The position numbers were made by a program, and so were the translations under genes. Shown piece after piece: positions 1-64,000 of a stretch of 64,000 nucleotides of DNA (position 1 is the first letter of the stretch; every line of letters starts with the position of its first letter). The notes beneath the pieces were generated by a model. That model did not search any database, was not told the DNA's origin, and saw nothing but the letters and a program-made list of their open reading frames with translations. The stretch lies in the NCBI RefSeq assembly GCF_009600605.1, contig NZ_VWNA01000001.1, positions 3,768,501 to 3,832,500 on the forward strand, read 5' to 3'. This stretch comes from Segnochrobactrum spirostomi. Its GTDB lineage: Bacteria; Pseudomonadota; Alphaproteobacteria; Rhizobiales; Segnochrobactraceae.

Positions 1-754
1 TGGAGGTCGAGGATCGGCTGGAGGGCGGCCGGTCGTGCCCAGAACATCGAGCCCGAGGGAAAGTCGAGCGGCGTCTTCGGATCGAGGGCGAGGCCGATCC
101 GCGCGAACGCGTCTCGTGCGATCGCGAAATTGCCGTCCCATCGGGGCGCCCGGGCACCGAGCCCGGTGCGGGCCGGGTAGACGATGCCGACATCAGGCGC
201 CGCTTCGAAGATGGCGAGGGCGCTGGCGGCCGTCGCCGGCGATCCGACGAGCGCGCTCATGAGGGCCCGCCGCCATTCGTCGCCGCCCCGCGAATGCAGC
301 GACTTCTTCGTATGGAGGAAGAGCACCCGGTCGAGATGGGGATAGATGTCGGCGAAGGCGACATATTTCGGCGCGATGTCGCGCCCCCGGTTCGGTACCA
401 GACGCAGATCGACGGGCGTCCGGCCCGGATGGGCGGCGAGGATGTGCTCAATCTCGGCCTGCTTCTCGGTCGTGTCGGTGGATAGGAAGAGGCGGTGGCG
501 GAGCGGGATCGCGTCGGTGAGGGCGAGGATCTCCGGCAGCACGTCCGGATAGAAGACGTGGCAGACGACGCCGATGCGCCGCTCGGCCGGCGGCGGGGGA
601 CGGCATAGCCGAACGGCACGACGAGCGCGCGCTCCGGCGCGAGCCGCCGGTCGGCGAGGCGTTGGCGCAGTTCGCCCTTCAGCGTCCAGCCGAGCACGCG
701 CAGGGCGCTGCCGGCGACCCGCCGCAGCGTCGGCGCGAAACGTCCGCCGTCCAT
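1..754 (-). pseudogene. RgpF-like rhamnan synthesis family protein, frameshifted and cut by the window edge
   Basis: The gene starts at the ATG at 754 and reads leftward off the window. The first ~52 codons (to the motif VVPFGYAVP) are in one frame; the rest, beginning ERRIGVVCHVFYPD and including VPNRGRDIAPKYV and VLFLHTKKS, continues in another frame. The switch falls at a run of five C on the coding strand (G at 595-599), and one extra C would restore a single reading frame. The 'RGRDI' and 'LHTKKS' motifs are typical of RgpF/rhamnosyl-transfer proteins that build cell-surface rhamnans in the cytoplasm. It faces away from the GT2 gene at 986, so the two probably share the 755-985 promoter region. 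The break may be a true mutation, a phase-variable tract or a sequencing error; I cannot tell which. Confidence 0.6.
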
Positions 755-985
755 GCCCGTCTCCCTCACCACTTGCGTTCCGACAGACGCGCAGGCGGCC
801 GGCCTCCGGTCAAGTGCGGGGCCTAAGCCGGGCTCAGCGCCGAATGCGGATACGCGGCCACTCACCGCTTTGCCTGAGCGAGGTTGCGCCCGCGGCCCCG
901 GCCTGCGATGGAGCACGGGGCGCGCGGCCATCGACGCGGCGGCGCGCCGTTTCTCCGTGGCCCCCGTCGCGCCGAGCGCCCGCGC

Positions 986-1828
986 ATGAACATCACCCTT
1001 GCCGTGACCGTCTATCGGTCGCCGTCCCCCGTTCTCGCCGCGCTGCTCGACAGTGTGACGGTCGCGGCGATGCGTCTCGAGGCGGAGCGCCCCGGGTCGC
1101 GCCTGATGCTGGTCATCGTCGACAACAGCGACGGGGGCACCGACCGGACGCGCCTCGCCGCGCTCGTCGCCGAGCGGCCGACGCTCACGGCGAGGTTGAT
1201 CTCGGGGCAGGGCAATGTCGGCTTCGGCCGGGCGAACAACCTCGCGCTGCTTCCGTCCGACGACGACATCCTGATCGTCGGCAATCCCGATCTCGTCCTC
1301 GCCCCCGATTCGCTCGTGCGCCTCCTCGACGTGTTCGAGGCGGAGCCCACCGCCGGCCTGGTGACGCCAGGGTTCGTCGAGCACGGCCGGCTCACCCATC
1401 TCTGCAAGCGCTATCCGTCTTTCGTGGTCCTGTTCGGGCGCGGCTTCCTGCCGGCCCGGCTGCGCCGTCCGCTCGCCGCCCTGATCGACCGCTACACGAT
1501 GGCGGACCGTCCGGCCGACCGGCCGTTCTGGGACCCGCCCATCGTCACCGGCGCGTTCATGGCGTTCCGCGGGCAGGTGTTCCGCTCGATCGGGGGCTTC
1601 GACGAGCGCTTCTTCCTCTATTTCGAGGATTTCGACCTGAGCCTCCGGGTGGCCGCGGTCTCGCGCCTCTATTATGCGCCTTCGGTTCGGATGGAGCATG
1701 CCGGGGGCAACACCGCGCGGCGCGGCCTCAAGCTGATCCGCTTCTTCGCAGCCTCGGCGGCGCGGTTCTGGGGAAAGCACGGCTTTCGTCTCGTCGCGGT
1801 TCGCGATCGCCCGCCGCGCGCCTCCTGA
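986..1828 (+). CDS. GT2-family glycosyltransferase (rhamnosyltransferase-like)
   Basis: This 280-residue protein has a GT-A fold layout: the N-terminal strand VTVYRSP (residues 7-13), an acidic DNSDG turn near 46-50, the NVGFGRANN motif near 77-85, an NPD metal-site-like motif at 100-102, and the acceptor-side GGFDERFF..FEDFDL motif at 203-218 with the catalytic Glu-Asp pair. This pattern matches WbbL-like rhamnosyltransferases that add sugars to lipid-linked surface polysaccharides on the cytoplasmic face of the membrane. I chose the ATG at 986 because the upstream in-frame Arg-rich stretch does not look like protein and homologous proteins begin just before this first strand. It is divergent from the RgpF-like gene and lies upstream of the CapD-type gene. 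Donor and acceptor sugars cannot be read from sequence. Confidence 0.85.
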   Translation: MNITLAVTVYRSPSPVLAALLDSVTVAAMRLEAERPGSRLMLVIVDNSDGGTDRTRLAALVAERPTLTARLISGQGNVGFGRANNLALLPSDDDILIVGNPDLVLAPDSLVRLLDVFEAEPTAGLVTPGFVEHGRLTHLCKRYPSFVVLFGRGFLPARLRRPLAALIDRYTMADRPADRPFWDPPIVTGAFMAFRGQVFRSIGGFDERFFLYFEDFDLSLRVAAVSRLYYAPSVRMEHAGGNTARRGLKLIRFFAASAARFWGKHGFRLVAVRDRPPRAS

Positions 1829-1985
1829 CCAACGGCCGTGCCGCTCCCGCAGCATCTCGCGGCTGGACTTGCGGCGCGAGACGCGTCACTGAGGGAAATC
1901 GGGTGCGGAGGCCGGTCGCGGCCGCCGCCTCCACCGCCCGCACCGCACCGGCGACGGGCCCAACCGAGCTGATCGTCCGAAGGGT

Positions 1986-3971
1986 ATGCCCGCTTTCCTC
2001 AATGCCCTCCATCGCCGCGTTTACGAGGCGCCGCGCCTGGTGCGCCGGCTCGGCCTCGCCACGCTCGATCTCGTGCTCACGCCGGTCGCCCTGTGGGGCG
2101 CCTTCGCCCTGCGGCTCAACGAATGGTGGCCGGAGGTTTTCCTCGTCTGGGCAGCGCCGTACTTTCTGGTGCTGCCGTTCGTCACCGTGCTCGTCTATTG
2201 GCGGATCGGCGTCTATCGTATCCTGATCCGCTCCTCGGAACGCACCGCCGCGCTGCTCATCCTGCGCGCCGTCATCGCCGTTTCGGTGATCCTCGCGATC
2301 GGCGGCTATCTGATGCCGAGCGCCGTCGTGCCGCGCTCGGTGCCGGTGCTCTACGGCCTGTTGAGCTTCGTGCTCACCTGGGGTTCCCGCCTCCTCGGCC
2401 AATCCTACTTTTTCTGGATGACGCGCCGGCTTTTCCCCGTCGAGCCGGTCATCATCTACGGTGCCGGCCGCGCCGGCATCCAGCTTCTGCTCGCCCTCGA
2501 CGCGGGCCGCGAGTTTCGCGCCGTCGCCTTCGTCGACGACGACCGCTCGGTGCAGGGCACCGAGATCGTAGGCCGCCGGGTTCATAAGCCGAGCGAGCTG
2601 CCCAAGCTGCTCGCGCGGCGCAAGGCGACGCGGGTGCTCCTCGCCATTCCCTCTCTGTCGGCGCCCGAGCGGAGCCGGCTCGCCGCCAAGCTCACCAAGC
2701 TCGGCGCGCCGGTTCAGACGATCCCGTCAGCGTCGGAGCTCCTGACCGGCCTCGCGCGCATCGATTCCCTGCGCGCCGTCACGCCCGAGGACCTGCTCGG
2801 CCGCGACCGGGTCGATCCCCAGGCCGACCTCCTGCGTCCCGCGACCGAGGGCCACGCGATCCTCATCACCGGTGCCGGCGGCTCGATCGGCTCGGAGCTC
2901 TGCCGGCAGATGATCGCCCTCAAGCCGAAGCGGCTCGTGCTCTATGAGGTGAACGAGTTCGCGCTCTACCGCATCCACGCGGAGCTCAACGAACTCTCCG
3001 ATGCCGGAGGACTGGCGAGCGAGATCGTGGCGGTGCTCGGCAACGTCTCCGACGAGGCGCGCCTGCGCCGTGTGATCGAGACCTTCGCCATCGACACGCT
3101 CTATCACGCGGCCGCCTACAAGCACGTGCCGCTCGTCGAGAGCAACGTGCTCGAAGGCTTGCGCAACAACGTCCTCGGCACCGCTGCGGTCGTGCGGGCC
3201 GTCATCGGCAGCGGCGTCGCCCGCATGATCCTGATCTCGACCGACAAGGCGGTGCGCCCGACGAGCGTGATGGGCGCCACCAAAAGGTGGGCGGAATTGA
3301 TCCTCCAGGCCGCCCAGGCCGCCCAGGCCGCCCAGCCGCCGCAACCGGGCGGTGGCGGAACGGTCTTCTCCATGGTCCGGTTCGGCAACGTGCTCGGCTC
3401 GTCGGGGTCGGTGATCCCGTTGTTCCAGCATCAGATCAAGCGAGGCGGCCCGGTGACCGTGACCCACCCGGACGTCACCCGCTATTTCATGACGATCCCG
3501 GAAGCGGCGCAGCTCGTCATCCAGGCGGGGGCGATGGCGCAGGGCGGCGAGGTTTTCCTGCTCGACATGGGCTCGCCGGTGAAGATCGTCGATCTCGCCC
3601 GGCAGATGATCGAGCTGCACGGGCTCAAGGTGAAGGACGCCGCGCGGCCCGATGGCGATATCGAGATCGTGTTCTCCGGCCTCAGGCCCGGCGAGAAGCT
3701 CTACGAGGAGCTTTTGATCGGCGACAACCCGATGCCGACCGCCCACCCGAAGATCCGCCGCTCGCGGGAATCGAGTCTGCCGAGCGAGGTCGTCGAGGCG
3801 GCGATCGCCGACCTCGTGGCGGCGATCGGGGCGGGCGACATCGATCGCGCGCTCGCCGCCCTGCGCCGCATGGTCGCCGAATACGATCCGCCCGAGATGC
3901 CGGTAGACTTGCTCGCCGGCGCGAAGGCGCCAAGCCCGTCGGCGACGATCACCCCGCTCCGCCGCGCATAA
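1986..3971 (+). CDS. CapD/WbpM-type nucleoside-diphosphate sugar 4,6-dehydratase/epimerase
   Basis: This 661-residue membrane enzyme has the long-form WbpM/CapD layout: about four N-terminal transmembrane helices (residues ~25-140), a first Rossmann domain with GAGRAG at 159-164, and a second SDR domain with TGAGGSIGSE near 294-303. The active site shows S418-T-D-K and the variant M429-x3-K433 in place of Tyr-x3-Lys, which is the hallmark of the UDP-GlcNAc C6-dehydratase/C4 family. It makes activated deoxy or amino sugars for surface polysaccharide. Just after the active site lies an unusual Gln-Ala-Ala triplet repeat encoded by tandem 9-bp units (3306-3332). The neighbours are glycosyltransferases on the left and a two-component system on the right. 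Confidence 0.9.
   Translation: MPAFLNALHRRVYEAPRLVRRLGLATLDLVLTPVALWGAFALRLNEWWPEVFLVWAAPYFLVLPFVTVLVYWRIGVYRILIRSSERTAALLILRAVIAVSVILAIGGYLMPSAVVPRSVPVLYGLLSFVLTWGSRLLGQSYFFWMTRRLFPVEPVIIYGAGRAGIQLLLALDAGREFRAVAFVDDDRSVQGTEIVGRRVHKPSELPKLLARRKATRVLLAIPSLSAPERSRLAAKLTKLGAPVQTIPSASELLTGLARIDSLRAVTPEDLLGRDRVDPQADLLRPATEGHAILITGAGGSIGSELCRQMIALKPKRLVLYEVNEFALYRIHAELNELSDAGGLASEIVAVLGNVSDEARLRRVIETFAIDTLYHAAAYKHVPLVESNVLEGLRNNVLGTAAVVRAVIGSGVARMILISTDKAVRPTSVMGATKRWAELILQAAQAAQAAQPPQPGGGGTVFSMVRFGNVLGSSGSVIPLFQHQIKRGGPVTVTHPDVTRYFMTIPEAAQLVIQAGAMAQGGEVFLLDMGSPVKIVDLARQMIELHGLKVKDAARPDGDIEIVFSGLRPGEKLYEELLIGDNPMPTAHPKIRRSRESSLPSEVVEAAIADLVAAIGAGDIDRALAALRRMVAEYDPPEMPVDLLAGAKAPSPSATITPLRRA
3306..3332 (+). 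repeat. Three tandem 9-bp repeats inside the CapD-type gene
   Basis: The unit CAGGCCGCC occurs three times without change and is followed by a partial fourth copy. It is in frame and encodes (Gln-Ala-Ala)3, then a Pro/Gln/Gly-rich stretch that is inserted between the active-site helix and the conserved VRFGNVLGSSGSV strand. The copy number could change by slippage without breaking the frame. Confidence 0.9.
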
Positions 3972-3980
3972 GAACGCTCT

Positions 3981-4004
3981 CCACCGTGTTGCAAATGGCA
4001 CGGT
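3981..4004. promoter_or_regulatory. 7-bp inverted repeat between the CapD-type gene and the response regulator
   Basis: The arms CACCGTG and CACGGTG are perfect complements separated by 10 bases. The repeat begins 9 bp after the CapD-type stop codon and ends 37 bp before the response-regulator start. It could be a weak terminator or an operator for the regulator. No U-run follows directly. Confidence 0.4.
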
Positions 4005-4041
4005 GTCGTTATGATCGCGGCGGGGAGGACGGCGGGCCGAG

Positions 4042-4707
4042 ATGCGGCTGCTCATCGTCGAAGACAATCACGAGCTTGCGGCCTGGCTCGCCCGGGCGCT
4101 CACGCAGGCCCATTATGCGGTCGACGTCGCCCACGACGGCGAGGAGGCGGAGCATCTCCTGTCCGTCTCCGACTACGCGGCCGTGATCCTCGACCTCTCG
4201 CTGCCGAAGATCGACGGCATGACGGTGCTGAAGCGTATCCGTCGGGCGGGACGCAAGGTGCCGGTCATCATCCTCACCGCCAACGCTTCGCTCGCCGGCC
4301 GCGTCGACGGCCTCGATTCGGGCGCGGACGATTATCTCGCGAAGCCGTTCGAACTCCCCGAGCTCGAAGCGCGGCTGCGCGCCGTGATCCGCCGCGGCCA
4401 TGACCTCGCGAGCCCCGAGATCGCCGTCGCGGACTTGGTGCTCAACACGGCCACCCGTCAGTTCGCGCTCAAGGGCGAGCCGCTGTCCCTGACGCCGCGG
4501 GAACATTCGGTCCTTGAACACTTGATCCTCAAGGCCGGCACGCCGGTGAGCAAGGCGGCCCTGTCGGAGAACGTGTTCGGCTTCGATGCCGAGACCGACC
4601 CGAGCGCGATCGAGATCTACGTCCACCGCGTCCGCAAGAAGCTCGAAGGCGGCGCGGTGGAGATCGCCACCCTCCGCGGCCTCGGCTATCTGCTGCGAGG
4701 CGCCTGA
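4042..4707 (+). CDS. OmpR/PhoB-family response regulator (TctD/QseB-like)
   Basis: This is a 221-residue two-domain regulator. The receiver domain (1-115) has the acidic pair E7-D8, the phosphoacceptor D51 in VILDLSLP and the conserved Lys in YLAKPFE near 101. The C-terminal winged-helix domain (about 125-220) has the typical LTPREHSVLEHL and IYVHRVRKKLEG segments and ends GLGYLLRGA. It is transcribed with the sensor kinase, which starts one base after its stop codon. The sequence resembles TctD/QseB-type regulators that control nearby transporters. A tandem 11-bp repeat upstream of the neighbouring ABC operon (9155-9176) is a candidate binding site. Confidence 0.93.
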   Translation: MRLLIVEDNHELAAWLARALTQAHYAVDVAHDGEEAEHLLSVSDYAAVILDLSLPKIDGMTVLKRIRRAGRKVPVIILTANASLAGRVDGLDSGADDYLAKPFELPELEARLRAVIRRGHDLASPEIAVADLVLNTATRQFALKGEPLSLTPREHSVLEHLILKAGTPVSKAALSENVFGFDAETDPSAIEIYVHRVRKKLEGGAVEIATLRGLGYLLRGA

Positions 4708-4708
4708 G

Positions 4709-6133
4709 GTGGGCTCCGCGTCCGCCTCGACCCCGGTGGCGGCCGCGCGTCGCCTGCGTCGGGGCTTGCGGAGCCTGCGCCACAGTCTGCGCGCCCAACT
4801 CCTCGCCTGGATCATGGTGACGCTGTTCGGCGTCATCTGCTTCAATCTCTATTCCGGGGCCACCCAGTCGCGAGACATGGCGACCCTCGTCACCGACAAC
4901 ATGCTGATGGGCTCCGCCCGCGTCATCGCCGAGGCGGTGCGGGTCGATCCGGGCGGTACGGTCGCCGTCGACATTCCCCCGGCGGCCCTCGAAATCTTCG
5001 ACACCGGCTTCGGCGACCGTGTCTATTATCGCGTCACCACGGCCTGGGGGACGCTGATCGCAGGCTATGCCGACTTGCCGACCCCAGTGCGCGACCGGGT
5101 CGGCCAGGACATCGTGTTCCGCGGCGGCACCCTGCGCGCCATGATGGTGACGCAGCCGCTCGTCGGGCTCGGTCCCGACGGCGCGGTCAGCGTCACGGTC
5201 GCCGTCACCCGTTTCAATCAGGAGGCGATGCGGGCGCACCTGTGGTTCTCGGACCTCTGGGGCCAGGTCCTGCTCGTCCTCGTCGCCGGGCTCGTGACCG
5301 TGCTCGGCCTGCGCCGCGGGCTCGGCCCGGTGCTGCGGCTGCGCGATGCCGTGCGGGCCCGCCGCCGCGATCAGCTCGAGCCGTTCGACGAGACGACGGT
5401 CCAGACCGAGCTCCGGCCGCTGGTGCGCGCGCTCAACGATTACATGGTCCGGGTGCAGGCGCAGATGGCGGCGCAGCGCCGCTTCGTCGCCAACGCCGCG
5501 CACCAACTGCGCACGCCCTTGACCCTGCTCTCGACCCAGGCCGGCTTCGCGGCGCGGGAGGGTGATCCGGGCCGGCGCCAGGAAGCGCTCCAGGCGCTGA
5601 TCCGCAGCACCCGTCAGGCGACCCGCCTCGCCGAACAATTGCTGACGCTGACCCGCGCCGAGCCCGGCAGCCGCGCCCCGCGGGCCGACCGCATCGACAT
5701 GGCCGACATCGCCCGCCAAGTCCTCGAGGCGCGCGCCGAGGAGGCCCTGCGCCTCGGTATCGACATCGGGCTCGAGGCGGGCGGCGACGCGCCCGTCACC
5801 GGTGACGGCACGATGCTGCGCGAGATGGTCGTCAACCTCGTCGACAACGCGCTGCGCTATACCCCGGCGCCCGGCACGGTCACCGTCACCGTCCGCCGGT
5901 CGGGTGACGTCGTCGAGATCCTCGTCGAGGACAGCGGTCCGGGCATTGCGGAGGCCGAGCGCGAGCGGGTGTTCGAGCGGTTCTACCGGGTGATCGGCAC
6001 GCAGGCGGAGGGCAGCGGCCTCGGCCTCGCGATCGTGCGCGAGGTGGTGGAAGGGGCGGGCGGCTCCGTCGCGCTCGCCACCTCCGCCCACGGCGGCCTC
6101 GCCGCGCTGGTGCGGCTGCCGGCGGCCGAATAG
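4709..6133 (+). CDS. Sensor histidine kinase (TctE-like)
   Basis: I place the start at the GTG at 4709, one base after the regulator's TGA, which gives 474 residues. The N-terminus is basic, then a transmembrane helix (~31-50), a periplasmic sensor segment, and a second helix (~187-208) followed by a HAMP-like linker. The kinase core has the H-box ANAAHQLRTPL with H265, the N-box NLVDNALRYT near 376, the G1 box DSGPGI and the G2 box GSGLGLAI. It phosphorylates the adjacent regulator at the inner membrane. The N-terminal third matches the 2CSK_N architecture of TctE-type kinases. The ligand is unknown; the convergent ABC transporter is a possible target of the system. Confidence 0.9.
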   Translation: MGSASASTPVAAARRLRRGLRSLRHSLRAQLLAWIMVTLFGVICFNLYSGATQSRDMATLVTDNMLMGSARVIAEAVRVDPGGTVAVDIPPAALEIFDTGFGDRVYYRVTTAWGTLIAGYADLPTPVRDRVGQDIVFRGGTLRAMMVTQPLVGLGPDGAVSVTVAVTRFNQEAMRAHLWFSDLWGQVLLVLVAGLVTVLGLRRGLGPVLRLRDAVRARRRDQLEPFDETTVQTELRPLVRALNDYMVRVQAQMAAQRRFVANAAHQLRTPLTLLSTQAGFAAREGDPGRRQEALQALIRSTRQATRLAEQLLTLTRAEPGSRAPRADRIDMADIARQVLEARAEEALRLGIDIGLEAGGDAPVTGDGTMLREMVVNLVDNALRYTPAPGTVTVTVRRSGDVVEILVEDSGPGIAEAERERVFERFYRVIGTQAEGSGLGLAIVREVVEGAGGSVALATSAHGGLAALVRLPAAE

Positions 6134-6153
6134 ACCGGGGCGCGCAAACGAGA

Positions 6154-6175
6154 AAAGGGGGCCGAAGCCCCCTTT
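6154..6175. terminator. Bidirectional terminator between the sensor kinase and the ABC operon
   Basis: A perfect 9-bp stem (AAAGGGGGC / GCCCCCTTT) closes a CGAA tetraloop. The A-tract on one side and T-tract on the other let it end transcription from both convergent units. Confidence 0.85.
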
Positions 6176-6200
6176 GCCGGACGGATCGGATCGCGTCCGC

Positions 6201-7079
6201 TCAGTGCGTGTCGAGGTGCTGCTGCGGCCGCCACTTGGCGAGGCGGTTCTCGACCAGGGTCATGACGAACTCGGCCATGAGCGTGACGACCATCACGAGC
6301 ACGATCGCCGCGAACATGCCGGCGGCGTCGAACGTGCCCTTGGCGATCGAGATGAGCTGGCCGATGCCGAAGCGGGCGCCGACGAACTCGCCGACGATCG
6401 CGCCGATGATCGCGAAGCCGAACGAGACGTGGAGGCTCGCGAAGATCCAGCTCATCGCCGAGGGCACGATGACGGCGCGCGTCACCTGCCAATCGGAGGC
6501 GCCGAGGATGCGCGCATTGGCGATCATGTCGCGGTCCGCCTCGCGCACGCCCTGGAAGGCGTTGGCGAACACGACGAAGAACACCATCACGAAGGCGAGT
6601 GCCACCTTGGAGGCGAGCCCGAGGCCCATGATCATGATGAAGATCGGCGCCAGCACGACGCGGGGGATCGAATTGATCGCCTTGATGTAGACCGAGAAAA
6701 TATCGGACAGCATGCGGTTGCGGCCGAGGCCGATGCCGACCACGACGCCGGCGACCGAGCCGGTGACGAAGCCGATCAGGGCCTCCTCGAGCGTGACGCC
6801 GAGATTGTACCAGAGCGAGCCCTCGGTGGTGCCGTTGACCGCCCAATCGTAGAGCCGCGCCGCGACCGCGCTCGGGCTCGCATAGAAGAACGGGTCGATC
6901 CAGTTGAGGTCGGAGGCGAGTTCCCAGAGGCCGAGCGAGGCCACCAGGATCGTGATCTGCCAGAAGCGCACCATCTGCTTGCGGCGCCGGATCGCCTTCA
7001 GGGCGGCGGCCTCGATCTCCTTGTCGCTCGTGCCGGGGCGGAAGGTGGCGGCCGGGCTTTCCATCGTCATGTCGGACAT
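6201..7079 (-). CDS. ABC transporter permease (SsuC/TauC/NrtB family)
   Basis: This 292-residue inner-membrane protein has a cytoplasmic N-terminal tail, six predicted helices and the BPD_transp_1 coupling loop with the EAA-like motif near ADRDMIANARILGAS. This is the layout of permeases that take up small anions or heterocycles (sulfonates, nitrate, thiamine precursors). It is the third gene of the operon and follows the ATPase by 13 bp. It most likely forms a homodimer. The substrate cannot be assigned from sequence. Confidence 0.9.
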   Translation of the reverse strand: MSDMTMESPAATFRPGTSDKEIEAAALKAIRRRKQMVRFWQITILVASLGLWELASDLNWIDPFFYASPSAVAARLYDWAVNGTTEGSLWYNLGVTLEEALIGFVTGSVAGVVVGIGLGRNRMLSDIFSVYIKAINSIPRVVLAPIFIMIMGLGLASKVALAFVMVFFVVFANAFQGVREADRDMIANARILGASDWQVTRAVIVPSAMSWIFASLHVSFGFAIIGAIVGEFVGARFGIGQLISIAKGTFDAAGMFAAIVLVMVVTLMAEFVMTLVENRLAKWRPQQHLDTH

Positions 7080-7092
7080 CGTCGCCTCCTCC

Positions 7093-7926
7093 TCACGCGG
7101 CTTCCGCGGCGCGGCGGTAGCTGGTCTCGACTTCCTCGCGAAGGTCGTCCCAGATCGTCTTGCAATAATGGACGAATGTCTCGTCGTAGCGGATTTCCGA
7201 AACGACCCGCGGGCGGGGCAGGTCGATCGGATAGACCGATTTCACGGTCGCCGGTCCGGCGGTCAGCACATAGACCTTGTCGGCGAGCGCGACCGCCTCT
7301 TCCAGATCGTGCGTGACGAACACGACCGACGCCTTGCGCTCGGCCCAGAGCTTCAGGAGCTCTTCGTGCATCACCGTCCGGGTCTGCACGTCGAGCGCCG
7401 AGAAGGGCTCGTCCATGAGCAGGATTTCCGGCTCGTTGATGAAGGTCTGGGCGAGCGAGACGCGCTTGCGCATGCCGCCCGAAAGCTGATGCGGATAATG
7501 GTGAAGGAACTTGGAGAGCCCGACGCGGGCGAGCCAGTCCTTCGCCATCGCCTCGGCCTCCGCCTTCGAGCGGCCGCGGAAGCGCGGCCCCGCCATGACG
7601 TTGTCGATGACGTTGCGCCAGGGAAAGAGAGCGTCCTTCTGGAAGGCGAAGCCGACCCGCGGGTCGATGCCGTTGACCGGTCCACCCATCAGGCGCACCT
7701 CGCCGGCGCTCGGCCGGGCGAGGCCGGTGACGAGGTTCAGCGTCGTCGACTTCCCGCATCCGGTCGGGCCGACGACCGCGACGAACTCGCCGCGTTCGAC
7801 GCTCATGTTGAAATCGCGGAGCGCAGTCAGCGTCTTGCCGGTCGGCGATACGAACCGGCGGGTGACGTTGATGAGCTCGATCGCCGGCGCATGGTTCGGC
7901 GCCTCTGCCATCCTCAGTGCGGACAT
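7093..7926 (-). CDS. ABC transporter ATP-binding protein (SsuB/TauB/NrtD family)
   Basis: This 277-residue ATPase has Walker [10 protein letters not shown] at 53-61, the Q-loop in [11 protein letters not shown], the signature LSGGM near 147, Walker [13 protein letters not shown] near 166-177 and the H-loop [11 protein letters not shown]. It powers the permease encoded 13 bp downstream. The ATG at 7926 is preceded by AAAGGA at a good distance. It is separated from the upstream binding-protein gene by 109 bp that contain a very stable hairpin, which suggests lower expression than the binding protein. Confidence 0.92.
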
Positions 7927-7984
7927 GGCTGATCCTTTCGCGGCGCACGGCGCACGCGGGGGCTGATGATCGCTTGGGGGGAGG

Positions 7985-8029
7985 GGCCGTCCCGCCGGGC
8001 GTCCAATGCGGGACGCGGGCGGGACGGCC
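7985..8029. promoter_or_regulatory. Large intercistronic hairpin between the binding-protein and ATPase genes
   Basis: An outer 12-bp perfect stem (GGCCGTCCCGCC / GGCGGGACGGCC) encloses an inner 6-bp stem (GCGTCC / GGACGC) with a 6-base loop. No U-run follows in the direction of transcription. It therefore probably acts as an mRNA stabiliser or partial attenuator after the binding-protein gene rather than a full terminator. Confidence 0.7.
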
Positions 8030-8035
8030 GGAGCC

Positions 8036-9067
8036 TTATTGGCCGATCGAGGCGTTCGCGGCCTTCACGAACTCGGTCGTGTACGTCTTCGACAGATCGA
8101 TCTGCTTGCCCTTCACGTTCTTCGAGAACTCCGAGAGCACGGCGAGCACCGTCGGCGGGCCGTCTTCCGGCATCACGCCGTCGGGCGTGAACATGCCTTT
8201 GCCGGCCTCGAGGGCTTTGATGTAGCCCTCCTTGTCGCCGACATAGAAGTCGCGCGGCATCTTGTCGGCGATCTCGGCGGCGGAGTGGGTGTTGATGAAC
8301 TTCAGCGTTTTGACGAAGGCGTTGGCGAGCTTCTGCACCTCGTCCTTGTGGGCGGCGACCCAGGCGCTGTCCATGTAGAGCGAGGCCGCGGGGTAGGTGC
8401 CGCCGAGCGCCTCCCGGGTCTTCTCCACCGTGCGCAGGTCGACGAGCACGCGGGCCGCGTTGGTCTTCACGAGGCGGGAGATGGTCGGCTCCGTCGTCAT
8501 GCCGGCCTGGATCTGGTCCTGCTGCATGGCGGCGATGAAGGTGCCGCCGGCGCCGACCGGCACGGTGACGATCTCGCCCGGCTTCAGCCCGGCCTTCGAG
8601 GCCATGAAGAGCGTCAGGAAGTTCGTCGAAGAGCCGAGCCCGGTCACGCCGAGATTCTTGCCCTTGAGGTCGGCGAACGACTTGATGTCCGGATATTGGT
8701 TGGAGACGAGCTCGACCTCGCCCGGCGCCTGGCTGAACTGCACCACGGACTCGACGAACTTGCCCTTCGCCTGAAGGTCGACGCAGTGGTCGTAGAAGCC
8801 CACGACGCCCTGGACGGCACCCGCGAGGAGCTGGTTTTCGGCATCGACGCCGGCCGCCTCGTTCAGCAGCTCGACGTCGAGACCCTCGTCCTTGAAGTAG
8901 CCGAGGCCCTCGGCGAGCTTGGCCGGCAGGTAGATCTGCTTCTCGTAGCCGCCCACCATGATGGTGATCTTGTCGGCGGCGTCGGCGAGCAGGGTGGTCG
9001 CCAGAAAACCGGCGGCGGCAAGCGAGCAAAGGGAAAGCGCGCGCAGAATCCTGCGTTCAGAACGCAT
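8036..9067 (-). CDS. ABC transporter substrate-binding protein (NMT1/SsuA-like)
   Basis: The start at 9067 has a strong GGAGGAG site and is followed by a classical Sec signal peptide (basic MRSERR, hydrophobic core, cleavage near residue 30 before ADKITI). The mature protein opens with the KITIMVGGYEKQIYLPAKLAEG region and continues with GYFKDEGLDVEL, typical of periplasmic NMT1/THI5/SsuA proteins that bind sulfonates, nitrate, riboflavin or pyrimidine precursors. It is the first gene of the operon with the ATPase and permease. Its upstream region has a tandem 11-bp repeat. The ligand is unknown. Confidence 0.9.
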   Translation of the reverse strand: MRSERRILRALSLCSLAAAGFLATTLLADAADKITIMVGGYEKQIYLPAKLAEGLGYFKDEGLDVELLNEAAGVDAENQLLAGAVQGVVGFYDHCVDLQAKGKFVESVVQFSQAPGEVELVSNQYPDIKSFADLKGKNLGVTGLGSSTNFLTLFMASKAGLKPGEIVTVPVGAGGTFIAAMQQDQIQAGMTTEPTISRLVKTNAARVLVDLRTVEKTREALGGTYPAASLYMDSAWVAAHKDEVQKLANAFVKTLKFINTHSAAEIADKMPRDFYVGDKEGYIKALEAGKGMFTPDGVMPEDGPPTVLAVLSEFSKNVKGKQIDLSKTYTTEFVKAANASIGQ

Positions 9068-9154
9068 CGTCGTCTCCTCCTGATGAGTTGCGCATCGCCG
9101 ACACGCTGTCACCGCGTGTTTTGAGCACGATACGTGACAGGAGAATTAGCAGGC

Positions 9155-9176
9155 TCAGCTTTCAGTCAGCTTTCAG
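9155..9176. promoter_or_regulatory. Tandem 11-bp direct repeat upstream of the ABC operon
   Basis: TCAGCTTTCAG occurs twice head to tail (9155-9165 and 9166-9176). It lies 88-109 bp upstream of the binding-protein start and about 23 bp upstream of a possible -10 element (TATCGT on the minus strand, 9127-9132). Tandem repeats with 11-bp spacing are the usual form of OmpR/PhoB-family binding sites. Confidence 0.55.
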
Positions 9177-9193
9177 GCGCCGAAAGATCGAGA

Positions 9194-10174
9194 TCAGGCC
9201 GAAGGCTTGGCCTTCCAGGCGCGGGCCATCGCGACGACGGCGGTTTCGGCGGAGTCCGCGGGCCGCCAGCCGAGTTCGGCGACCGCCGCGCTCGGATCGA
9301 CGGTGACGCTGCCGAACAGGCGGTCGGCCGCACCGGCCTTGCCGGCGGCGCGCAGGACGAAGTCCGCCGCACGCGCGGGAATCGGGACGAGGCGCGCAGG
9401 CCGGCCGAGGCCGCGGGCGATGGCGCGGATGAGGTCCCCCGTGGAGAGGCCTTCGCCGTCGGCGAGCACGTAGGGTCCCGCGGCGGCGGGCGCAAACAGG
9501 GCGGCTTCCACGGCCCGCGCGAGGCTGTCGGTGCCGATCATCGGCCGGCGATTGTGGATACCACCGAAGGGGAGCGGGAGGCCGCGGTTCACGAGCGACG
9601 TCAGCCGGGCGAGGTTGCCGCCGGCGCCCGGCCCCGCGACGAGCGGAGGCCGCAGGGCGACCACGGAGAGGCCGCGCCGGGCGATCTCGGCGAGGGCGCG
9701 CTCGGCCGCGATCTTCGAAGCCCCGTACGGGTCCGTGGCGATGAGCGGGCTCTCCGCTCGCACCGGCTGCCGTGGCGGCCGCACGCCGTGGACATGCAGG
9801 CTGCTCATGAACACGAAGCGGCGGACGCCGCCGGTGAGCGCGGCCTCCGCAAGCCCCCGGGTCGCGTCGACATTGACCGTGTGCAGCAACGCCGCCGCGT
9901 CCTCAGCCTCGGGGGCGGCGGAGAGGCCGGCGAGGTGGACGACATGGGTGATGCCGTCCAGGAGATCGGGCGGAAGCGGCGCCGCCAGATCGGCGTGGCG
10001 CCATTCGATGTGGGGCGTCGCCTGCGGGGGCGCGCCGCGTGTCACACCCACAAGGGAGAGACGGCCGGCGAGGCGGTCGAGCACGGCGCGGCCCACGAAG
10101 CCGCCGGCCCCCGTCACCAGGACACGCGCTTGACGGTCGGTGGGGTGGATATCGCCGTCCCGATCCGAGGCCAT
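9194..10174 (-). CDS. NAD(P)-dependent sugar epimerase/dehydratase
   Basis: The 326-residue protein is an extended SDR with the NAD-binding VTGAGGFVG motif (20-28) and the catalytic set S124/S125, Y150 and K154 (YGASK). This is the pattern of UDP-hexose 4-epimerases and WbpV-like 4-reductases used in O-antigen synthesis. I chose the ATG at 10174 because it follows the stop of the sugar-transferase gene by 4 bp; a longer start at 10210 would overlap that gene. It is the last gene of a three-gene polysaccharide operon and probably prepares the nucleotide sugar that the preceding transferase loads onto lipid. The exact substrate is not determined. Confidence 0.85.
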   Translation of the reverse strand: MASDRDGDIHPTDRQARVLVTGAGGFVGRAVLDRLAGRLSLVGVTRGAPPQATPHIEWRHADLAAPLPPDLLDGITHVVHLAGLSAAPEAEDAAALLHTVNVDATRGLAEAALTGGVRRFVFMSSLHVHGVRPPRQPVRAESPLIATDPYGASKIAAERALAEIARRGLSVVALRPPLVAGPGAGGNLARLTSLVNRGLPLPFGGIHNRRPMIGTDSLARAVEAALFAPAAAGPYVLADGEGLSTGDLIRAIARGLGRPARLVPIPARAADFVLRAAGKAGAADRLFGSVTVDPSAAVAELGWRPADSAETAVVAMARAWKAKPSA

Positions 10175-10178
10175 CGGG

Positions 10179-10733
10179 TCAGCTCGCGACGCGGTCGCCC
10201 CGGCCCGCACCGAACACGGTGCGGAACAGGAGCGTGAAATAGGTCACGAGGCTGTGGTCGCCGACATAGCGGGCATCGAGCACGGCGAGGCGCTCCGGAT
10301 CGGACATGTCGACGCCGGCGACCTGGGCGATGCCGGTGATGCCGGGCCGCAAAGCGAGCACGCCCCGCGCGCGGCGGGCCTCGATCAGCGCGACCTGGCT
10401 CGGCAGGCAGGGACGGGGGCCGACCAGACTCATTTCGCCGACGAGCACGTTCCAGAGCTGCGGCAGTTCGTCGAGCTTGGTCTTGCGCAGCACCTGGCCG
10501 ATACGTGTCACCGAGGCCCGGCTCGCCTCGTGGGTCGCCACATTCGGCGTGCCGGCCCGCATCGTTCTGAGCTTGTAGCAGACGAAGAGCCGGCCGTTGC
10601 GGCCGACGCGGATCTGGGCGAACAGCGGGTTGCCGGGGGAATCGAGCCGGATCAGAACCGCGCAGACGAGCATCACCGGCACGCCGACGACGAGCCCCGT
10701 GATCGAGAAGACGATATCGAGCAGTCGCTTCAT
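10179..10733 (-). CDS. Initiating sugar-phosphate transferase (bacterial sugar transferase family)
   Basis: This 184-residue protein has one N-terminal membrane helix (about 10-32) and the conserved motifs of monotopic phosphoglycosyl transferases: KLRTMRAG near 54-61, [23 protein letters not shown] near 87-109, and RPGITG. These enzymes move a sugar-1-phosphate from a nucleotide sugar to undecaprenyl phosphate to begin a polysaccharide repeat. The length matches the small WcaJ-C-terminal/WbpL-replacing type. Its ATG overlaps the upstream ligase stop in an ATGA, a sign of translational coupling. Confidence 0.93.
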
Positions 10734-11974
10734 GCGTCCGTTCCGTCGCCCGCCGGCAGCGCCAGGAAGATCGGCAGCCAGAGGAACAGATAATAGGTGT
10801 TGATGAAGGAGAACGTGTTCGAGAGATCCGTCATCATATAGAGCATCGCGAACACGATGCCGAACAGCGCGAAGCGCTTCAGCGGCGCCGCGAAGCCGCG
10901 CAGCGCCGCGGCATAGGAATTCAGGATCACGAGCACGTAACCGATCGCGGCCGGAATCCCGAAATAGAAGGCGAGCACTAGGTAGCCGTTGTGGGGATGG
11001 TTGCCCTTGCCGTCGAGGATGGCGAACGGCCCCGCCCCGAACCAGGGATGGGCGGCGATCGAGGCGAGCGCGGCCTGCCAGATGTCGAAGCGGTAGGACG
11101 GCCGGCACACGCTCTGCCCGCTCGCCCCGGCGCAGACGCTCGTCAGCGCGTGGTGCAGGAGCGGCTCGGAGAGCACCAGCCCGAGCGGGATGGCGAGGAC
11201 GCAGACCGTCGCGATCACCGTGCCGAGCGGCCGGATGTCCGGGCGCAGGCGGCTCGCCACCACGACGACGGCGCCCGCGAGCACGATGTCGGTGATCGGG
11301 CCGCGGCTCTGGGTGAGCGCGAGGCCGATGAGATTGACGAGAAGCGCGGCGATGAGCGCGGCCCGCAGGCGGCCCTGCGCCGCCAGGGCCGCGAAGGCGG
11401 CGGCGCCGACGCCGAACGCGATCGTCGTCGAGGCCGTGCTCGGATTGTTCGCCCGGCCATAGAGATAGAGCCGTTCGTTGAAGCCGATGTGGAGGCCGAA
11501 CTGGAGGATCGCCGCGATTGCGACGCCGAGCGCGATCACGAACGCCGCCACGACGAGAACATCGCGCGCGAAGCCGGGGTGCCGCCGCCGCGCCGCCAGA
11601 ATGACGAGCCCGTAGGCGAACACCGAGACGGACGAGGCCGCTTCGCCCCAGGTGCGTCCCGAGGCGACGTCGCCGCGTCCGATCAGGCTGACGATCTGCC
11701 AGCCGAGTACGATGACGAAGCCGATGAGGGCGAGCCGCCAAGTCGGATCCCCGAACACCTGACGGCGCAGCCCAACGTCGGTGGCGAGCGCCGCGAGCCC
11801 GATGAGGGTCAGGCCGAGATAGGCGATCATCCAGACCGGGTGCGACGGCACGAGGGCGACCGCGGCGATCGCCAGATAGACGAGACCCGCGGGCAGCCGG
11901 GCCGCCCAATCGGGGCCTCGCACCGCCGTCACGCTGCCGCGCCGGGCGGCAGCCCCATCCTTACGAACCACCAT
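10730..11974 (-). CDS. O-antigen ligase/polymerase-like membrane protein
   Basis: This 414-residue protein has about ten to twelve hydrophobic segments, a large periplasmic loop between ~265 and ~330 and the features of the Wzy_C/WaaL family: the LTQSRGPI segment near 235 and the loop motif HPHNGYLVLAFYFG, with the conserved His-Asn. It links or polymerises polysaccharide repeats on the periplasmic side of the inner membrane. It is the first gene of the operon with the sugar transferase and epimerase. Ligase and polymerase cannot be separated by sequence alone. Confidence 0.85.
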   Translation of the reverse strand: MVVRKDGAAARRGSVTAVRGPDWAARLPAGLVYLAIAAVALVPSHPVWMIAYLGLTLIGLAALATDVGLRRQVFGDPTWRLALIGFVIVLGWQIVSLIGRGDVASGRTWGEAASSVSVFAYGLVILAARRRHPGFARDVLVVAAFVIALGVAIAAILQFGLHIGFNERLYLYGRANNPSTASTTIAFGVGAAAFAALAAQGRLRAALIAALLVNLIGLALTQSRGPITDIVLAGAVVVVASRLRPDIRPLGTVIATVCVLAIPLGLVLSEPLLHHALTSVCAGASGQSVCRPSYRFDIWQAALASIAAHPWFGAGPFAILDGKGNHPHNGYLVLAFYFGIPAAIGYVLVILNSYAAALRGFAAPLKRFALFGIVFAMLYMMTDLSNTFSFINTYYLFLWLPIFLALPAGDGTDA

Positions 11975-12067
11975 GGCGAACGATCGCTGACCCTGCTTGC
12001 GTCCCCGCCGAGGGGCTGGGATTCGGCGCTTATGGCAGGGCCGCGGAAGCCGGTCAAATGAGGCGGC

Positions 12068-12604
12068 TCAGGCCTGTGGCGGCCCGTCGTCGAGCACCTT
12101 CGTCATGAATTGGAGGTCGAGCCAGCGGCCGAACTTGGCGCCGACCTGGGGCAGCCGCGCTGCCGTCTCGAAGCCGAGGGAGGCGTGGAGCGCGATCGAC
12201 GCCGCATTGGTCGCCTCGATGCCGCCGACGAGGACATGGACCTTGGCCGCGCGGGCGATCTCGATCAGGGCGGCGAGGAGCGCACGCCCGACGCCGCGGC
12301 CGCGCAGATCGGCCCGCACATAGATCGAGAGCTCGGCCGTGTGGCGATAGCCCTCGTGTGGTCGGAACGGTCCGTAGGTCGCATAGCCGCCGACCGCGCC
12401 GTCGATGTCGGCGACGATCACCGGAAAGCCCGCCCTGGTGCGCTCCTCGAGCCATTTGAGCCGGCCCTCGAGGTCCGAAGGGGTCTCGTTCCAGATCGAC
12501 GTCGTGTTGAGCACGGCATCGTTGTAGATCGCGAGGAGACCCGGCCCATCGCCGGCGACGGCGGGGCGAATGGCGAGGGCGGCGGGCGGCGACATGTCGG
12601 TCAT
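12068..12604 (-). CDS. GNAT N-acetyltransferase, phosphinothricin/methionine-sulfoximine acetyltransferase type
   Basis: The protein (178 residues from the ATG at 12604; earlier starts exist at 12661) has a complete GNAT core: IRPAVAGDGPGLLAIYNDAV, AELSIYVRADLRGRGVGRALL with the acetyl-CoA loop, and ATNAASIALHASLGFE. This pattern matches the MnaT/PAT family, which acetylates L-methionine sulfoximine, phosphinothricin or L-amino acids in the cytoplasm. It is divergent from a LysR-type regulator that starts ~95 bp away and may control it. Confidence 0.88.
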   Translation of the reverse strand: MTDMSPPAALAIRPAVAGDGPGLLAIYNDAVLNTTSIWNETPSDLEGRLKWLEERTRAGFPVIVADIDGAVGGYATYGPFRPHEGYRHTAELSIYVRADLRGRGVGRALLAALIEIARAAKVHVLVGGIEATNAASIALHASLGFETAARLPQVGAKFGRWLDLQFMTKVLDDGPPQA

Positions 12605-12698
12605 GGCGGCTCGGGGCGCTTCATCTAGTTCGATCGGCTCTCTTGATGCTACGATAGGCATCGTTCAGAAAAGCCTAAGCGTTGCATAAGAAAGTCCT

Positions 12699-13610
12699 AT
12701 GGATATCGACCAGCTTCGCACCTTCGACCGCATCGTGCGGGAGGGCAGTTTCACCAAGGCGGCGGCCCGGCTCAACGTCACCCAGGCGACGGTGTCGATG
12801 CGCATGCGCACCCTCGAGGACCAACTCGGCGGCGCCTTGTTCGAGCGCGGCCGCAAGGTGCGCCTGACGGAGCGCGGCACGACCTTCCTGCCCTATGCCC
12901 GGCGCATCCTGACGACGCTGCTCGAGGGCGAGGACGCGCTTCGCTCGGCCCAGCGCGGCCACGTCACGGTCGCGACCCTGCGCAGCCTCGCGGCGCCCCT
13001 CGTCGGCAATGCCCTCGTGCGTTTCGCCGAGGCCCATCCGCTCACCGAGGTGATCATCGCGGAAGGCCACCATCACGACGTGGCGGAGCGGGTCCACGAC
13101 CGGGGTGCCGATCTCGCGGTGATGGGCTGGCCGAACCTCGATCCGCTGCTCGACGACATCGAACCGATCGCCATCTTCCGCGAGCCGGTCAGGCTCGCGG
13201 TCGCGCCGTGGCTCGCCGACGAGATCGGTCCCGAGCCGACGCTCGATAGGGTCTTCGCGGTGGTGCCCCGCTATCTCCTGATCGGCTGGTGGCAGGTCTA
13301 TCCCGACGCCGTCAGCGCCATGCGGTTCCGGGCGAAGACGGTTTCCACGGTCTCGATCGGCCCGGCGCTCGCCCTCGCCGAAGCCGGGCACGGCATCGGC
13401 TATTTCGTCGAGACGGCGCTCGCCCCGGTGCTGGCCGCCGGGCGGCTCGCGGTGGTGGAGCCGGTCGATGCGCCGGCGATCCACCGCGACACCGCCCTCG
13501 TGTCGATCGGCGGCGGGCTCAGCGCGCGGCCGCTGGTGGCGGAACTCGCCCGCCTGATCGACGAAGAGGCGGCCGCGCTCGGCATGGGCCGGTCCGCTGG
13601 ACGGCGGTAA
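12699..13610 (+). CDS. LysR-family transcriptional regulator
   Basis: This 303-residue protein has the LysR winged-helix domain at its N-terminus (MDIDQLRTFDRIVREGSFTK, then AAARLNVTQATVSMRMRTLE, residues 1-60) and a periplasmic-binding-like effector domain from ~90 to ~295. It is divergent from the GNAT gene, which is the usual arrangement for LysR proteins and their targets. A terminator follows the gene. The effector is unknown. Confidence 0.92.
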   Translation: MDIDQLRTFDRIVREGSFTKAAARLNVTQATVSMRMRTLEDQLGGALFERGRKVRLTERGTTFLPYARRILTTLLEGEDALRSAQRGHVTVATLRSLAAPLVGNALVRFAEAHPLTEVIIAEGHHHDVAERVHDRGADLAVMGWPNLDPLLDDIEPIAIFREPVRLAVAPWLADEIGPEPTLDRVFAVVPRYLLIGWWQVYPDAVSAMRFRAKTVSTVSIGPALALAEAGHGIGYFVETALAPVLAAGRLAVVEPVDAPAIHRDTALVSIGGGLSARPLVAELARLIDEEAAALGMGRSAGRR

Positions 13611-13628
13611 GATCGAGTGCCCCGATGG

Positions 13629-13649
13629 GCGCCCGTTTCCGGGCGCTTT
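13629..13649 (+). terminator. Terminator after the LysR gene
   Basis: A 7-bp perfect stem (GCGCCCG / CGGGCGC) with a TTTC loop is followed by TTT. It lies 19 bp after the LysR stop and 11 bp before the convergent MscS gene. Confidence 0.7.
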
Positions 13650-13659
13650 CCTCGTCGGC

Positions 13660-16008
13660 TTATTGTTTCGCGCCCTGGCCGGCATCGAGTGCGGCTTCGG
13701 CCGCCGCGCCGGCGATCTCGGGGGAGACGTCCGCGCCCTCGACCTTCACCACCACGCCGCGCCCGACGAGTTCGATGTGGTTCTCCTTGAAGGCCTTGAG
13801 AATGCGGGTATAGGCCTCGCGCCGGATCACGAACTGGGTGTTCGGCTTGGCGATGAACTTGACGCCGATGACGATGGCGCCGTCCTCGACGCTGCGGATG
13901 CCCTGGGATTTCAGCGGCTCGATGAAGTTCGGCCCCATATCCGGATCCGCCGAGAGCTCGGTGCCGATCTTCTTGATGAGGCGCTTCACCAGCGTGATGT
14001 CGGTGTTGGGATCGACGCGGAAGTCCATCCGGAGCAGCGCCCAGTCGCGGGTCTGGTTGGTCACCGCCTTCATCTGGCCGAAGGGCAGGGTATGCACGGC
14101 GCCGCGATGGTGGCGGAGCTTCATCGAGCGCAGCGAGATGCTCTCGACGACACCGCGCAGGTTGCCGACCTCGACATAATCGCCGACGCGGAAGGAATCC
14201 TCGATCAGGAAGAACACGCCGGCGAGGATGTCGGCGACCGTCTGCTGCGCACCGAGGCCGATCGCGATACCGACGACGCCGGCGCCGGCGAGCAATGGAC
14301 CGATGTTCACGCCGAGCGACGACAGCACGATCATCGCCGTCATGGCGAGCAGAGTGACCTGGAGCACCTTGCCGAACAGCGGCAGCAGGGTCGCGAGACG
14401 CTGCGCCTTGATCGAGTGCGCATCGTTGCGGGCCGCCTCATAGGCACGGTCGATCGCCCTGAGGATCAGCGCCCAGCCGACATAGCCGAGCAGGAGCACG
14501 ATGGAGATGTTGAAGAGCACGCGGATGACGACGCCGCCGATCCCCGTGTTGCTCTCGAAATCGAAGCCCCAGATCCAGAAAGTCGCCAGCACCGCGAGCG
14601 CGATGAGGACGATCCAGACGACCCGCATCAGCCGCCGGACATGGCGCGTGCCCGTGGCGCGCACCTCGGCGGGTGGCGGCGGGGCGTCCTCCGCGACCGG
14701 GGGCAGGGCATCCCCGTCCGAATCGACCCACGAGGCGCGCGGTGGCGTCGCCTGCGCGATCGGCTCGCCGTAGAAGCGGGCGAGCGGCATGCGGATGAAG
14801 ATCGCGGTGATGGGCGCTGCGATGAGCACCAGCAGCGAGGCGAGCATCTTGATGCCGATGCCGGGCTCGCCCTGCAGGATGGCGCCGACCATCACGATCC
14901 ACAGCACCGCGAGATAGAGGCGGATGGCGATGAGCCACCCCGCGATCAGCGGACGAAGGTCGTCTCTGACTTCGAGGCGGCGTGCAAGGTCGGCGGCCAC
15001 CGCGTCGCGATATTGGCCCGCGACCGCCATCAGATAGACCACGGGCACGACCGACAGCACGATGTTCGCCGCTGCCCGTGCGTTCTCCTCGACTTGGAGC
15101 GTGATGAGAATACGGGCGAGGCCGAGCGGAATCGCGAGGAGGATCGCCGCGATGGTGATCTGGTGCAGGATCGTGCGGGCCAGATTGTCGGGCGCACCAA
15201 TAAGCCGGGCGCCGGGAATCTTCGGGCTCAGGATGAAGTTCGCGAGCCGGTTCGCGATGAGCGGGACCGCCGCGGTCACCAGGACGTCTTCGAGGATGCG
15301 CGGCGCGACATCGTTGTCGGGCGCCATCACGAGGAAGAACATCACCATGCCGCCGAGAAAGGCGACGACGTCGACGATGGCGCTGAGCGCGCGTCCGATC
15401 ACGGCGCGGCGGCCGGACGACGCCTTGCGGGCGATCGGGCTGCGCCGCCACAGCGCGCGGATGAGATAGAGGCCGGCGAAACCGGACAGGACGATGGCGG
15501 AGGTGCGCAGCAGGAAGCCGATCGGGCCCAGCGCGGGGGCGCCGGCCGGCGGATGGGCGAAGGCGGCGGCGAAGGCTGCCGGCACCGTCGGCAGGCTGGT
15601 GACGACGGCGAGGAGGCGCTGACGGAGCTGTTCGAGGGTGGTGCCGGTCGGCTGTGTCTGGTTCTGCGCGGTGTTGGCGCCTTCGCTCAGCAGGCGCTCG
15701 CGCAGCGCGGAGCGCAGATCCGTTTCGCCGGTCACCGCCAGGATGGCGTCGAGCTGCTCGGGGGTGAGACCGTTCGGAAAGGCCTTCAGCACCGCATCGA
15801 GCCCGCCCGACTGGGAGGCCGATTGGCTGGTCTTGGCCGCGTCGGCGGCGCGGGCCGACCCGGTCGGCCAGACGGTCGCCGCGACGAATGCGAGCATGAA
15901 CGCCGAGACGAGGATGGCCATCGCCCGGATCAATCGAGCCGGCGAGGATGATGCAGCGCGGGCCGCCGGCCGGAACGGGCGCGGGTCGGTCGAAAGGCGT
16001 GCGGTCAC
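13660..16008 (-). CDS. Large MscS-family mechanosensitive channel (YbiO-like)
   Basis: I choose the GTG at 16008 because a GGAG lies 8 bp upstream; this gives 782 residues. A signal-like helix (MAILVSAFMLAFVAA) ends near ARAAD, then a periplasmic segment and about ten further membrane helices. The conserved MscS pore and beta domain lie near 540-680: GIAIGLGAQQTVADILAG, LIEDSFRVGDYVEVG, VESISLRSMKLRHHRG and LPFGQMKAVTNQTRDW. It opens under membrane tension to release solutes. The long N-terminal part is like YbiO/MscM-type channels rather than the 280-residue MscS. No partner gene is nearby. Confidence 0.9.
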   Translation of the reverse strand: MTARLSTDPRPFRPAARAASSSPARLIRAMAILVSAFMLAFVAATVWPTGSARAADAAKTSQSASQSGGLDAVLKAFPNGLTPEQLDAILAVTGETDLRSALRERLLSEGANTAQNQTQPTGTTLEQLRQRLLAVVTSLPTVPAAFAAAFAHPPAGAPALGPIGFLLRTSAIVLSGFAGLYLIRALWRRSPIARKASSGRRAVIGRALSAIVDVVAFLGGMVMFFLVMAPDNDVAPRILEDVLVTAAVPLIANRLANFILSPKIPGARLIGAPDNLARTILHQITIAAILLAIPLGLARILITLQVEENARAAANIVLSVVPVVYLMAVAGQYRDAVAADLARRLEVRDDLRPLIAGWLIAIRLYLAVLWIVMVGAILQGEPGIGIKMLASLLVLIAAPITAIFIRMPLARFYGEPIAQATPPRASWVDSDGDALPPVAEDAPPPPAEVRATGTRHVRRLMRVVWIVLIALAVLATFWIWGFDFESNTGIGGVVIRVLFNISIVLLLGYVGWALILRAIDRAYEAARNDAHSIKAQRLATLLPLFGKVLQVTLLAMTAMIVLSSLGVNIGPLLAGAGVVGIAIGLGAQQTVADILAGVFFLIEDSFRVGDYVEVGNLRGVVESISLRSMKLRHHRGAVHTLPFGQMKAVTNQTRDWALLRMDFRVDPNTDITLVKRLIKKIGTELSADPDMGPNFIEPLKSQGIRSVEDGAIVIGVKFIAKPNTQFVIRREAYTRILKAFKENHIELVGRGVVVKVEGADVSPEIAGAAAEAALDAGQGAKQ

Positions 16009-16227
16009 CGGCGGTCTCCAAGCTCGCAATTGTGATTTTGTGCCGACGATAGCATGGCGAAGCGGTGACGCCACAGTCGCCACGTGCATCGTGAAGCATC
16101 ACGGGCGGCCGCTTTCGGACCGCGATTTGCTATTCGTGTCGGCAAGGCGGCGTGGAGAAGCCGAAAGGCGCGGTGTTTGGCCGTTTCTGCGCTTGGCGGG
16201 GCCTTGGGGCGATGCTATCTCCCGCCC

Positions 16228-18033
16228 ATGACGACCGAACCGCGCCCGCTCATCCGCAATTTCTCGATCATCGCGCATATCGACCACGGCAAGTCCACGC
16301 TTGCCGACCGGTTGATCCAGCGCACCGGCGCGCTCACCGAGCGCGAAATGAAGGAGCAGGTGCTCGATTCGATGGACATCGAGCGCGAGCGCGGCATCAC
16401 CATCAAGGCGCAGACGGTGTGCCTCCGCTATCCGGCGAAGGACGGCAACACCTACACCTTGAACCTGATGGATACCCCCGGCCACGTCGACTTCGCCTAC
16501 GAGGTCAGCCGGTCGCTTGCCGCCTGCGAGGGCTCGCTCCTCGTCGTCGATGCGAGCCAGGGCGTCGAGGCGCAGACCCTCGCCAACGTCTATCAGGCGC
16601 TCGACAACAATCACGAGATCGTCCCGGTCCTCAACAAGATCGACCTGCCGGCGGCCGAGCCCGACCGCGTCAGGGAGCAGATCGAAGAGGTGATCGGCCT
16701 CGACGCCTCCGAGGCGGTGATGATCTCCGCCAAGACCGGTCTCGGCATCGACGACGTGCTCGAAGCCATCGTGAAGCGCCTGCCGGCGCCGAAGGGAGAC
16801 CTCGACGCGCCGCTGAAGGCGCTCCTGGTCGATTCCTGGTACGACACCTATCTCGGAGTCGTGGTGCTCGTGCGCATCGTCGATGGCGTGCTGAAGCGCG
16901 GCTCGCGCATCAAGATGATGGGTACGGGGGCGGCCTACGACGTCGATCGCGTCGGCACCTTCACCCCGAAGATGGTCGATTCCGCCGAACTCGGCCCCGG
17001 CGAGATCGGCTTCATCATCGCCGCCATCAAGGAAGTCGCCGACACCCGCGTCGGCGATACCATCACCGACGACCGCAAGCCCTGCGCCGAGCCGCTGCCG
17101 GGCTTCCGGCCGGCCCAGCCGGTGGTGTTCTGCGGCCTTTTCCCCGTCGATGCCGCGGATTTCGAAGACCTGCGCGCCGCGATGGGTAAGCTGCGCCTCA
17201 ACGACGCCAGCTTCTCCTTCGAGATGGAGACCTCGGCCGCGCTCGGCTTCGGCTTCCGCTGCGGCTTCCTCGGCCTCCTCCACCTCGAGATCATCCAGGA
17301 GCGGCTCGAGCGCGAGTTCAATCTCGACCTCATCGCGACCGCCCCCTCGGTGGTCTACAAGCTCGTTTTGACCGACGGCTCCGAGATCGAGCTGCACAAC
17401 CCGGCCGACATGCCGGACGTGGTGAAGATCGAGGAGATCTACGAGCCCTGGATCCGCGCCACGATCCTCACCCCCGACGATTATCTCGGCGCCATCCTCA
17501 AGCTCTGCCAGGAGCGGCGCGGCGTGCAGGTCGACCTCTCCTATGTCGGCAAGCGCGCGATGGCGACCTACGACCTGCCGCTCAATGAGGTGGTGTTCGA
17601 TTTCTACGATCGCCTGAAGTCGATCTCGAAGGGCTATGCCTCGTTCGACTATCACCTGACCGACTACAAGGCCGGCGATCTCGTGAAGATGCAGATCCTG
17701 GTCAACGCCGAGCCGGTCGATGCGTTGTCGATGCTGGTGCACCGCTCCCAGTCCGAGCGTCGCGGCCGAGCCATGTGCGAGAAGCTGAAGGACCTCATCC
17801 CGCAGCATCTCTTCCAGATTCCGATCCAGGCCGCGATCGGCGGCAAGGTGATCGCCCGCGAGACCATCCGCGCCCTGCGTAAGGACGTGACCGCCAAGTG
17901 TTACGGCGGCGACGCCACCCGCAAGCGCAAGCTTCTCGAGAAGCAGAAGGAAGGTAAGAAGCGGATGCGCCAATTCGGCAAGGTCGAGATTCCGCAGGAA
18001 GCCTTCATCGCCGCCCTCAAGGTGGATGTCTGA
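16228..18033 (+). CDS. lepA: Elongation factor 4 (LepA), ribosome back-translocase GTPase
   Basis: The 601-residue length is normal for LepA. The GTPase domain has G1 AHIDHGKST at 16-24, switch [12 protein letters not shown]3 MDTPGHVDF near 87 and G4 LNKIDLPAA near 136. Then come the EF-G-like domains and the family-specific C-terminal region with [20 protein letters not shown] and the ending [14 protein letters not shown]. The protein acts on stalled or mis-translocated ribosomes. The ATG at 16228 was chosen because all homologues begin shortly before [13 protein letters not shown]. It stands alone. Confidence 0.98.
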
Positions 18034-18197
18034 CCGGCGCGCGAACGCCGGTCTCCCGAGGTTTCCACAACGTCCGCTCCCCGCCTTCGCCGGCTGTCCC
18101 TGCCTTCGTCCAAACGCAACACAGATGCGTCATGGTGCGGCCCGGTTGGCGCGCCTCCGCCTCCCTTCCAGGGCTGAGGCTATCGGGGAATCGGGAC

Positions 18198-19025
18198 GTG
18201 AATCGGCACATTTCGTGCGTCGCAGCGGCGTGCCTCGTTTTCATTCTGGCCGGCTTGAATGCCGCGTCGGCCGCCATTCTCATGGTCTCGGTCGGCGGCC
18301 AGACCGTCAGCTACACGACAGGGCAACTGCTCAGCCGGTCTGACGTGACGACCATCACGATCGACAAGGACCTTTCCTATCCCGGATCGATGACCTACAC
18401 GGTCGTGCCGCTCGCCGCCGTCATCGGCCCGCTCGGAATGAAGGCGGCCGACACGCTCCAGGTTCAGGCCCTCGACGGCTATGTCGCCGAACTGCCGGGT
18501 GACAGCGTCCTCAACGTCTCGCGGTCGAAGCCGATCGCCTATCTCGCGATCGAATCCCCGGCGAGCCCGTGGCCCAACCTGCCGGGCCAATCGTCGAGCG
18601 CCGGTCCCTTCGTCATCGTGTGGACCGGACCCAACGCCGTTCGCCAGCAATGGCCCTATCAGATCGCGTCCTTGACCGAGGCGCCGCCCGCCGTGCAGCG
18701 CTGGCCGCAGCTCGCCGTCGGGCCGGAGATCGGGACCAAGGATCCGATCCGCCACGGCCAGACCCTGTTCGTCTCCTATTGCTTCGTCTGCCACCAGCTC
18801 TCGGGCGCCGGCGCGTCGAACATCGGCCCCGATCTCGGGCTGCCGATGCCGGCGACGCAATATTTTCAGCCGGCGGCGCTCGCGAAGCTGATCCGCGATC
18901 CGGCGCTCGTCCGCGACTGGCCGGGCCGCCGCATGCCCCCGTTCCCGAAGAGCATCCTGAGCGATCGCGATATCTCGGACATCATCGCCTACCTGACCTA
19001 TAAGGCCGGCGGCGCGGGGCAGTGA
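18198..19025 (+). CDS. Secreted c-type cytochrome with an N-terminal molybdopterin-oxidoreductase-like domain
   Basis: From the GTG at 18198 the protein has 275 residues and an immediate signal peptide (NRHISC, then a hydrophobic core, cleavage near ...NAASA). An ATG at 18132 would place 22 unlikely residues before it. Residues ~25-170 resemble the small YedY/MoaD-binding-like fold seen in Oxidored_molyb relatives, without an obvious cofactor Cys. The C-terminal ~95 residues form a class I cytochrome c with C195-x2-C198-H199 haem attachment and the axial Met in RRMPPFPKS. It acts in the periplasm as an electron carrier. The partner enzyme is not in the window. Confidence 0.8.
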   Translation: MNRHISCVAAACLVFILAGLNAASAAILMVSVGGQTVSYTTGQLLSRSDVTTITIDKDLSYPGSMTYTVVPLAAVIGPLGMKAADTLQVQALDGYVAELPGDSVLNVSRSKPIAYLAIESPASPWPNLPGQSSSAGPFVIVWTGPNAVRQQWPYQIASLTEAPPAVQRWPQLAVGPEIGTKDPIRHGQTLFVSYCFVCHQLSGAGASNIGPDLGLPMPATQYFQPAALAKLIRDPALVRDWPGRRMPPFPKSILSDRDISDIIAYLTYKAGGAGQ

Positions 19026-19044
19026 GGCGCGAGGCCGGTCCCGT

Positions 19045-19446
19045 TCAGGCCTTGCGCTGCCCGTCGAGGCTGAAGGCGCCCGGGCCGGCGAAGACGAGAT
19101 AGAGGAAGATGAAGCAGAACAGGATCGCCGCGTCGCCCTGGTTCAGCGCGGGGAACGGGCTCTGCGGGAAGTGGAACATCCAGTAGGCGAAGGCCATCTC
19201 GCCGGCGAGCACGAAGGCGACGATCCGGGTGAAGGCGCCGAGCAGGATCAGGATGCCGCCGCAAAGCTCGAGGATGCCGCCGATGCCGAACACGGACACG
19301 ATCTGAAGACCGTCGAACATCGGGCTGTGCGGAAAGCCGAACAGCTTCGAGGAGCCGTGCTCCAGGAAGAGCAGGCCGGTGATGAAGCGCAGAATGCCCA
19401 GCATGTAGGGGGCATATCGGCTGAGACGGGATTGCTGGGCGGCCAT
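19045..19446 (-). CDS. DoxX-family membrane protein
   Basis: This 133-residue protein has four predicted helices and the DoxX pattern: RFITGLLFLEHGSSKLFGFP near the start, then GGILELCGGILILLGAFTR and AFVLAGEMAFAYW. DoxX proteins are small inner-membrane proteins tied to redox metabolism and oxidative stress, but their chemistry is poorly defined. It is convergent with the secreted cytochrome c gene (19 bp apart). Confidence 0.88.
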   Translation of the reverse strand: MAAQQSRLSRYAPYMLGILRFITGLLFLEHGSSKLFGFPHSPMFDGLQIVSVFGIGGILELCGGILILLGAFTRIVAFVLAGEMAFAYWMFHFPQSPFPALNQGDAAILFCFIFLYLVFAGPGAFSLDGQRKA

Positions 19447-19569
19447 GACATCCTCGGCGCGTGGGAACCAATCGTCCCATGCTACGCCTCGCTGACATCC
19501 CGCACCATCCGCGCGCCGAACGATGGATCGTCAATCGTTCCGCGACGACCCGGCGGCGGGGCATAATGC

Positions 19570-19599
19570 GAAACGGCGCACCCGATGGCGCGCCGTTTC
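19570..19599. terminator. Hairpin downstream of the peroxiredoxin gene
   Basis: A perfect 10-bp stem (GAAACGGCGC / GCGCCGTTTC) encloses a 10-base loop. It is 46 bp after the peroxiredoxin stop on the minus strand. The A/T ends of the stem give short U-runs on both strands. Confidence 0.6.
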
Positions 19600-19644
19600 C
19601 TGGAAAGCCGATCGATGAGAAGGGCGCGAGCCCACCGGGAGCCG

Positions 19645-20286
19645 TCAGGCGCCCTTGCCGGGCTGCGGCACGATGCGCAGGTAGGGCTTCAGGGTCTTCC
19701 AGCCGCCCGGGAACTTCTCCTTCGCCGCCTCGTCGGAAACCGAGGGGACGATGATGACGTCCTCGCCCTGCTTCCAGTCCGCCGGGGTCGCGACCGAGTG
19801 CTTCGCGGTGAGCTGGAGCGAATCGATGATGCGGAGGATTTCCTCGAAGTTGCGGCCGGTGCTCGCCGGATAGGTGAGCGACAGCTTCAGCTTCTTGTCC
19901 GGGCCGATGACGAAGACGGAGCGCACCGTGGCGGTCTCGCTCGCGTTCGGGTGGATCATGTCATAGAGCGTCGCCACCGCGCGGTCGGAATCGGCGATCA
20001 GCGGGAAGTTCAGAGCCGAGCCCTGGGTTTCCTCGATGTCGGCGGCCCACTGCGCGTGGTTCGTCAGCGGATCGACGGAGAGGCCGATCACCTTCACGTC
20101 GCGCTTGTCGAACTCCGGCTTCAGGCGGGCGACGGAGCCGAGTTCGGTGGTGCAGACCGGGGTGAAATCCTTCGGGTGCGAGAACAGCACGCCCCACGAC
20201 GACCCCAGCCATTCATGGAAGCGGATCGGGCCCTCGGTTGTCTCGGCGGTGAAGTCGGGGACGGTGTCTCCAAGACGCAGCGACAT
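19645..20286 (-). CDS. 1-Cys peroxiredoxin (Prx6 type)
   Basis: This 213-residue protein has the peroxidatic motif FTPVCTTEL with C45 in the usual place, preceded by SHPKDFTP, and the long C-terminal domain of Prx6-type enzymes (PADWKQGEDVIIVP and FPGGWKTLKPYLR). No second conserved Cys is present, so it should act as a 1-Cys enzyme that reduces hydrogen and alkyl peroxides in the cytoplasm with an external thiol. It stands alone, between a hairpin and a 458-bp noncoding stretch. Confidence 0.95.
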   Translation of the reverse strand: MSLRLGDTVPDFTAETTEGPIRFHEWLGSSWGVLFSHPKDFTPVCTTELGSVARLKPEFDKRDVKVIGLSVDPLTNHAQWAADIEETQGSALNFPLIADSDRAVATLYDMIHPNASETATVRSVFVIGPDKKLKLSLTYPASTGRNFEEILRIIDSLQLTAKHSVATPADWKQGEDVIIVPSVSDEAAKEKFPGGWKTLKPYLRIVPQPGKGA

Positions 20287-20744
20287 GGTTCTCTCTCCGG
20301 GGGTTGGCCGGCGGCCGCTGCTCGCGGCCGCTATTGAAGATCGAAGCGCGGGGTCCGTCGCCGAACCGCGGTGTTGCCGTGAAGATGCTCCAAGCCGTTC
20401 CGAGGGTCAAAGCCGGCTGTGGGAGCGGCAGGGCGTGTCAGCGGTATCCTGTACTCCTGGGTGCATATATTTGAGTATGATTTTCCGTTGATGACCCTCT
20501 GCCGCCCCTCGTATCGCGCGAGCTGCCAGCGGCGAGGGGCCCGGATGCCCGGACGACGCGCCGTTTCGCCTCGATGTCGCTGCGTTGCAATTCGTGAACG
20601 CGGTGTGTTCGGGACGGCTGGCGAGGCCCGATCCGCTGTGTTATCCACGCCCTAAGGGGCTCACCTCACTCAGGTTCGAGCGCGGCGCGGTCAGCGCCTC
20701 TGCTGCGCCGCGGCAAAGACCTGGATCACATGGTGGAGATCTGC
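20287..20744. other. 458-bp intergenic region without a convincing gene
   Basis: This stretch separates the peroxiredoxin gene (leftward) from the SGNH hydrolase gene (rightward) and so should hold both promoters. A short AT-rich patch at 20460-20495 stands out from the GC-rich surroundings. Two small open frames cross it but have no ribosome-binding site and an arginine-rich composition typical of noncoding GC-rich DNA. I see no clear promoter consensus. Confidence 0.5.
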
Positions 20745-21869
20745 ATGTCCGAGGCTCGCTTCGGCGATCGGATGGTTACGTCTGCGCGCCAGTGCGCCGC
20801 GACCCGGTCGGGTTCCTTCCGTCGCTTGTCCCGGGGTGGGGCGTGGTGCCTCAAGGGGGGGCTTGCGTTCGCACTGCTCGCGATCGTGGCTTGGCCTGTG
20901 CCGCCGGCGGGCGCGGCAACCGCCGCCTACCAGGCGCCCGACGCCGCCTGTCCGGCGAGCGACGATCTGCTCGCCCTCGGCGGGCGGCTCGATCGCGTCG
21001 TGGCGCGGGCCCGGTCGGGAGAAACGATCACGATTCTCGCCATCGGCTCGTCATCCACCGCCGGCGTCGGTGCGAGCAGCCCGGCGCACACCTATCCCGC
21101 GCTTCTCGCCGCCTATCTCGCGGCGCGCCTGCCCGATGTTCCCGTGACGGTCGTCAACCGCGGTATCGGCGGCGAGGTGAGCGCGAACACCGCCGCACGC
21201 CTGCCCCACGAGGTCGATAAATATGCCCCCGACTTGGTGATCTGGCAGGTCGGCACCAACGATGCGGTGCGCGGCGTCGGCCTCACGTCGATGGAGACCA
21301 CGATCGAGGAGGGCGTCGCGATGCTGCGTGCCCGTGGCCTCGACGTCGTCCTGATGGATCCGCAGCTCTTTCCCAAGGTCGAGGGTTCGGAGCGCTACGA
21401 GGCTGTGGTCGACGAGGTTTCGCGCCTCGGCGAGGAGACCGACGTGCCTGTGCTGCACCGCTTCGAGGCGATGCAGCGCTGGGCCGCGCTGCCCGCGGCG
21501 GTCCGCAAGGGCATGCTCTCCAAAGATCAGTTCCACATGAACGATCTCGGCTATTCCTGTATCGCCGCGATGCTCGGGGAAGGGCTCGTCCGCCGCATCG
21601 AAGATGCGGGCGGCGGAACCTTGAACCATGCCCACGCTCCGGCTCCCCTCGATCGCGCCGCAGCGCCGGGCGGACGCATGGCGGCGGTGAAGGGTCCGGC
21701 GGGGAAAGGGGCTGCGAAGGGCCCGGCGGCGGTCGTTGCCGTCTCGACGGCGGCCAAGCCGGCCGCCCTCGATCCGGCCGCGCGGTGGAAGGCGGCCATG
21801 ATCGCGTCCGAGGCGGCCCATGCGGCGATCGGAGAAGGTTCCGAGGAGCCGGCCCAAGCATCCCAGTAA
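20745..21869 (+). CDS. Secreted SGNH/GDSL-family hydrolase
   Basis: The ATG at 20745 is preceded by GGTGGAG and gives 374 residues with a long twin-Arg-like basic region (RRLSRGG) before a hydrophobic signal core and cleavage near PPAGAATA. The SGNH blocks are clear: Ser in LAIGSSSTAG (~101-104), Gly in RGIGGE, Asn in VGTNDAV, and Asp-His in DQFHMND. It is probably a periplasmic or secreted esterase, for example an O-deacetylase of polysaccharide. The last ~70 residues are Ala/Pro/Lys-rich low complexity. A sulfotransferase-like gene follows on the same strand after 165 bp. Confidence 0.85.
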   Translation: MSEARFGDRMVTSARQCAATRSGSFRRLSRGGAWCLKGGLAFALLAIVAWPVPPAGAATAAYQAPDAACPASDDLLALGGRLDRVVARARSGETITILAIGSSSTAGVGASSPAHTYPALLAAYLAARLPDVPVTVVNRGIGGEVSANTAARLPHEVDKYAPDLVIWQVGTNDAVRGVGLTSMETTIEEGVAMLRARGLDVVLMDPQLFPKVEGSERYEAVVDEVSRLGEETDVPVLHRFEAMQRWAALPAAVRKGMLSKDQFHMNDLGYSCIAAMLGEGLVRRIEDAGGGTLNHAHAPAPLDRAAAPGGRMAAVKGPAGKGAAKGPAAVVAVSTAAKPAALDPAARWKAAMIASEAAHAAIGEGSEEPAQASQ

Positions 21870-21913
21870 GGCCTCGGTCGGCATTCCCCCTTCGGCATTA
21901 CTCAAATTGGGCC

Positions 21914-21942
21914 TTGGCGGGGCGGAAACGTTTCTGTACCCT
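21914..21942 (+). promoter_or_regulatory. Possible sigma70 promoter before the sulfotransferase-like gene
   Basis: TTGGCG at 21914-21919 and TACCCT at 21937-21942 are 17 bp apart and lie 93 bp before the start codon, next to a T-rich stretch. Both hexamers deviate from consensus. Confidence 0.3.
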
Positions 21943-22034
21943 TTTATTTCATTCTCATTTTGGCCGATTGATGTAAGGATTGCGACGTCGGGGCCCCACG
22001 AAGCGCAATAGTTTTCCACGAGTCTGCACGCTCG

Positions 22035-22835
22035 ATGCTTTTAGATCGGCTCGATTTTTCGCCGTCCGAAGACGTCATCGTCTTCGTCCATTCGCCTAAA
22101 ACCGGTGGTAGCTCGCTCGCAGCCGGCCTCGAAGAGGCGGTGGGGCCGGAATACCACCTGCCGTTGCGCATGCACCTGATGGGCAAGGTGCGCGAGCGGG
22201 CCCATCATGCGGTGGGAGCGACCTTCACCCTCGGGGTCCGTCAGATCAAAGGATCGCTCACCGGGCGGCATTGGCTGGTGCCGAAGGATTTCGATCCGGC
22301 ACGCCTGCCGAACGTGCGCGCCATTTCCGGCCATGTCCAACTCGGCCGCCAGCCGAAGACCGGACGCCGACCGGTTTATGTGACGCTGGTCCGTGATCCC
22401 ATCGATCGCTTCGTGTCGAGCTTCTACTTTTTCCGGTCCGTGCTCGATGCGAGCGGACCGAAGGCGCGTCGCACCGTGCCGCGCCTGTTGACCTCGAACA
22501 TCGATGACTATGTGGACTGGCTCGCCGAACGCGGCGATCCGGAACCGTTCAACGTTCAGTGCCTGCACGTCGCCGGCCGGCCGAGCTTCGAGGCGGCGCG
22601 GAAGATCATCGACCGCGACGTCTTTCTCGCCGCAGCGCTCGACGACATGGACGCGTTCCGCGCCCGCCTCGGCGCCGCGACCGGGCTCGCCATCGCCCCG
22701 CGTCGCGAGAAGGTCGGAAGCCTACGCGCCTCGGCGCCGCCGCCGCGGCCGGAAACGATCGAAAAGCTCAAGGCGCTGACCGCCGAGGATCGGCGGCTCT
22801 ACGACCACATCCGCGCGGAATTCCACCGGCTCTGA
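22035..22835 (+). CDS. Sulfotransferase family 2-like protein
   Basis: This 266-residue protein has the two PAPS-binding motifs of carbohydrate sulfotransferases: the 5'-phosphosulfate loop VHSPKTGGSSL at 18-28 and the 3'-phosphate motif LVRDPIDRFVSSFYFF at 118-133. The pattern resembles Sulfotransfer_2 (heparan 2-O-sulfotransferase-like) proteins, which in bacteria often modify surface glycans. It follows the secreted SGNH hydrolase gene; both could act on the same polysaccharide, but this is an inference from position only. A membrane anchor is not visible. Confidence 0.8.
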   Translation: MLLDRLDFSPSEDVIVFVHSPKTGGSSLAAGLEEAVGPEYHLPLRMHLMGKVRERAHHAVGATFTLGVRQIKGSLTGRHWLVPKDFDPARLPNVRAISGHVQLGRQPKTGRRPVYVTLVRDPIDRFVSSFYFFRSVLDASGPKARRTVPRLLTSNIDDYVDWLAERGDPEPFNVQCLHVAGRPSFEAARKIIDRDVFLAAALDDMDAFRARLGAATGLAIAPRREKVGSLRASAPPPRPETIEKLKALTAEDRRLYDHIRAEFHRL

Positions 22836-22850
22836 GGCCCTGGCGCCCGC

Positions 22851-23957
22851 TCAGGCGTGGGCGTGGCCGGCGGCGTGACCATGCCCGGCATGGTCTTGCT
22901 CGTGCTCATGGTGATGATCGTGGTCGGCATGCGCCGCCACCTTGGCGGGGCCGGCCGGGGAGGCGCCGCAATCGTCGGTGCTGCTCGCCTCGTCGGCGCA
23001 ATCGCCGGCCCGCTCGATCTCGACCGTGGTGTGGGTGATCCCGAACGTCTCCTTGAGGCGTGCTTTCACCGCGCGCACGGTTTCGTAACCGTCCGCGTCG
23101 GTCGCAGGCACCACGTGCAGGGTCGCGTGGAGCCGCTCTTCCGACAGCGCCCAGGTGTGGACGTGGTGCACGTCCGCGACGGACGGCAGCGCCGTCTTGA
23201 GATCGTCCGAGATCGCGGGACCTTCGCGGCCCTCGGGGGCGCCTTGGAGCAGGATGTGGGAGGAATCCCTCATCAGCGACAGGGTGGCACGCAGGAGCAG
23301 GAAGCCGACGAGGAGCGACAGAAGCGGATCGATCGGCGTCCAGCCGGTGAAATAGATCACCAAGGCCGCCGCGATCGCCGCGACCGAGCCCAGCATGTCG
23401 CTCGCGACGTGGAGGAGGGCGCCACGGATGTTGAGGTTCTTGTCGCCGGTGGAGAGCACGAGGAAGGCGGCGATGTTCGCGAGAAGGCCGGCGAGGGCCA
23501 CCCCGCCCATCGTCTCCCACTGGATCTCGACGGGATTGCGGAACCGCTCGATCGCCTCGACGGCGATCCAGGCGGTCAGAAGGATCAGCGCCACGGCGTT
23601 GCCGAACGCCACGAGCACCGGCATGCGGTGGTGGCCGAAGCTCATCCGCGCGCTCGCCGGGCGTCGGATCTGGCGGAACGCCCACCAGGCGAGGGCGAGC
23701 GACACGGCGTCGGTCGCCATGTGTGCCGCGTCGGCGATGAGGGCGAGGGAGCCGGACAGTATGCCGCCGATCACCTCCACGACCATGAAGGCAAGGGTGA
23801 TCAGGGCGGCGATCGCCGTGCGGGTCTCGCTGGTGCTGCCGTGGGAATGGGAGTGGCCGCCGTGCCCATGGGAATGTCCGTGGGAATGGCCGTGACCGGC
23901 GTGATCGTGACCGGCGTGATCGTGGCCGTCATGATCGTGATCGTCGTGCTGTGCCAT
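22851..23957 (-). CDS. Cation diffusion facilitator (CzcD/ZitB-type zinc transporter)
   Basis: The 368-residue inner-membrane protein has six helices (about 47-225) with the metal sites HMATD in helix 2 region and HVASD in helix 5, followed by a cytoplasmic metal-binding domain (VADVHHVHTWALSEERLHATLH, then THTTVEIE). Both ends are very His-rich: the first ~40 residues hold more than a dozen His in HDH/HGHSHG repeats, and the last ~30 have a second cluster. It exports Zn, Co or Cd in exchange for protons. It is divergent from the cytochrome b561 gene. Confidence 0.95.
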   Translation of the reverse strand: MAQHDDHDHDGHDHAGHDHAGHGHSHGHSHGHGGHSHSHGSTSETRTAIAALITLAFMVVEVIGGILSGSLALIADAAHMATDAVSLALAWWAFRQIRRPASARMSFGHHRMPVLVAFGNAVALILLTAWIAVEAIERFRNPVEIQWETMGGVALAGLLANIAAFLVLSTGDKNLNIRGALLHVASDMLGSVAAIAAALVIYFTGWTPIDPLLSLLVGFLLLRATLSLMRDSSHILLQGAPEGREGPAISDDLKTALPSVADVHHVHTWALSEERLHATLHVVPATDADGYETVRAVKARLKETFGITHTTVEIERAGDCADEASSTDDCGASPAGPAKVAAHADHDHHHEHEQDHAGHGHAAGHAHA

Positions 23958-24194
23958 TCCGTTCCCCTTGGGTTGCCCCCGCGGCGCTTGCGTGAGCCTT
24001 CATAGCGTTTGTTGCGCGACAGGCGAACGACGGAATAAAGCCCCGCTCCGGCGCGTCTCATGGGATCGTAGCGCCGAGCGTCCTGCGACGATGTTATGAG
24101 CAGGCGCCGTCACAAATCTACCCCATGTGAATTGAATTAGTTCTAAACTGCTGCTGCGTTCCGTTCGCCATTCGTCCCTCGAGGAGCCCCGTCC

Positions 24195-24731
24195 ATGGCC
24201 GGCCATGCCTACTCCATTACGCAGCGCATCTTCCACTGGGGGATGTTCCTGCTGTTCGCCGTGCAGTTCGGTGTCGTCTGGTCGATTCCGGACGGCGGTG
24301 GGGATGCGTATGCCTCCTATTGGCAGCTTCATTATTCTCTCGGCGTCGTGATCCTGATCGCCGGCGTGGCGCGTCTGATCATCCGCGTCGCGAAGGGCGT
24401 GCCGGCGTTGCCGGCCGACATGCCCCGCTGGCAGGTCGCCGCGGCGCGCCTCAACGAGGCGGCGCTCTACGTGATCATGATCGGGATGCCGATCCTCGGC
24501 TGGATCGCGGCCGACACCCGCGGCCGGTCGGTGACGCTGTTCGGCTTGCCGCTGCCGGCTTTCGTCGGCCCGCAGGAGCGCGGCACCTTCCTGCGCTCGA
24601 TCACCGGCGACGCGCATGAGTTGCTCGGCACCGTCCTCCTGATCCTCGTCGGCCTCCATGTGCTCGGTGCGCTGTATCACGGCTTCATACGCCGCGACGG
24701 CGTGCTGCAATCGATGACGAGCGGCCGCTGA
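24195..24731 (+). CDS. Cytochrome b561 family membrane protein
   Basis: This 178-residue protein has four helices with His residues placed for two b haems: H14 (RIFHWGMF), H46 (WQLHYSLG), H~141 (GDAHELLG) and H154 (GLHVLGALYH). The layout matches the CybB/YceJ group, which oxidises quinol or quinone-pool electrons and can quench superoxide at the inner membrane. It is a single gene divergent from the CDF transporter, with 237 bp between them. Confidence 0.9.
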   Translation: MAGHAYSITQRIFHWGMFLLFAVQFGVVWSIPDGGGDAYASYWQLHYSLGVVILIAGVARLIIRVAKGVPALPADMPRWQVAAARLNEAALYVIMIGMPILGWIAADTRGRSVTLFGLPLPAFVGPQERGTFLRSITGDAHELLGTVLLILVGLHVLGALYHGFIRRDGVLQSMTSGR

Positions 24732-24774
24732 CCAGCGTGCCGACGGCTCGGACATTCGCCCTGTAGTTTGCGCC

Positions 24775-25659
24775 TCAGGTTCGGAAGAGCGCGGCGACCC
24801 AATCCAGAAAGACGCGCAGCCGCGGCGAAAGCTGGCGGTTCTGCGCGATCAGGGCGGACAGCGCCGTCGGTGACGGCGGACATTCCGGCAGTACCTCGAC
24901 GAGTGTGCCGGACGCGAGCTCGAGGGCGAAGCGGTAGCGCGGCGCCTGAACGAGGCCGAGACCGAGTCGCGCCAGATCGGCCGTCGTGTCGGAATGGTTG
25001 GCGGCGACGCGACACGGCAGGAGAACCTCGCGCAATCCGCTCGGCGTCGAGAACTCGAGCGGCAGAACCTCCCCCGTCCGCGAGGAGAGGAAGCCGACCA
25101 TCCGGTGACCTTCGAGATCGTCCACCGACTGCGGGGTGCCGTGCCGGGCGAGATAAGCCGGGCTCGCGACAGTGACCTCCGCCAATGTCCCGAGCCGGCG
25201 CTGGACGAGACCGCTATCGGCGAGTTCGCCGACGCGGATGGCGCAATCGACCCCTTCGCGCACGAGGTCGACCAGCCTGTCGCTCTGCCCGAAATGCACG
25301 TCGATGCGGGGATAGCGATCGAGAAAGGCGGGCAGCGCCGGCAGGAGATAAGTCCGCGTGAGAAGCCCGGGCGCGTCTATCCTGAGGAGCCCGTGGGGCT
25401 CGGCATCGCGCAACGTGCTTTCGGCGTCCTCGATGTCGGCGAGGATCGCCACGCATCGCTCATAGAAATCCCGACCGTCCTGGGTTGGTGCGACGTGACG
25501 CGTCGTGCGGTCGAGCAAGCGTGCGCGCAGGCGCTGCTCGAGCTGACGGATCGCGTCGGTGGCCGTCGATCGCGGAATGCCGAGATCTGCGGCGGCCACG
25601 CTGAAGCTGCCGCGCTCCACGACCCGCGTGAAGAGGCGCAGGCTGTCGAGATGGTCCAT
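24775..25659 (-). CDS. LysR-family transcriptional regulator divergent from an SDR gene
   Basis: This 294-residue protein has the LysR DNA-binding helix-turn-helix at 1-60 (LRLFTRVVERGSFSVAAADL, then GIPRSTATDAIRQLEQ) and a C-terminal effector domain. The sequence is of the group that controls oxidoreductase genes beside it. It is divergent from the SDR-tautomerase pair starting at 25761, with ~100 bp between them containing a T-N11-A dyad at 25730-25744. Confidence 0.92.
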   Translation of the reverse strand: MDHLDSLRLFTRVVERGSFSVAAADLGIPRSTATDAIRQLEQRLRARLLDRTTRHVAPTQDGRDFYERCVAILADIEDAESTLRDAEPHGLLRIDAPGLLTRTYLLPALPAFLDRYPRIDVHFGQSDRLVDLVREGVDCAIRVGELADSGLVQRRLGTLAEVTVASPAYLARHGTPQSVDDLEGHRMVGFLSSRTGEVLPLEFSTPSGLREVLLPCRVAANHSDTTADLARLGLGLVQAPRYRFALELASGTLVEVLPECPPSPTALSALIAQNRQLSPRLRVFLDWVAALFRT

Positions 25660-25729
25660 GGGATTATTCGTACCGGCCGGATAGTGTTTCCAGAAGTGGA
25701 GAGATTATCCGAATGAAGATGGCTGTCTA

Positions 25730-25744
25730 TGTTCCATTCGAACA
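25730..25744. promoter_or_regulatory. Candidate LysR binding site (T-N11-A dyad)
   Basis: TGTTC-CATTC-GAACA is a perfect 5-bp inverted repeat with a 5-bp spacer, and it fits the LysR T-N11-A rule. It is 16 bp before the SDR start codon and on the promoter side of the divergent LysR gene. Confidence 0.45.
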
Positions 25745-25760
25745 GAACAGGAGACATCCC

Positions 25761-26534
25761 ATGACCACCGCATCCTCAGCGTTTCCGGCGGCCGACGCGC
25801 CCCTTGCGGGCCGGGTCGCCGTCGTCACCGGTGCCTCGAAGGGAATCGGAGCCGCCATCGCGCGACGCCTCGCCCGGGACGGCGCGGCCGTCGTCGTCAA
25901 TTATGCGAGCAGCGAAGCGGCGGCTGTCGCCGTCGTGCAAGAGATCGAAGCGGCCGGGGGCCGCGCCGTCGCGGTCAGGGCCGATATCGCCGATCCGGCG
26001 GGAGCAGGCGGTCTGTTCGACGCGGCGAGCGAGGCCTTCGGCGGCGTCGACATTCTCGTCAACAATGCCGGCATCATGGCGCTCGCGCCGATCGTCGCCA
26101 CGGACGATGCGCTGTTCGAGCGCCAGGTCGCCACCAACATCGGCGGCGTGTTTCGCGGCATGCGCGAGGCGGCACGGCGCCTGCGCGATGGCGGGCGCAT
26201 CATCAGCTTTTCGTCGAGTGTGGTCGGTCTCTATCAGCCGACCTACGGACTCTACGCCGCGACGAAGGCTGCGGTGGAGGCGATGACCCACGTGCTCGCC
26301 AAGGAGCTCGGACCTCGCGAGATCAGCGTGAGCGCCGTCGCGCCGGGCCCCGTCGCGACGGACCTCTTCCTCTCGGGGAAGTCGGACGAGCAGGTGGCGG
26401 CGATCGCCAAGCTCAATCCGTTCGGCCGCCTCGGCACGCCGGAGGACATCGCGAACGTCGTCGCCTTCCTGGCCGGCCCGGATGGCGGCTGGGTCAGCGG
26501 ACAGGTGATCCGCGCCAACGGCGGCGTGATCTGA
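25761..26534 (+). CDS. Short-chain dehydrogenase/reductase
   Basis: The ATG at 25761 has GGAG 9 bp upstream and gives 257 residues. Classical SDR features are intact: cofactor loop TGASKGIG at 23-30, NNAG near 101-104, Ser in ISFSSSVVG, and Y165-x3-K169 in YAATK. The residues after the second strand (NYASSE) suggest NADP preference. The LysR gene is divergent, and a tautomerase gene follows 74 bp downstream, so the three probably form one regulated unit. The substrate is unknown. Confidence 0.92.
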   Translation: MTTASSAFPAADAPLAGRVAVVTGASKGIGAAIARRLARDGAAVVVNYASSEAAAVAVVQEIEAAGGRAVAVRADIADPAGAGGLFDAASEAFGGVDILVNNAGIMALAPIVATDDALFERQVATNIGGVFRGMREAARRLRDGGRIISFSSSVVGLYQPTYGLYAATKAAVEAMTHVLAKELGPREISVSAVAPGPVATDLFLSGKSDEQVAAIAKLNPFGRLGTPEDIANVVAFLAGPDGGWVSGQVIRANGGVI

Positions 26535-26608
26535 GGCCTGAAGTGCCCGAATTGCACCGGCGCCCCTGCACGCCGACATCCCAGAAGCAATCTATCCGGA
26601 GAAGAGCG

Positions 26609-26821
26609 ATGCCCTTCGTCAATTTCAAGGTGCCCGAAGCCGCGCTGAGCCGCGCCCAGAAGGCAGAGATCGTCCACCGTACGACGGCGATGCTCGTCGA
26701 ATATTTCTCGGAAGCCGCCCGGCCGCACACCATGGTCCTGATCGAGGAGGTCAAGGACGGTGGCTATGCGCGGGCCGACGAGGTCTTCACGATCCCCGCG
26801 GAATACCGCGCCAAGGACTGA
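26609..26821 (+). CDS. 4-oxalocrotonate tautomerase family protein
   Basis: The ATG at 26609 has CCGGAG upstream and gives 70 residues starting MPFVNFKVPE. After removal of Met the Pro becomes the N-terminal catalytic base of the family. The length matches the 4-OT monomer, but the strand after Pro (FVNFKVPEAALS) is closer to the larger tautomerase relatives than to XylH. It probably forms a hexamer or dimer in the cytoplasm. It is co-directional with the SDR and probably in the same operon. Confidence 0.85.
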   Translation: MPFVNFKVPEAALSRAQKAEIVHRTTAMLVEYFSEAARPHTMVLIEEVKDGGYARADEVFTIPAEYRAKD

Positions 26822-26851
26822 TTGCCGGCGCGATCGATCGGGCCGGATTTG

Positions 26852-26906
26852 CCGAAACAGACCGAGCCGCTCGGACCGTCGAGGTCCGGGCGGCTTCGGC
26901 GTTTCG
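26852..26906. terminator. Imperfect long hairpin between the tautomerase and kup genes
   Basis: The arms CGAAAC..GAGCCGCTCGGACC and GGTCCGGGCGGCTTCGGCGTTTCG-type sequence pair over most of their length. The element lies between two convergent genes and so can stop both. Confidence 0.6.
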
Positions 26907-26924
26907 TCGGCCGGATGAGGGGGA

Positions 26925-28835
26925 TTATTTCGGCGTCATCGCCCGCACTGCCTCTTTGACGGCCGAGGGCTTCAAGGGCACGTCGAGGCTCAGGGGATAG
27001 CCGACTTCGAGGGTGCGCTTCGACGGCAGGTTGAAGCGGTCGGCGGCACGGGCCGCGTTGCGCACCAGAAGCACGAAGACGTAGCTCAGAAGGTCGCGCA
27101 GCGAGCGCACGCGGCGCGGCGGCAGCGGCCGCTCATGGCCCACGACGTAGATCACGGTGTTCGGATCGACCGAGACCTCGCGCAGGCCCGGGGCGAGCAG
27201 AGCCGGCAGGTTGACGGACTGCATGTAGCCGACCGCGAGTTCGATGCGGGTGAGGCGGCTGCTTAGCACCTCGACCTTGAGGCGATCCTCGGGGCCGACG
27301 CGCGGACGGCCGGCGACCTTCACGTTGACCAGGATCATGCGGTCGAAATTGATGCCGAGGAGTTCGTGCAGGCGGCCGAGCGCGATCGGGGCATGGGTGC
27401 TGGTGCGCGACAGCACGACGGCGCAGCGGTGGATCGAGGCGCCGACGGCGCGGTCGGCATGCTGCACGGCATTGAGCTCGATGCGGCCGCGCTCGTTGAG
27501 GATGATGCCCATGCGCCGCGTGCCGACGCGCCAGGCGACCATGACGAGCAGCGCCGCGCCCGCCAGCGAGAGCGGCAGCTCGCCGCCGGTGTCGAGCTTC
27601 TCGAGATTCGGCAGGAAGAAGGCGAGGTCGATGAGGAGCAGGCAGGCGCCAGCGACGTAGGTGACATATTTCGGCCAGCGCCGCATCCGCACCTGGGCGG
27701 AGACATAGAGCACCGTCGTCGTGATCATCGCGGTCGAAACGGCGATGCCGTAGGCGTGGGAGAGGGCGTCCGAGCTCTGGAAGGCGATCACGGTGGCGAT
27801 CGAGAGCACCGCCAGGATCACGTTGATCGTGCCGATATAGACGTGGCTCTCGTTGCTCTCCGCCGTGTGCGTCACGCTCAAGGGCGGCATGAAGTTGGTT
27901 TCGATCGCCTGCTTGGTCAGGCTGAACACGCCGGTGATGACGGCCTGGGAGGCGATCACGGTCGCGGCGGTCGCGAGGATCAGCATCGGCAGGCGCAGGA
28001 AGTTCGGCGCAAGCAGATAGAACGGGTTCTGCAGGGCTTCGGGGTGGGCGAGGATGAGGGCGCCCTGGCCGAAATAATTGAGGAGAAGGCCCGGCAGCGC
28101 CACGTAGTACCAGGCGCGGGCGATCACCTTGCGGCCGAACTGGCCGAGATCGGCATAGAGCGCCTCGCCGCCGGTGATCGCGAGGAACACCGCCGAGAGG
28201 ATGGCGAGGGCGCTGAACGGGGCGGCCATCAAGAGCCGCACGCCGTGGAGCGGATTGAACGCGGTAAAGACCACCGGGTAGTGCAGGGCGTGGATGAGCC
28301 CGAGCACGCCGATGGTGACGAACCAGACGAGCATGATCGGCCCGAACAAGACGCCGATCCGGTGGGTGCCGGCGCGCTGGCTCAGATAGACGAAGATGAG
28401 GATCACGATGGTGATCGGCACCTCCCACCGCCCGAAGGCCGGCGCCACATATTGAAGGCCTTCGACCGCGCTCAAGACCGAGATCGCCGGCGTGATGACA
28501 CCGTCGCCGAACAGCATCGCCGCGCCGAGGAGGGCGATGAAGAGCAGGAAGCCGCGGGTGCCCGGGGTGAAGTGCTGGAGGTCGAGCAGGGTCGCCAGCG
28601 CCAGGATGCCGCCTTCGCCGTCGTTGTCGCAGCGGAGCACGAGGCTCACATATTTCACGCTGACGGAGAGGATGATCGCCCAGATGATCAGCGAGAGGAC
28701 GCCCAGAATGGCGAGTTCTCCGCCGACGGGGGCCGCGCGCGCCGCTTCGCGGAACGCATAGAGCGGGCTCGTGCCGATATCCCCGAACACGATACCCAAC
28801 GCCGCGACCGTCAGCGGCAAACGCCCAGCCGTCAT
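26925..28835 (-). CDS. kup: Low-affinity potassium transporter Kup
   Basis: The 636-residue protein has twelve membrane helices and a cytoplasmic C-terminal domain. The Kup/HAK signature GIVFGDIGTSPLYAFREA is at 14-31, then CDNDGEGGILALA, GDGVITPAISVLSAVEG and ADLGQFG(R)KVI. It takes up K+ with protons at the inner membrane. The start is supported by GGAGAGG. The C-terminus ends with the usual family tail near RTLEVGYPLSLDV. It is a single gene. Confidence 0.97.
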   Translation of the reverse strand: MTAGRLPLTVAALGIVFGDIGTSPLYAFREAARAAPVGGELAILGVLSLIIWAIILSVSVKYVSLVLRCDNDGEGGILALATLLDLQHFTPGTRGFLLFIALLGAAMLFGDGVITPAISVLSAVEGLQYVAPAFGRWEVPITIVILIFVYLSQRAGTHRIGVLFGPIMLVWFVTIGVLGLIHALHYPVVFTAFNPLHGVRLLMAAPFSALAILSAVFLAITGGEALYADLGQFGRKVIARAWYYVALPGLLLNYFGQGALILAHPEALQNPFYLLAPNFLRLPMLILATAATVIASQAVITGVFSLTKQAIETNFMPPLSVTHTAESNESHVYIGTINVILAVLSIATVIAFQSSDALSHAYGIAVSTAMITTTVLYVSAQVRMRRWPKYVTYVAGACLLLIDLAFFLPNLEKLDTGGELPLSLAGAALLVMVAWRVGTRRMGIILNERGRIELNAVQHADRAVGASIHRCAVVLSRTSTHAPIALGRLHELLGINFDRMILVNVKVAGRPRVGPEDRLKVEVLSSRLTRIELAVGYMQSVNLPALLAPGLREVSVDPNTVIYVVGHERPLPPRRVRSLRDLLSYVFVLLVRNAARAADRFNLPSKRTLEVGYPLSLDVPLKPSAVKEAVRAMTPK

Positions 28836-28971
28836 CCGGCCACCTCTCCTTGTCGCGCCGCTCAGGCTCCGAGCGCCCCCGGCGACGCTCTACCCTCTGC
28901 CTCAATTGTACGCCGACGGCAATCGGGTGCATCGAACGGTCGCGGACAAAATTTCGCCGCCTCTGCGCCGG

Positions 28972-30003
28972 CTAAGCGGCGGCCTGTGGCGATTTCGCGA
29001 GGCTGGCGGCGGATTCTGTCGATGCGACAGGGATTAACGTCTGCGGCGCGGTCGCGGCGGAATTTTGATCGGTCGCTGTGGCGGTGGGCTCGATGGCCGC
29101 ACTGGGTGCATCCCCCGGGGCGTTCTGCGCGCGATTGACGTGGACCTCGACCTGCATGCCGAGGAAATCCCCGGGGCGCCCCTGGAAGCTGCCTGCGATC
29201 GGCACGGCCTGCGCCGGATCGCGGGCGACGGCAACCCGGAGAAGGTTGGCGCTTCCGATCAGGCCGTTGGTCGGGTCGTACTCGACCCATCCCGCACCGG
29301 GCAGATAGACGTCGACCCAGGCATGGGTCGCGCCCGCGCCCACCGTGCCGTCCGCCGCCGCCCCATCGAGGGCTGGATCATACAGATAGCCGGACACGAA
29401 GCGGGTCGCGATGCCGAGGCAGCGCAGCCCTTCCATCATCAGCAGTGCGAAATCCCGGCAGGAACCGGACCCGAGATCGAGCGTCTCGAGCGGCGTCTGC
29501 GTGCCTTCGATGTCGCGCGCCTGATAGGCGAAGTCGGCCTTGATCGTTCGGTTCATCGCGTCGAGGAGAGCGAGAGTGTCGGCGGCGCCATCGGTGAGGA
29601 AGCCGCGAGCCCAGGCTTCGACCCGGCCCTTCGGATCCGGATAATGGCGTTCCAGCAGGCGGCCGAGATCGGCGCGGTCGTCGGCGCTGTAGACGAACGG
29701 GTAGTGGGCCGCCGCCGGATCGAGGTCACCCTCGATCGCCTCCCGCGTATAGCGGTCGATCACGAGGTCGCTTTCGATCACGAGCTCGGTCGCCGGGCCC
29801 GAGAACTCCACGACGGCAATCGAATTGCCGAACACGTCGTGGAACCAGCGCACCGAGCCGGGCGGCGACAACGCGAGCGTCGCCTCGATGAGGCGAAGAT
29901 CGTGGCTGTCGCGGGGACGCACCATCAGGCGATGCGATCCCAGGGTCACCGGCGCAGCGTAAGAATAGCGCGTGGTGTGCTTGATATGCAGCGTCTCCGC
30001 CAT
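28972..30003 (-). CDS. Transglutaminase-like cysteine peptidase family protein
   Basis: This 343-residue protein has the bacterial transglutaminase N-terminal domain (MAETLHIKHTTRYSYAAPV...MVRPRD, 1-100) and a core with the Cys-His-Asp triad: C182 in GSGSCRDFALLMMEGLR, H227 in THAWVDVYLPGAGW, and D243 in EYDPTNG. There is no signal peptide, so it is probably cytoplasmic and may act as a peptidase or amidase. The last ~60 residues are Ala/Pro-rich. The start has AGGAG 7 bp upstream. Confidence 0.9.
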   Translation of the reverse strand: MAETLHIKHTTRYSYAAPVTLGSHRLMVRPRDSHDLRLIEATLALSPPGSVRWFHDVFGNSIAVVEFSGPATELVIESDLVIDRYTREAIEGDLDPAAAHYPFVYSADDRADLGRLLERHYPDPKGRVEAWARGFLTDGAADTLALLDAMNRTIKADFAYQARDIEGTQTPLETLDLGSGSCRDFALLMMEGLRCLGIATRFVSGYLYDPALDGAAADGTVGAGATHAWVDVYLPGAGWVEYDPTNGLIGSANLLRVAVARDPAQAVPIAGSFQGRPGDFLGMQVEVHVNRAQNAPGDAPSAAIEPTATATDQNSAATAPQTLIPVASTESAASLAKSPQAAA

Positions 30004-30096
30004 GCGGGGCTCCTGCTCACGACGGAAGCGCCGCCGGCGGCGGCGCTTCGAAGGACGATCGGGTCGCGGTCTCGTAGAATCCGGACGGGGTGGGCG

Positions 30097-30294
30097 TCAG
30101 AGCCGCACGGTTCGCGGGGACGCGGGGCCGGCGAGGAGCCACGCGAGGAGCCCGAGCAGCGGAAGGAAGAGGATGACGATCACCCAGATCGCCTTCGCTG
30201 CCGTCGATGCTCGGGCCCGCAGGATCTGAACGATCGCATAGATGTCGAGGATCAGGACCAGAAGGCCCAGAATGCCGCTCAGTTCGAATCCCAC
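30097..30294 (-). CDS. Small PLDc_N-domain membrane protein
   Basis: The GTG at 30294 (GGAG 8 bp upstream) opens a 65-residue protein with two hydrophobic helices joined by a short basic loop: GILGLLVLILDIYAIVQILR and AIWVIVILFLPLLGLLAWLL. This matches the PLDc_N (phospholipase D nuclease N-terminal) family of small two-helix membrane proteins, usually standing alone. The function is unknown. Confidence 0.8.
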   Translation of the reverse strand: MGFELSGILGLLVLILDIYAIVQILRARASTAAKAIWVIVILFLPLLGLLAWLLAGPASPRTVRL

Positions 30295-30465
30295 GATCGT
30301 CTCCGCGCCGGACGGCCCCCTGGCGGCCTCGGCTTCCCGGCAGGAACGTTCTTCGGGTCGGTCGGTTCCGGCGAGCGCGAGCGTGATTCAGGGGAGCGCG
30401 AGCGTGACTTGGCGACGCCGACGGTGCGACCCGGCCTTGGCGACACCCGCACGGTTCGGACCCCC

Positions 30466-30921
30466 TCAGATTCGGATGTCGTAGGTGACCCACTTGGTCC
30501 GCGTCGCCACCCGGTCATAGAGGCCACGGGCGCGATAATTGTCCTCGGCGGTGATCCAGCGCAGCACCGTCCAGCCGCGCGTGCGGCCGATCTGCACCAC
30601 GGCGTCGATCAGGCCCGCCGCCGCGCCGGAGCCGCGGGCGGCCGGCGCCACGAAGAGGTCGTCGAGGAACCCCCCGACCGAGGCGGCGAGGGGGCGGGCA
30701 TAGGAGCGATAATGGGCGAGGCCGACGACGTGGCCGGAGCCGTCGATCGCGACGAGGCCCTTCACCTCGTGGGTCGGATCGTTCAGCCAGGTCCAGACGC
30801 GCTCGCGCATCTCGTCGGTCTGCTCGACCTCATAGAAGTGGGCATAATCCCGGTAGAGCACGTCCCAGGCCGCGCGGTGGGCCTCGGTCGGCGCCACGAT
30901 CTCGAGTTGCTGCTTGGCCAT
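30466..30921 (-). CDS. GNAT-family N-acetyltransferase
   Basis: This 151-residue protein has a full GNAT fold, with GHVVGLAHYRSY on strand 4, DDLFVAPAARGSGAAAGLI for acetyl-CoA binding (around 90-108), and WITAEDNYRARGLYDRVA near the end. It resembles the small diamine/spermidine or aminoglycoside-type GNATs, but the substrate is not clear. AAGGAAG precedes the start. It stands alone between the small PLDc_N gene and a low-GC gene. Confidence 0.85.
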   Translation of the reverse strand: MAKQQLEIVAPTEAHRAAWDVLYRDYAHFYEVEQTDEMRERVWTWLNDPTHEVKGLVAIDGSGHVVGLAHYRSYARPLAASVGGFLDDLFVAPAARGSGAAAGLIDAVVQIGRTRGWTVLRWITAEDNYRARGLYDRVATRTKWVTYDIRI

Positions 30922-31073
30922 GGGCTTCTTCCTTTCATGCTGCCACTTATTGTGCCGTCGTCATCATCCCCACTCGCTCCACCATCCGAGGTGAGGCTGT
31001 GCTTTGTTGACCTGCGGCAGGTTCAGCGCGACCTCTCACCGAGAACGCGCTCAATTGTAAATGGGAGCGATCT

Positions 31074-31499
31074 ATGAAAACGGCAAGAGATTTCTTCAAA
31101 CTGGTAGTTTGCGAGACAGTCGAGGAGTTTCGTCAGTGCCCAGATGACGTTCGGCGCGGGTTTCTGGCCTCAATTGTACTCCACCATCTGGCAGACTATT
31201 GGACGTCGGAAACCGGATGCAAGCAACGTGACCTTGAGTTGAAATGTTCAGACTTCGCGCTCGTACGTGACGTCTCAAATGCGGCCAAGCATATGACGCT
31301 TACCCGTAAGCCCTATTGCATAAAGCAGTCCGAGCAAGTTAATGCAACGCCTCATGAGGGCCTGTTTAATGCGTCTTTTGGAGACGGCCATTTCGCTGAG
31401 CCTTCAGAGGTTTGGATTAAACTGGATGATGGAACGAATAAGAGGCTAATGCCGATCGTCGATGCGGTCATGCATATGTGGCGGGGGATTTACCCCTAA
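31074..31499 (+). CDS. Orphan low-GC protein with a HEPN-like helical core
   Basis: I do not recognise this 141-residue protein firmly. GGGAG lies 8 bp before the ATG, and the coding sequence uses many A/T-ending codons, unlike every neighbour. The N-terminal half is helical and contains HHLADYW and DVSNAAKHMTL; the latter Asn-Ala-x-Lys-His pattern resembles the end of HEPN-type domains found in RNA-cutting or sensor proteins. The C-terminal half is likely beta (VWIKLDDGTNKRLMPIVDAV). There is no signal peptide or membrane helix. The codon bias suggests transfer from a lower-GC genome. Confidence 0.65.
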   Translation: MKTARDFFKLVVCETVEEFRQCPDDVRRGFLASIVLHHLADYWTSETGCKQRDLELKCSDFALVRDVSNAAKHMTLTRKPYCIKQSEQVNATPHEGLFNASFGDGHFAEPSEVWIKLDDGTNKRLMPIVDAVMHMWRGIYP

Positions 31500-31589
31500 T
31501 ATATCATTAGATTATGTGCTGAGCAGGATGCACACCCCTGCCAGGGGAGGGCGAAGGGGCCGTGTCCGCCGCGATCTTCGAGCGTGATC

Positions 31590-32441
31590 TCAGCCCTTCG
31601 CGAGAAAAGCCTTGAACGCCTCCGCATGATCGGGATGCCAGCGCGACAAAGGCGGGCGGTTCTCCACGATGTCGCCGGCGGCCCACAGGATGCGCCGCTC
31701 GTCGAGGCCGCGGCAGACTTCGTTGTCGGGGCAGAGGATGTAGAAGTCGCCGTCCTCGATCCGCGCGATCATGAAATCGACCGTCTCCTCCGGCGTCCAG
31801 GCGCCGTCCGGCTTTTCGAGGCGGCCGCGGGCGGTGAGCGCGGTGAAGACGAAGCCGGGGATGAGGAGGTGGGCGGAGACGGCGGCGCCGGCGGTGTTGC
31901 GCAATTCGTGCTGGAGAGCCTCGGTGAACGCCTTCACGCCGGCCTTCGACACGTTGTAGGCCGGGTCTCCCGGCGGCGTCGTGATGCCCTGCTTCGACCC
32001 GGTGTTGATGACGAGGCCCGGCGCGCCGGAGGCGATCATGCCGGGAACGAAGACTTGGGTGCCGTGGATCACGCCCCAGAGATTGACCGCGAGGATGCGC
32101 TCGAAGGTGCCGTCCGCGTCGAAGATCGAGCTGCCGGGCTGGATGCCGGCATTGTTCATCAGAACGTGGACCGCACCGTAGCTCTCGAGCGCCGCATCGC
32201 GCAGCCGCTCGACCTCGTCGCGCCGCGACACGTCGGTCGCGACCGCGAGCACGTCGGCCTTGCCGCCGGCCGCTGCGGCGGCGACGGCGTCCGCGGCCGC
32301 CTCGAGACGGTCGCCGCCGATGTCGGCGAGGACCACCTTGAGGCCGAGGGCCGAAAAGCGCTTCGCCGCCGCGAGCCCGATGCCGGAGGCCGCCCCGGTG
32401 ACGACGGCGACGTGCGAAGGGGACAGGGCGGGATGGGGCAT
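31590..32441 (-). CDS. Short-chain dehydrogenase/reductase
   Basis: This 283-residue classical SDR has the cofactor loop TGAASGIG at 15-22, the acidic D40 (ADIGGDR) suggesting NAD use, the NNAG motif at 96-99, Ser149 in NTGSKQG and Y162-x3-K166 in YNVSK. The substrate loop and the C-terminus are longer than in the shortest SDRs. It is divergent from the trp leader, with ~200 bp between. The substrate is not known. Confidence 0.93.
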   Translation of the reverse strand: MPHPALSPSHVAVVTGAASGIGLAAAKRFSALGLKVVLADIGGDRLEAAADAVAAAAAGGKADVLAVATDVSRRDEVERLRDAALESYGAVHVLMNNAGIQPGSSIFDADGTFERILAVNLWGVIHGTQVFVPGMIASGAPGLVINTGSKQGITTPPGDPAYNVSKAGVKAFTEALQHELRNTAGAAVSAHLLIPGFVFTALTARGRLEKPDGAWTPEETVDFMIARIEDGDFYILCPDNEVCRGLDERRILWAAGDIVENRPPLSRWHPDHAEAFKAFLAKG

Positions 32442-32612
32442 CGGCAGGTCTCCTCGGAAGCGGGCGGATCGCGGCGTTCAGGATGCGGTCGAGACATAGG
32501 TTGGGGCCGCCCGGCGGTCCACTCCCCTGAGGGCCGTCGCGGCGCGAACGCGCTGCACATGCGCGTGTTCCACCGCCGCCGGTGCTGCACGCCGCCGCCC
32601 GTGTCTGCGCCC

Positions 32613-32642
32613 TTGCCATCCGGCCGGCTTTGCCCCTACAAG
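32613..32642 (+). promoter_or_regulatory. Promoter for the leaderless trpL transcript
   Basis: TTGCCA (32613-32618) and TACAAG (32637-32642) are 18 bp apart. The trpL ATG begins 7 bases after the -10 element, so the transcript probably starts at the A of the ATG. The same leaderless layout is known for trpL of Sinorhizobium meliloti. Confidence 0.55.
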
Positions 32643-32649
32643 AAGGGCC

Positions 32650-32700
32650 ATGACGACCGTTCGCTCGATCAACGCTGGCTGGTGGTGGCGCGCCTCTTGA
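32650..32700 (+). CDS. trpL: Trp leader peptide TrpL
   Basis: A 16-residue frame MTTVRSINAGWWWRAS has three consecutive Trp codons at 32680-32688 and a TGA stop at 32698-32700. It has no Shine-Dalgarno and should be translated leaderless. It sits 196 bp upstream of trpE(G), and a terminator hairpin with a competing antiterminator follows. The composition matches alphaproteobacterial trpL peptides, in which the ribosome stalls at the Trp codons when tryptophan is scarce. Confidence 0.85.
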   Translation: MTTVRSINAGWWWRAS

Positions 32701-32755
32701 GGCGGCCGTCGCGGGCGCGTGTCGAAACCGACGTGCGATCGAAAAGAGGGCCGCC
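32701..32755 (+). promoter_or_regulatory. Trp antiterminator structure
   Basis: GGCGGCC (32701-32707), just after the trpL stop, can pair with GGCCGCC (32749-32755), which is part of the terminator's 5' arm. A further 9-bp hairpin (32716-32737, with two G-U pairs and an AAAC loop) fits between. A ribosome stalled at the Trp codons leaves 32701-32707 free, which favours this fold and lets transcription continue. Confidence 0.6.
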
Positions 32756-32785
32756 CAGGGAAACCGGGCGGCCTCTTTCGTTTCT
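32743..32785 (+). terminator. Trp attenuator terminator
   Basis: The stem pairs AAAGAGG-CCGCCC with GGGCGGCCTCTTT (one bulged G) and ends in a GAAA tetraloop, followed by TTTCT. It lies 42 bp after trpL and 111 bp before trpE(G). It should stop transcription when tryptophan is plentiful. Confidence 0.8.
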
Positions 32786-32895
32786 GGCCCCCGGATCCCG
32801 GGCGGTGGAGGCCGGAGGGCGCCGTCCCTTCGGGGTTCAACGAGGCAGCAGCGGCGGCAGCGGCATGGAGCGCGCGCCCCGTGGGAGACCGACAG

Positions 32896-35082
32896 ATGGC
32901 CGGAGCCGGGGACCTGATCTATCGCACCGAGGGGCGCATCGCCGTGACCCGGCGCGCCCGCGAGATCGATCATCGCGATGCCATCGGCCGCTGGGTCGAC
33001 CGGCTCGACGTCGAGCGCGGGGCGGTGTTCTCGTCGAGCTACGAATTTCCCGGCCGCTACACCCGGTGGGACATCGCCTTCGTCAATCCGCCGCTCGTCG
33101 TCGAGGCGAAGGGGCGTTCGGTGCGCGTCGCCGCGCTCAACGCCCGCGGCCAGGTGCTGCTGCCGGCGATCCGCCGCACCCTCGCGGCGCTGCCCGAGAT
33201 CGCGCACCTGGAAGACATTGCCGACGGCTTCACCGCGGTCGTGGCCGAGGCCGCGGGCGAGTTTCCCGAGGAGGAGCGCAGCCGGCAGCCGTCCGTGTTC
33301 TCGGTCGTGCGGGCGCTGGTCGCCCTGTTCCGCTCCGACGAGGATCCCCATCTCGGCCTCGCCGGTGCGTTCGGCTACGATCTCGCCTTCCAGTTCGAGC
33401 CGATCGAACTGAAGCTCGCGCGTCCCGACGACCAGCGCGACCTCGTCCTGTTCCTCCCCGACGAGATCCTGATCGTCGATCATTATGCCCGCCGGGCGAC
33501 CGTGTTTTCCTATGATTTCGAGGTCGACGGCGTCTCGACCGACGGCCTGCCGCGGGACGGCGCGGTGCGGCCCTTCAAGGCGGCCGACCGTGTCGTCGGC
33601 CGCGGCGACCACGAGCCCGGCGAATATGCCCGCACCGTCGCCAAGGCCCACGATTATTTCCGCCGCGGCGACCTGTTCGAGGTGGTGCCCGGGCAGACCT
33701 TCACCGAGCGCTGCGCGGCCCCACCGTCCGCCGTCAGCCGCAAGCTCGCGGCGATCAATCCGGCGCCCTACGGCTTCTTCATGAACCTCGGCGCCGACGA
33801 ATGGCTCGTCGGCGCCTCTCCCGAGATGTTCGTGCGCGTCACCGGTGGGCGCCGCGTCGAGACCTGCCCGATCTCGGGGACCATCGCTCGCGGCCGCGAT
33901 GCCATCGAGGACGAGGCGCAGATCCGCAAGCTCCTCAACTCGAAGAAGGACGAGGCCGAGCTGACGATGTGCTCGGACGTCGACCGCAACGACAAGGCCC
34001 GCGTCTGCGAGCCCGGCTCGGTGCGCGTGCTCGGGCGGCGCCAGATCGAGATGTATTCGCGCCTGATCCACACGGTGGACCACATCGAGGGTCTGCTGCG
34101 CGACGGGATGGACGCGCTCGACGCCTTCCTGTCCCACGCCTGGGCGGTGACGGTGACCGGCGCCCCGAAGAAGTGGGCGATGCGCTTCATCGAGAACCAC
34201 GAGAAGAGCCCGCGCGCCTGGTACGGCGGGGCGGTCGGCATCGTGCACTTCAACGGCGACCTCAACACCGGCCTGACCCTGCGCACGGTGCGCATCAAGG
34301 ACGGTGTCGCCCAGGTTCGCGCCGGCGCCACCATCCTGTTCGATTCCGTGCCGGAGGAGGAGGAGCGCGAGACCGAGCTCAAGGCCTCCGCCATGCTCAC
34401 CGCGATCCGCGAAGCGGGACAGCCGCCGAAGCCCGCCGCGGCGGCGGCCGCGGGCGTCGCCGCGAGCCATCGCCGGGTCCTCCTCGTCGATCACGAGGAT
34501 TCCTTCGTCCACACCCTCGCCGATTATCTGCGCCGCACCGGCGCCGAGGTGACGACGCTGCGCACCCCCGTCGCGCCGGCGGCGTTCGACCGGCTTGCGC
34601 CCGATCTCGTGGTGCTGTCGCCCGGCCCCGGCCGGCCGGCGGATTTCCACTGCGCCGAGACGATCGCCGAGGCGCGGCGGCGCGGCCTGCCGATCTTCGG
34701 CGTCTGCCTCGGGCTCCAGGCGCTCGTCGAGGCCTTCGGCGGCCGGCTCGATCAGCTCGCCTTGCCGATGCACGGCAAGCCGTCGGAGATCACCGTCAGC
34801 GAGCCGGGCCGCCTGTTCGCCGGCCTGCCGGCGAGCTTCGCGGTCGGGCGCTATCACTCGCTGATCGCCGACCGGGCGGTGCTCCCGGCCGAGCTCAAGG
34901 TCACGGCGGAGACGGCGGACGGCGTGGTGATGGCGATCGAGCACGTCTCCGAGCCGATCGCCGCGGTGCAGTTCCACCCGGAATCGATCATGACGCTCGG
35001 CGGCGAAGTCGGCATGGCGATCATCCGCAACGCCGTCGCCACCCTGCGCCCCGGCGACGCCCGGATTCAGGCGGCGGGGTGA
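32896..35082 (+). CDS. trpE(G): Fused anthranilate synthase TrpE-TrpG
   Basis: The 728-residue length is that of the fused enzyme of Rhizobiales, and the start at 32896 has GGGAG upstream. Residues 1 to ~510 are component I (chorismate binding), with [14 protein letters not shown], the conserved [12 protein letters not shown] and [17 protein letters not shown]. Residues ~530-720 are a class I glutamine amidotransferase with the catalytic C604 in GVCLGLQ, H694 and E696 in FHPES. The enzyme converts chorismate and glutamine to anthranilate, the first step of tryptophan synthesis. It is controlled by the trpL attenuator upstream. It is a single gene here. Confidence 0.97.
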
Positions 35083-35333
35083 GGGATGGGGCCGTCGCCG
35101 GCTCCGTCAGACCCACCCTCCCAAAGCGCGAGCTCCTCTTCCGAGAGGGGCTCGCGGAAATCGGGGATATCGCCCAGGCTGTCCCCCATTATCCCCACTT
35201 TGAATCGACCTGCGCGAACCAGCCGAACGATCGGCCTTCCGCGGCGGGTGATGACGATCTCCTCACCGCCCGCCGCTGCTGCGATCAAGGCATGAAGGTG
35301 CGAGCGCGCCGCCGTAACGCTGACCTGACGCAT
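35067..35333 (-). CDS. Orphan Phd/YefM-type antitoxin
   Basis: This 88-residue protein has the Phd antitoxin fold in its N-terminal half ([20 protein letters not shown], then [17 protein letters not shown]). GGGAGGG precedes the ATG. No toxin gene follows: the stop overlaps the 3' end of trpE(G) by 16 bp on the opposite strand, and the sequence to the other side is noncoding for ~200 bp. The C-terminal half ([20 protein letters not shown]) is the part that would bind a toxin. It may be an orphan antitoxin or act with a toxin elsewhere. Confidence 0.8.
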
Positions 35334-35543
35334 TGAGACGACCCTCCCGGGGATGTTCGCCGTAGCAACTTTAGCGCGAATCCGGCGGGCCTGCGCGGTT
35401 CTCCGCTTGCGCTTTCTTGGCGATCCGCTGCGTAAGCGCGAACCGCGGGCGGCGTTCTTCGTTCACTCTCGGTTCAGGCCGCGGCGGGCATCGTACGCAG
35501 TCGATCGGATCGTCAGAGCGCGCCCCGTAGGAGACCGCCGCCC

Positions 35544-36644
35544 ATGCTTTCGCCGAGTCCCCGGCGTCCGTTCCGGCTCAAGGCCGGTGCCGCGCTCGCG
35601 GGGCTGTCGTCGCGGCTGCCGCGCTCCCTCGTTCGGATCGGGCTCGTGGTCGCCGTGCTCGGCGCGGCGGCGCTGCCGTTCTCCGGCGCGGGCGAGCGGC
35701 CGTTCGACGTGCTCGACAGCGCGTCGGCGCAGGCGCCGGGCTCGATCGATCTGTTCTACGGCGCGCTCACGCCCTACGGCGCCTGGGTGCGCCACCCGAA
35801 TTACGGGCCGGTCTTCATTCCGGCCAAGGTCTCCCCGGAATGGCGTCCCTATACGGTCGGCCAGTGGCGCTGGACGGACGGGTTCGGCTGGCTGTGGGCG
35901 TCCGACGAGCCGTTCGGCTGGGCCACCTACCATTATGGACGCTGGGGCTACGAGCCGAGCTGGGGCTGGTTCTGGGTGCCGGGCAACGAATGGTCGCCCG
36001 CCTGGGTTTCCTGGCGCTCGGGGGACGATTCGGTCGGCTGGGCGGCGCTCGCGCCCGACCGCGCCGGCCCCGCCTGGGGCTTCCCGACCCGTCAGAAGCC
36101 CGCGGTTCCCGAGGCGTGGGTGTTCGTGCCGACGCTGCGCTTCGCCCAGCCGAAGATCTATCTCTATGCCGCGCCCGTCCGCGAAACCTTCGCCTCGCTG
36201 GACGGTGCGCCGCTGTCGTGGACCTATTCCGCGAACGGCCCGCTCGAGAACCGTCCCTTCGACCGCGCTTGGCTGCGCCGCCACAACGGCCAATATGACG
36301 TGCCGGCGAAGGCGGTGAAGTTCGTCCACGACCGCGCCGAGATCGCCAAGGCGGGGGACGCGATCGCGCTCTATCGGCCATGGATCTCCGATCAGCCGGG
36401 TGACCTGCCGCCGCCGCCGAAGCTTCTCGATAGCCCCACCGACGCGAAGCGCATCCTGCTCGGAGAACGGGCCGACCCGAAGCTCGTGCCGCAGCCGCGG
36501 CCGGGCCTCAAATATCCGCGCGGCACCGCGCCGAGCCTGCCGCCCCACGCCAAGGGCAAGGTCGCGGAACCCGTCCAGGCCGCCGATCCCGCGCCCGACG
36601 CCGCCCCGGCCGCGCCGCTGATCCGCGCCGACGGAACCCTCTGA
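35544..36644 (+). CDS. Secreted Trp/Tyr-rich DUF6600-like protein
   Basis: The 366-residue protein has a signal-like N-terminus (basic, then LVRIGLVVAVLGAAALPF; cleavage near SASAQA). Residues ~70-180 contain repeated Trp/Tyr-Gly-rich units (YGPVFIPAKVSPEWRPYTVG, FGWLWASDEPFGWATYHYG, YEPSWGWFWVPGNEWSPAWV) of the DUF6600/YXWV type, then a less conserved region and a Pro/Ala-rich tail. Such proteins are periplasmic or cell-surface with no known activity. GGAG lies 11 bp before the start. Confidence 0.82.
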   Translation: MLSPSPRRPFRLKAGAALAGLSSRLPRSLVRIGLVVAVLGAAALPFSGAGERPFDVLDSASAQAPGSIDLFYGALTPYGAWVRHPNYGPVFIPAKVSPEWRPYTVGQWRWTDGFGWLWASDEPFGWATYHYGRWGYEPSWGWFWVPGNEWSPAWVSWRSGDDSVGWAALAPDRAGPAWGFPTRQKPAVPEAWVFVPTLRFAQPKIYLYAAPVRETFASLDGAPLSWTYSANGPLENRPFDRAWLRRHNGQYDVPAKAVKFVHDRAEIAKAGDAIALYRPWISDQPGDLPPPPKLLDSPTDAKRILLGERADPKLVPQPRPGLKYPRGTAPSLPPHAKGKVAEPVQAADPAPDAAPAAPLIRADGTL

Positions 36645-36781
36645 ACCGAGCCGCTTTCCTGAACGTGTCCGGCTGGTCAGCCGGGCGCGCGCGTCCTATA
36701 TCGGCTCAGCCTATCGGATCACTAGTCTTCTCACCCACGACCTGGACGGGTCCCGTCCGCCTTCCATCACGAGGATCGACC

Positions 36782-37828
36782 ATGACCTATCTCGCCGCCG
36801 CCGATCGCTATGAGAAGGCGGTCTTCCGCAAGGTCGGACGCAGCGGGCTGGTGCTGCCCGCGCTCTCCCTCGGCCTGTGGCATAATTTCGGCGACACCAC
36901 GCCCATCGACCGCCAGCGCGCCATCCTGCGCAAGGCGTTCGATCTCGGCATCACCCACTTCGACCTCGCCAACAATTACGGCCCGCCCTACGGCAGCGCC
37001 GAGACCAATTTCGGCCGCCTCCTCAAGGAAGACTTCGCGGCCTACCGCGACGAGCTCATCATCTCCTCGAAGGCCGGCTGGGACATGTGGCCGGGCCCCT
37101 ACGGCCAGGGCGGCGGTTCGCGCAAATATGTGCTGGCGAGCCTCGACCAGAGCCTGAAGCGGATGGGCGTCGACTATGTCGACATCTTCTATTCGCACCG
37201 CTTCGACCCGCACACGCCGCTCGAGGAGACGGCCTCGGCGCTCGCCACGGCGGTCCAGCAGGGCAAGGCGCTCTATGTCGGCATCTCGTCCTATTCGGCG
37301 GCGAAGACGCGCGAGATGGCGGCCCTCCTCGAAAGCTGGAAGGTGCCGCTCCTCATCCACCAGCCGTCCTACAACATGCTCAATCGCTGGATCGAGGAAG
37401 AGCTGCTCGACGCCACCGAGGCGCTCGGCACGGGGGTGATCGCCTTCACCCCGCTCGCCCAGGGCGTGCTGACGGGCAAGTATCTGAAGGGCATCCCGGC
37501 CGGCGCCCGCATCACCAATCCGGGCGGCGATTCGCTGTTCCAGTCGCATCTGAGCGAGGAAAACCTCGCCCGCGTCCGCGCCCTCAACGAGATCGCCCAG
37601 CGGCGCGGCCAGACCCTCGCCCAGCTCGCCCTCGTCTGGGTGCTGCGCGACCCGCGCGTCACCTCGGCCCTCATCGGCGCGAGCTCGCCGGAGCAGGTGG
37701 CGGAGAACGTCGCCGCGCTGGAAAACCTCTCGATTTCCGCTGAGGAACTCGCCGAAATCGATCAATATGCCCAGGAAGGTCATCTCAATCTCTGGGAGAA
37801 GCCTTCGACCGATCGCGCGCCGGACTGA
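36782..37828 (+). CDS. Aldo-keto reductase, L-glyceraldehyde 3-phosphate reductase (YghZ) type
   Basis: The start at 36782 gives 348 residues. The catalytic tetrad is visible: D61 and Y66 in HFDLANNYGPPYGSAE, K97 in ISSKAGWDMWPGPYG and H~139 in IFYSHRFDP. The sequence MGVDYVDIFYSHRFDPHTP and FTPLAQGVLTGKYL are typical of the AKR14/YghZ group, which reduces L-glyceraldehyde 3-phosphate and methylglyoxal with NADPH. It is followed 66 bp later by an Lrp-type regulator on the same strand. Confidence 0.92.
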   Translation: MTYLAAADRYEKAVFRKVGRSGLVLPALSLGLWHNFGDTTPIDRQRAILRKAFDLGITHFDLANNYGPPYGSAETNFGRLLKEDFAAYRDELIISSKAGWDMWPGPYGQGGGSRKYVLASLDQSLKRMGVDYVDIFYSHRFDPHTPLEETASALATAVQQGKALYVGISSYSAAKTREMAALLESWKVPLLIHQPSYNMLNRWIEEELLDATEALGTGVIAFTPLAQGVLTGKYLKGIPAGARITNPGGDSLFQSHLSEENLARVRALNEIAQRRGQTLAQLALVWVLRDPRVTSALIGASSPEQVAENVAALENLSISAEELAEIDQYAQEGHLNLWEKPSTDRAPD

Positions 37829-37894
37829 TCGGCGCGTCTTCAGACTGATCCGGAGGGCTCGTCCCTCCGGCTCCATCCCGCGAGGCGAGGGCCG

Positions 37895-38338
37895 ATGGGG
37901 CGCCCGATCGACGACGACAAGGATCGGGCCCTGATCGGCCTTCTGACGGCGAACGGGCGTATGCCCGTCGCCGAGATCGCCGCCAAGCTCGGCGTCTCCC
38001 GCGCCACCGCCCAGGCGCGTCTCACCCGTCTCGAACGGGACGGCATCATCAAGGGCTACACGATCGTGCTCGGCGATGCGGCCGAGAGCCCGACCGACTT
38101 GACCGCCATCGTCCTCGTCGAACTCGACGTGCGCAAACAGCCGGCCGTCGTCGCGGAGTTGAGGACGAGCCCGGAAATCGTGTCCTGCCATTCGATGAGC
38201 GGGCAGTTCGATCTGATGATCAACGTCCGCGCTGCGACCGCCCGCCGCCTCGACGAAACCCTCGACTGGATCGCGGCCATCGACGGGGTCCGCCGCACCA
38301 TGTCGTCGATCCTGCTCGCGCGGAAGTTCGAGCGCTGA
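37895..38338 (+). CDS. Lrp/AsnC-family transcriptional regulator
   Basis: This 147-residue protein has the Lrp HTH at residues ~7-55 (DKDRALIGLLTANGRMPVAEI, then AAKLGVSRATAQARLTRLER) and the RAM effector domain (AIVLVELDVRKQPAVVAELR; CHSMSGQFDLMINV). It probably senses an amino acid. The AKR gene lies upstream on the same strand; a saccharopine-dehydrogenase-like gene lies downstream, separated by a low-GC gene on the other strand. Confidence 0.93.
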   Translation: MGRPIDDDKDRALIGLLTANGRMPVAEIAAKLGVSRATAQARLTRLERDGIIKGYTIVLGDAAESPTDLTAIVLVELDVRKQPAVVAELRTSPEIVSCHSMSGQFDLMINVRAATARRLDETLDWIAAIDGVRRTMSSILLARKFER

Positions 38339-38374
38339 GTACTTAATGTTCGTTCGAGAGCGGGACCCTGATCG

Positions 38375-38680
38375 CTACTTAAACTGATCTGCTTTTGGAA
38401 AGTCAGTAAACCCAGCTAGCATAGCGTATCCTGCGTAACTAGCATATCGCGCGTACGACCCGCGTCGACCGGGAGAAGGAGACTGCGTGCTCAGCCAGTT
38501 CTCCTTGCTCGTGCAATGGATTAGCCTGTCGTCGCCTCTCAACTCGCCTAAGTAGCGCCCGTCCTGGCCGTATATCTCGTCACCACGAAAGCGACCGACG
38601 TAGGCGCCTTGGTAAGTCCACAAATCATCGTCGATGCGATAGCCGAACGACTCGCCACCCCATGTCCACATCCACTTCAT
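38375..38680 (-). CDS. Low-GC 4-fold beta flower-type protein
   Basis: This 101-residue protein has repeated short beta motifs (ESFGYRIDDDLWTYQGAYVG, RFRGDEIYGQDGRYLGELRG, DDRLIH), the pattern of the '4-fold beta flower' family of unknown function. The C-terminal ~35 residues are Tyr/Ser-rich. Codon use and GC content are clearly lower than in its neighbours, so it was probably acquired. It is convergent with the Lrp gene. Confidence 0.75.
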   Translation of the reverse strand: MKWMWTWGGESFGYRIDDDLWTYQGAYVGRFRGDEIYGQDGRYLGELRGDDRLIHCTSKENWLSTQSPSPGRRGSYARYASYAGYAMLAGFTDFPKADQFK

Positions 38681-38905
38681 TGCGTGCCCTCCCTACCCTC
38701 GGCCGAGACTAAAAGCCCATTCTGCCTTTCGTCAAACTGACGCAAATATCGTCGAAGTGCGCATAATATACGTTCTATCGATCATAAAAACCCGCACATC
38801 GATGCGCTTCGCTGATTTTTCGCGCGCCTCGTTTCGGCGAGTCTGAGCCCACGCGCCCTCGCGGAGAGGGCAGGGCATCAACGCTTCAGCCACGAGGGGT
38901 TTCAG

Positions 38906-40024
38906 ATGGTCGCGAAACGTATCGCCGTTCTCGGCGCGGGTCAGATCGGTCGCATCATTGCGCGCATGCTGCGCGAGGGCGGCCACGAGGTTGTGCTGGC
39001 CGATGCCTCGGCGGCGACGCTCGCATCCGCCGGCGCCGCGGTCGCGACCCAGGTCGTCGACGTCGCCGATCAGGCCGCGCTGAAGGCCCTGCTCGCCGAT
39101 CGCGACATCGTCGTCTCGGCCTGCCCCTATTTCCTCAACAAGGGCATCGCCGAAGCCGCGGCGGCGACCGGGACCCATTATTTCGACCTCACCGAGGACG
39201 TCGAGACGACCCGCTTCATCCGCGATCTCGCCGCCCGCTCGTCGTCGGCCTTCGCGCCGCAGTGCGGCCTCGCGCCGGGCTTCATCTGCATCCTCGGCGC
39301 CGACATGATGCGCCGCTTCGACACCGTACGCTCGGTCAAGATGCGCGTCGGCGCGCTGCCGCTCTATCCGACCAACGCGCTCGGCTACAACGTCACCTGG
39401 TCGGTGGACGGACTCATCAACGAATATTGCAACCCGTGCGAGACCGTCGTCGGCGGCCGCAAGATCCACGTCGCGCCCCTCGAGGGCCTCGAGCACGTGA
39501 TGATCGACGGCGTCGCCTACGAGGCGTTCAACACCTCCGGCGGCCTCGGCACGCTGACCGAGACCTTCGACGGCGCCGTGCAGGAGATGAGCTACAAGAC
39601 GCTGCGTTATCCCGGCCACGCCGCGATCATGAAGCTGCTGCTCGAAGATCTCGGCCTCGGCACCGACCGTGACACCATGCGCGCCATCATGGGCCGCGCC
39701 GCGCCGTTCACCCGCAAGGACATCGTGATCGTGTTCGTCACCGGCATCGGCGAGCGCGAGGGCCGGCTCGAAGAGGTGAGCCACGTGCTGCGTTATCTCG
39801 GCACGCCTGACATGAGCGCGATCCAGCTCACCACGGCCGCCGGCTGCGTCGCGATGGTCGAGCTCTTCCTCGCCGGCAAGCTGCCGCAGAAGGGCTTCGT
39901 CCGCCAGGAGGACGCCGATCTCGCCGCCTTCCTCGCGACCCGCGCCGGCCGTCTCCTGGTCGACGCCGCCGACCGCGGCACCGCCGATCTCGTCTCCCAC
40001 GAAGCCCCGCGCCGCGCCGCCTGA
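38906..40024 (+). CDS. Saccharopine dehydrogenase-like NAD(P)-binding protein
   Basis: The 372-residue protein starts with a Rossmann fold (KRIAVLGAGQIGRIIARML) and continues with HYFDLTEDVETTRF and APQCGLAPGFICILGADMM, typical of the saccharopine dehydrogenase/LYS9 family. In bacteria such enzymes act in lysine breakdown or as carboxynorspermidine dehydrogenases. GAGGGG precedes the start. It is a single gene; the Lrp-type regulator 570 bp upstream on the same strand could be its controller. Confidence 0.85.
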   Translation: MVAKRIAVLGAGQIGRIIARMLREGGHEVVLADASAATLASAGAAVATQVVDVADQAALKALLADRDIVVSACPYFLNKGIAEAAAATGTHYFDLTEDVETTRFIRDLAARSSSAFAPQCGLAPGFICILGADMMRRFDTVRSVKMRVGALPLYPTNALGYNVTWSVDGLINEYCNPCETVVGGRKIHVAPLEGLEHVMIDGVAYEAFNTSGGLGTLTETFDGAVQEMSYKTLRYPGHAAIMKLLLEDLGLGTDRDTMRAIMGRAAPFTRKDIVIVFVTGIGEREGRLEEVSHVLRYLGTPDMSAIQLTTAAGCVAMVELFLAGKLPQKGFVRQEDADLAAFLATRAGRLLVDAADRGTADLVSHEAPRRAA

Positions 40025-40090
40025 GGCTTCGCTTTCGAGGCTTCTCCGCGGTAAGGTCCCGGCCGACAGGAGTTGGCCGGGAGTCTGCCC

Positions 40091-40996
40091 ATGGCATCCA
40101 TCGAGTTCGTCACCGTCGATGTGTTCACGCGGCAGCGTTTCGGCGGCAATCCGCTCGCCGTCGTGCCGGATGCCGGCGGCCTCTCCACCGAGGAGATGCA
40201 GGCGATCGCGGCGGAGTTCGGCTATTCGGAATCGACCTTCGTGCTGCCGCCTGAGGACCCCGCGAACACCGCGCGGGTGCGCATCTTCACGCCGACGGAC
40301 GAGATTCCCTTCGCCGGCCATCCCAATGTCGGCACCGCCTTCGTGCTCGGCCGGCGCGGCGAGGCGTTCGGTCGGCCCGTCGGCGAGGCCATGGTGTTCG
40401 AGGAGATCGCCGGCCGCGTCGAGGTCGCGCTCGCGCGGGAAGAGGGGGCCGTCGTCGGGGCCGAGATCGTGGCGCCGCGCCCGCTCGCCATCCATTACGA
40501 GATCGATCCCGCTCTGGTCGCGGCCTGTGCGTCGCTCACGGCGGACGACCTCGCGCCCGGCTGGCAGCCGGTGATGGCCTCGGTCGGATTACCCTTCGTG
40601 TTCGCGGAGGTGCGCGATCTCGCGGCGCTCGGCCGGGCCGCGCCGCTCCGCCAGGCCTTCGCCGAGGCGGACCGCCGCCATCCGCGCGACGACGATCATT
40701 TCGCGGTCTTCCTGTTCCATCGCCTCGACGATCACATCCGCGCGCGGATGTTCGCGCCCCTGAGCAACACCGAAGAGGACCCGGCGACGGGAAGCGCCTC
40801 GGCGGCGCTCGCCGCCCACCTCGCGGCCCTCGATCCGGCATCCGATTTCCCGTTCGACCGGCTCATCGTGCAGGGCGTTGAGATGGGGCGGCGCAGCGAG
40901 ATCCGGGTGCGGACGAGCAAGACCGCCGGCACCGTCGCGCCGGTCCGGGTCTCCGGCGCCTGCGTTCCGGTTCTCGCCGGCACCATCGCGCTCTGA
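40091..40996 (+). CDS. PhzF-family isomerase/epimerase
   Basis: This 301-residue protein has the DapF-like two-domain PhzF fold. The catalytic Glu is E47 in FGYSESTFVLP, and the ligand motifs are FAGHPNVGTAFVLG (~75-88) and EDPATGSASAALAAHL (~225). Relatives include YddE, YHI9 and trans-2,3-dihydro-3-hydroxyanthranilate isomerase. There are no phenazine genes nearby, so the substrate is open. It is downstream of the saccharopine-dehydrogenase-like gene by 66 bp, possibly in one operon. Confidence 0.9.
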   Translation: MASIEFVTVDVFTRQRFGGNPLAVVPDAGGLSTEEMQAIAAEFGYSESTFVLPPEDPANTARVRIFTPTDEIPFAGHPNVGTAFVLGRRGEAFGRPVGEAMVFEEIAGRVEVALAREEGAVVGAEIVAPRPLAIHYEIDPALVAACASLTADDLAPGWQPVMASVGLPFVFAEVRDLAALGRAAPLRQAFAEADRRHPRDDDHFAVFLFHRLDDHIRARMFAPLSNTEEDPATGSASAALAAHLAALDPASDFPFDRLIVQGVEMGRRSEIRVRTSKTAGTVAPVRVSGACVPVLAGTIAL

Positions 40997-41142
40997 GGCG
41001 TAACGTCTGCGCGCCGTGCACATGCGGGCGGGCCTGAAGACCGTGCGCGAGCCTTGACCCCGCCCGTCGCTCGTCGCAAGGTCCGCGCGCTTTTTCCCGG
41101 CCGGCCGCGTGGCCGGCCCGTCTGCGCATGAGGTCGTCGCCG

Positions 41143-42072
41143 ATGGCGAACGAGACGCCGCCCTATCTCCGCCCCGAACGCTCGTTCCAGGGGCTCCTGC
41201 TCACGCTCCAGACCTTCTGGGCGGCGCAGGGTTGTGTCGTGCTCCAGCCCTACGACATGGAGGTCGGCGCCGGTACGTTCCATCCGGCGACCACGCTGCG
41301 CTCCCTCGGCCCGCTACCGTGGAAGGCCGCCTATGTGCAACCCTCGCGGCGGCCGAAGGACGGCCGCTACGGCGAGAACCCGAACCGCCTCCAGCATTAT
41401 TACCAGTTCCAGGTGCTCCTGAAGCCGTCGCCGCCCGACCTCCAGGATCTCTATCTCGGCAGCTTGAAGGCGATCGGTCTCGATCCGACCCTCCACGACG
41501 TGCGCTTCGTCGAGGACGATTGGGAGAGCCCGACGCTCGGCGCCTGGGGCCTCGGCTGGGAATGCTGGTGCGATGGGATGGAAGTGTCCCAGTTCACCTA
41601 TTTCCAGCAGGTCGCCGGCTTCGAGTGCGCGCCCGTCTCGGGCGAGCTCACCTACGGCCTCGAGCGGCTTGCGATGTACATCCAGGGCGTCGAGAACGTC
41701 TACGACCTGAACTTCAACGGGCGCGACGGCGCCGAGCGGATCTCCTACGGCGACGTCTTCCTCCAGGCCGAGCAGGAATATTCGCGGCATAATTTCGAGC
41801 ACGCCGACACCGAGCTCCTGCTGCGCCACTTCCAGGACGCCGAGAAGGAATGCCGGCATCTCCTCGCGGCGGGCGACGACGGCGGGCGCCACCGCATGGC
41901 GCAGCCGGCCTACGACCAGTGCATCAAGGCGAGCCACATCTTCAATCTGCTCGACGCGCGGGGCGTGATCTCCGTGACCGAACGGCAGAGCTACATCCTG
42001 AGGGTGCGCGAGCTCGCCAAGGCCTGCGGCGCCGCCTGGCTCAAGACGACCGCCGGTGGCGTCGACGCCTGA
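41143..42072 (+). CDS. glyQ: Glycyl-tRNA synthetase alpha subunit
   Basis: From the ATG at 41143 the protein has 309 residues (an ATG at 41128 is also possible). It matches GlyQ throughout: [55 protein letters not shown] and [11 protein letters not shown]. It forms the alpha2-beta2 enzyme with GlyS, which charges tRNA-Gly. It is 94 bp upstream of glyS in the same direction. Confidence 0.97.
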
Positions 42073-42166
42073 GCCTTCTCCGTTCGGCCGCGCGAGCGTC
42101 CCGCCGTCACCGGCGGCCGCGCGGTCAAAGACCCGAGCGCCCACAACCTTCAGAGCGCGAAATCCG

Positions 42167-44392
42167 ATGCCCGACCTTTTTCTCGAGCTCTTTTCCGAAG
42201 AGATCCCGGCCCGCATGCAGCGGCGGGCGGCGGCGGACCTCGCCGCGCTCGTCACCGAGGGGCTCACCGCGGCCGGTCTGCCCCAGGAGGGCGTGACCGC
42301 CTTCGCCACCCCGCGGCGGTTGGCTCTCAACGTCGTCGGACTGCCGGCCCGCTCGGCCGACGTCGAGGAGGAGCGCAAGGGGCCGCGCGTCGGTGCGCCG
42401 GAGGCGGCGATCGAAGGCTTCCTCAAGGCAGCCGGTCTCGCCTCGATCGATCAGGCGACCATCGTCTCCGACCCGAAGAAGGGTGAGTTCTACGTCGCCA
42501 CGGTCCGCAAGGCGGGGCGGGCGACGGTCGACGTCGTGGCCGAGCTGATCCCCCAGGTCGTGCGCGCGTTCCCGTGGCCGAAGTCGATGCGTTGGGGCAC
42601 CGGCACCCTGCGCTGGGTGCGGCCGCTGCACTCGATCGTCTGCACCTTCGGGCCCGAGACCGAAGAGCCGGAAATCGTCCACTTCGACATCGACGGCATC
42701 CGCTCCGGCAACCAGACGCGCGGCCATCGCTTCCACGCCCCCGACGTCTTCACCGTCAAGCGCTTCGACGATTATGTGGCGAAGCTCGAGCGGGCCAAGG
42801 TGGTGCTCGACGGCGATCGCCGGCGCGACATCATCCTCCACGACGCCCGCGACCGCGCCTTCGCGCTCGGCCTCGAACTCGTCGAAGACGACGCGCTGCT
42901 CTCCGAGGTCGCCGGCCTCGTCGAGTGGCCGGTGGTGCTGATCGGCTCGTTCGATCCGAGCTTCCTGTCGATCCCCGACGCGGTGATCCGCTCGACCATC
43001 CGCGCCAACCAGAAGTGCTTCGTGCTGCGCGATCCGCGCACCGGCCGGCTCGCCAACAAGTTCGTGCTGACCGCCAACATCGAGGCCCACGACGGCGGGC
43101 GGGCGATCGTCGGCGGCAACGAGCGCGTGGTGCGCGCCCGTCTGTCGGACGCCAAGTTCTTCTACGAGACCGACCTCAAGGTGCCGCTCGAGGAGCGCGC
43201 CAAGAAGCTCCAAATCGTCACCTTCCACGAGAAGCTCGGCACCCAGGCCGAGCGGGTCGAGCGCATCGCCGCGATCGCCCGCGAGATCGCGCCCCACGTC
43301 GGCGCGGATCCGGCCGACGCCGATCGCGCCGCCCGGCTCGCCAAGGCCGATCTCATGACCGAGATGGTCGGCGAATTCCCCGAGCTGCAGGGCTACATGG
43401 GCCGGCGCTATGCCGAGGCCCAGGGCCTCGATGCCAAGATCGCCGCTGCGATCGAAGACCATTACAAGCCGCAGGGTCCGTCGGATGCGGTGCCGACGGC
43501 GCCCGTCTCGATCGCCGTCGCGCTCGCCGACAAGATCGATATGCTGACCGGCTTCTGGATCATCGACGAGAAGCCGACCGGCTCCAAGGACCCGTTCGCG
43601 CTGCGCCGCGCCGCGCTCGGCGTCGTGCGCATCATCCTCGACAACCGGCTGCAGCTCGGGCTCGCGCGCCTCATCCGCGAAGCGGGGCGTGCCGTCGTCG
43701 CCCAGCGGATCTGGCGCGAGGGGCAGGAGGCGACGACGTCGCTGGTCGATATCTTCAAGAAGCTCGGCTGGCAGGGAGCCAAGGCGCTGCCCGAGGCTTT
43801 GACGAGCGAGGCGGAGGTGCTGGATCAGCGCTTCCGGGAGATCGATTCCAAGGGCCAGGAGGTTGCTCACGATCTCCTCGCGTTCTTCGCCGATCGCCTG
43901 AAGGTGCAGTTGCGGGAGCACGGCGCGCGTCACGATCTCGTCGATGCCGTGCTCGCCCTCGGGACTCAAGACGACATCCTCAGCATCGTGCGCCGCGTCG
44001 AGGCGCTCGGCGCCTTCCTCGACAGCGAGGACGGGGCGAACCTGCTCGCCGGCTATCGCCGTGCCGCCAACATCCTCAAGGCCGAGGAGAAGAAGGACGG
44101 CGTCGTCTACGACAGCATCCTCAACCAGGACCTGCTCGCCGACCCCATCGAGTTCGCCTTGTGGGAAGCGATCGGCGAGGCGACCATCGCGGCGGAGAGC
44201 GCGGTGCTGAACGAGGATTTCCCGGCCGCCATCTCGGCGCTCGGCCGCCTGCGCCAGCCGGTGGACCTGTTCTTCGAGAACATCCTCGTCAACGCCGAGG
44301 ATCCTGAGGTCCGCGTCACCCGGCTGAAGCTGCTCGCCGGCCTGCGCGCCGCCACCCGCACGGTCGCGGACTTCTCCCGCATCGGCGGGTGA
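42167..44392 (+). CDS. glyS: Glycyl-tRNA synthetase beta subunit
   Basis: The 741-residue protein begins with [20 protein letters not shown], the usual GlyS start, and contains [10 protein letters not shown]-like and [12 protein letters not shown] motifs of the beta subunit, an HD-type region and the C-terminal anticodon-binding domain. It joins GlyQ to form the tetrameric enzyme. It follows glyQ in an operon. Confidence 0.97.
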
Positions 44393-44475
44393 CGCCGCAC
44401 GGGCCGGGAATGCTGGGTCACGGATCGATGGGCGGGCGGCGGGCTTTCGGCAATTGCGATGGCCGGGAGGTCTGA

Positions 44476-44895
44476 ATGTCGCCGCCGGCCGTCATCGACT
44501 CCGAGGCCGACCTCTCCCGCGCGCGGGCCGCGGCCGCCTTCGAGGCGGTGCGCAATTTCCTCGCCATGATGGGCCTCGACATCATCACGGGGTCGGAAAT
44601 CACCAAGGCGGTCGAGATCGTCGAGCGCTGGCACGACATCCGGCCCGCGCTTCTCCACATCGTCGCCGCGGCGTTCCTGGCGCTCGCGGTTCTCGTCGTC
44701 CAATATCTCTTCGCGCTGTCGTTCCGGCGTAACGTCCGCGTGATCGTCCGCGGCACGGTGCTGGACCGGGGCCTCGTCGTCGGCGTTCTCGTCGTGCTCT
44801 GCTTCGTCACCCAGCTCGCTGTGGCGCTCACCTTCATTTCCGGCTTCTACGACGTCGGATTGCTCGGCACGGCCTTCGTCAAACTGACGACCTGA
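44476..44895 (+). CDS. Small three-helix membrane protein of unknown function
   Basis: I do not recognise this 139-residue protein. The N-terminal ~60 residues are hydrophilic and helical; three hydrophobic segments follow (LLHIVAAAFLALAVLVVQYLF, GLVVGVLVVLCFVTQLAVAL and a shorter one), with a basic loop between the first two. It follows glyS by 83 bp and precedes a VapBC module. No catalytic motif is visible. Confidence 0.6.
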   Translation: MSPPAVIDSEADLSRARAAAAFEAVRNFLAMMGLDIITGSEITKAVEIVERWHDIRPALLHIVAAAFLALAVLVVQYLFALSFRRNVRVIVRGTVLDRGLVVGVLVVLCFVTQLAVALTFISGFYDVGLLGTAFVKLTT

Positions 44896-45242
<347 letters not shown>

Positions 45243-45243
<1 letters not shown>

Positions 45244-45674
45244 TGCTCTATCTCGACACGTCCTTGATCGTGGCAGGCGTTGTTCGTGAAACCGTGACGC
45301 CCCTTGCGCAGGTGTGGCTTCAAGAGCGCAGCGTCGAGGAACTCCTCATCAGCGAGTGGACCTTCACCGAGATGTCGTCGGCGCTGGCGATCAAGCTGCG
45401 CACAGGTCAGATCAACCTTGATCAGCGCGCCGCTGCCATGGCGCTCTTTCAAAGTCTGGTTGCCGAGAACTTCAAGGTTCTCCACGTCCGAAGCCGGCAT
45501 TTCCGCCAGGCGGCTCAGTTCGCCGATCAACATGGGCTTGGTTTGCGGGCTGGAGATGCCCTACACCTCGCCGTCGCGGCCGAAAATGGTGCGACCGTTC
45601 ACACTCTCGATCACCGCCTTGCGAGCGCCGGTCCGGCGCTCGGTGTGCCGACGCAGCTAATGGTCTGGTCGTAA
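45243..45674 (+). CDS. vapC: VapC-type PIN-domain toxin
   Basis: This 143-residue protein is a PIN ribonuclease. The metal-binding acidic residues are D5 (LYLDTSLIV), E43 (FTEMSSALA), D105 (RAGDALHLAVA) and D123 (HTLDHRLA). It would cut RNA, usually tRNA or rRNA, when freed from its antitoxin. The start is the ATG of the TGATG overlap; a TTG one codon earlier is less likely. Confidence 0.92.
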
Positions 45675-45698
45675 GTCTCGAGACTCGGAAAGCATCCC

Positions 45699-46415
45699 AT
45701 GAAGAAAGCGGCGGCGGAGTTCATCGGCACCTTCACGCTGGTGCTGTTCGGGTGCGGCGCCGCGGCCATGGCCGGGATGGGAGCATCATCGACGGCGATC
45801 GACGGTCTTCCGATCGCGTTCGCCTTCGGTTTCGCCTTCATCGCGATGGCCTACGGCATCGGCCCGATCTCCGGCTGCCACCTCAACCCGGCGGTGTCGT
45901 TCGGTGTGCTGATGGCCGGCCGCATGTCGGCGGGCGAGTTCGTCGTCTACGCGATCTCGCAGGTGATCGGCGCCATCTTCGGCGCGGCGGCGCTCTATCT
46001 GATCCTGTCGGGCAAGGGGGGCGGCTGGGCGCCGGCGGCGCTCGGGCAGAACGGGTGGGGCGGCGGCTATCTCGGCGGCTACGACCTCACCTCGGCCTTC
46101 GTGTTCGAGGTGGTTGCAACCTTCCTGCTCCTCGTCGCCGTGCTCGGCATCACCCAGAGCGGCAACCCGACCCACGTTCACGGGCTGTCCGGCCTCGCGA
46201 TCGGCCTGACGCTGACGGCCATCCACATCGTCGGCATCAACATCACGGGCGTCTCGGTCAATCCGGCCCGTTCGCTCGGCCCCGCCATCGTCGGGGCGGG
46301 CAGCAACCCGCTCGCGCTCAATCAGGTCTGGCTGTTCGTGATCGCGCCCCTCGTCGGCGCCGCCTTCGCGGGCCTGCTCTTCAAGAGCGGCGTGCTGACC
46401 CGCGACGAGAGCTGA
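45699..46415 (+). CDS. aqpZ: Aquaporin Z
   Basis: The 238-residue protein has six helices and two NPA boxes: HLNPAVS with N63-P64-A65, and SVNPARS near 187 with the selectivity Arg190. The opening KKAAAEFIGTFTLVLFGCG and GGGYLGGYDLTSAFVFEVV are typical of AqpZ. It is a water channel of the inner membrane. It follows vapC by 24 bp but is probably separately controlled. Confidence 0.95.
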   Translation: MKKAAAEFIGTFTLVLFGCGAAAMAGMGASSTAIDGLPIAFAFGFAFIAMAYGIGPISGCHLNPAVSFGVLMAGRMSAGEFVVYAISQVIGAIFGAAALYLILSGKGGGWAPAALGQNGWGGGYLGGYDLTSAFVFEVVATFLLLVAVLGITQSGNPTHVHGLSGLAIGLTLTAIHIVGINITGVSVNPARSLGPAIVGAGSNPLALNQVWLFVIAPLVGAAFAGLLFKSGVLTRDES

Positions 46416-46473
46416 ACGGCCTCTCGCGCGGGTGAGAGCGGCCGCCGGCTTTCGCGGCGACCGCCATCGCGTG

Positions 46474-47781
46474 TCAGGCGCGGCCGAAGACGCGGCGGAA
46501 CACCGTATCGACGTGCTTCAGGTGATAATCGAGGTCGAACAGGGCCTCGAGCTCGGCCTCGTCGAGGCGGGCGCGCACGTCGGCGTCGGCCTTGAGCAGC
46601 GCCAGGAAGTCGCCGCCCTTCTCCCACACCGGCATCGCGTTGCGCTGGACGAGACGGTAGGCATCCTCGCGCGCCACGCCCTTCTGGGTCAGCGCCAGCA
46701 GCACGCGCTGCGAATGGACGAGGCCGCCGAGACGATCGAGATTGCTCTGCATCCGCTCCGGATAGATCAACAGCTTGTCGATCACGCCGGCGAGGCGCGA
46801 CAGGGCGAAGTCGAGCGTCACCGTCGCGTCCGGGCCGATCATCCGCTCGACCGAGGAATGGGAGATGTCGCGCTCGTGCCAGAGCGCCACGTTCTCCATC
46901 GCCGGCAGCGCATAGGCGCGCACCATGCGGGCGAGGCCGGTCAGGTTCTCGGACAGCACCGGGTTGCGCTTGTGCGGCATCGCCGACGAGCCCTTCTGGC
47001 CCGGCGAGAAATATTCCTCGGCCTCCAGCACCTCGGTGCGCTGCAGATGGCGGATTTCCGTCGCCAGCCGCTCGATCGAGGAGGCGACGACGCCGAGCGT
47101 CGCGAAGAACATGGCGTGGCGGTCGCGCGGGATGACCTGGGTGGAGACCGGCTCGGGCTTCAGGCCGAGCGCGGCCGCGACGTGTTCCTCGACCCTGGGA
47201 TCGATGTTGGCGAAGGTGCCGACGGCGCCCGAGATGGCGCAGGTCGCGACCTCTTCGCGGGCGGCGACGAGGCGGGCGCGGTTGCGCGCGAATTCGGCAT
47301 AGGCTTGGGCGAGCTTGAGGCCGAACGTGACCGGCTCGGCATGGATGCCGTGGCTGCGGCCGATGGTCGGCGTCAGCTTGTGCTCGAAGGCGCGGCGCTC
47401 GAGGGCGGCGAGAAGGGCATCGACGTCGGCGATCAGGAGATCGGCGGCGCGCACGAGCTGGATGTTGAAGCAGGTGTCGAGCACGTCGGACGAGGTCATG
47501 CCCTGGTGGACGAAGCGGGCGTCCGGGCCGACATGCTCGGCCAAGTGGGTCAGGAAGGCAATGACGTCGTGTTTGACCTCGCGCTCGATCTCGTCGATGC
47601 GGGCGGTGTCGAACTCGGCCGCCTTGCCCATCTTCCAGATCGTCTCGGCCGCCGATTTCGGGATCACGCCGAGCTCGGCGAGGGCGTCGCAGGCGTGGGC
47701 CTCGATCTCGAACCAGATGCGGAAACGGGTTTCCGGCGACCAGATCGCGGCCATCTCCGGCCGGCTGTAACGCGGGATCAT
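46474..47781 (-). CDS. purB: Adenylosuccinate lyase
   Basis: The 435-residue protein has the fumarase/aspartase superfamily signature GSSAMPHKRNP near 263, along with VHQGMTSSDVLDTCFNIQL, GRSHGIHAEPVTFGLK and TEIRHLQRTEV. It acts in two purine steps (SAICAR to AICAR; adenylosuccinate to AMP). AAGGAG precedes the start. It is downstream of rpe on the same strand by 51 bp. Confidence 0.97.
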   Translation of the reverse strand: MIPRYSRPEMAAIWSPETRFRIWFEIEAHACDALAELGVIPKSAAETIWKMGKAAEFDTARIDEIEREVKHDVIAFLTHLAEHVGPDARFVHQGMTSSDVLDTCFNIQLVRAADLLIADVDALLAALERRAFEHKLTPTIGRSHGIHAEPVTFGLKLAQAYAEFARNRARLVAAREEVATCAISGAVGTFANIDPRVEEHVAAALGLKPEPVSTQVIPRDRHAMFFATLGVVASSIERLATEIRHLQRTEVLEAEEYFSPGQKGSSAMPHKRNPVLSENLTGLARMVRAYALPAMENVALWHERDISHSSVERMIGPDATVTLDFALSRLAGVIDKLLIYPERMQSNLDRLGGLVHSQRVLLALTQKGVAREDAYRLVQRNAMPVWEKGGDFLALLKADADVRARLDEAELEALFDLDYHLKHVDTVFRRVFGRA

Positions 47782-47832
47782 GAAGGCTCCTTCTGAAGGG
47801 TTTTGCCGCGACGGGGCGCGTGAGGGGTGGGG

Positions 47833-48525
47833 TCAGCCCCGCCGGGCGCTCTCCGCGGCGGCGCGGATCGCCTCGATGTGGCGGGCATAGGCGGCCGGAC
47901 CGTCCTTGAAGACGGCGGAGCCGGCGACGAAGGCGTTGGCACCCGCCGCGGCGACGGCGGCCGCGGTCTCCGGCACGATGCCGCCGTCGACCTCGATGTC
48001 GATCGGCCGGTCGCCGATCAGCGCCTTGACCCGCGCGACCTTCTCGACCATCGCCGGAATGAAGGCCTGGCCGCCGAAGCCGGGATTGACGGTCATGACG
48101 AGGATGAGGTCGGCGCGGTCGATGAGGAACTCGACCGCCTCGACCGGCGTACCAGGATTGATGGCGACGCCGGCCTTCTTGCCGAGATGGCGGATCGCCT
48201 GAAGCGAGCGGTCGATATGGGGACCGGCCTCGGCATGGACGATCAGGCTGTCGGCGCCGGCCTCGGCGAAGGCCTCGAGATAGGGATCGGCGGGCTCGAT
48301 CATCAGATGGACGTCGAAGCGCTTCGCCGTCGTCGGGCGGATCGCCTTCACCACCGGCGGGCCGAAGGTGATGTTCGGCACGAAATGGCCGTCCATGATG
48401 TCGAGATGGATCCAGTCCGCCCCGGCGGCGTCCACGGCGCGGACCTCCTCGGCGAGGCGCGAGAAATCGGCCGACAGGATCGAGGGGGCGATGGCGATCG
48501 GGCGGGACAGCGTCGGGCGGGACAT
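47833..48525 (-). CDS. rpe: Ribulose-phosphate 3-epimerase
   Basis: The 230-residue protein has the family motifs [35 protein letters not shown] with metal-site His and Asp, [32 protein letters not shown] and [14 protein letters not shown]. It interconverts ribulose 5-phosphate and xylulose 5-phosphate in the pentose phosphate route. GGAGG precedes the ATG at 48525. It is upstream of purB. Confidence 0.96.
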
Positions 48526-48795
48526 GGGGCCTCCGGTCCGGTTGGAGCGCGGGATTTTCGGGCGCGGGATGCGGCGCGCAAGAAGAGACTTGCGCGACGC
48601 ATCTTGCCAGAGAGGGCGCGTGGCGCGCGTAGCACGCCCCGGGCGCCATGGCAAAGGGAACGGAACGCGCTGTCGTCGCCGGAGGTGGGCGAGCGGGAAG
48701 CGGGACGGCGTAGCCGAGTGCTTTCCTTGGCGGCGGGGCTGGCTTAGTGCTCGGGCGAACGCCGGCCCAACGGCCGCGATGATGACCGGACCGCC

Positions 48796-49722
48796 ATGAC
48801 CACCGCCTTCTTCCACTCCTCCGGCGACGTGCTCGCCGATCGTCGCTACGTCTATGCCGAGGGCCTGCTCGCCGACGGCGACGCCGTGGCGGCGGCCGAC
48901 CTGTTCGCCCAGGCCGTCGAGCTTGCGCCCGCCTGGGCGGCCGGCTGGGCGGCGCTCGGCAGGGCGCGGGAGGAGGCGGGCGAGGCGTTGGCTGCGGTCG
49001 CGGCCTACCGGCAGGCTCTGACGCTCGCGCCCGATGATCCGTTCGGCGCGAGCCTCAAGATCGCCAAGCTCGCGGGGGAGGCGGCGCCCGCCGCGCCGCC
49101 CGCGGCCTATGTCCGCGACCTGTTCGACCAATACGCGCCGCGCTTCGAAAGCGCCTTGATCGACGGGCTCGGCTACCGGGTGCCGGGGCGCCTCGGTGAT
49201 CTCCTCGCCCGCCTCCGGCCGGCACTTGCGACGCGGCCGGCGGCTCACGCCGTCGATCTCGGCTGCGGCACCGGCCTGATGGCGCCGATCCTGCGGCCGT
49301 GGGCGCACCGGCTCGACGGCGTCGATCTCTCGGCCGGCATGGTCGCGGTGGCGGAGGAGAAGGGGCTCTACGATCGCCTCGCCGTCGGCGACGTCGTGGC
49401 GTTCCTCGCGGACGGCGGCGCGCCCATCGATCTCGTCACCGCGGCGGACGTGTTCTGCTATCTCGGCGATCTCGAACCGGTGTTCGCCGCGATGCGGCCC
49501 CGGCTCGCGGCCGGCGCCCTCGTCGTCTTCTCGGTCGAGCGCGGGGCGGGCGAGGGTTGGCAGCTTCAGCCTTCGCTCCGTTTCGCCCACGGCGCCGATT
49601 ATCTGCGCGCCCTCGCGCACCGCCACGGACTTGCCGTCGTCGCCCTCGAAGAGGACGCGCTGCGTCGCGACCGGGGTGAGCCGGTCGCGGGCCTTCTCGC
49701 GGCGTTCTCCGCGCCCGGCTGA
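48796..49722 (+). CDS. TPR-fused SAM-dependent methyltransferase
   Basis: The 308-residue protein has two TPR-like helix pairs (about 14-95) followed by a class I methyltransferase: [14 protein letters not shown], motif [11 protein letters not shown] at 153-162, [17 protein letters not shown] and [13 protein letters not shown]. The '[11 protein letters not shown]' start is typical of the TPR-methyltransferase group whose substrates are unknown. It is convergent with the pyruvate kinase-like gene, with only 10 bp between. Confidence 0.88.
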
Positions 49723-49732
49723 GGCCCGGCGC

Positions 49733-51244
49733 CTACCAGGATTTCAGCGCGCGCATGCGCGACGTCTTCTTGAAAACGTGGGCATCCATCCGCGTCAGCA
49801 AGCGGTCGAGCACGTCGACCGCAGCCCCGACCTCGGGCCCCTTGTTGAGCATCACGCACTCGGCGCGGCCGGCCATGGCGGCGTCCGTCATCTCGCCGCG
49901 CGAGGGGACGCCGTGCTTGACGAGCTCCTCGAGCACCTGGGTTGCCCAGATCGCCGGAACGCCCGCGGCCTCGCAGATCCACAGGATTTCCTCCTGCATC
50001 TCGGCGAGACGTTCGAAGCCGATCTCGGCGGCGAGATCGCCGCGGGCGATCATCACCGCGAAGGGGCGCCGGCCGCTCGCGCGGGCGATGAGGTCGGGCA
50101 GGTTCTTGACCGCCTCGGGCCGCTCGATCTTGGCGACGAGACCGATCGGGTGACCGGGCTTGCCCTGGCGCGCCAGCGCCTCTTCGAGGAGGTCGATGTC
50201 GTCGGGGCGGCTCACGAACGAATAGCCGACCATGTCGGCGCACTCGACCACCGTCGCGAGGTCGCGCTCGTCCTTGTCGGTGAGCGGCGACAGGCCGAGC
50301 GCGGTGTCGGGCAGGTTGATGCCCTTCTCGGATTTGAGCTTGGTGCCGCCGGCCTTGGTGCGCGCGACGCGGATGATCGCCTCGCCATCGCCGACGCTCT
50401 CGACCGTGCCTTCGAGCTTGCCGTCGTCGTAGCGCAGACGGTCGCCGACCGAGAGGCGGTTGACCATCTCGGGCAGCGAGACCGCGGCGCAGAACGGCAC
50501 CTCCTCGGTGCCGTAGGGCTCCGCCTTGGCGACGAGGCGGAACGCATCGCCGGCCATCAGGCGGACGCCGGAACCCGGCGCGACGATTGTTTCCGTGCGG
50601 ATCTTGGGGCCTGCGATGTCCATCAGGATGGTGAGGCGGCGGGCGACAAATTCACCCGCGGCGCGGACGTTCGCCGCCATGGCACGCCAAGCCAGATGAT
50701 CGTCGTGGGCGCAATTGATGCGGGCGATGTCCATGCCGCGGCGAGCGAGATCGAACACCACCTCGCGGTCGGTCGCCGCCTCGCTCGGCAGCGTCACCAT
50801 GATGCGGCTGCGCCGCCCCTGACGGGGCACGCCGAACAGGTGGTCGGTCGCGTTCGCAAGCCGCAGTTCGCCGGCGAAGAAGGCGGCTTCGCTCGGGGCG
50901 GGATGCGGGCTCTGCCGGCCGGCCATCGCCGCGAGGGCGCAGAGGACGGCGTCGAGCGTCGGCAGCACGCGGCTTTCGATGCGCCCGAGGGAGGACAGCC
51001 CGCGCCACATCAGGCGGTGCTGGAGGGGGCGCAGGTCGCGGTGCCGCAAGCTCATATAATGGGCGAGGTTGCCGATCGCGGCATCGTGGTCGGAGCGGCC
51101 GAACCGTCCCATGAGCGCGGCGCCGTCGGTGGCGACCTGGTCGCGCAGGGCGAGAACCTCGTCCATCAGCGCGCCGATCTCGCTCGCCGCGTTATCCGCC
51201 GTGCTGTCGCTCGCCTGCACCGCTACGGCCTGTTCCGTACTCAT
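49733..51244 (-). CDS. Atypical pyruvate kinase-like protein with an N-terminal extension and no C-terminal domain
   Basis: The ATG at 51244 is preceded by GGAGGG and gives 503 residues. Residues 1-145 are a predicted helical extension not found in standard pyruvate kinases. The barrel then follows with [14 protein letters not shown] (169-182), [11 protein letters not shown] (208-218), [48 protein letters not shown] and [10 protein letters not shown]. The K+/Mg site and Lys-Glu active motif are kept, but MLNKGPEV replaces the usual MLSGETA, and the ~120-residue allosteric C-terminal domain is missing. It may still make pyruvate or may act on a related compound. Confidence 0.82.
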
Positions 51245-51336
51245 CGAGTGACCCTCCGCCGACATGAAACGCGCCTGCACCATAGGGCTGGATGATAACG
51301 TGGCGTTGACGCAAATCACTCGGCGGGCGGCGCCGT

Positions 51337-51915
51337 TCAGCCATTGAAGGCCGCAACGATCTCCGCGGTGCGGCGCACCTGCGCGACGCGGGGGAGGATC
51401 CGTTCCACCGCGAAGGCGTGCATGCCCTCGCCGAAGCTCGACGAGGCGTCCTCGGCGATCACGACGCGGTAGTTCAGATGCCAGGCGTCGCGCGCCGTCT
51501 GCTCGACGCCGAAATTGGTCGCGACGCCGCAGACGATGACCGCCTCGATACCGCGGCGGCGGAGCTGGAGGTCGAGCTCGGTGCCGAAAAACGCACTCCA
51601 GTGCCGCTTGAGGATGCTGATGGTCGGGGAGAGATCGGCGAGTTCGGGCGTGCGCTCCGACCAATCGGCCGGAAAGCCGCCCGGCGGCAGGGTCATCGCC
51701 GCGTCGACAGGCTGGGCGAGCCGGTCGGCCGCGCCCTCGGAAAAGCCGACGCGCACCTCGACGATCACGCCACCCGCCCCCTTCACCGCCTCGATCAGGC
51801 GGCGCGCCGCCGCGACGACGGCGTGGCGGTCGTGCGGCGCCAGCGGCATGCCGAGCGTGCCGTTCTGGAGATCGATGAGAACGAGCGCGGTCTTCGTCGG
51901 GATGAAGGGGGTCAT
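51337..51915 (-). CDS. Isochorismatase-family hydrolase, YecD-like, without the nucleophilic Cys
   Basis: The 192-residue protein has D15 (LVLIDLQNG) and K103 (ISILKRHWSAFFGTEL) of the family's active site. In the third catalytic position, GVATNFxVEQTARDAW, the residue is Gly (about 136) where cysteine hydrolases have Cys. The same change occurs in the E. coli YecD group, whose activity is not settled, and in true isochorismatases. It is divergent from the Lhr-type helicase. Confidence 0.85.
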   Translation of the reverse strand: MTPFIPTKTALVLIDLQNGTLGMPLAPHDRHAVVAAARRLIEAVKGAGGVIVEVRVGFSEGAADRLAQPVDAAMTLPPGGFPADWSERTPELADLSPTISILKRHWSAFFGTELDLQLRRRGIEAVIVCGVATNFGVEQTARDAWHLNYRVVIAEDASSSFGEGMHAFAVERILPRVAQVRRTAEIVAAFNG

Positions 51916-52050
51916 ACTGGCTCCTAGGAAGATATATAATCAGTAAAACTTATTATAAGAGTTGCAATATGTCATCCGTGAGACGGTGCGATCGCGCGAC
52001 GAGGGCGGTGCGGATTTTCCTCGGCGCCGACACGCACTACATCTGAAGCC

Positions 52051-54588
52051 GTGGACACCCTGGACGCCGACGCCTTGCAAACCGCGCTGCTGCCGCGACG
52101 CTTCGCGGACTGGTTCGCCGCGCGCGGCTGGACGCCGCGGCCGCATCAGCTCGCACTCCTCGACATGGCGGCTTCGGGGCGCTCGGCCCTGCTCATCGCC
52201 CCGACCGGCGCCGGCAAGACGCTCGCCGGCTTTCTGCCGAGCCTCGTGGCGCTGGCGGAGCGGCCGGCGCGCCGCCCCGGCGAGGCCTATCGCGGCGTTC
52301 ACACCCTCTATGTCTCGCCGCTCAAGGCGCTCGCGGTCGACATCGCCCGCAATCTCGAAACGCCGATCCGCGAGATGGACCTGCCGATCCGGGTCGAGAC
52401 GCGCACCGGCGACACGCCGGCCCACAAGCGCCAGCGCCAGAAGGAGGCGCCCCCCGACATTCTGCTCACCACGCCGGAACAGCTCGCGCTCCTCGTCTCA
52501 ATGCCGGATGCCGCGCGCTTCTTCGAGGACCTCGATGAGATCATTCTCGACGAACTCCACGCGCTCGTCACCTCGAAGCGCGGCGATCTCCTCGCCTTGG
52601 ACGTGGCGCGCCTGCGCACGCTCGCGCCGCGGCTCCGGGCGACCGGGCTCTCCGCCACCGTCGCCGATCCCGGCGGCCTCGCCGCCTGGCTGATGCCCCA
52701 ACCGGCGGCGGGTCCCCAGGCGGAGGCCGACCGCATCGTCGTGCAGGGCGGCGCGTCGCCGGATATCTCGATCCTGGAGACGGCCGAGCGCATTCCCTGG
52801 TCGGGCCATTCCGCCCGCTACGCCTACGGCGAGATCTACCGGCTCATCGCCGAGCATCGGACGACCCTCGTGTTCGTCAACACCCGCAGCCAGGCGGAAG
52901 GGGTGTTCCACGCGCTGTGGACCATCAACGAGCTCAATCTACCGATCGCGCTCCACCATGGCTCGCTCGACCGCGAGCAGCGCCGCAAGGTGGAGGCGGC
53001 GATGGCGGCGAACCGGCTCAAGGCGGTGGTCTGCACCTCGACACTCGATCTCGGCATCGACTGGGGCGACATCGACCTCGTCATCAATCTCGGCGCGCCG
53101 AAGGGGGCGAGCCGGCTCGCCCAGCGCATCGGCCGCGCCAACCACCGGCTCGACGAGCCGTCGAAGGCCGTCCTCGTTCCGGCGAACCGCTTCGAGGTGA
53201 TGGAGTGCCGCGCCGCGCTCGACGCCAATTATCTCGGCGTCCAGGACACGCCGCCGCTCAAGGCGGGCGCGCTCGACGTGCTCGCCCAGCATGTCCTCGG
53301 CATGGCCTGCGCCGCGCCCTTCTCGGCCGACGGCCTGTTCGCCGAGGTGACCTCCGCCTTGCCCTATCGCGGCCTCGACCGGACGACCTTCGACCGCGTC
53401 GTCGATTTCGTCGCGACCGGCGGCTACGCGCTGCGCTCCTACGAGCGGTTCGCCAAGATCCGCCGTGGCATCGATGGGCTGTGGCGCCTGACCCATCCGC
53501 GCGTCGCCCAGCAATATCGGCTCAATGTCGGCACCATCATCGAGGCGCCGCTGCTCAAGGTGCGCCTCACCTCGCGCAAGGCGACGGGTGTGGTCGGGCG
53601 CGGCGGCCGGGTGCTCGGGGAGATCGAGGAATATTTCATCGAATCCCTCGCGCCGGGCGACACCTTCCTGTTCGCCGGGGAGGTCCTGAAGTTCGAGGCG
53701 ATCCGCGAGCAGGAGGCGCTCGTCACCCGCGCCCGCGGCGAATCCCCCAAGGTGCCGGTCTATGCCGGCGGCAAATTCCCGCTCTCGACCTATCTCGCGG
53801 CGGGGGTGAGGGCGATCCTCGCCGATCCCGCCGCGGCTGTGGGGCTGCCGGATCAGGTCGGCGAGTGGCTGGCGATCCAGGCCCGGCGGTCCGTGCTGCC
53901 GGGGCGGGACGAACTCCTCGTCGAGACCTTTCCCCGCGCCGACCGCTTCTACCTCGTCGCCTATCCGTTCGAGGGCCGGCTCGCCCACCAGACGCTCGGC
54001 ATGCTGCTCACGCGCCGCCTGGAGCGCGTGCGGGCCCGGCCGGTCGGCTTCGTCGCGTCCGATTATTCGCTCGCGGTGTGGGGGCTCGGCGATCTCGGCG
54101 CCATGATTGCTGACGGCCGGCTCTCCCTCGACCGGCTGTTCGAGGAGGACATGCTGGGCGACGATCTCGATGCTTGGCTCGCCGAAAGCTATCTTCTGAA
54201 GCGCTCGTTCCGTGCCTGCGCGCTGATCTCCGGCCTCATCGAGCGTCGCCATCCCGGCGAGGAGAAGACCGGCCGGCAGGTCACCATCTCGACCGATCTC
54301 GTCTACGACGTGCTGCGCAGCCACGAGCCCGACCACATCCTCCTGCGCGCCACCTGGGCCGACGCCTCGGCGGGCCTTCTCGACATCGGCCGCCTCGGCG
54401 AGATGCTCGCGCGCGTGCGCGGCCGCATCATCCACAAGGCGCTTGATCACGTCTCGCCGCTCGCCGTGCCGGTGCTGCTCGACATCGGCCGGGAGGCGGT
54501 CTCGGGCATGGCGAACGAGGCGATCCTGGCGGAAGCCGCCTTGCGCGAGGACGCCGAGGGGCTGGTGGCCGAGGCGCTGCGGGACTGA
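52051..54588 (+). CDS. Lhr-type DEXH-box helicase (ligase-associated DNA damage response type)
   Basis: From the GTG at 52051 the protein has 845 residues. The helicase core has the Q-motif region PRPHQLALLDM, Walker A APTGAGKT at 50-57, DELH at 167-170 (motif II), SATVADPGG (motif III), and RLAQRIGRANH (motif VI), then the Lhr-core winged helix and a C-terminal domain. Relatives in alphaproteobacteria are encoded with a DNA ligase, an exonuclease and a phosphoesterase for repair. None of these partners is next to it here. It is a single gene. Confidence 0.9.
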   Translation: MDTLDADALQTALLPRRFADWFAARGWTPRPHQLALLDMAASGRSALLIAPTGAGKTLAGFLPSLVALAERPARRPGEAYRGVHTLYVSPLKALAVDIARNLETPIREMDLPIRVETRTGDTPAHKRQRQKEAPPDILLTTPEQLALLVSMPDAARFFEDLDEIILDELHALVTSKRGDLLALDVARLRTLAPRLRATGLSATVADPGGLAAWLMPQPAAGPQAEADRIVVQGGASPDISILETAERIPWSGHSARYAYGEIYRLIAEHRTTLVFVNTRSQAEGVFHALWTINELNLPIALHHGSLDREQRRKVEAAMAANRLKAVVCTSTLDLGIDWGDIDLVINLGAPKGASRLAQRIGRANHRLDEPSKAVLVPANRFEVMECRAALDANYLGVQDTPPLKAGALDVLAQHVLGMACAAPFSADGLFAEVTSALPYRGLDRTTFDRVVDFVATGGYALRSYERFAKIRRGIDGLWRLTHPRVAQQYRLNVGTIIEAPLLKVRLTSRKATGVVGRGGRVLGEIEEYFIESLAPGDTFLFAGEVLKFEAIREQEALVTRARGESPKVPVYAGGKFPLSTYLAAGVRAILADPAAAVGLPDQVGEWLAIQARRSVLPGRDELLVETFPRADRFYLVAYPFEGRLAHQTLGMLLTRRLERVRARPVGFVASDYSLAVWGLGDLGAMIADGRLSLDRLFEEDMLGDDLDAWLAESYLLKRSFRACALISGLIERRHPGEEKTGRQVTISTDLVYDVLRSHEPDHILLRATWADASAGLLDIGRLGEMLARVRGRIIHKALDHVSPLAVPVLLDIGREAVSGMANEAILAEAALREDAEGLVAEALRD

Positions 54589-54671
54589 GCGCGGCCCTGC
54601 GGACGGACCGCGGGGCGCGCCCGTTCAGGCCGCGTGCGGAAAGTTTTATTCCTCACGATAAAATCTTTTGC

Positions 54672-54690
54672 CAACAAGTCGGCTTTGTTG
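54672..54690. promoter_or_regulatory. Inverted repeat upstream of tmm
   Basis: CAACAA and TTGTTG are 6-bp perfect arms with a 7-bp spacer, about 95 bp upstream of the tmm start codon in a low-GC patch (54650-54695). It is a candidate operator. Confidence 0.4.
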
Positions 54691-54725
54691 TTACCGTTCG
54701 GTCGCGTCGCACAGCCACGGGCTGA

Positions 54726-56141
<1,416 letters not shown>

Positions 56142-56163
56142 GCCGCTTCACCCTCGCCAAACG

Positions 56164-56198
56164 AAAAGGGCGGATGCCGCGTGGCACCCGCCCTTTTT
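56164..56198 (+). terminator. Rho-independent terminator after tmm
   Basis: AAAAGGGCGG pairs with CCGCCCTTTT (with one internal mismatch), with an inner TGCC/GGCA stem, and TTTTT follows. It is 22 bp after the tmm stop and also faces the transaldolase gene. Confidence 0.85.
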
Positions 56199-56220
56199 CA
56201 TGCGCGAAGGTCGCGCCGGA

Positions 56221-57180
56221 TCAGGCAGCGAGGCGCTCGGCGACGATCTTGCGCAGCGAGCCGAGGTCCTTGACGAACTGACGGATGCCTTCCGAGAGCT
56301 TCTCGGTCGCCATCGCGTCCTCGTTGAGGGCGAAGCGGAACGCCTTCTCGTCGTAGTGGATGCGGGCCGGCGCGCCGTCGTTCTGCGCCGGATCGAGGGC
56401 GCGCTTCAGCTCGCCTTCTTCCTTCGCGAGATCGTCGAGCAGCGACGGGCCGATCGTCAGGCGGTCGCAGCCGGCGAGGGCTTCGATCTCGCCGGTGTTG
56501 CGGAACGAGGCGCCCATGACGACCGTCTTGATGCCGTTCGCTTTGTAGTAGTGGTAGATGTTGCGGACGGAGACGACGCCCGGATCGGTCTCCGGCGTGT
56601 AGGGGCCGCCGCCGTTCTTGACGTGCCAATCGAGGATGCGGCCGACGAACGGCGAGATCAGGAACGCGCCCGCTTCGGCGCAGGCTACCGCCTGGGCCAT
56701 CGAGAACAGCAGCGTCAGGTTGCAGTCGATGCCTTCCTTCTGAAGGATCTCCGCGGCGCGGATGCCTTCCCAGGTCGAGGCGATCTTGATGAGGATGCGG
56801 TCGTGGCCGACGCCGCGGCTCTTGTAGTCGGCGATGAGGGCGCGCGCTTTGGCGAGGGTCGCCTCGGTGTCGAACGAGAGGTCGGCATTCACTTCCGTCG
56901 AAACGCGGCCCGGCACGATGCCCGACAGCTCGACACCGAAGGAGACGGCGAGGTGATCGCACACCGCGTCGCGCACCGCTTCCGACGAGCCGTTCTGCTG
57001 CTTGCCCCAGGCGATCGCGGCATCGACGAGGTGGGCGTAGGCGGGCTGATTGACGGCCTTGAGCAGGAGCGAGGGGTTGGTGGTGCAGTCCTGCGGCTTG
57101 AGCCGGCGCACGGTTTCGATCTCGCCCGTATCCGCGACGACGACCGAGACTTGGCGCAATTGTTCGAGCTTGGAAACCAT
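56221..57180 (-). CDS. tal: Transaldolase
   Basis: The 319-residue protein is the classical TalA/TalB form. D17 (VADTGE) and the Schiff-base K132 ([12 protein letters not shown]) are in place, together with [11 protein letters not shown] and [13 protein letters not shown]. It transfers dihydroxyacetone between sugar phosphates in the non-oxidative pentose phosphate path. GAGGAG precedes the ATG at 57180. A good promoter lies upstream. It is convergent with tmm. Confidence 0.97.
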
Positions 57181-57275
57181 GGGCGCTGCGCTCCTCTTGA
57201 ATGATCGCGGACGCGACCGGCGCATCGGTCGGGACGCGCCGGTCGGGCCGGAAGCCACCGGGCGGGGCCGGCCCT

Positions 57276-57304
57276 TACATAGCTCCTAATGATCGCCATC
57301 CCAA
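57276..57304 (-). promoter_or_regulatory. Sigma70-type promoter for tal
   Basis: On the minus strand TTGGGA (57299-57304) and TATGTA (57276-57281) are 17 bp apart. The predicted transcript start is ~90 bp before the transaldolase ATG. Confidence 0.5.
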
Positions 57305-57476
57305 CCCCGAAGAGCCCGCCGTCTGTTCGTTTCATGCCTTTTCGCAACGTCTTGGCGTTTCGCTCCGGAAGCCCACGCACCCGGTGCGCCGAGCCCGATT
57401 GCATTGCCGGGCACCTTGGCTTCAAAGTCGCCCACGAGGGTGTGCCGCGCGCGGCGATTCACGAAGGGGAGCGGTG

Positions 57477-58256
57477 ATGGTCGTCCGGCGCGGCGAGGGG
57501 CCTGTGGCCGTGATCAGCGGCGGAGCGACCGGGATCGGGCTCGCGACCGTCCGCCGGCTCGTCGACGACGGCTGGCGCGTCGCCGTGCTCGACAGCGACG
57601 AGGACGCCATCGACGACGCCCTCGACGCCATGGGGGACGTCGGCGAGCGGCTGATCGGTGAGCCCGTCGATGCCGCGGACGAAGATCAGGTCGGCGGCGT
57701 GCTCGACCGCGTCTGCGACGAATGGGGCATCATCCACGGCTTCGTCCATGCCGCGCACCTGGCTGTCGACGAGACCTTCGAGGCGACCGAGGTGGCGTTG
57801 TTCCGCCGGGTGCTGGAGGTTGACGTCGTCGGCGCCTTCGCCATGGGGCAGGCGGTCGCGGCCCGCATGCGGGAGGGCGGGGCGATCGTTCACGTCGCCT
57901 CCGCCGCGGGCCTGCGCGGCATCGTCAACGAGGTTGCGAACGGCGCCGCCCACGGTGCCCTCGTCGCGCTGACCCGCGGCATGGCCGTCGCGCTCGCGTC
58001 TCAAGGCATTCGCGTCAACGCCGTCGCGCTCGGGCCGGTGGAGACCCCGCTGGTTGCCCGCACCCACGGCACGCCGTTGCGGACCGCCTGGCTCGCGAAC
58101 GTGCCCCAGCGCCGCTACGGCCTGCCCGATGAAGCGGCCGGACCGATCGCCTTCCTGCTCTCGGAGGAGGCGAGCTTCGTCACCGGCGAGGTGATCGCCA
58201 TCGACGGCGGCTTCCTCGCCGCGGGTTTGCTCCGGACGAGCGGCGCGGCGCGGTAG
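57477..58256 (+). CDS. SDR-fold protein lacking the catalytic Tyr and Lys
   Basis: The start at 57477 has AGGGGA 7 bp upstream and gives 259 residues. The overall SDR sequence is intact, with SGGATGIG at 14-21, Ser142 in VASAAG, RVNAVALGPVETP and the C-terminal FVTGEVIAIDGGF. But the Tyr-x3-Lys pair is replaced by N155 and H159 (VANGAAHGAL), and the NNAG motif is replaced by HAAH at 91-94. It therefore cannot use the standard SDR mechanism. It may bind nucleotide as a regulator or use another residue. It stands alone between tal and the L,D-transpeptidase gene. Confidence 0.88.
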   Translation: MVVRRGEGPVAVISGGATGIGLATVRRLVDDGWRVAVLDSDEDAIDDALDAMGDVGERLIGEPVDAADEDQVGGVLDRVCDEWGIIHGFVHAAHLAVDETFEATEVALFRRVLEVDVVGAFAMGQAVAARMREGGAIVHVASAAGLRGIVNEVANGAAHGALVALTRGMAVALASQGIRVNAVALGPVETPLVARTHGTPLRTAWLANVPQRRYGLPDEAAGPIAFLLSEEASFVTGEVIAIDGGFLAAGLLRTSGAAR

Positions 58257-58295
58257 AGTTGGCCGAGCGCCCGCTCAGAGCCCGAGCTCTTTCCC

Positions 58296-60035
58296 TCAGA
58301 GCCCCAGTGCGGCCTTGAGGGCGTCGTCGCGGCCGTAGATGTCGGCGCGCATGTCGAGATTTCCGTCGGCGTCGACCACCGTCGTGAAGTAGGTCAGGTG
58401 GACGTCGACCGGCTTGGTCAGCCGGACCCAGCGCTCGGAGCCGCCGACGAGCTTTTCGAGGCGGCTGCCGTTCCAGTGCGGCTCGTCCGCGAGGAGGGCA
58501 TCGGCGAAGGCGATCGGGTTCTGTACCCGGACGCAGCCGTGGCTGTCGGCTCGGAGTTCGTTGCTGAACAGGGCCTTTGCCGACGTGTCGTGGAGATAGA
58601 CCGAGAAGTCGTTCGGGAACAGGAACTTGATGTTGCCGAGGGCATTGCCCTGGCCGGGCTTCTGGCGGATCGAGACCTGTCGCGCCGTCTTGTCCGACCA
58701 GACGATGGAATGGGGATCGACCCGCTTGCCGTTGACCAGAACCTCGTAATTGCGCCGTGTCAGGTAGGACGGGTTGCTGCGGATCGAGGCGAGCATCTCC
58801 TTGCGGACGATCGAGACCGGCACGTTCCAATAGGGATTGACGACGATGTTGACGATGCGGCTCGACAAGGTCGGCGTCTGGTTGGTGGCGCGCCCGACCA
58901 CGACGCGGGTCGTCAGCACCGTGTTGCCGTCGCGCACGACCGCCACCGAATAGCCGGGGATGTCGACCCAGACGTGGGCGGCACCGAGATCGCGCGGCAT
59001 CCAGCGCCAGCGTTCCATGTTGATGAGGATGCCGGTGACGGCCTCGTCCCCGAGGCCGCGGTTCATGGCGCGCACCGTGCTCGCGCCGATGATGCCGTTC
59101 GGCTTCAGCCGGTGGTCTGCCTGGAAGGTCTTCACCGCCTCGACGAGGTCGTCGTCGTAGAGATCGGCGTCGGCGTCGCTCGGCAAGGCGAGGCGTTCAC
59201 GGATCGCGACGATGCGGGGATCGTGCATGCCGGGCTTCAGCGCGTCGCCGTCGGCGACCGGCTTCGCAACTGCCTTCCGGCCGGCGCGGATCTCCGCGAG
59301 CTTCGCCTTGAGGCGGCGGAAGCCTTCCTGGGGCGGGTTGTAGGATTCGAGCGCGGCGTCGGCATCGGCGGCGCTGGAGACGACGCGCAGGACCGAGCTC
59401 GGATCGGGCGCGCTCGGCTTGTCCGCAGTCAGCGACGACAGGCTGCTCGGGACGACGCGGCCGGTCTGGGCGTCGTGGGCGAAGGCGAGGACGGCCTGGG
59501 CCATCGCGAGCTCCGCCGCCGCAACCCGCGCCGGGGTCTCCGGTCCTCGTGTGCCGAAGCCGGTGGTCCCCGCCCGATAGGCGGCGGGGTCGAGCCCGTC
59601 TTCGCCGGCATGGGAGAGGCGGGCGGCGACGGCTTTCGCCGCCGGCGTCGCGACGCCGCCCGCATACCACACGGGCTCGAAATCCCGCTCGACGTAGAAC
59701 TGGCCGATCGCGGCCCAGGCCGGGTCGACCTTGGCGTCCTTGTCCGCCGCAAGGGCGGCGGCGGCCTCGTCGCGCTCGCCCTTGTCCACGGGGGCGGAGC
59801 CGGCGAGCGGGCCGGTGTGCACCTCGATCGCGGCGCGGAGCGCAACGGCCAGCGGATCGACGGTGGGAACGGTGGCGGTCGGAGACGGTGTGTCGCTCTC
59901 GACCATGGCCGGCGCGCCCGCCATCTCCGCGGCGGCGCCCGGCGCGGCCGGCATTGCGACGGCGCGGCCGGCGCCGAAGGCGAGGAGAAGCGCGAGGGCG
60001 GTCGCACCGAAGCGCGCGGTCGGACGGAATGTCAT
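58296..60035 (-). CDS. L,D-transpeptidase with peptidoglycan-binding domain (YcbB-like)
   Basis: The 579-residue protein has a signal peptide (MTFRPTARFGATALALLLAFGAG..), a long Ala/Asp-rich region, a peptidoglycan-binding domain near 280-330 (KTFQADHRLKPNGIIGASTV), and a YkuD domain with the active-site motif SHGCVRVQNP, H499 and C501. It cross-links meso-diaminopimelate residues in the cell wall or attaches proteins to them, in the periplasm. The layout is of the YcbB/LdtD type. It is divergent from the oligoendopeptidase gene. Confidence 0.93.
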   Translation of the reverse strand: MTFRPTARFGATALALLLAFGAGRAVAMPAAPGAAAEMAGAPAMVESDTPSPTATVPTVDPLAVALRAAIEVHTGPLAGSAPVDKGERDEAAAALAADKDAKVDPAWAAIGQFYVERDFEPVWYAGGVATPAAKAVAARLSHAGEDGLDPAAYRAGTTGFGTRGPETPARVAAAELAMAQAVLAFAHDAQTGRVVPSSLSSLTADKPSAPDPSSVLRVVSSAADADAALESYNPPQEGFRRLKAKLAEIRAGRKAVAKPVADGDALKPGMHDPRIVAIRERLALPSDADADLYDDDLVEAVKTFQADHRLKPNGIIGASTVRAMNRGLGDEAVTGILINMERWRWMPRDLGAAHVWVDIPGYSVAVVRDGNTVLTTRVVVGRATNQTPTLSSRIVNIVVNPYWNVPVSIVRKEMLASIRSNPSYLTRRNYEVLVNGKRVDPHSIVWSDKTARQVSIRQKPGQGNALGNIKFLFPNDFSVYLHDTSAKALFSNELRADSHGCVRVQNPIAFADALLADEPHWNGSRLEKLVGGSERWVRLTKPVDVHLTYFTTVVDADGNLDMRADIYGRDDALKAALGL

Positions 60036-60314
60036 GAAGTGTGCCTCGCTGCCGGTGCGGAGAGCGTCCGCGAACCGCCTCCACCTGAGACGGAAACCGC
60101 CAACGACTTCAACGACGGAAGGGTTAACGGAGCGTGACTGCGGAGCCGTCTGGGGCGTTTCAGACGGTCACATCCCCGTCGAGCCGATTGATCCCGACGG
60201 GGGAGAGGCCCTAAGTCTAGAGGCGCCTCGATCCGAGGCTCGCATCGGCCCGGCGTTCCGCACGGCATCGGCCCTCGGCCGGCCAGGCTGCGCCGCGAAG
60301 GAGTTCGCCCGAGC

Positions 60315-62147
60315 ATGTTCGATTTGCGTTCCGCTGTTCGCGCCGCCGCCGGCGCGGCCGCCGCTTCCTCCCTCGGCGATCTGCCGGAGTGGAATCTCGC
60401 CGACCTCTATCCGGCGATCGATTCCCCGCAGGTCGCTCACGACCTCACCCGCGCCTTGGAAGAATCGAAGGCGTTCGAGGAGCAGGTGAAGGGAACGCTC
60501 GCGGGCGCGCTCGATGGGGGCAAGGGCGGCGCCGCCCTCGCGGCGATCGTCGCCCGCTACGAGGAGCTCGAAGAGCTGCTCGGCCGGCTCTATTCCTTCG
60601 CAGGCCTCGTCTATGCCGGCGACACGACCGACCCGAAGCGCGCGAAGTTCTACGGCGACGTCCAGGAAAAGCTCACGACGGCGAGCGCTTATCTCCTGTT
60701 CTTCTCCCTCGAACTGAACGATCTCGACGAGGCGGCGCTGGAGGCCGGCTTCGCCGATCCCGCGCTCGCTTATTATCGGCCCTGGCTCGAAGACGTCCGC
60801 CGCGAGAAGCCCTATCAGCTCGAGCCGCGCATCGAGCAGCTCTTCCACGAGAAGTCCGTCACCGGCCGCGGCGCCTGGAACCGCCTGTTCGACGAGACGA
60901 TCGCCGCCCTGGTGGTGCCGATAGGCGACGAGAAGCTGTCGCTCGAACAGGCGCTGAACCGCCTCCAGGACGCCTCCGTCGAGGTCCGCAAGGCCGCCGC
61001 CGAGGCGCTCGCGGTGACCTTCAAGGACAATCTGCGCGTCTTCACTTTGGTGATGAACGTGCTCGCCAAGGACAAGGAGATCGCCGACCGCTGGCGCGGC
61101 TTCGAGGACGTGGCGGATTCCCGCCATCTCGCCAACCGCGTCGAGCGCGAGGTCGTCGAGGCGCTCGTCACCTCGGTGCGCGAATCCTTCCCGCGGCTTT
61201 CCCACCGCTATTACGCCCTCAAGGCGCGCTGGCTCGGCAAGGATCATCTCGACCACTGGGATCGCAACGCGCCGCTGCCGGACGCCGACGATCGCGTGGT
61301 GCCGTGGCCGGCCGCGCGCCAAACCGTGCTCGACGCCTACAACGCGTTCTCGCCGGAGATGGCCTCGATCGCCGACCGCTTCTTCGAGAACAACTGGATC
61401 GACGCGCCGGCCCGGCCCGGCAAGTCGCCCGGCGCCTTCGCCCATCCGACCGTGCCGAGCGCGCACCCTTACGTGCTCCTCAATTATCAGGGCCGCGTGC
61501 GGGACGTGATGACGCTCGCCCACGAGCTCGGTCATGGCGTGCATCAGGTGCTCGCCGCGCCGAACGGGGCCCTGATGGCGCCGACGCCGCTCACCCTCGC
61601 CGAGACGGCGAGCGTGTTCGGCGAGATGCTGACCTTCCAGAGCCTGCTCGAAAAGACCCGCACCCCGACCGAGCGCAAGGTGATGCTGGCCTCCAAGGTG
61701 GAGGACATGCTGAACACGGTGGTGCGCCAGATCGCCTTCTACACCTTCGAGCGGAAGGTTCACCTCGAGCGCCGCAGCGGCGAACTGACCGCCGACCGCA
61801 TCTCCGAGCTCTGGCTCGAGGTGCAGAGCGAGAGCCTCGGCCCGGCGATCCGGCTCAATCCGGGTTACGAGACGTTCTGGTGCTACATCTCGCACTTCAT
61901 CCACGCGCCGTTCTACGTCTACGCCTATGCGTTCGGTGATTGTCTGGTGAACTCGCTCTATGCCGTCTATCGGCAGGCGGATGCGGGCTTCCAGGAGAAG
62001 TACTTCGCCCTGCTCAAGGCCGGCGGCACCAAGCACCATGCCGAGCTGCTCGCGCCGTTCGGTCTCGACGCGCGCGATCCGACCTTCTGGAGCAAGGGCC
62101 TCGGCGTCATCGAGGCGCTGATCGACGAGCTCGAAGCGCTCGCCTGA
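60315..62147 (+). CDS. pepF: M3-family oligoendopeptidase (PepF/PepB)
   Basis: The 610-residue protein has the zinc site HELGHGVHQ (H403, E404, H407) and the helical PepF fold with PEWNLADLYPAIDSPQV and the C-terminal SVFGEML and FGDCLVNSLYAVYRQ regions. It cuts short peptides in the cytoplasm. It starts ATG TTC GAT at 60315 without a strong ribosome-binding site. Three tandem hairpins lie downstream before the DUF3445 gene. Confidence 0.95.
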   Translation: MFDLRSAVRAAAGAAAASSLGDLPEWNLADLYPAIDSPQVAHDLTRALEESKAFEEQVKGTLAGALDGGKGGAALAAIVARYEELEELLGRLYSFAGLVYAGDTTDPKRAKFYGDVQEKLTTASAYLLFFSLELNDLDEAALEAGFADPALAYYRPWLEDVRREKPYQLEPRIEQLFHEKSVTGRGAWNRLFDETIAALVVPIGDEKLSLEQALNRLQDASVEVRKAAAEALAVTFKDNLRVFTLVMNVLAKDKEIADRWRGFEDVADSRHLANRVEREVVEALVTSVRESFPRLSHRYYALKARWLGKDHLDHWDRNAPLPDADDRVVPWPAARQTVLDAYNAFSPEMASIADRFFENNWIDAPARPGKSPGAFAHPTVPSAHPYVLLNYQGRVRDVMTLAHELGHGVHQVLAAPNGALMAPTPLTLAETASVFGEMLTFQSLLEKTRTPTERKVMLASKVEDMLNTVVRQIAFYTFERKVHLERRSGELTADRISELWLEVQSESLGPAIRLNPGYETFWCYISHFIHAPFYVYAYAFGDCLVNSLYAVYRQADAGFQEKYFALLKAGGTKHHAELLAPFGLDARDPTFWSKGLGVIEALIDELEALA

Positions 62148-62195
62148 GCGCCGCGTTCCGGCGATCGGGTCGGCTCGATCCGATCGCAACGCTCG

Positions 62196-62257
62196 ATGCC
62201 GGCCTCGGCCGGCATTCCGGCCCTTCGGGGCCACCGCCCCGTCCGCCCGGACGGGGC
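62196..62257. repeat. Three consecutive hairpins between pepF and the DUF3445 gene
   Basis: An 8-bp stem (62196-62203/62208-62215, CTCG loop), a 5-bp stem (62219-62223/62228-62232, TTCG tetraloop) and a 9-bp stem (62236-62244/62249-62257, GCCC loop) follow one another with almost no gap. Together they may stop transcription or protect pepF mRNA. Confidence 0.6.
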
Positions 62258-62285
62258 GTCCGTGCATGAAGTGGGTTTCCTCCCG

Positions 62286-63218
62286 ATGTCCGCGCTGCGC
62301 TACACACCCTATGACGGCTCCCGCAAGCCCTTCACGATCGGCCTCCAGCCGCTCGACATGGCGACGTGGTTCGAGGTGGACGAACACCTCACGTCCTATC
62401 TCGCCGAGAAGGAGGCCCTGTTCGCCGAGAAGCGGAATGTCGTCTTTCTGGCCGAGCCGGACACGGTCGAAAGCCAGCGGCTCATCGCGGACCTCGTCGC
62501 CGACCATCTGACCGCGCACCTCCCCGACCTCTACAAGCGCGACCGTTCGGTCGTCACGGTCGTCCCGTCGGGGGCGGCCGTCGATCTCGCGGCCGGCGGC
62601 GAGCCGCCGCTGCTGCAGGCGGCGCGTCTCGTGCAGGAAGACCTCTGCGTGATGCGCCGGGCCGACGACGGCTGGCGCCTCGTCGCCGCCGCGTTGTGCT
62701 TTCCCTCGTCGTGGTCCCTCGCGGAGAAGTTCGGGCGCAATCTCGACGCCATCCACGCGACCGTTCCCCATTATGCCGAGCAGCTTGCGGTTCGGATGAG
62801 CCGCATCTTCGACAGCCTCCGGCCGGAGATCCCGGCGTGGCGGATGAACTGGTCGCTCAATCCCGACCCAAACCTCCACCATCCGGAATCGAAGCAGCTC
62901 CCGCGCGACCGCGACTGGACCGCGGACGAGGATGCGGTCGCCTCGCGCGTCTTCATCCGCGTCGAGCGCCAGACCCTGCGCAAGCTCGCGAACGGCGACA
63001 TCCTCTTCACCATCAAAATCTACGTCGATCCGCTGACGACCCTGCGCGCCCATCCCGAGGGTGCGCGGCTCGCGCTTTCCCTGCGCGAACAGGTGCTCTC
63101 GCTGGATGAGTCCCAGCTCGCCTACAAGGCGCTGAGCGAACACCGCGACCGCGTCGCCGATGCGCTGGCGGCGATCGGGGGGCTCGACGAGCGGCTTCAG
63201 GCGCCGGAGCCGGCATAA
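62286..63218 (+). CDS. DUF3445 haem-dependent oxidative N-demethylase-like protein
   Basis: The 310-residue protein from the ATG at 62286 begins with SALRYTPYDGSRKPFTIGLQ, the DUF3445 opening, and contains LVQEDLCVMRRADDGWRLVAA, FPSSWSLAEKFGRNLDAIH and NWSLNPDPNLHHPES, with His residues able to bind haem. This family includes the haem subunit of dimethylamine monooxygenase (DmmA) and similar oxidative N-demethylases. No dmmB/C genes are adjacent. There is no clear ribosome-binding site, and a GTG at 62259 would add nine residues. Confidence 0.88.
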   Translation: MSALRYTPYDGSRKPFTIGLQPLDMATWFEVDEHLTSYLAEKEALFAEKRNVVFLAEPDTVESQRLIADLVADHLTAHLPDLYKRDRSVVTVVPSGAAVDLAAGGEPPLLQAARLVQEDLCVMRRADDGWRLVAAALCFPSSWSLAEKFGRNLDAIHATVPHYAEQLAVRMSRIFDSLRPEIPAWRMNWSLNPDPNLHHPESKQLPRDRDWTADEDAVASRVFIRVERQTLRKLANGDILFTIKIYVDPLTTLRAHPEGARLALSLREQVLSLDESQLAYKALSEHRDRVADALAAIGGLDERLQAPEPA

Positions 63219-63286
63219 GGGCAAAGTGGTGCCGGCAAGGCGCTGGCGTCAGGGTTGGGCTGAGGACGTTTGGGGGGAGGTTAGCA

Positions 63287-63799
63287 ATGGTCACTGTCGT
63301 GCCGTTCGCGCTGGTGGTGCTCGCCTTCGTGGCCGCGCTCGCCGAACTCTTGATCCGCCGACGCGGCTTCGGACCCGAGCGGATCGCCCGGGTGCTGCTG
63401 CGCTGGATCCTCGTTTTTCCGCTGGCTTTGATGGGATTGTGGGCCTTCTCCGGCCACATCTTCGCGCCGGCCCAGGTCGCCGCCTCGATCGGGTGGCCGA
63501 CGAGCCCGTTCCAGTTCGAGATCGGGATGGCGAACCTCTCCCTCGGCGTGACCGGCCTCATCGCCGCGTTCCGCCGCGATTTGGGCTTCCCGCTCGCGGT
63601 GGCGATCGCTGCGCTCTGCTTTCTCGGCGGCGACGGCATCGGCCACATCATCCAGATCGAAACGACCGGCGACATGGCGGCCGGCAATGCCGGCGTGATC
63701 CTCTACATGGATCTCTTCGTGCCGCTCGCGCTCCTCGCGCTCATCGGCGTCGTCGCGGCGACCCGGAAGACCTCACGCTCGGACACCGCGCGCGCCTGA
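63287..63799 (+). CDS. DUF6790-family membrane protein
   Basis: The 170-residue protein has four to five hydrophobic helices and the motif SGHIFAPAQVAASIGWPTSP, followed by FQFEIGMANLSLGVTGLIA, typical of DUF6790. GGGGAGG precedes the ATG. The role is unknown. It follows the DUF3445 gene by 68 bp and could be co-transcribed. Confidence 0.85.
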   Translation: MVTVVPFALVVLAFVAALAELLIRRRGFGPERIARVLLRWILVFPLALMGLWAFSGHIFAPAQVAASIGWPTSPFQFEIGMANLSLGVTGLIAAFRRDLGFPLAVAIAALCFLGGDGIGHIIQIETTGDMAAGNAGVILYMDLFVPLALLALIGVVAATRKTSRSDTARA

Positions 63800-63812
63800 G
63801 CCCCAAACGCAA

Positions 63813-63839
63813 CGAGGCCCCGCATCGCGCGGGGCCTCG
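63813..63839. terminator. Hairpin between the DUF6790 and CsbD-like genes
   Basis: A perfect 11-bp stem (CGAGGCCCCGC / GCGGGGCCTCG) with an ATCGC loop lies between convergent genes. No long U-run follows. Confidence 0.65.
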
Positions 63840-63862
63840 CCGGAGTGACCAAAGCGGCGGGA

Positions 63863-64000
63863 TCAGTCGCGCAGAGTGTCGCGCGCCGCGTCCTTCGCTT
63901 TGCCGATGGCGGACTGCACCTTGCCCTCGGTCTTTTCGATCTTGCCTTCGGCTTCGAGACGGGTGTTGCCCGTCACCTTGCCGGCAGCGTCCTTGACCGT
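63863..64000 (-). CDS. CsbD-like stress protein (3' part)
   Basis: Only the last 45 codons are inside the window, with the stop at 63863-63865; the start is beyond the right edge. The residues (VKDAAGKVTGNTRLEAEGK, then IEKTEGKVQSAIGKAKDAARD) have the Lys/Ala/Gly-rich repeats of the CsbD family, small hydrophilic proteins induced by general stress. It is convergent with the DUF6790 gene. Confidence 0.88.
   Translation of the reverse strand, partial: TVKDAAGKVTGNTRLEAEGKIEKTEGKVQSAIGKAKDAARDTLRD

Follow-up and report, generated by a model that had tools for sequence, protein, structure and literature searches.

Upstream of the fused anthranilate synthase gene trpE(G) lies a short Trp-rich reading frame followed by GC-rich inverted repeats, and the question is whether these form a complete ribosome-controlled attenuator, whether its RNA starts directly at the trpL ATG, and whether the released RNA and its peptide act beyond their own gene. 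For this we analysed a 64-kb stretch of DNA (the window, G000:C1:3768501-3832500) from a 5.4-Mb genome. The candidate attenuator sits between a divergent ORF on the minus strand (31590-32441), which we take to be of the SDR type, and trpE(G) at 32896-35082. The features discussed below are:

32613-32641, plus strand: putative promoter, with -35 TTGCCA (32613-32618), a 17-nt spacer and -10 CTACAA (32636-32641); geometry as in relatives.
32650-32700, plus strand: trpL leader peptide ORF, MTTVRSINAGWWWRAS and a stop codon, with its start predicted at the transcript 5′ end; an equivalent ORF is found in 77 of 110 loci.
32680-32688, plus strand: sensor of three consecutive Trp codons (UGG), read from the sequence.
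32678-32716, plus strand: region 1:region 2 hairpin of the minimum free energy structure, its 5′ arm overlapping the Trp codons.
32701-32707, plus strand: region 2, GGCGGCC, directly 3′ of the UGA stop and a perfect complement of region 3.
32749-32755, plus strand: region 3, GGCCGCC, the exact reverse complement of region 2, common to antiterminator and terminator.
32743-32778, plus strand: intrinsic terminator (region 3:region 4) predicted by folding, 15 pairs, -25.3 kcal/mol.
32650-32786, plus strand: predicted attenuated RNA (rnTrpL counterpart) of about 137 nt, with a fold z of -2.9 and a covariance model match at 32686-32780.
32883-32888, plus strand: Shine-Dalgarno-like GGGAGA before the trpE(G) ATG at 32896.
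32896-35082, plus strand: trpE(G), the presumed controlled gene, encoding a fused anthranilate synthase of 728 aa with full-length relatives at 54-80% identity.

Rhodobium orientis provided the best named relative of the trpE(G) product (69%), and in a kinship search the remaining genomes fell into the window's own order, one that we judge to be Hyphomicrobiales. PF00425 had a single further match in the genome (L155:669-2920), followed by a glutamine-amidotransferase-like ORF. As we take these two to be a pabB-pabA-like pair, the genome probably has no anthranilate synthase besides trpE(G). The trpD and trpC genes are unlinked to it (G000:C1:974464-976189). No trpL-like leader was found upstream of trpD, the sole WW micro-ORF of the trpDC stretch being located inside a ppiD-like ORF; the ORF order there reads ppiD-trpD-trpC-moaC-moeA, in which the names besides trpD and trpC are our own assumptions.

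The run of three Trp codons described by the initial annotation can be read directly as UGG UGG UGG, and trpL is the only WWW micro-ORF of up to 30 aa on either strand of the window. Exact complementarity and folding also bore out the proposed competition between an antiterminator (32701-32707 with 32749-32755) and a GAAA-capped terminator (32743-32778, loop at 32760-32763). In isolation, the segment with regions 1 and 2 (32677-32717) folds at -26.0 kcal/mol and the antiterminator with its inner hairpin at -31.9 kcal/mol. The U-tract of the terminator is interrupted, its tail UCUUUCGUUUC beginning inside the stem, and a pattern scan scored the hairpin on the minus strand only. As little as one of 200 shuffled sequences folded as well as or better than the 137-nt RNA (z -2.9), and three of 200 reached the energy of the region 2:3 duplex.

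To see what a ribosome on trpL would do to these structures, we folded the leader with a ribosome assumed to cover 18 nt upstream and 14 nt downstream of the first base in the P site. When any of the codons Trp1, Trp2 and Trp3 occupied the A site and transcription had just passed region 3, the region 2:3 duplex formed with all 7 pairs. A ribosome that had the stop codon in its A site covered region 2; no region 2:3 pair was left and the terminator formed. With no ribosome, region 2 was taken by region 1. For the complete RNA at equilibrium the terminator was the minimum at every ribosome position, that of a stalled ribosome included, from which it follows that the switch must be kinetic, like the one of the classical attenuation model.

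The mechanism we propose is the following. RNA polymerase would start at or beside the A of the trpL ATG, and the leader would thereby be a small mRNA of the leaderless kind. A shortage of charged tRNA-Trp would make the ribosome stall on one of the three UGG codons and cover region 1, leaving region 2 free to pair with region 3, and transcription would run on into trpE(G). With plentiful tryptophan the ribosome would reach the UGA and cover region 2, so that region 3 could pair with region 4 and the terminator would release an RNA of about 137 nt. Lack of translation would allow region 1:2 pairing, making termination the default. The sequence elements, their complementarity and conservation, and the folds predicted for each ribosome position are as observed here; that transcription actually terminates at this locus, and does so in response to tryptophan, we infer. 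We are confident that the window contains a transcription attenuator which works through the ribosome and belongs to the trpLE(G) type of Alphaproteobacteria.

The conservation was evaluated in a survey of 110 loci (L003-L112; L001 was omitted as a duplicate of the window locus), for which we required an ATG-initiated micro-ORF of 11-26 aa containing WW and located 100-330 nt upstream of trpE(G). If a leader offered several ATGs, the one giving a peptide nearest to 15 aa was chosen. A like leader was found upstream of trpE(G) in 77 loci, 76 of them unique (L033 duplicates L009), and in 27 of the 30 loci of the initial set of relatives. The 33 loci without a leader passing the filter include three in which the upstream region is missing (L032, L077, L081), the cyanobacterial loci, L066 and L067, and loci from Chachezhania (L073), Pseudooceanicola (L078) and a Rhodobacteraceae MAG (L082). 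They also include L025 and L026 (genomes G065 and G100), which have a clear trpE(G) and lack a WW micro-ORF in the 700 nt before it, and which apparently lost or replaced the attenuator. Loci labelled as Candidatus Binatia, Binatota and Acidimicrobiales MAGs (L079, L080 and L084) carry trpE(G) with an upstream Trp-run micro-ORF, starting with GTG in L084; we propose horizontal transfer or mis-binned contigs as the source of these leaders.

The 76 leaders are uniform in their main elements. The longest Trp run is 3 codons in 60, 2 in 15 and 4 in one, and the peptide measures 14-16 aa in 68. The region 2 core CGGC, a motif picked after viewing the leaders, stands no more than 24 nt from the stop codon in 64 (shuffled mean 11.9, maximum 23). 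Three Rhizobiaceae-type leaders depart from this arrangement, those of Xaviernesmea oryzae (L057), Agrobacterium rosae (L076) and a Neorhizobium MAG (L094): the trpL ORF extends beyond the Trp run and ends in FTRP or FARP, and region 2 (CGGCC) is found inside the ORF just before the stop codon, not after it. The energy of region 2:3 pairing has a median z of -1.6 in the 76 relatives, and in 29 of them at most 10 of 200 shuffles gave a duplex as strong, a weak contrast that is probably due to the sequences being short and GC-rich.

As our terminator finder, which allowed one mismatch and no bulge, failed on many leaders, terminators were located instead by folding successive segments; judged by eye, this procedure mis-calls L019, L020, L029-L031 and L056. 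We kept 67 leaders after removal of L019, L020, L029-L031, L080, L107, L112 and the identical region L018, and 63 of these (without L056, L057, L076 and L094) made up the rows of alignment A1. Across the 63 leaders pairing in the terminator core amounts to 95.2%, and none of 500 shuffles reached its 27 two-sided changes; in the antiterminator core pairing amounts to 87.7%, again a value that no shuffle of 500 attained. Covariation in the antiterminator was matched by 68 of 500 shuffles (two-sided cells), 46 of 500 (score) and 438 of 500 (further pair types), weak support that follows from a nearly invariant core.

From 41 of the 67 leaders (A2) we built a covariance model, R1; L003-L005 were left out deliberately and a further 23 to thin the set, so that the training set was without the family of the window. 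R1 matched the window at 32686-32780 with 49.1 bits, the next match (18.8 bits) being the opposite strand of the same hairpin. In the whole genome this site was the best of 16 matches, with an E-value of 2.9e-8 that is rough since the calibration was short, and the runner-up reached 29.5 bits. Two other members of the window's family gave 45.7 and 44.3 bits, while five cyanobacterial trpE(G) loci gave no match at E up to 1. By sequence and structure the leader is a homologue of the trpLE(G) attenuators of the rnTrpL type. Conservation, a model built without the window's own family and the folding per ribosome position together give strong support to the cis-acting trpL attenuator with competing structures that had been proposed for this locus.

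Of the 15 other R1 matches in the genome, we inspected seven (23-30 bits), two of which overlap another match of this group. By eye they are terminator-like hairpins; no Trp-run leader was found at any of the seven, and as candidates for further trpL leaders they were rejected as looking like ordinary terminators. This genome has repeated hairpins of the form GGCCGCC...GGCGGCC flanked by A-rich and T-rich stretches (L159 and L163, for example); some match R1 on both strands, and they are apparently two-way terminators.

No Rfam family reached its gathering score in the window. The best sub-threshold family was RcsR1 (RF02552; 20.9 bits vs. a gathering score of 60), and Trp_leader (RF00513) reached 15.5 bits vs. 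41; as both cut-offs were missed, we do not file the leader under either. Among 150 relatives RcsR1 passed its cut-off in one, G025, right upstream of trpE(G). In the genome-wide search, which used stricter filters, it gave no match at E ≤ 0.001 in the window's own genome and reached this value at trpL in 3 of 27 leader-bearing genomes (G025, G061, G097); sub-cut-off matches occurred also in Caulobacter vibrioides, which served as a control, and in another six genomes. With G025 as the only one of the 27 searched leader-bearing genomes in which RcsR1 passes its cut-off, the trpLE(G) attenuator class has only sparse coverage by current RNA models.

The same attenuator may also release an RNA and a peptide with effects in trans, the RNA (rnTrpL) on trpDC and further mRNAs and the peptide (peTrpL) in the antibiotic response. 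Such action would add to the cis attenuator and would not exclude it. We consider it possible, at somewhat less than an even chance, by analogy with Sinorhizobium meliloti, in which the locus architecture is the same and the RNA is reported to be leaderless, as we predict it to be here; trpDC is unlinked in the genome of the window too. According to a review (PMC7143759), RcsR1 and rnTrpL have the same transcription position in S. meliloti, and Agrobacterium and Bradyrhizobium share the conserved action of rnTrpL on trpDC. A role of peTrpL homologues is reported for S. meliloti, A. tumefaciens and B. japonicum despite dissimilar peptides (PMC7298713). We examined pairing between rnTrpL and trpDC in 10 of the 27 genomes by a sliding, accessibility-weighted duplex search, a crude procedure run without a positive control, and saw no clear excess over background. 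In the genome of the window, 2 of 437 background windows equalled or beat the best trpDC site, and in the 10 genomes 0 to 6 of 437 did so, which is roughly what chance would give for the best of about 300 trpDC windows. On the other side, the best trpDC site was above every background window in two of the 10 genomes, G002 and G112, a mis-called terminator end having been used for the latter. The motif GGCGGC, complementary to region 3, was counted by eye in trpD of 17 of the 27 genomes; it coincides with a conserved protein motif (IGGFL and its variants) and is therefore no evidence of RNA targeting. The trans action of the RNA and peptide proposed for this locus accordingly rests on analogy. 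A further reading, in which the RNA of about 137 nt and the 16-aa peptide would be a dual-function trans regulator with a target set of its own, unlike that of S. meliloti, is suggested by the GC-rich hairpin separating region 2 from region 3 and by a peptide that differs outside the Trp run; we regard it as rather unlikely.

It had also been claimed that the promoter places the transcript start at the trpL ATG. By the E. coli consensus the promoter of the window is weak, and a sigma-70 consensus scan of 32300-33100 found no promoter. Comparison with relatives is more informative on this point than that scan. In the window TTGCCA lies at -37 and CTACAA at -14 from the trpL ATG, in line with the relatives: TTG at -37 to -35 is found in 66 of the 76 leaders (shuffled mean 3.1, maximum 9), [CT]TA at -15 to -13 in 56 (mean 5.6, maximum 13) and both elements at the set distance in 54 (mean 0.26, maximum 3), as determined with 1000 shuffles at positions that were picked after viewing the same 76 leaders. 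This geometry recurs in relatives, and the start itself is what we infer from it.

The attenuator could instead be transcribed from an upstream start, with trpL using AGAAGG (32641-32646) as a Shine-Dalgarno sequence. The presence of this motif before the ATG and the weak promoter would fit such an arrangement, as would Shine-Dalgarno matches of at least 4 bases in 14 of the 76 leaders; but AGAAGG leaves a gap of only 3 nt to the ATG and shares bases with the -10 element, 62 of the 76 leaders have no 4-base match, and in 54 promoter-like elements keep a constant distance to the ATG. In S. meliloti, moreover, rnTrpL is reported to start at the AUG (PMC7298713, PMC10117765). We therefore consider an upstream start improbable. 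The promoter-ATG geometry, the rarity of Shine-Dalgarno matches among the 76 leaders and the case of S. meliloti make it likely that trpL of the window is leaderless, with its transcript starting at the ATG. As the promoter-AUG spacing recurs across the group, leaderlessness may be a general trait of trpLE(G) attenuators and not a peculiarity of S. meliloti.

That a plain gene-end or intergenic terminator merely adjoins a chance Trp-rich ORF is hardly credible: other GGCCGCC/GGCGGCC terminator-like hairpins do exist in this genome, but 77 of the 110 loci have such a leader before trpE(G), most with region 2 behind the stop codon, the site scores about 20 bits above all further R1 matches reported for the genome, and the window has no second WWW micro-ORF.

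The cis-acting attenuator can be compared with known systems. In the enterobacterial trp operon leader, attenuation follows the same four-region, ribosome-mediated logic as proposed for the window. The E. coli leader controls the trpEDCBA operon, and that of the window trpE(G); the window sequence differs from the enterobacterial leader (RF00513, 15.5 bits) and its start is predicted to be leaderless. In S. meliloti trpDC is likewise unlinked, presumably in the gene order ppiD-trpDC-moaC-moeA. The trpLE(G)/rnTrpL (RcsR1)/peTrpL locus of this species likewise has three Trp codons near the trpL 3′ end, before trpE(G). Attenuation there is reported to involve two exclusive structures upstream of trpE(G), with rnTrpL starting at the trpL AUG (PMC7298713), and rnTrpL is reported to have been seen in Ribo-seq as a small leaderless mRNA (PMC10117765). 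The peptide MTTVRSINAGWWWRAS differs from the S. meliloti peptide outside WWW, the two being alike by eye only in the Trp run. The trpL genes of B. japonicum and A. tumefaciens are likewise Trp-run micro-ORFs, with WW in B. japonicum (PMC7298713) vs. WWW in the window. Relative to the R1 consensus, the window has a 10-base insertion that forms part of the hairpin between regions 2 and 3. The feature is already understood in kind and well conserved, an alphaproteobacterial trpL/rnTrpL attenuator, and the window adds a well-defined trpLE(G) attenuator from another family of the same order.
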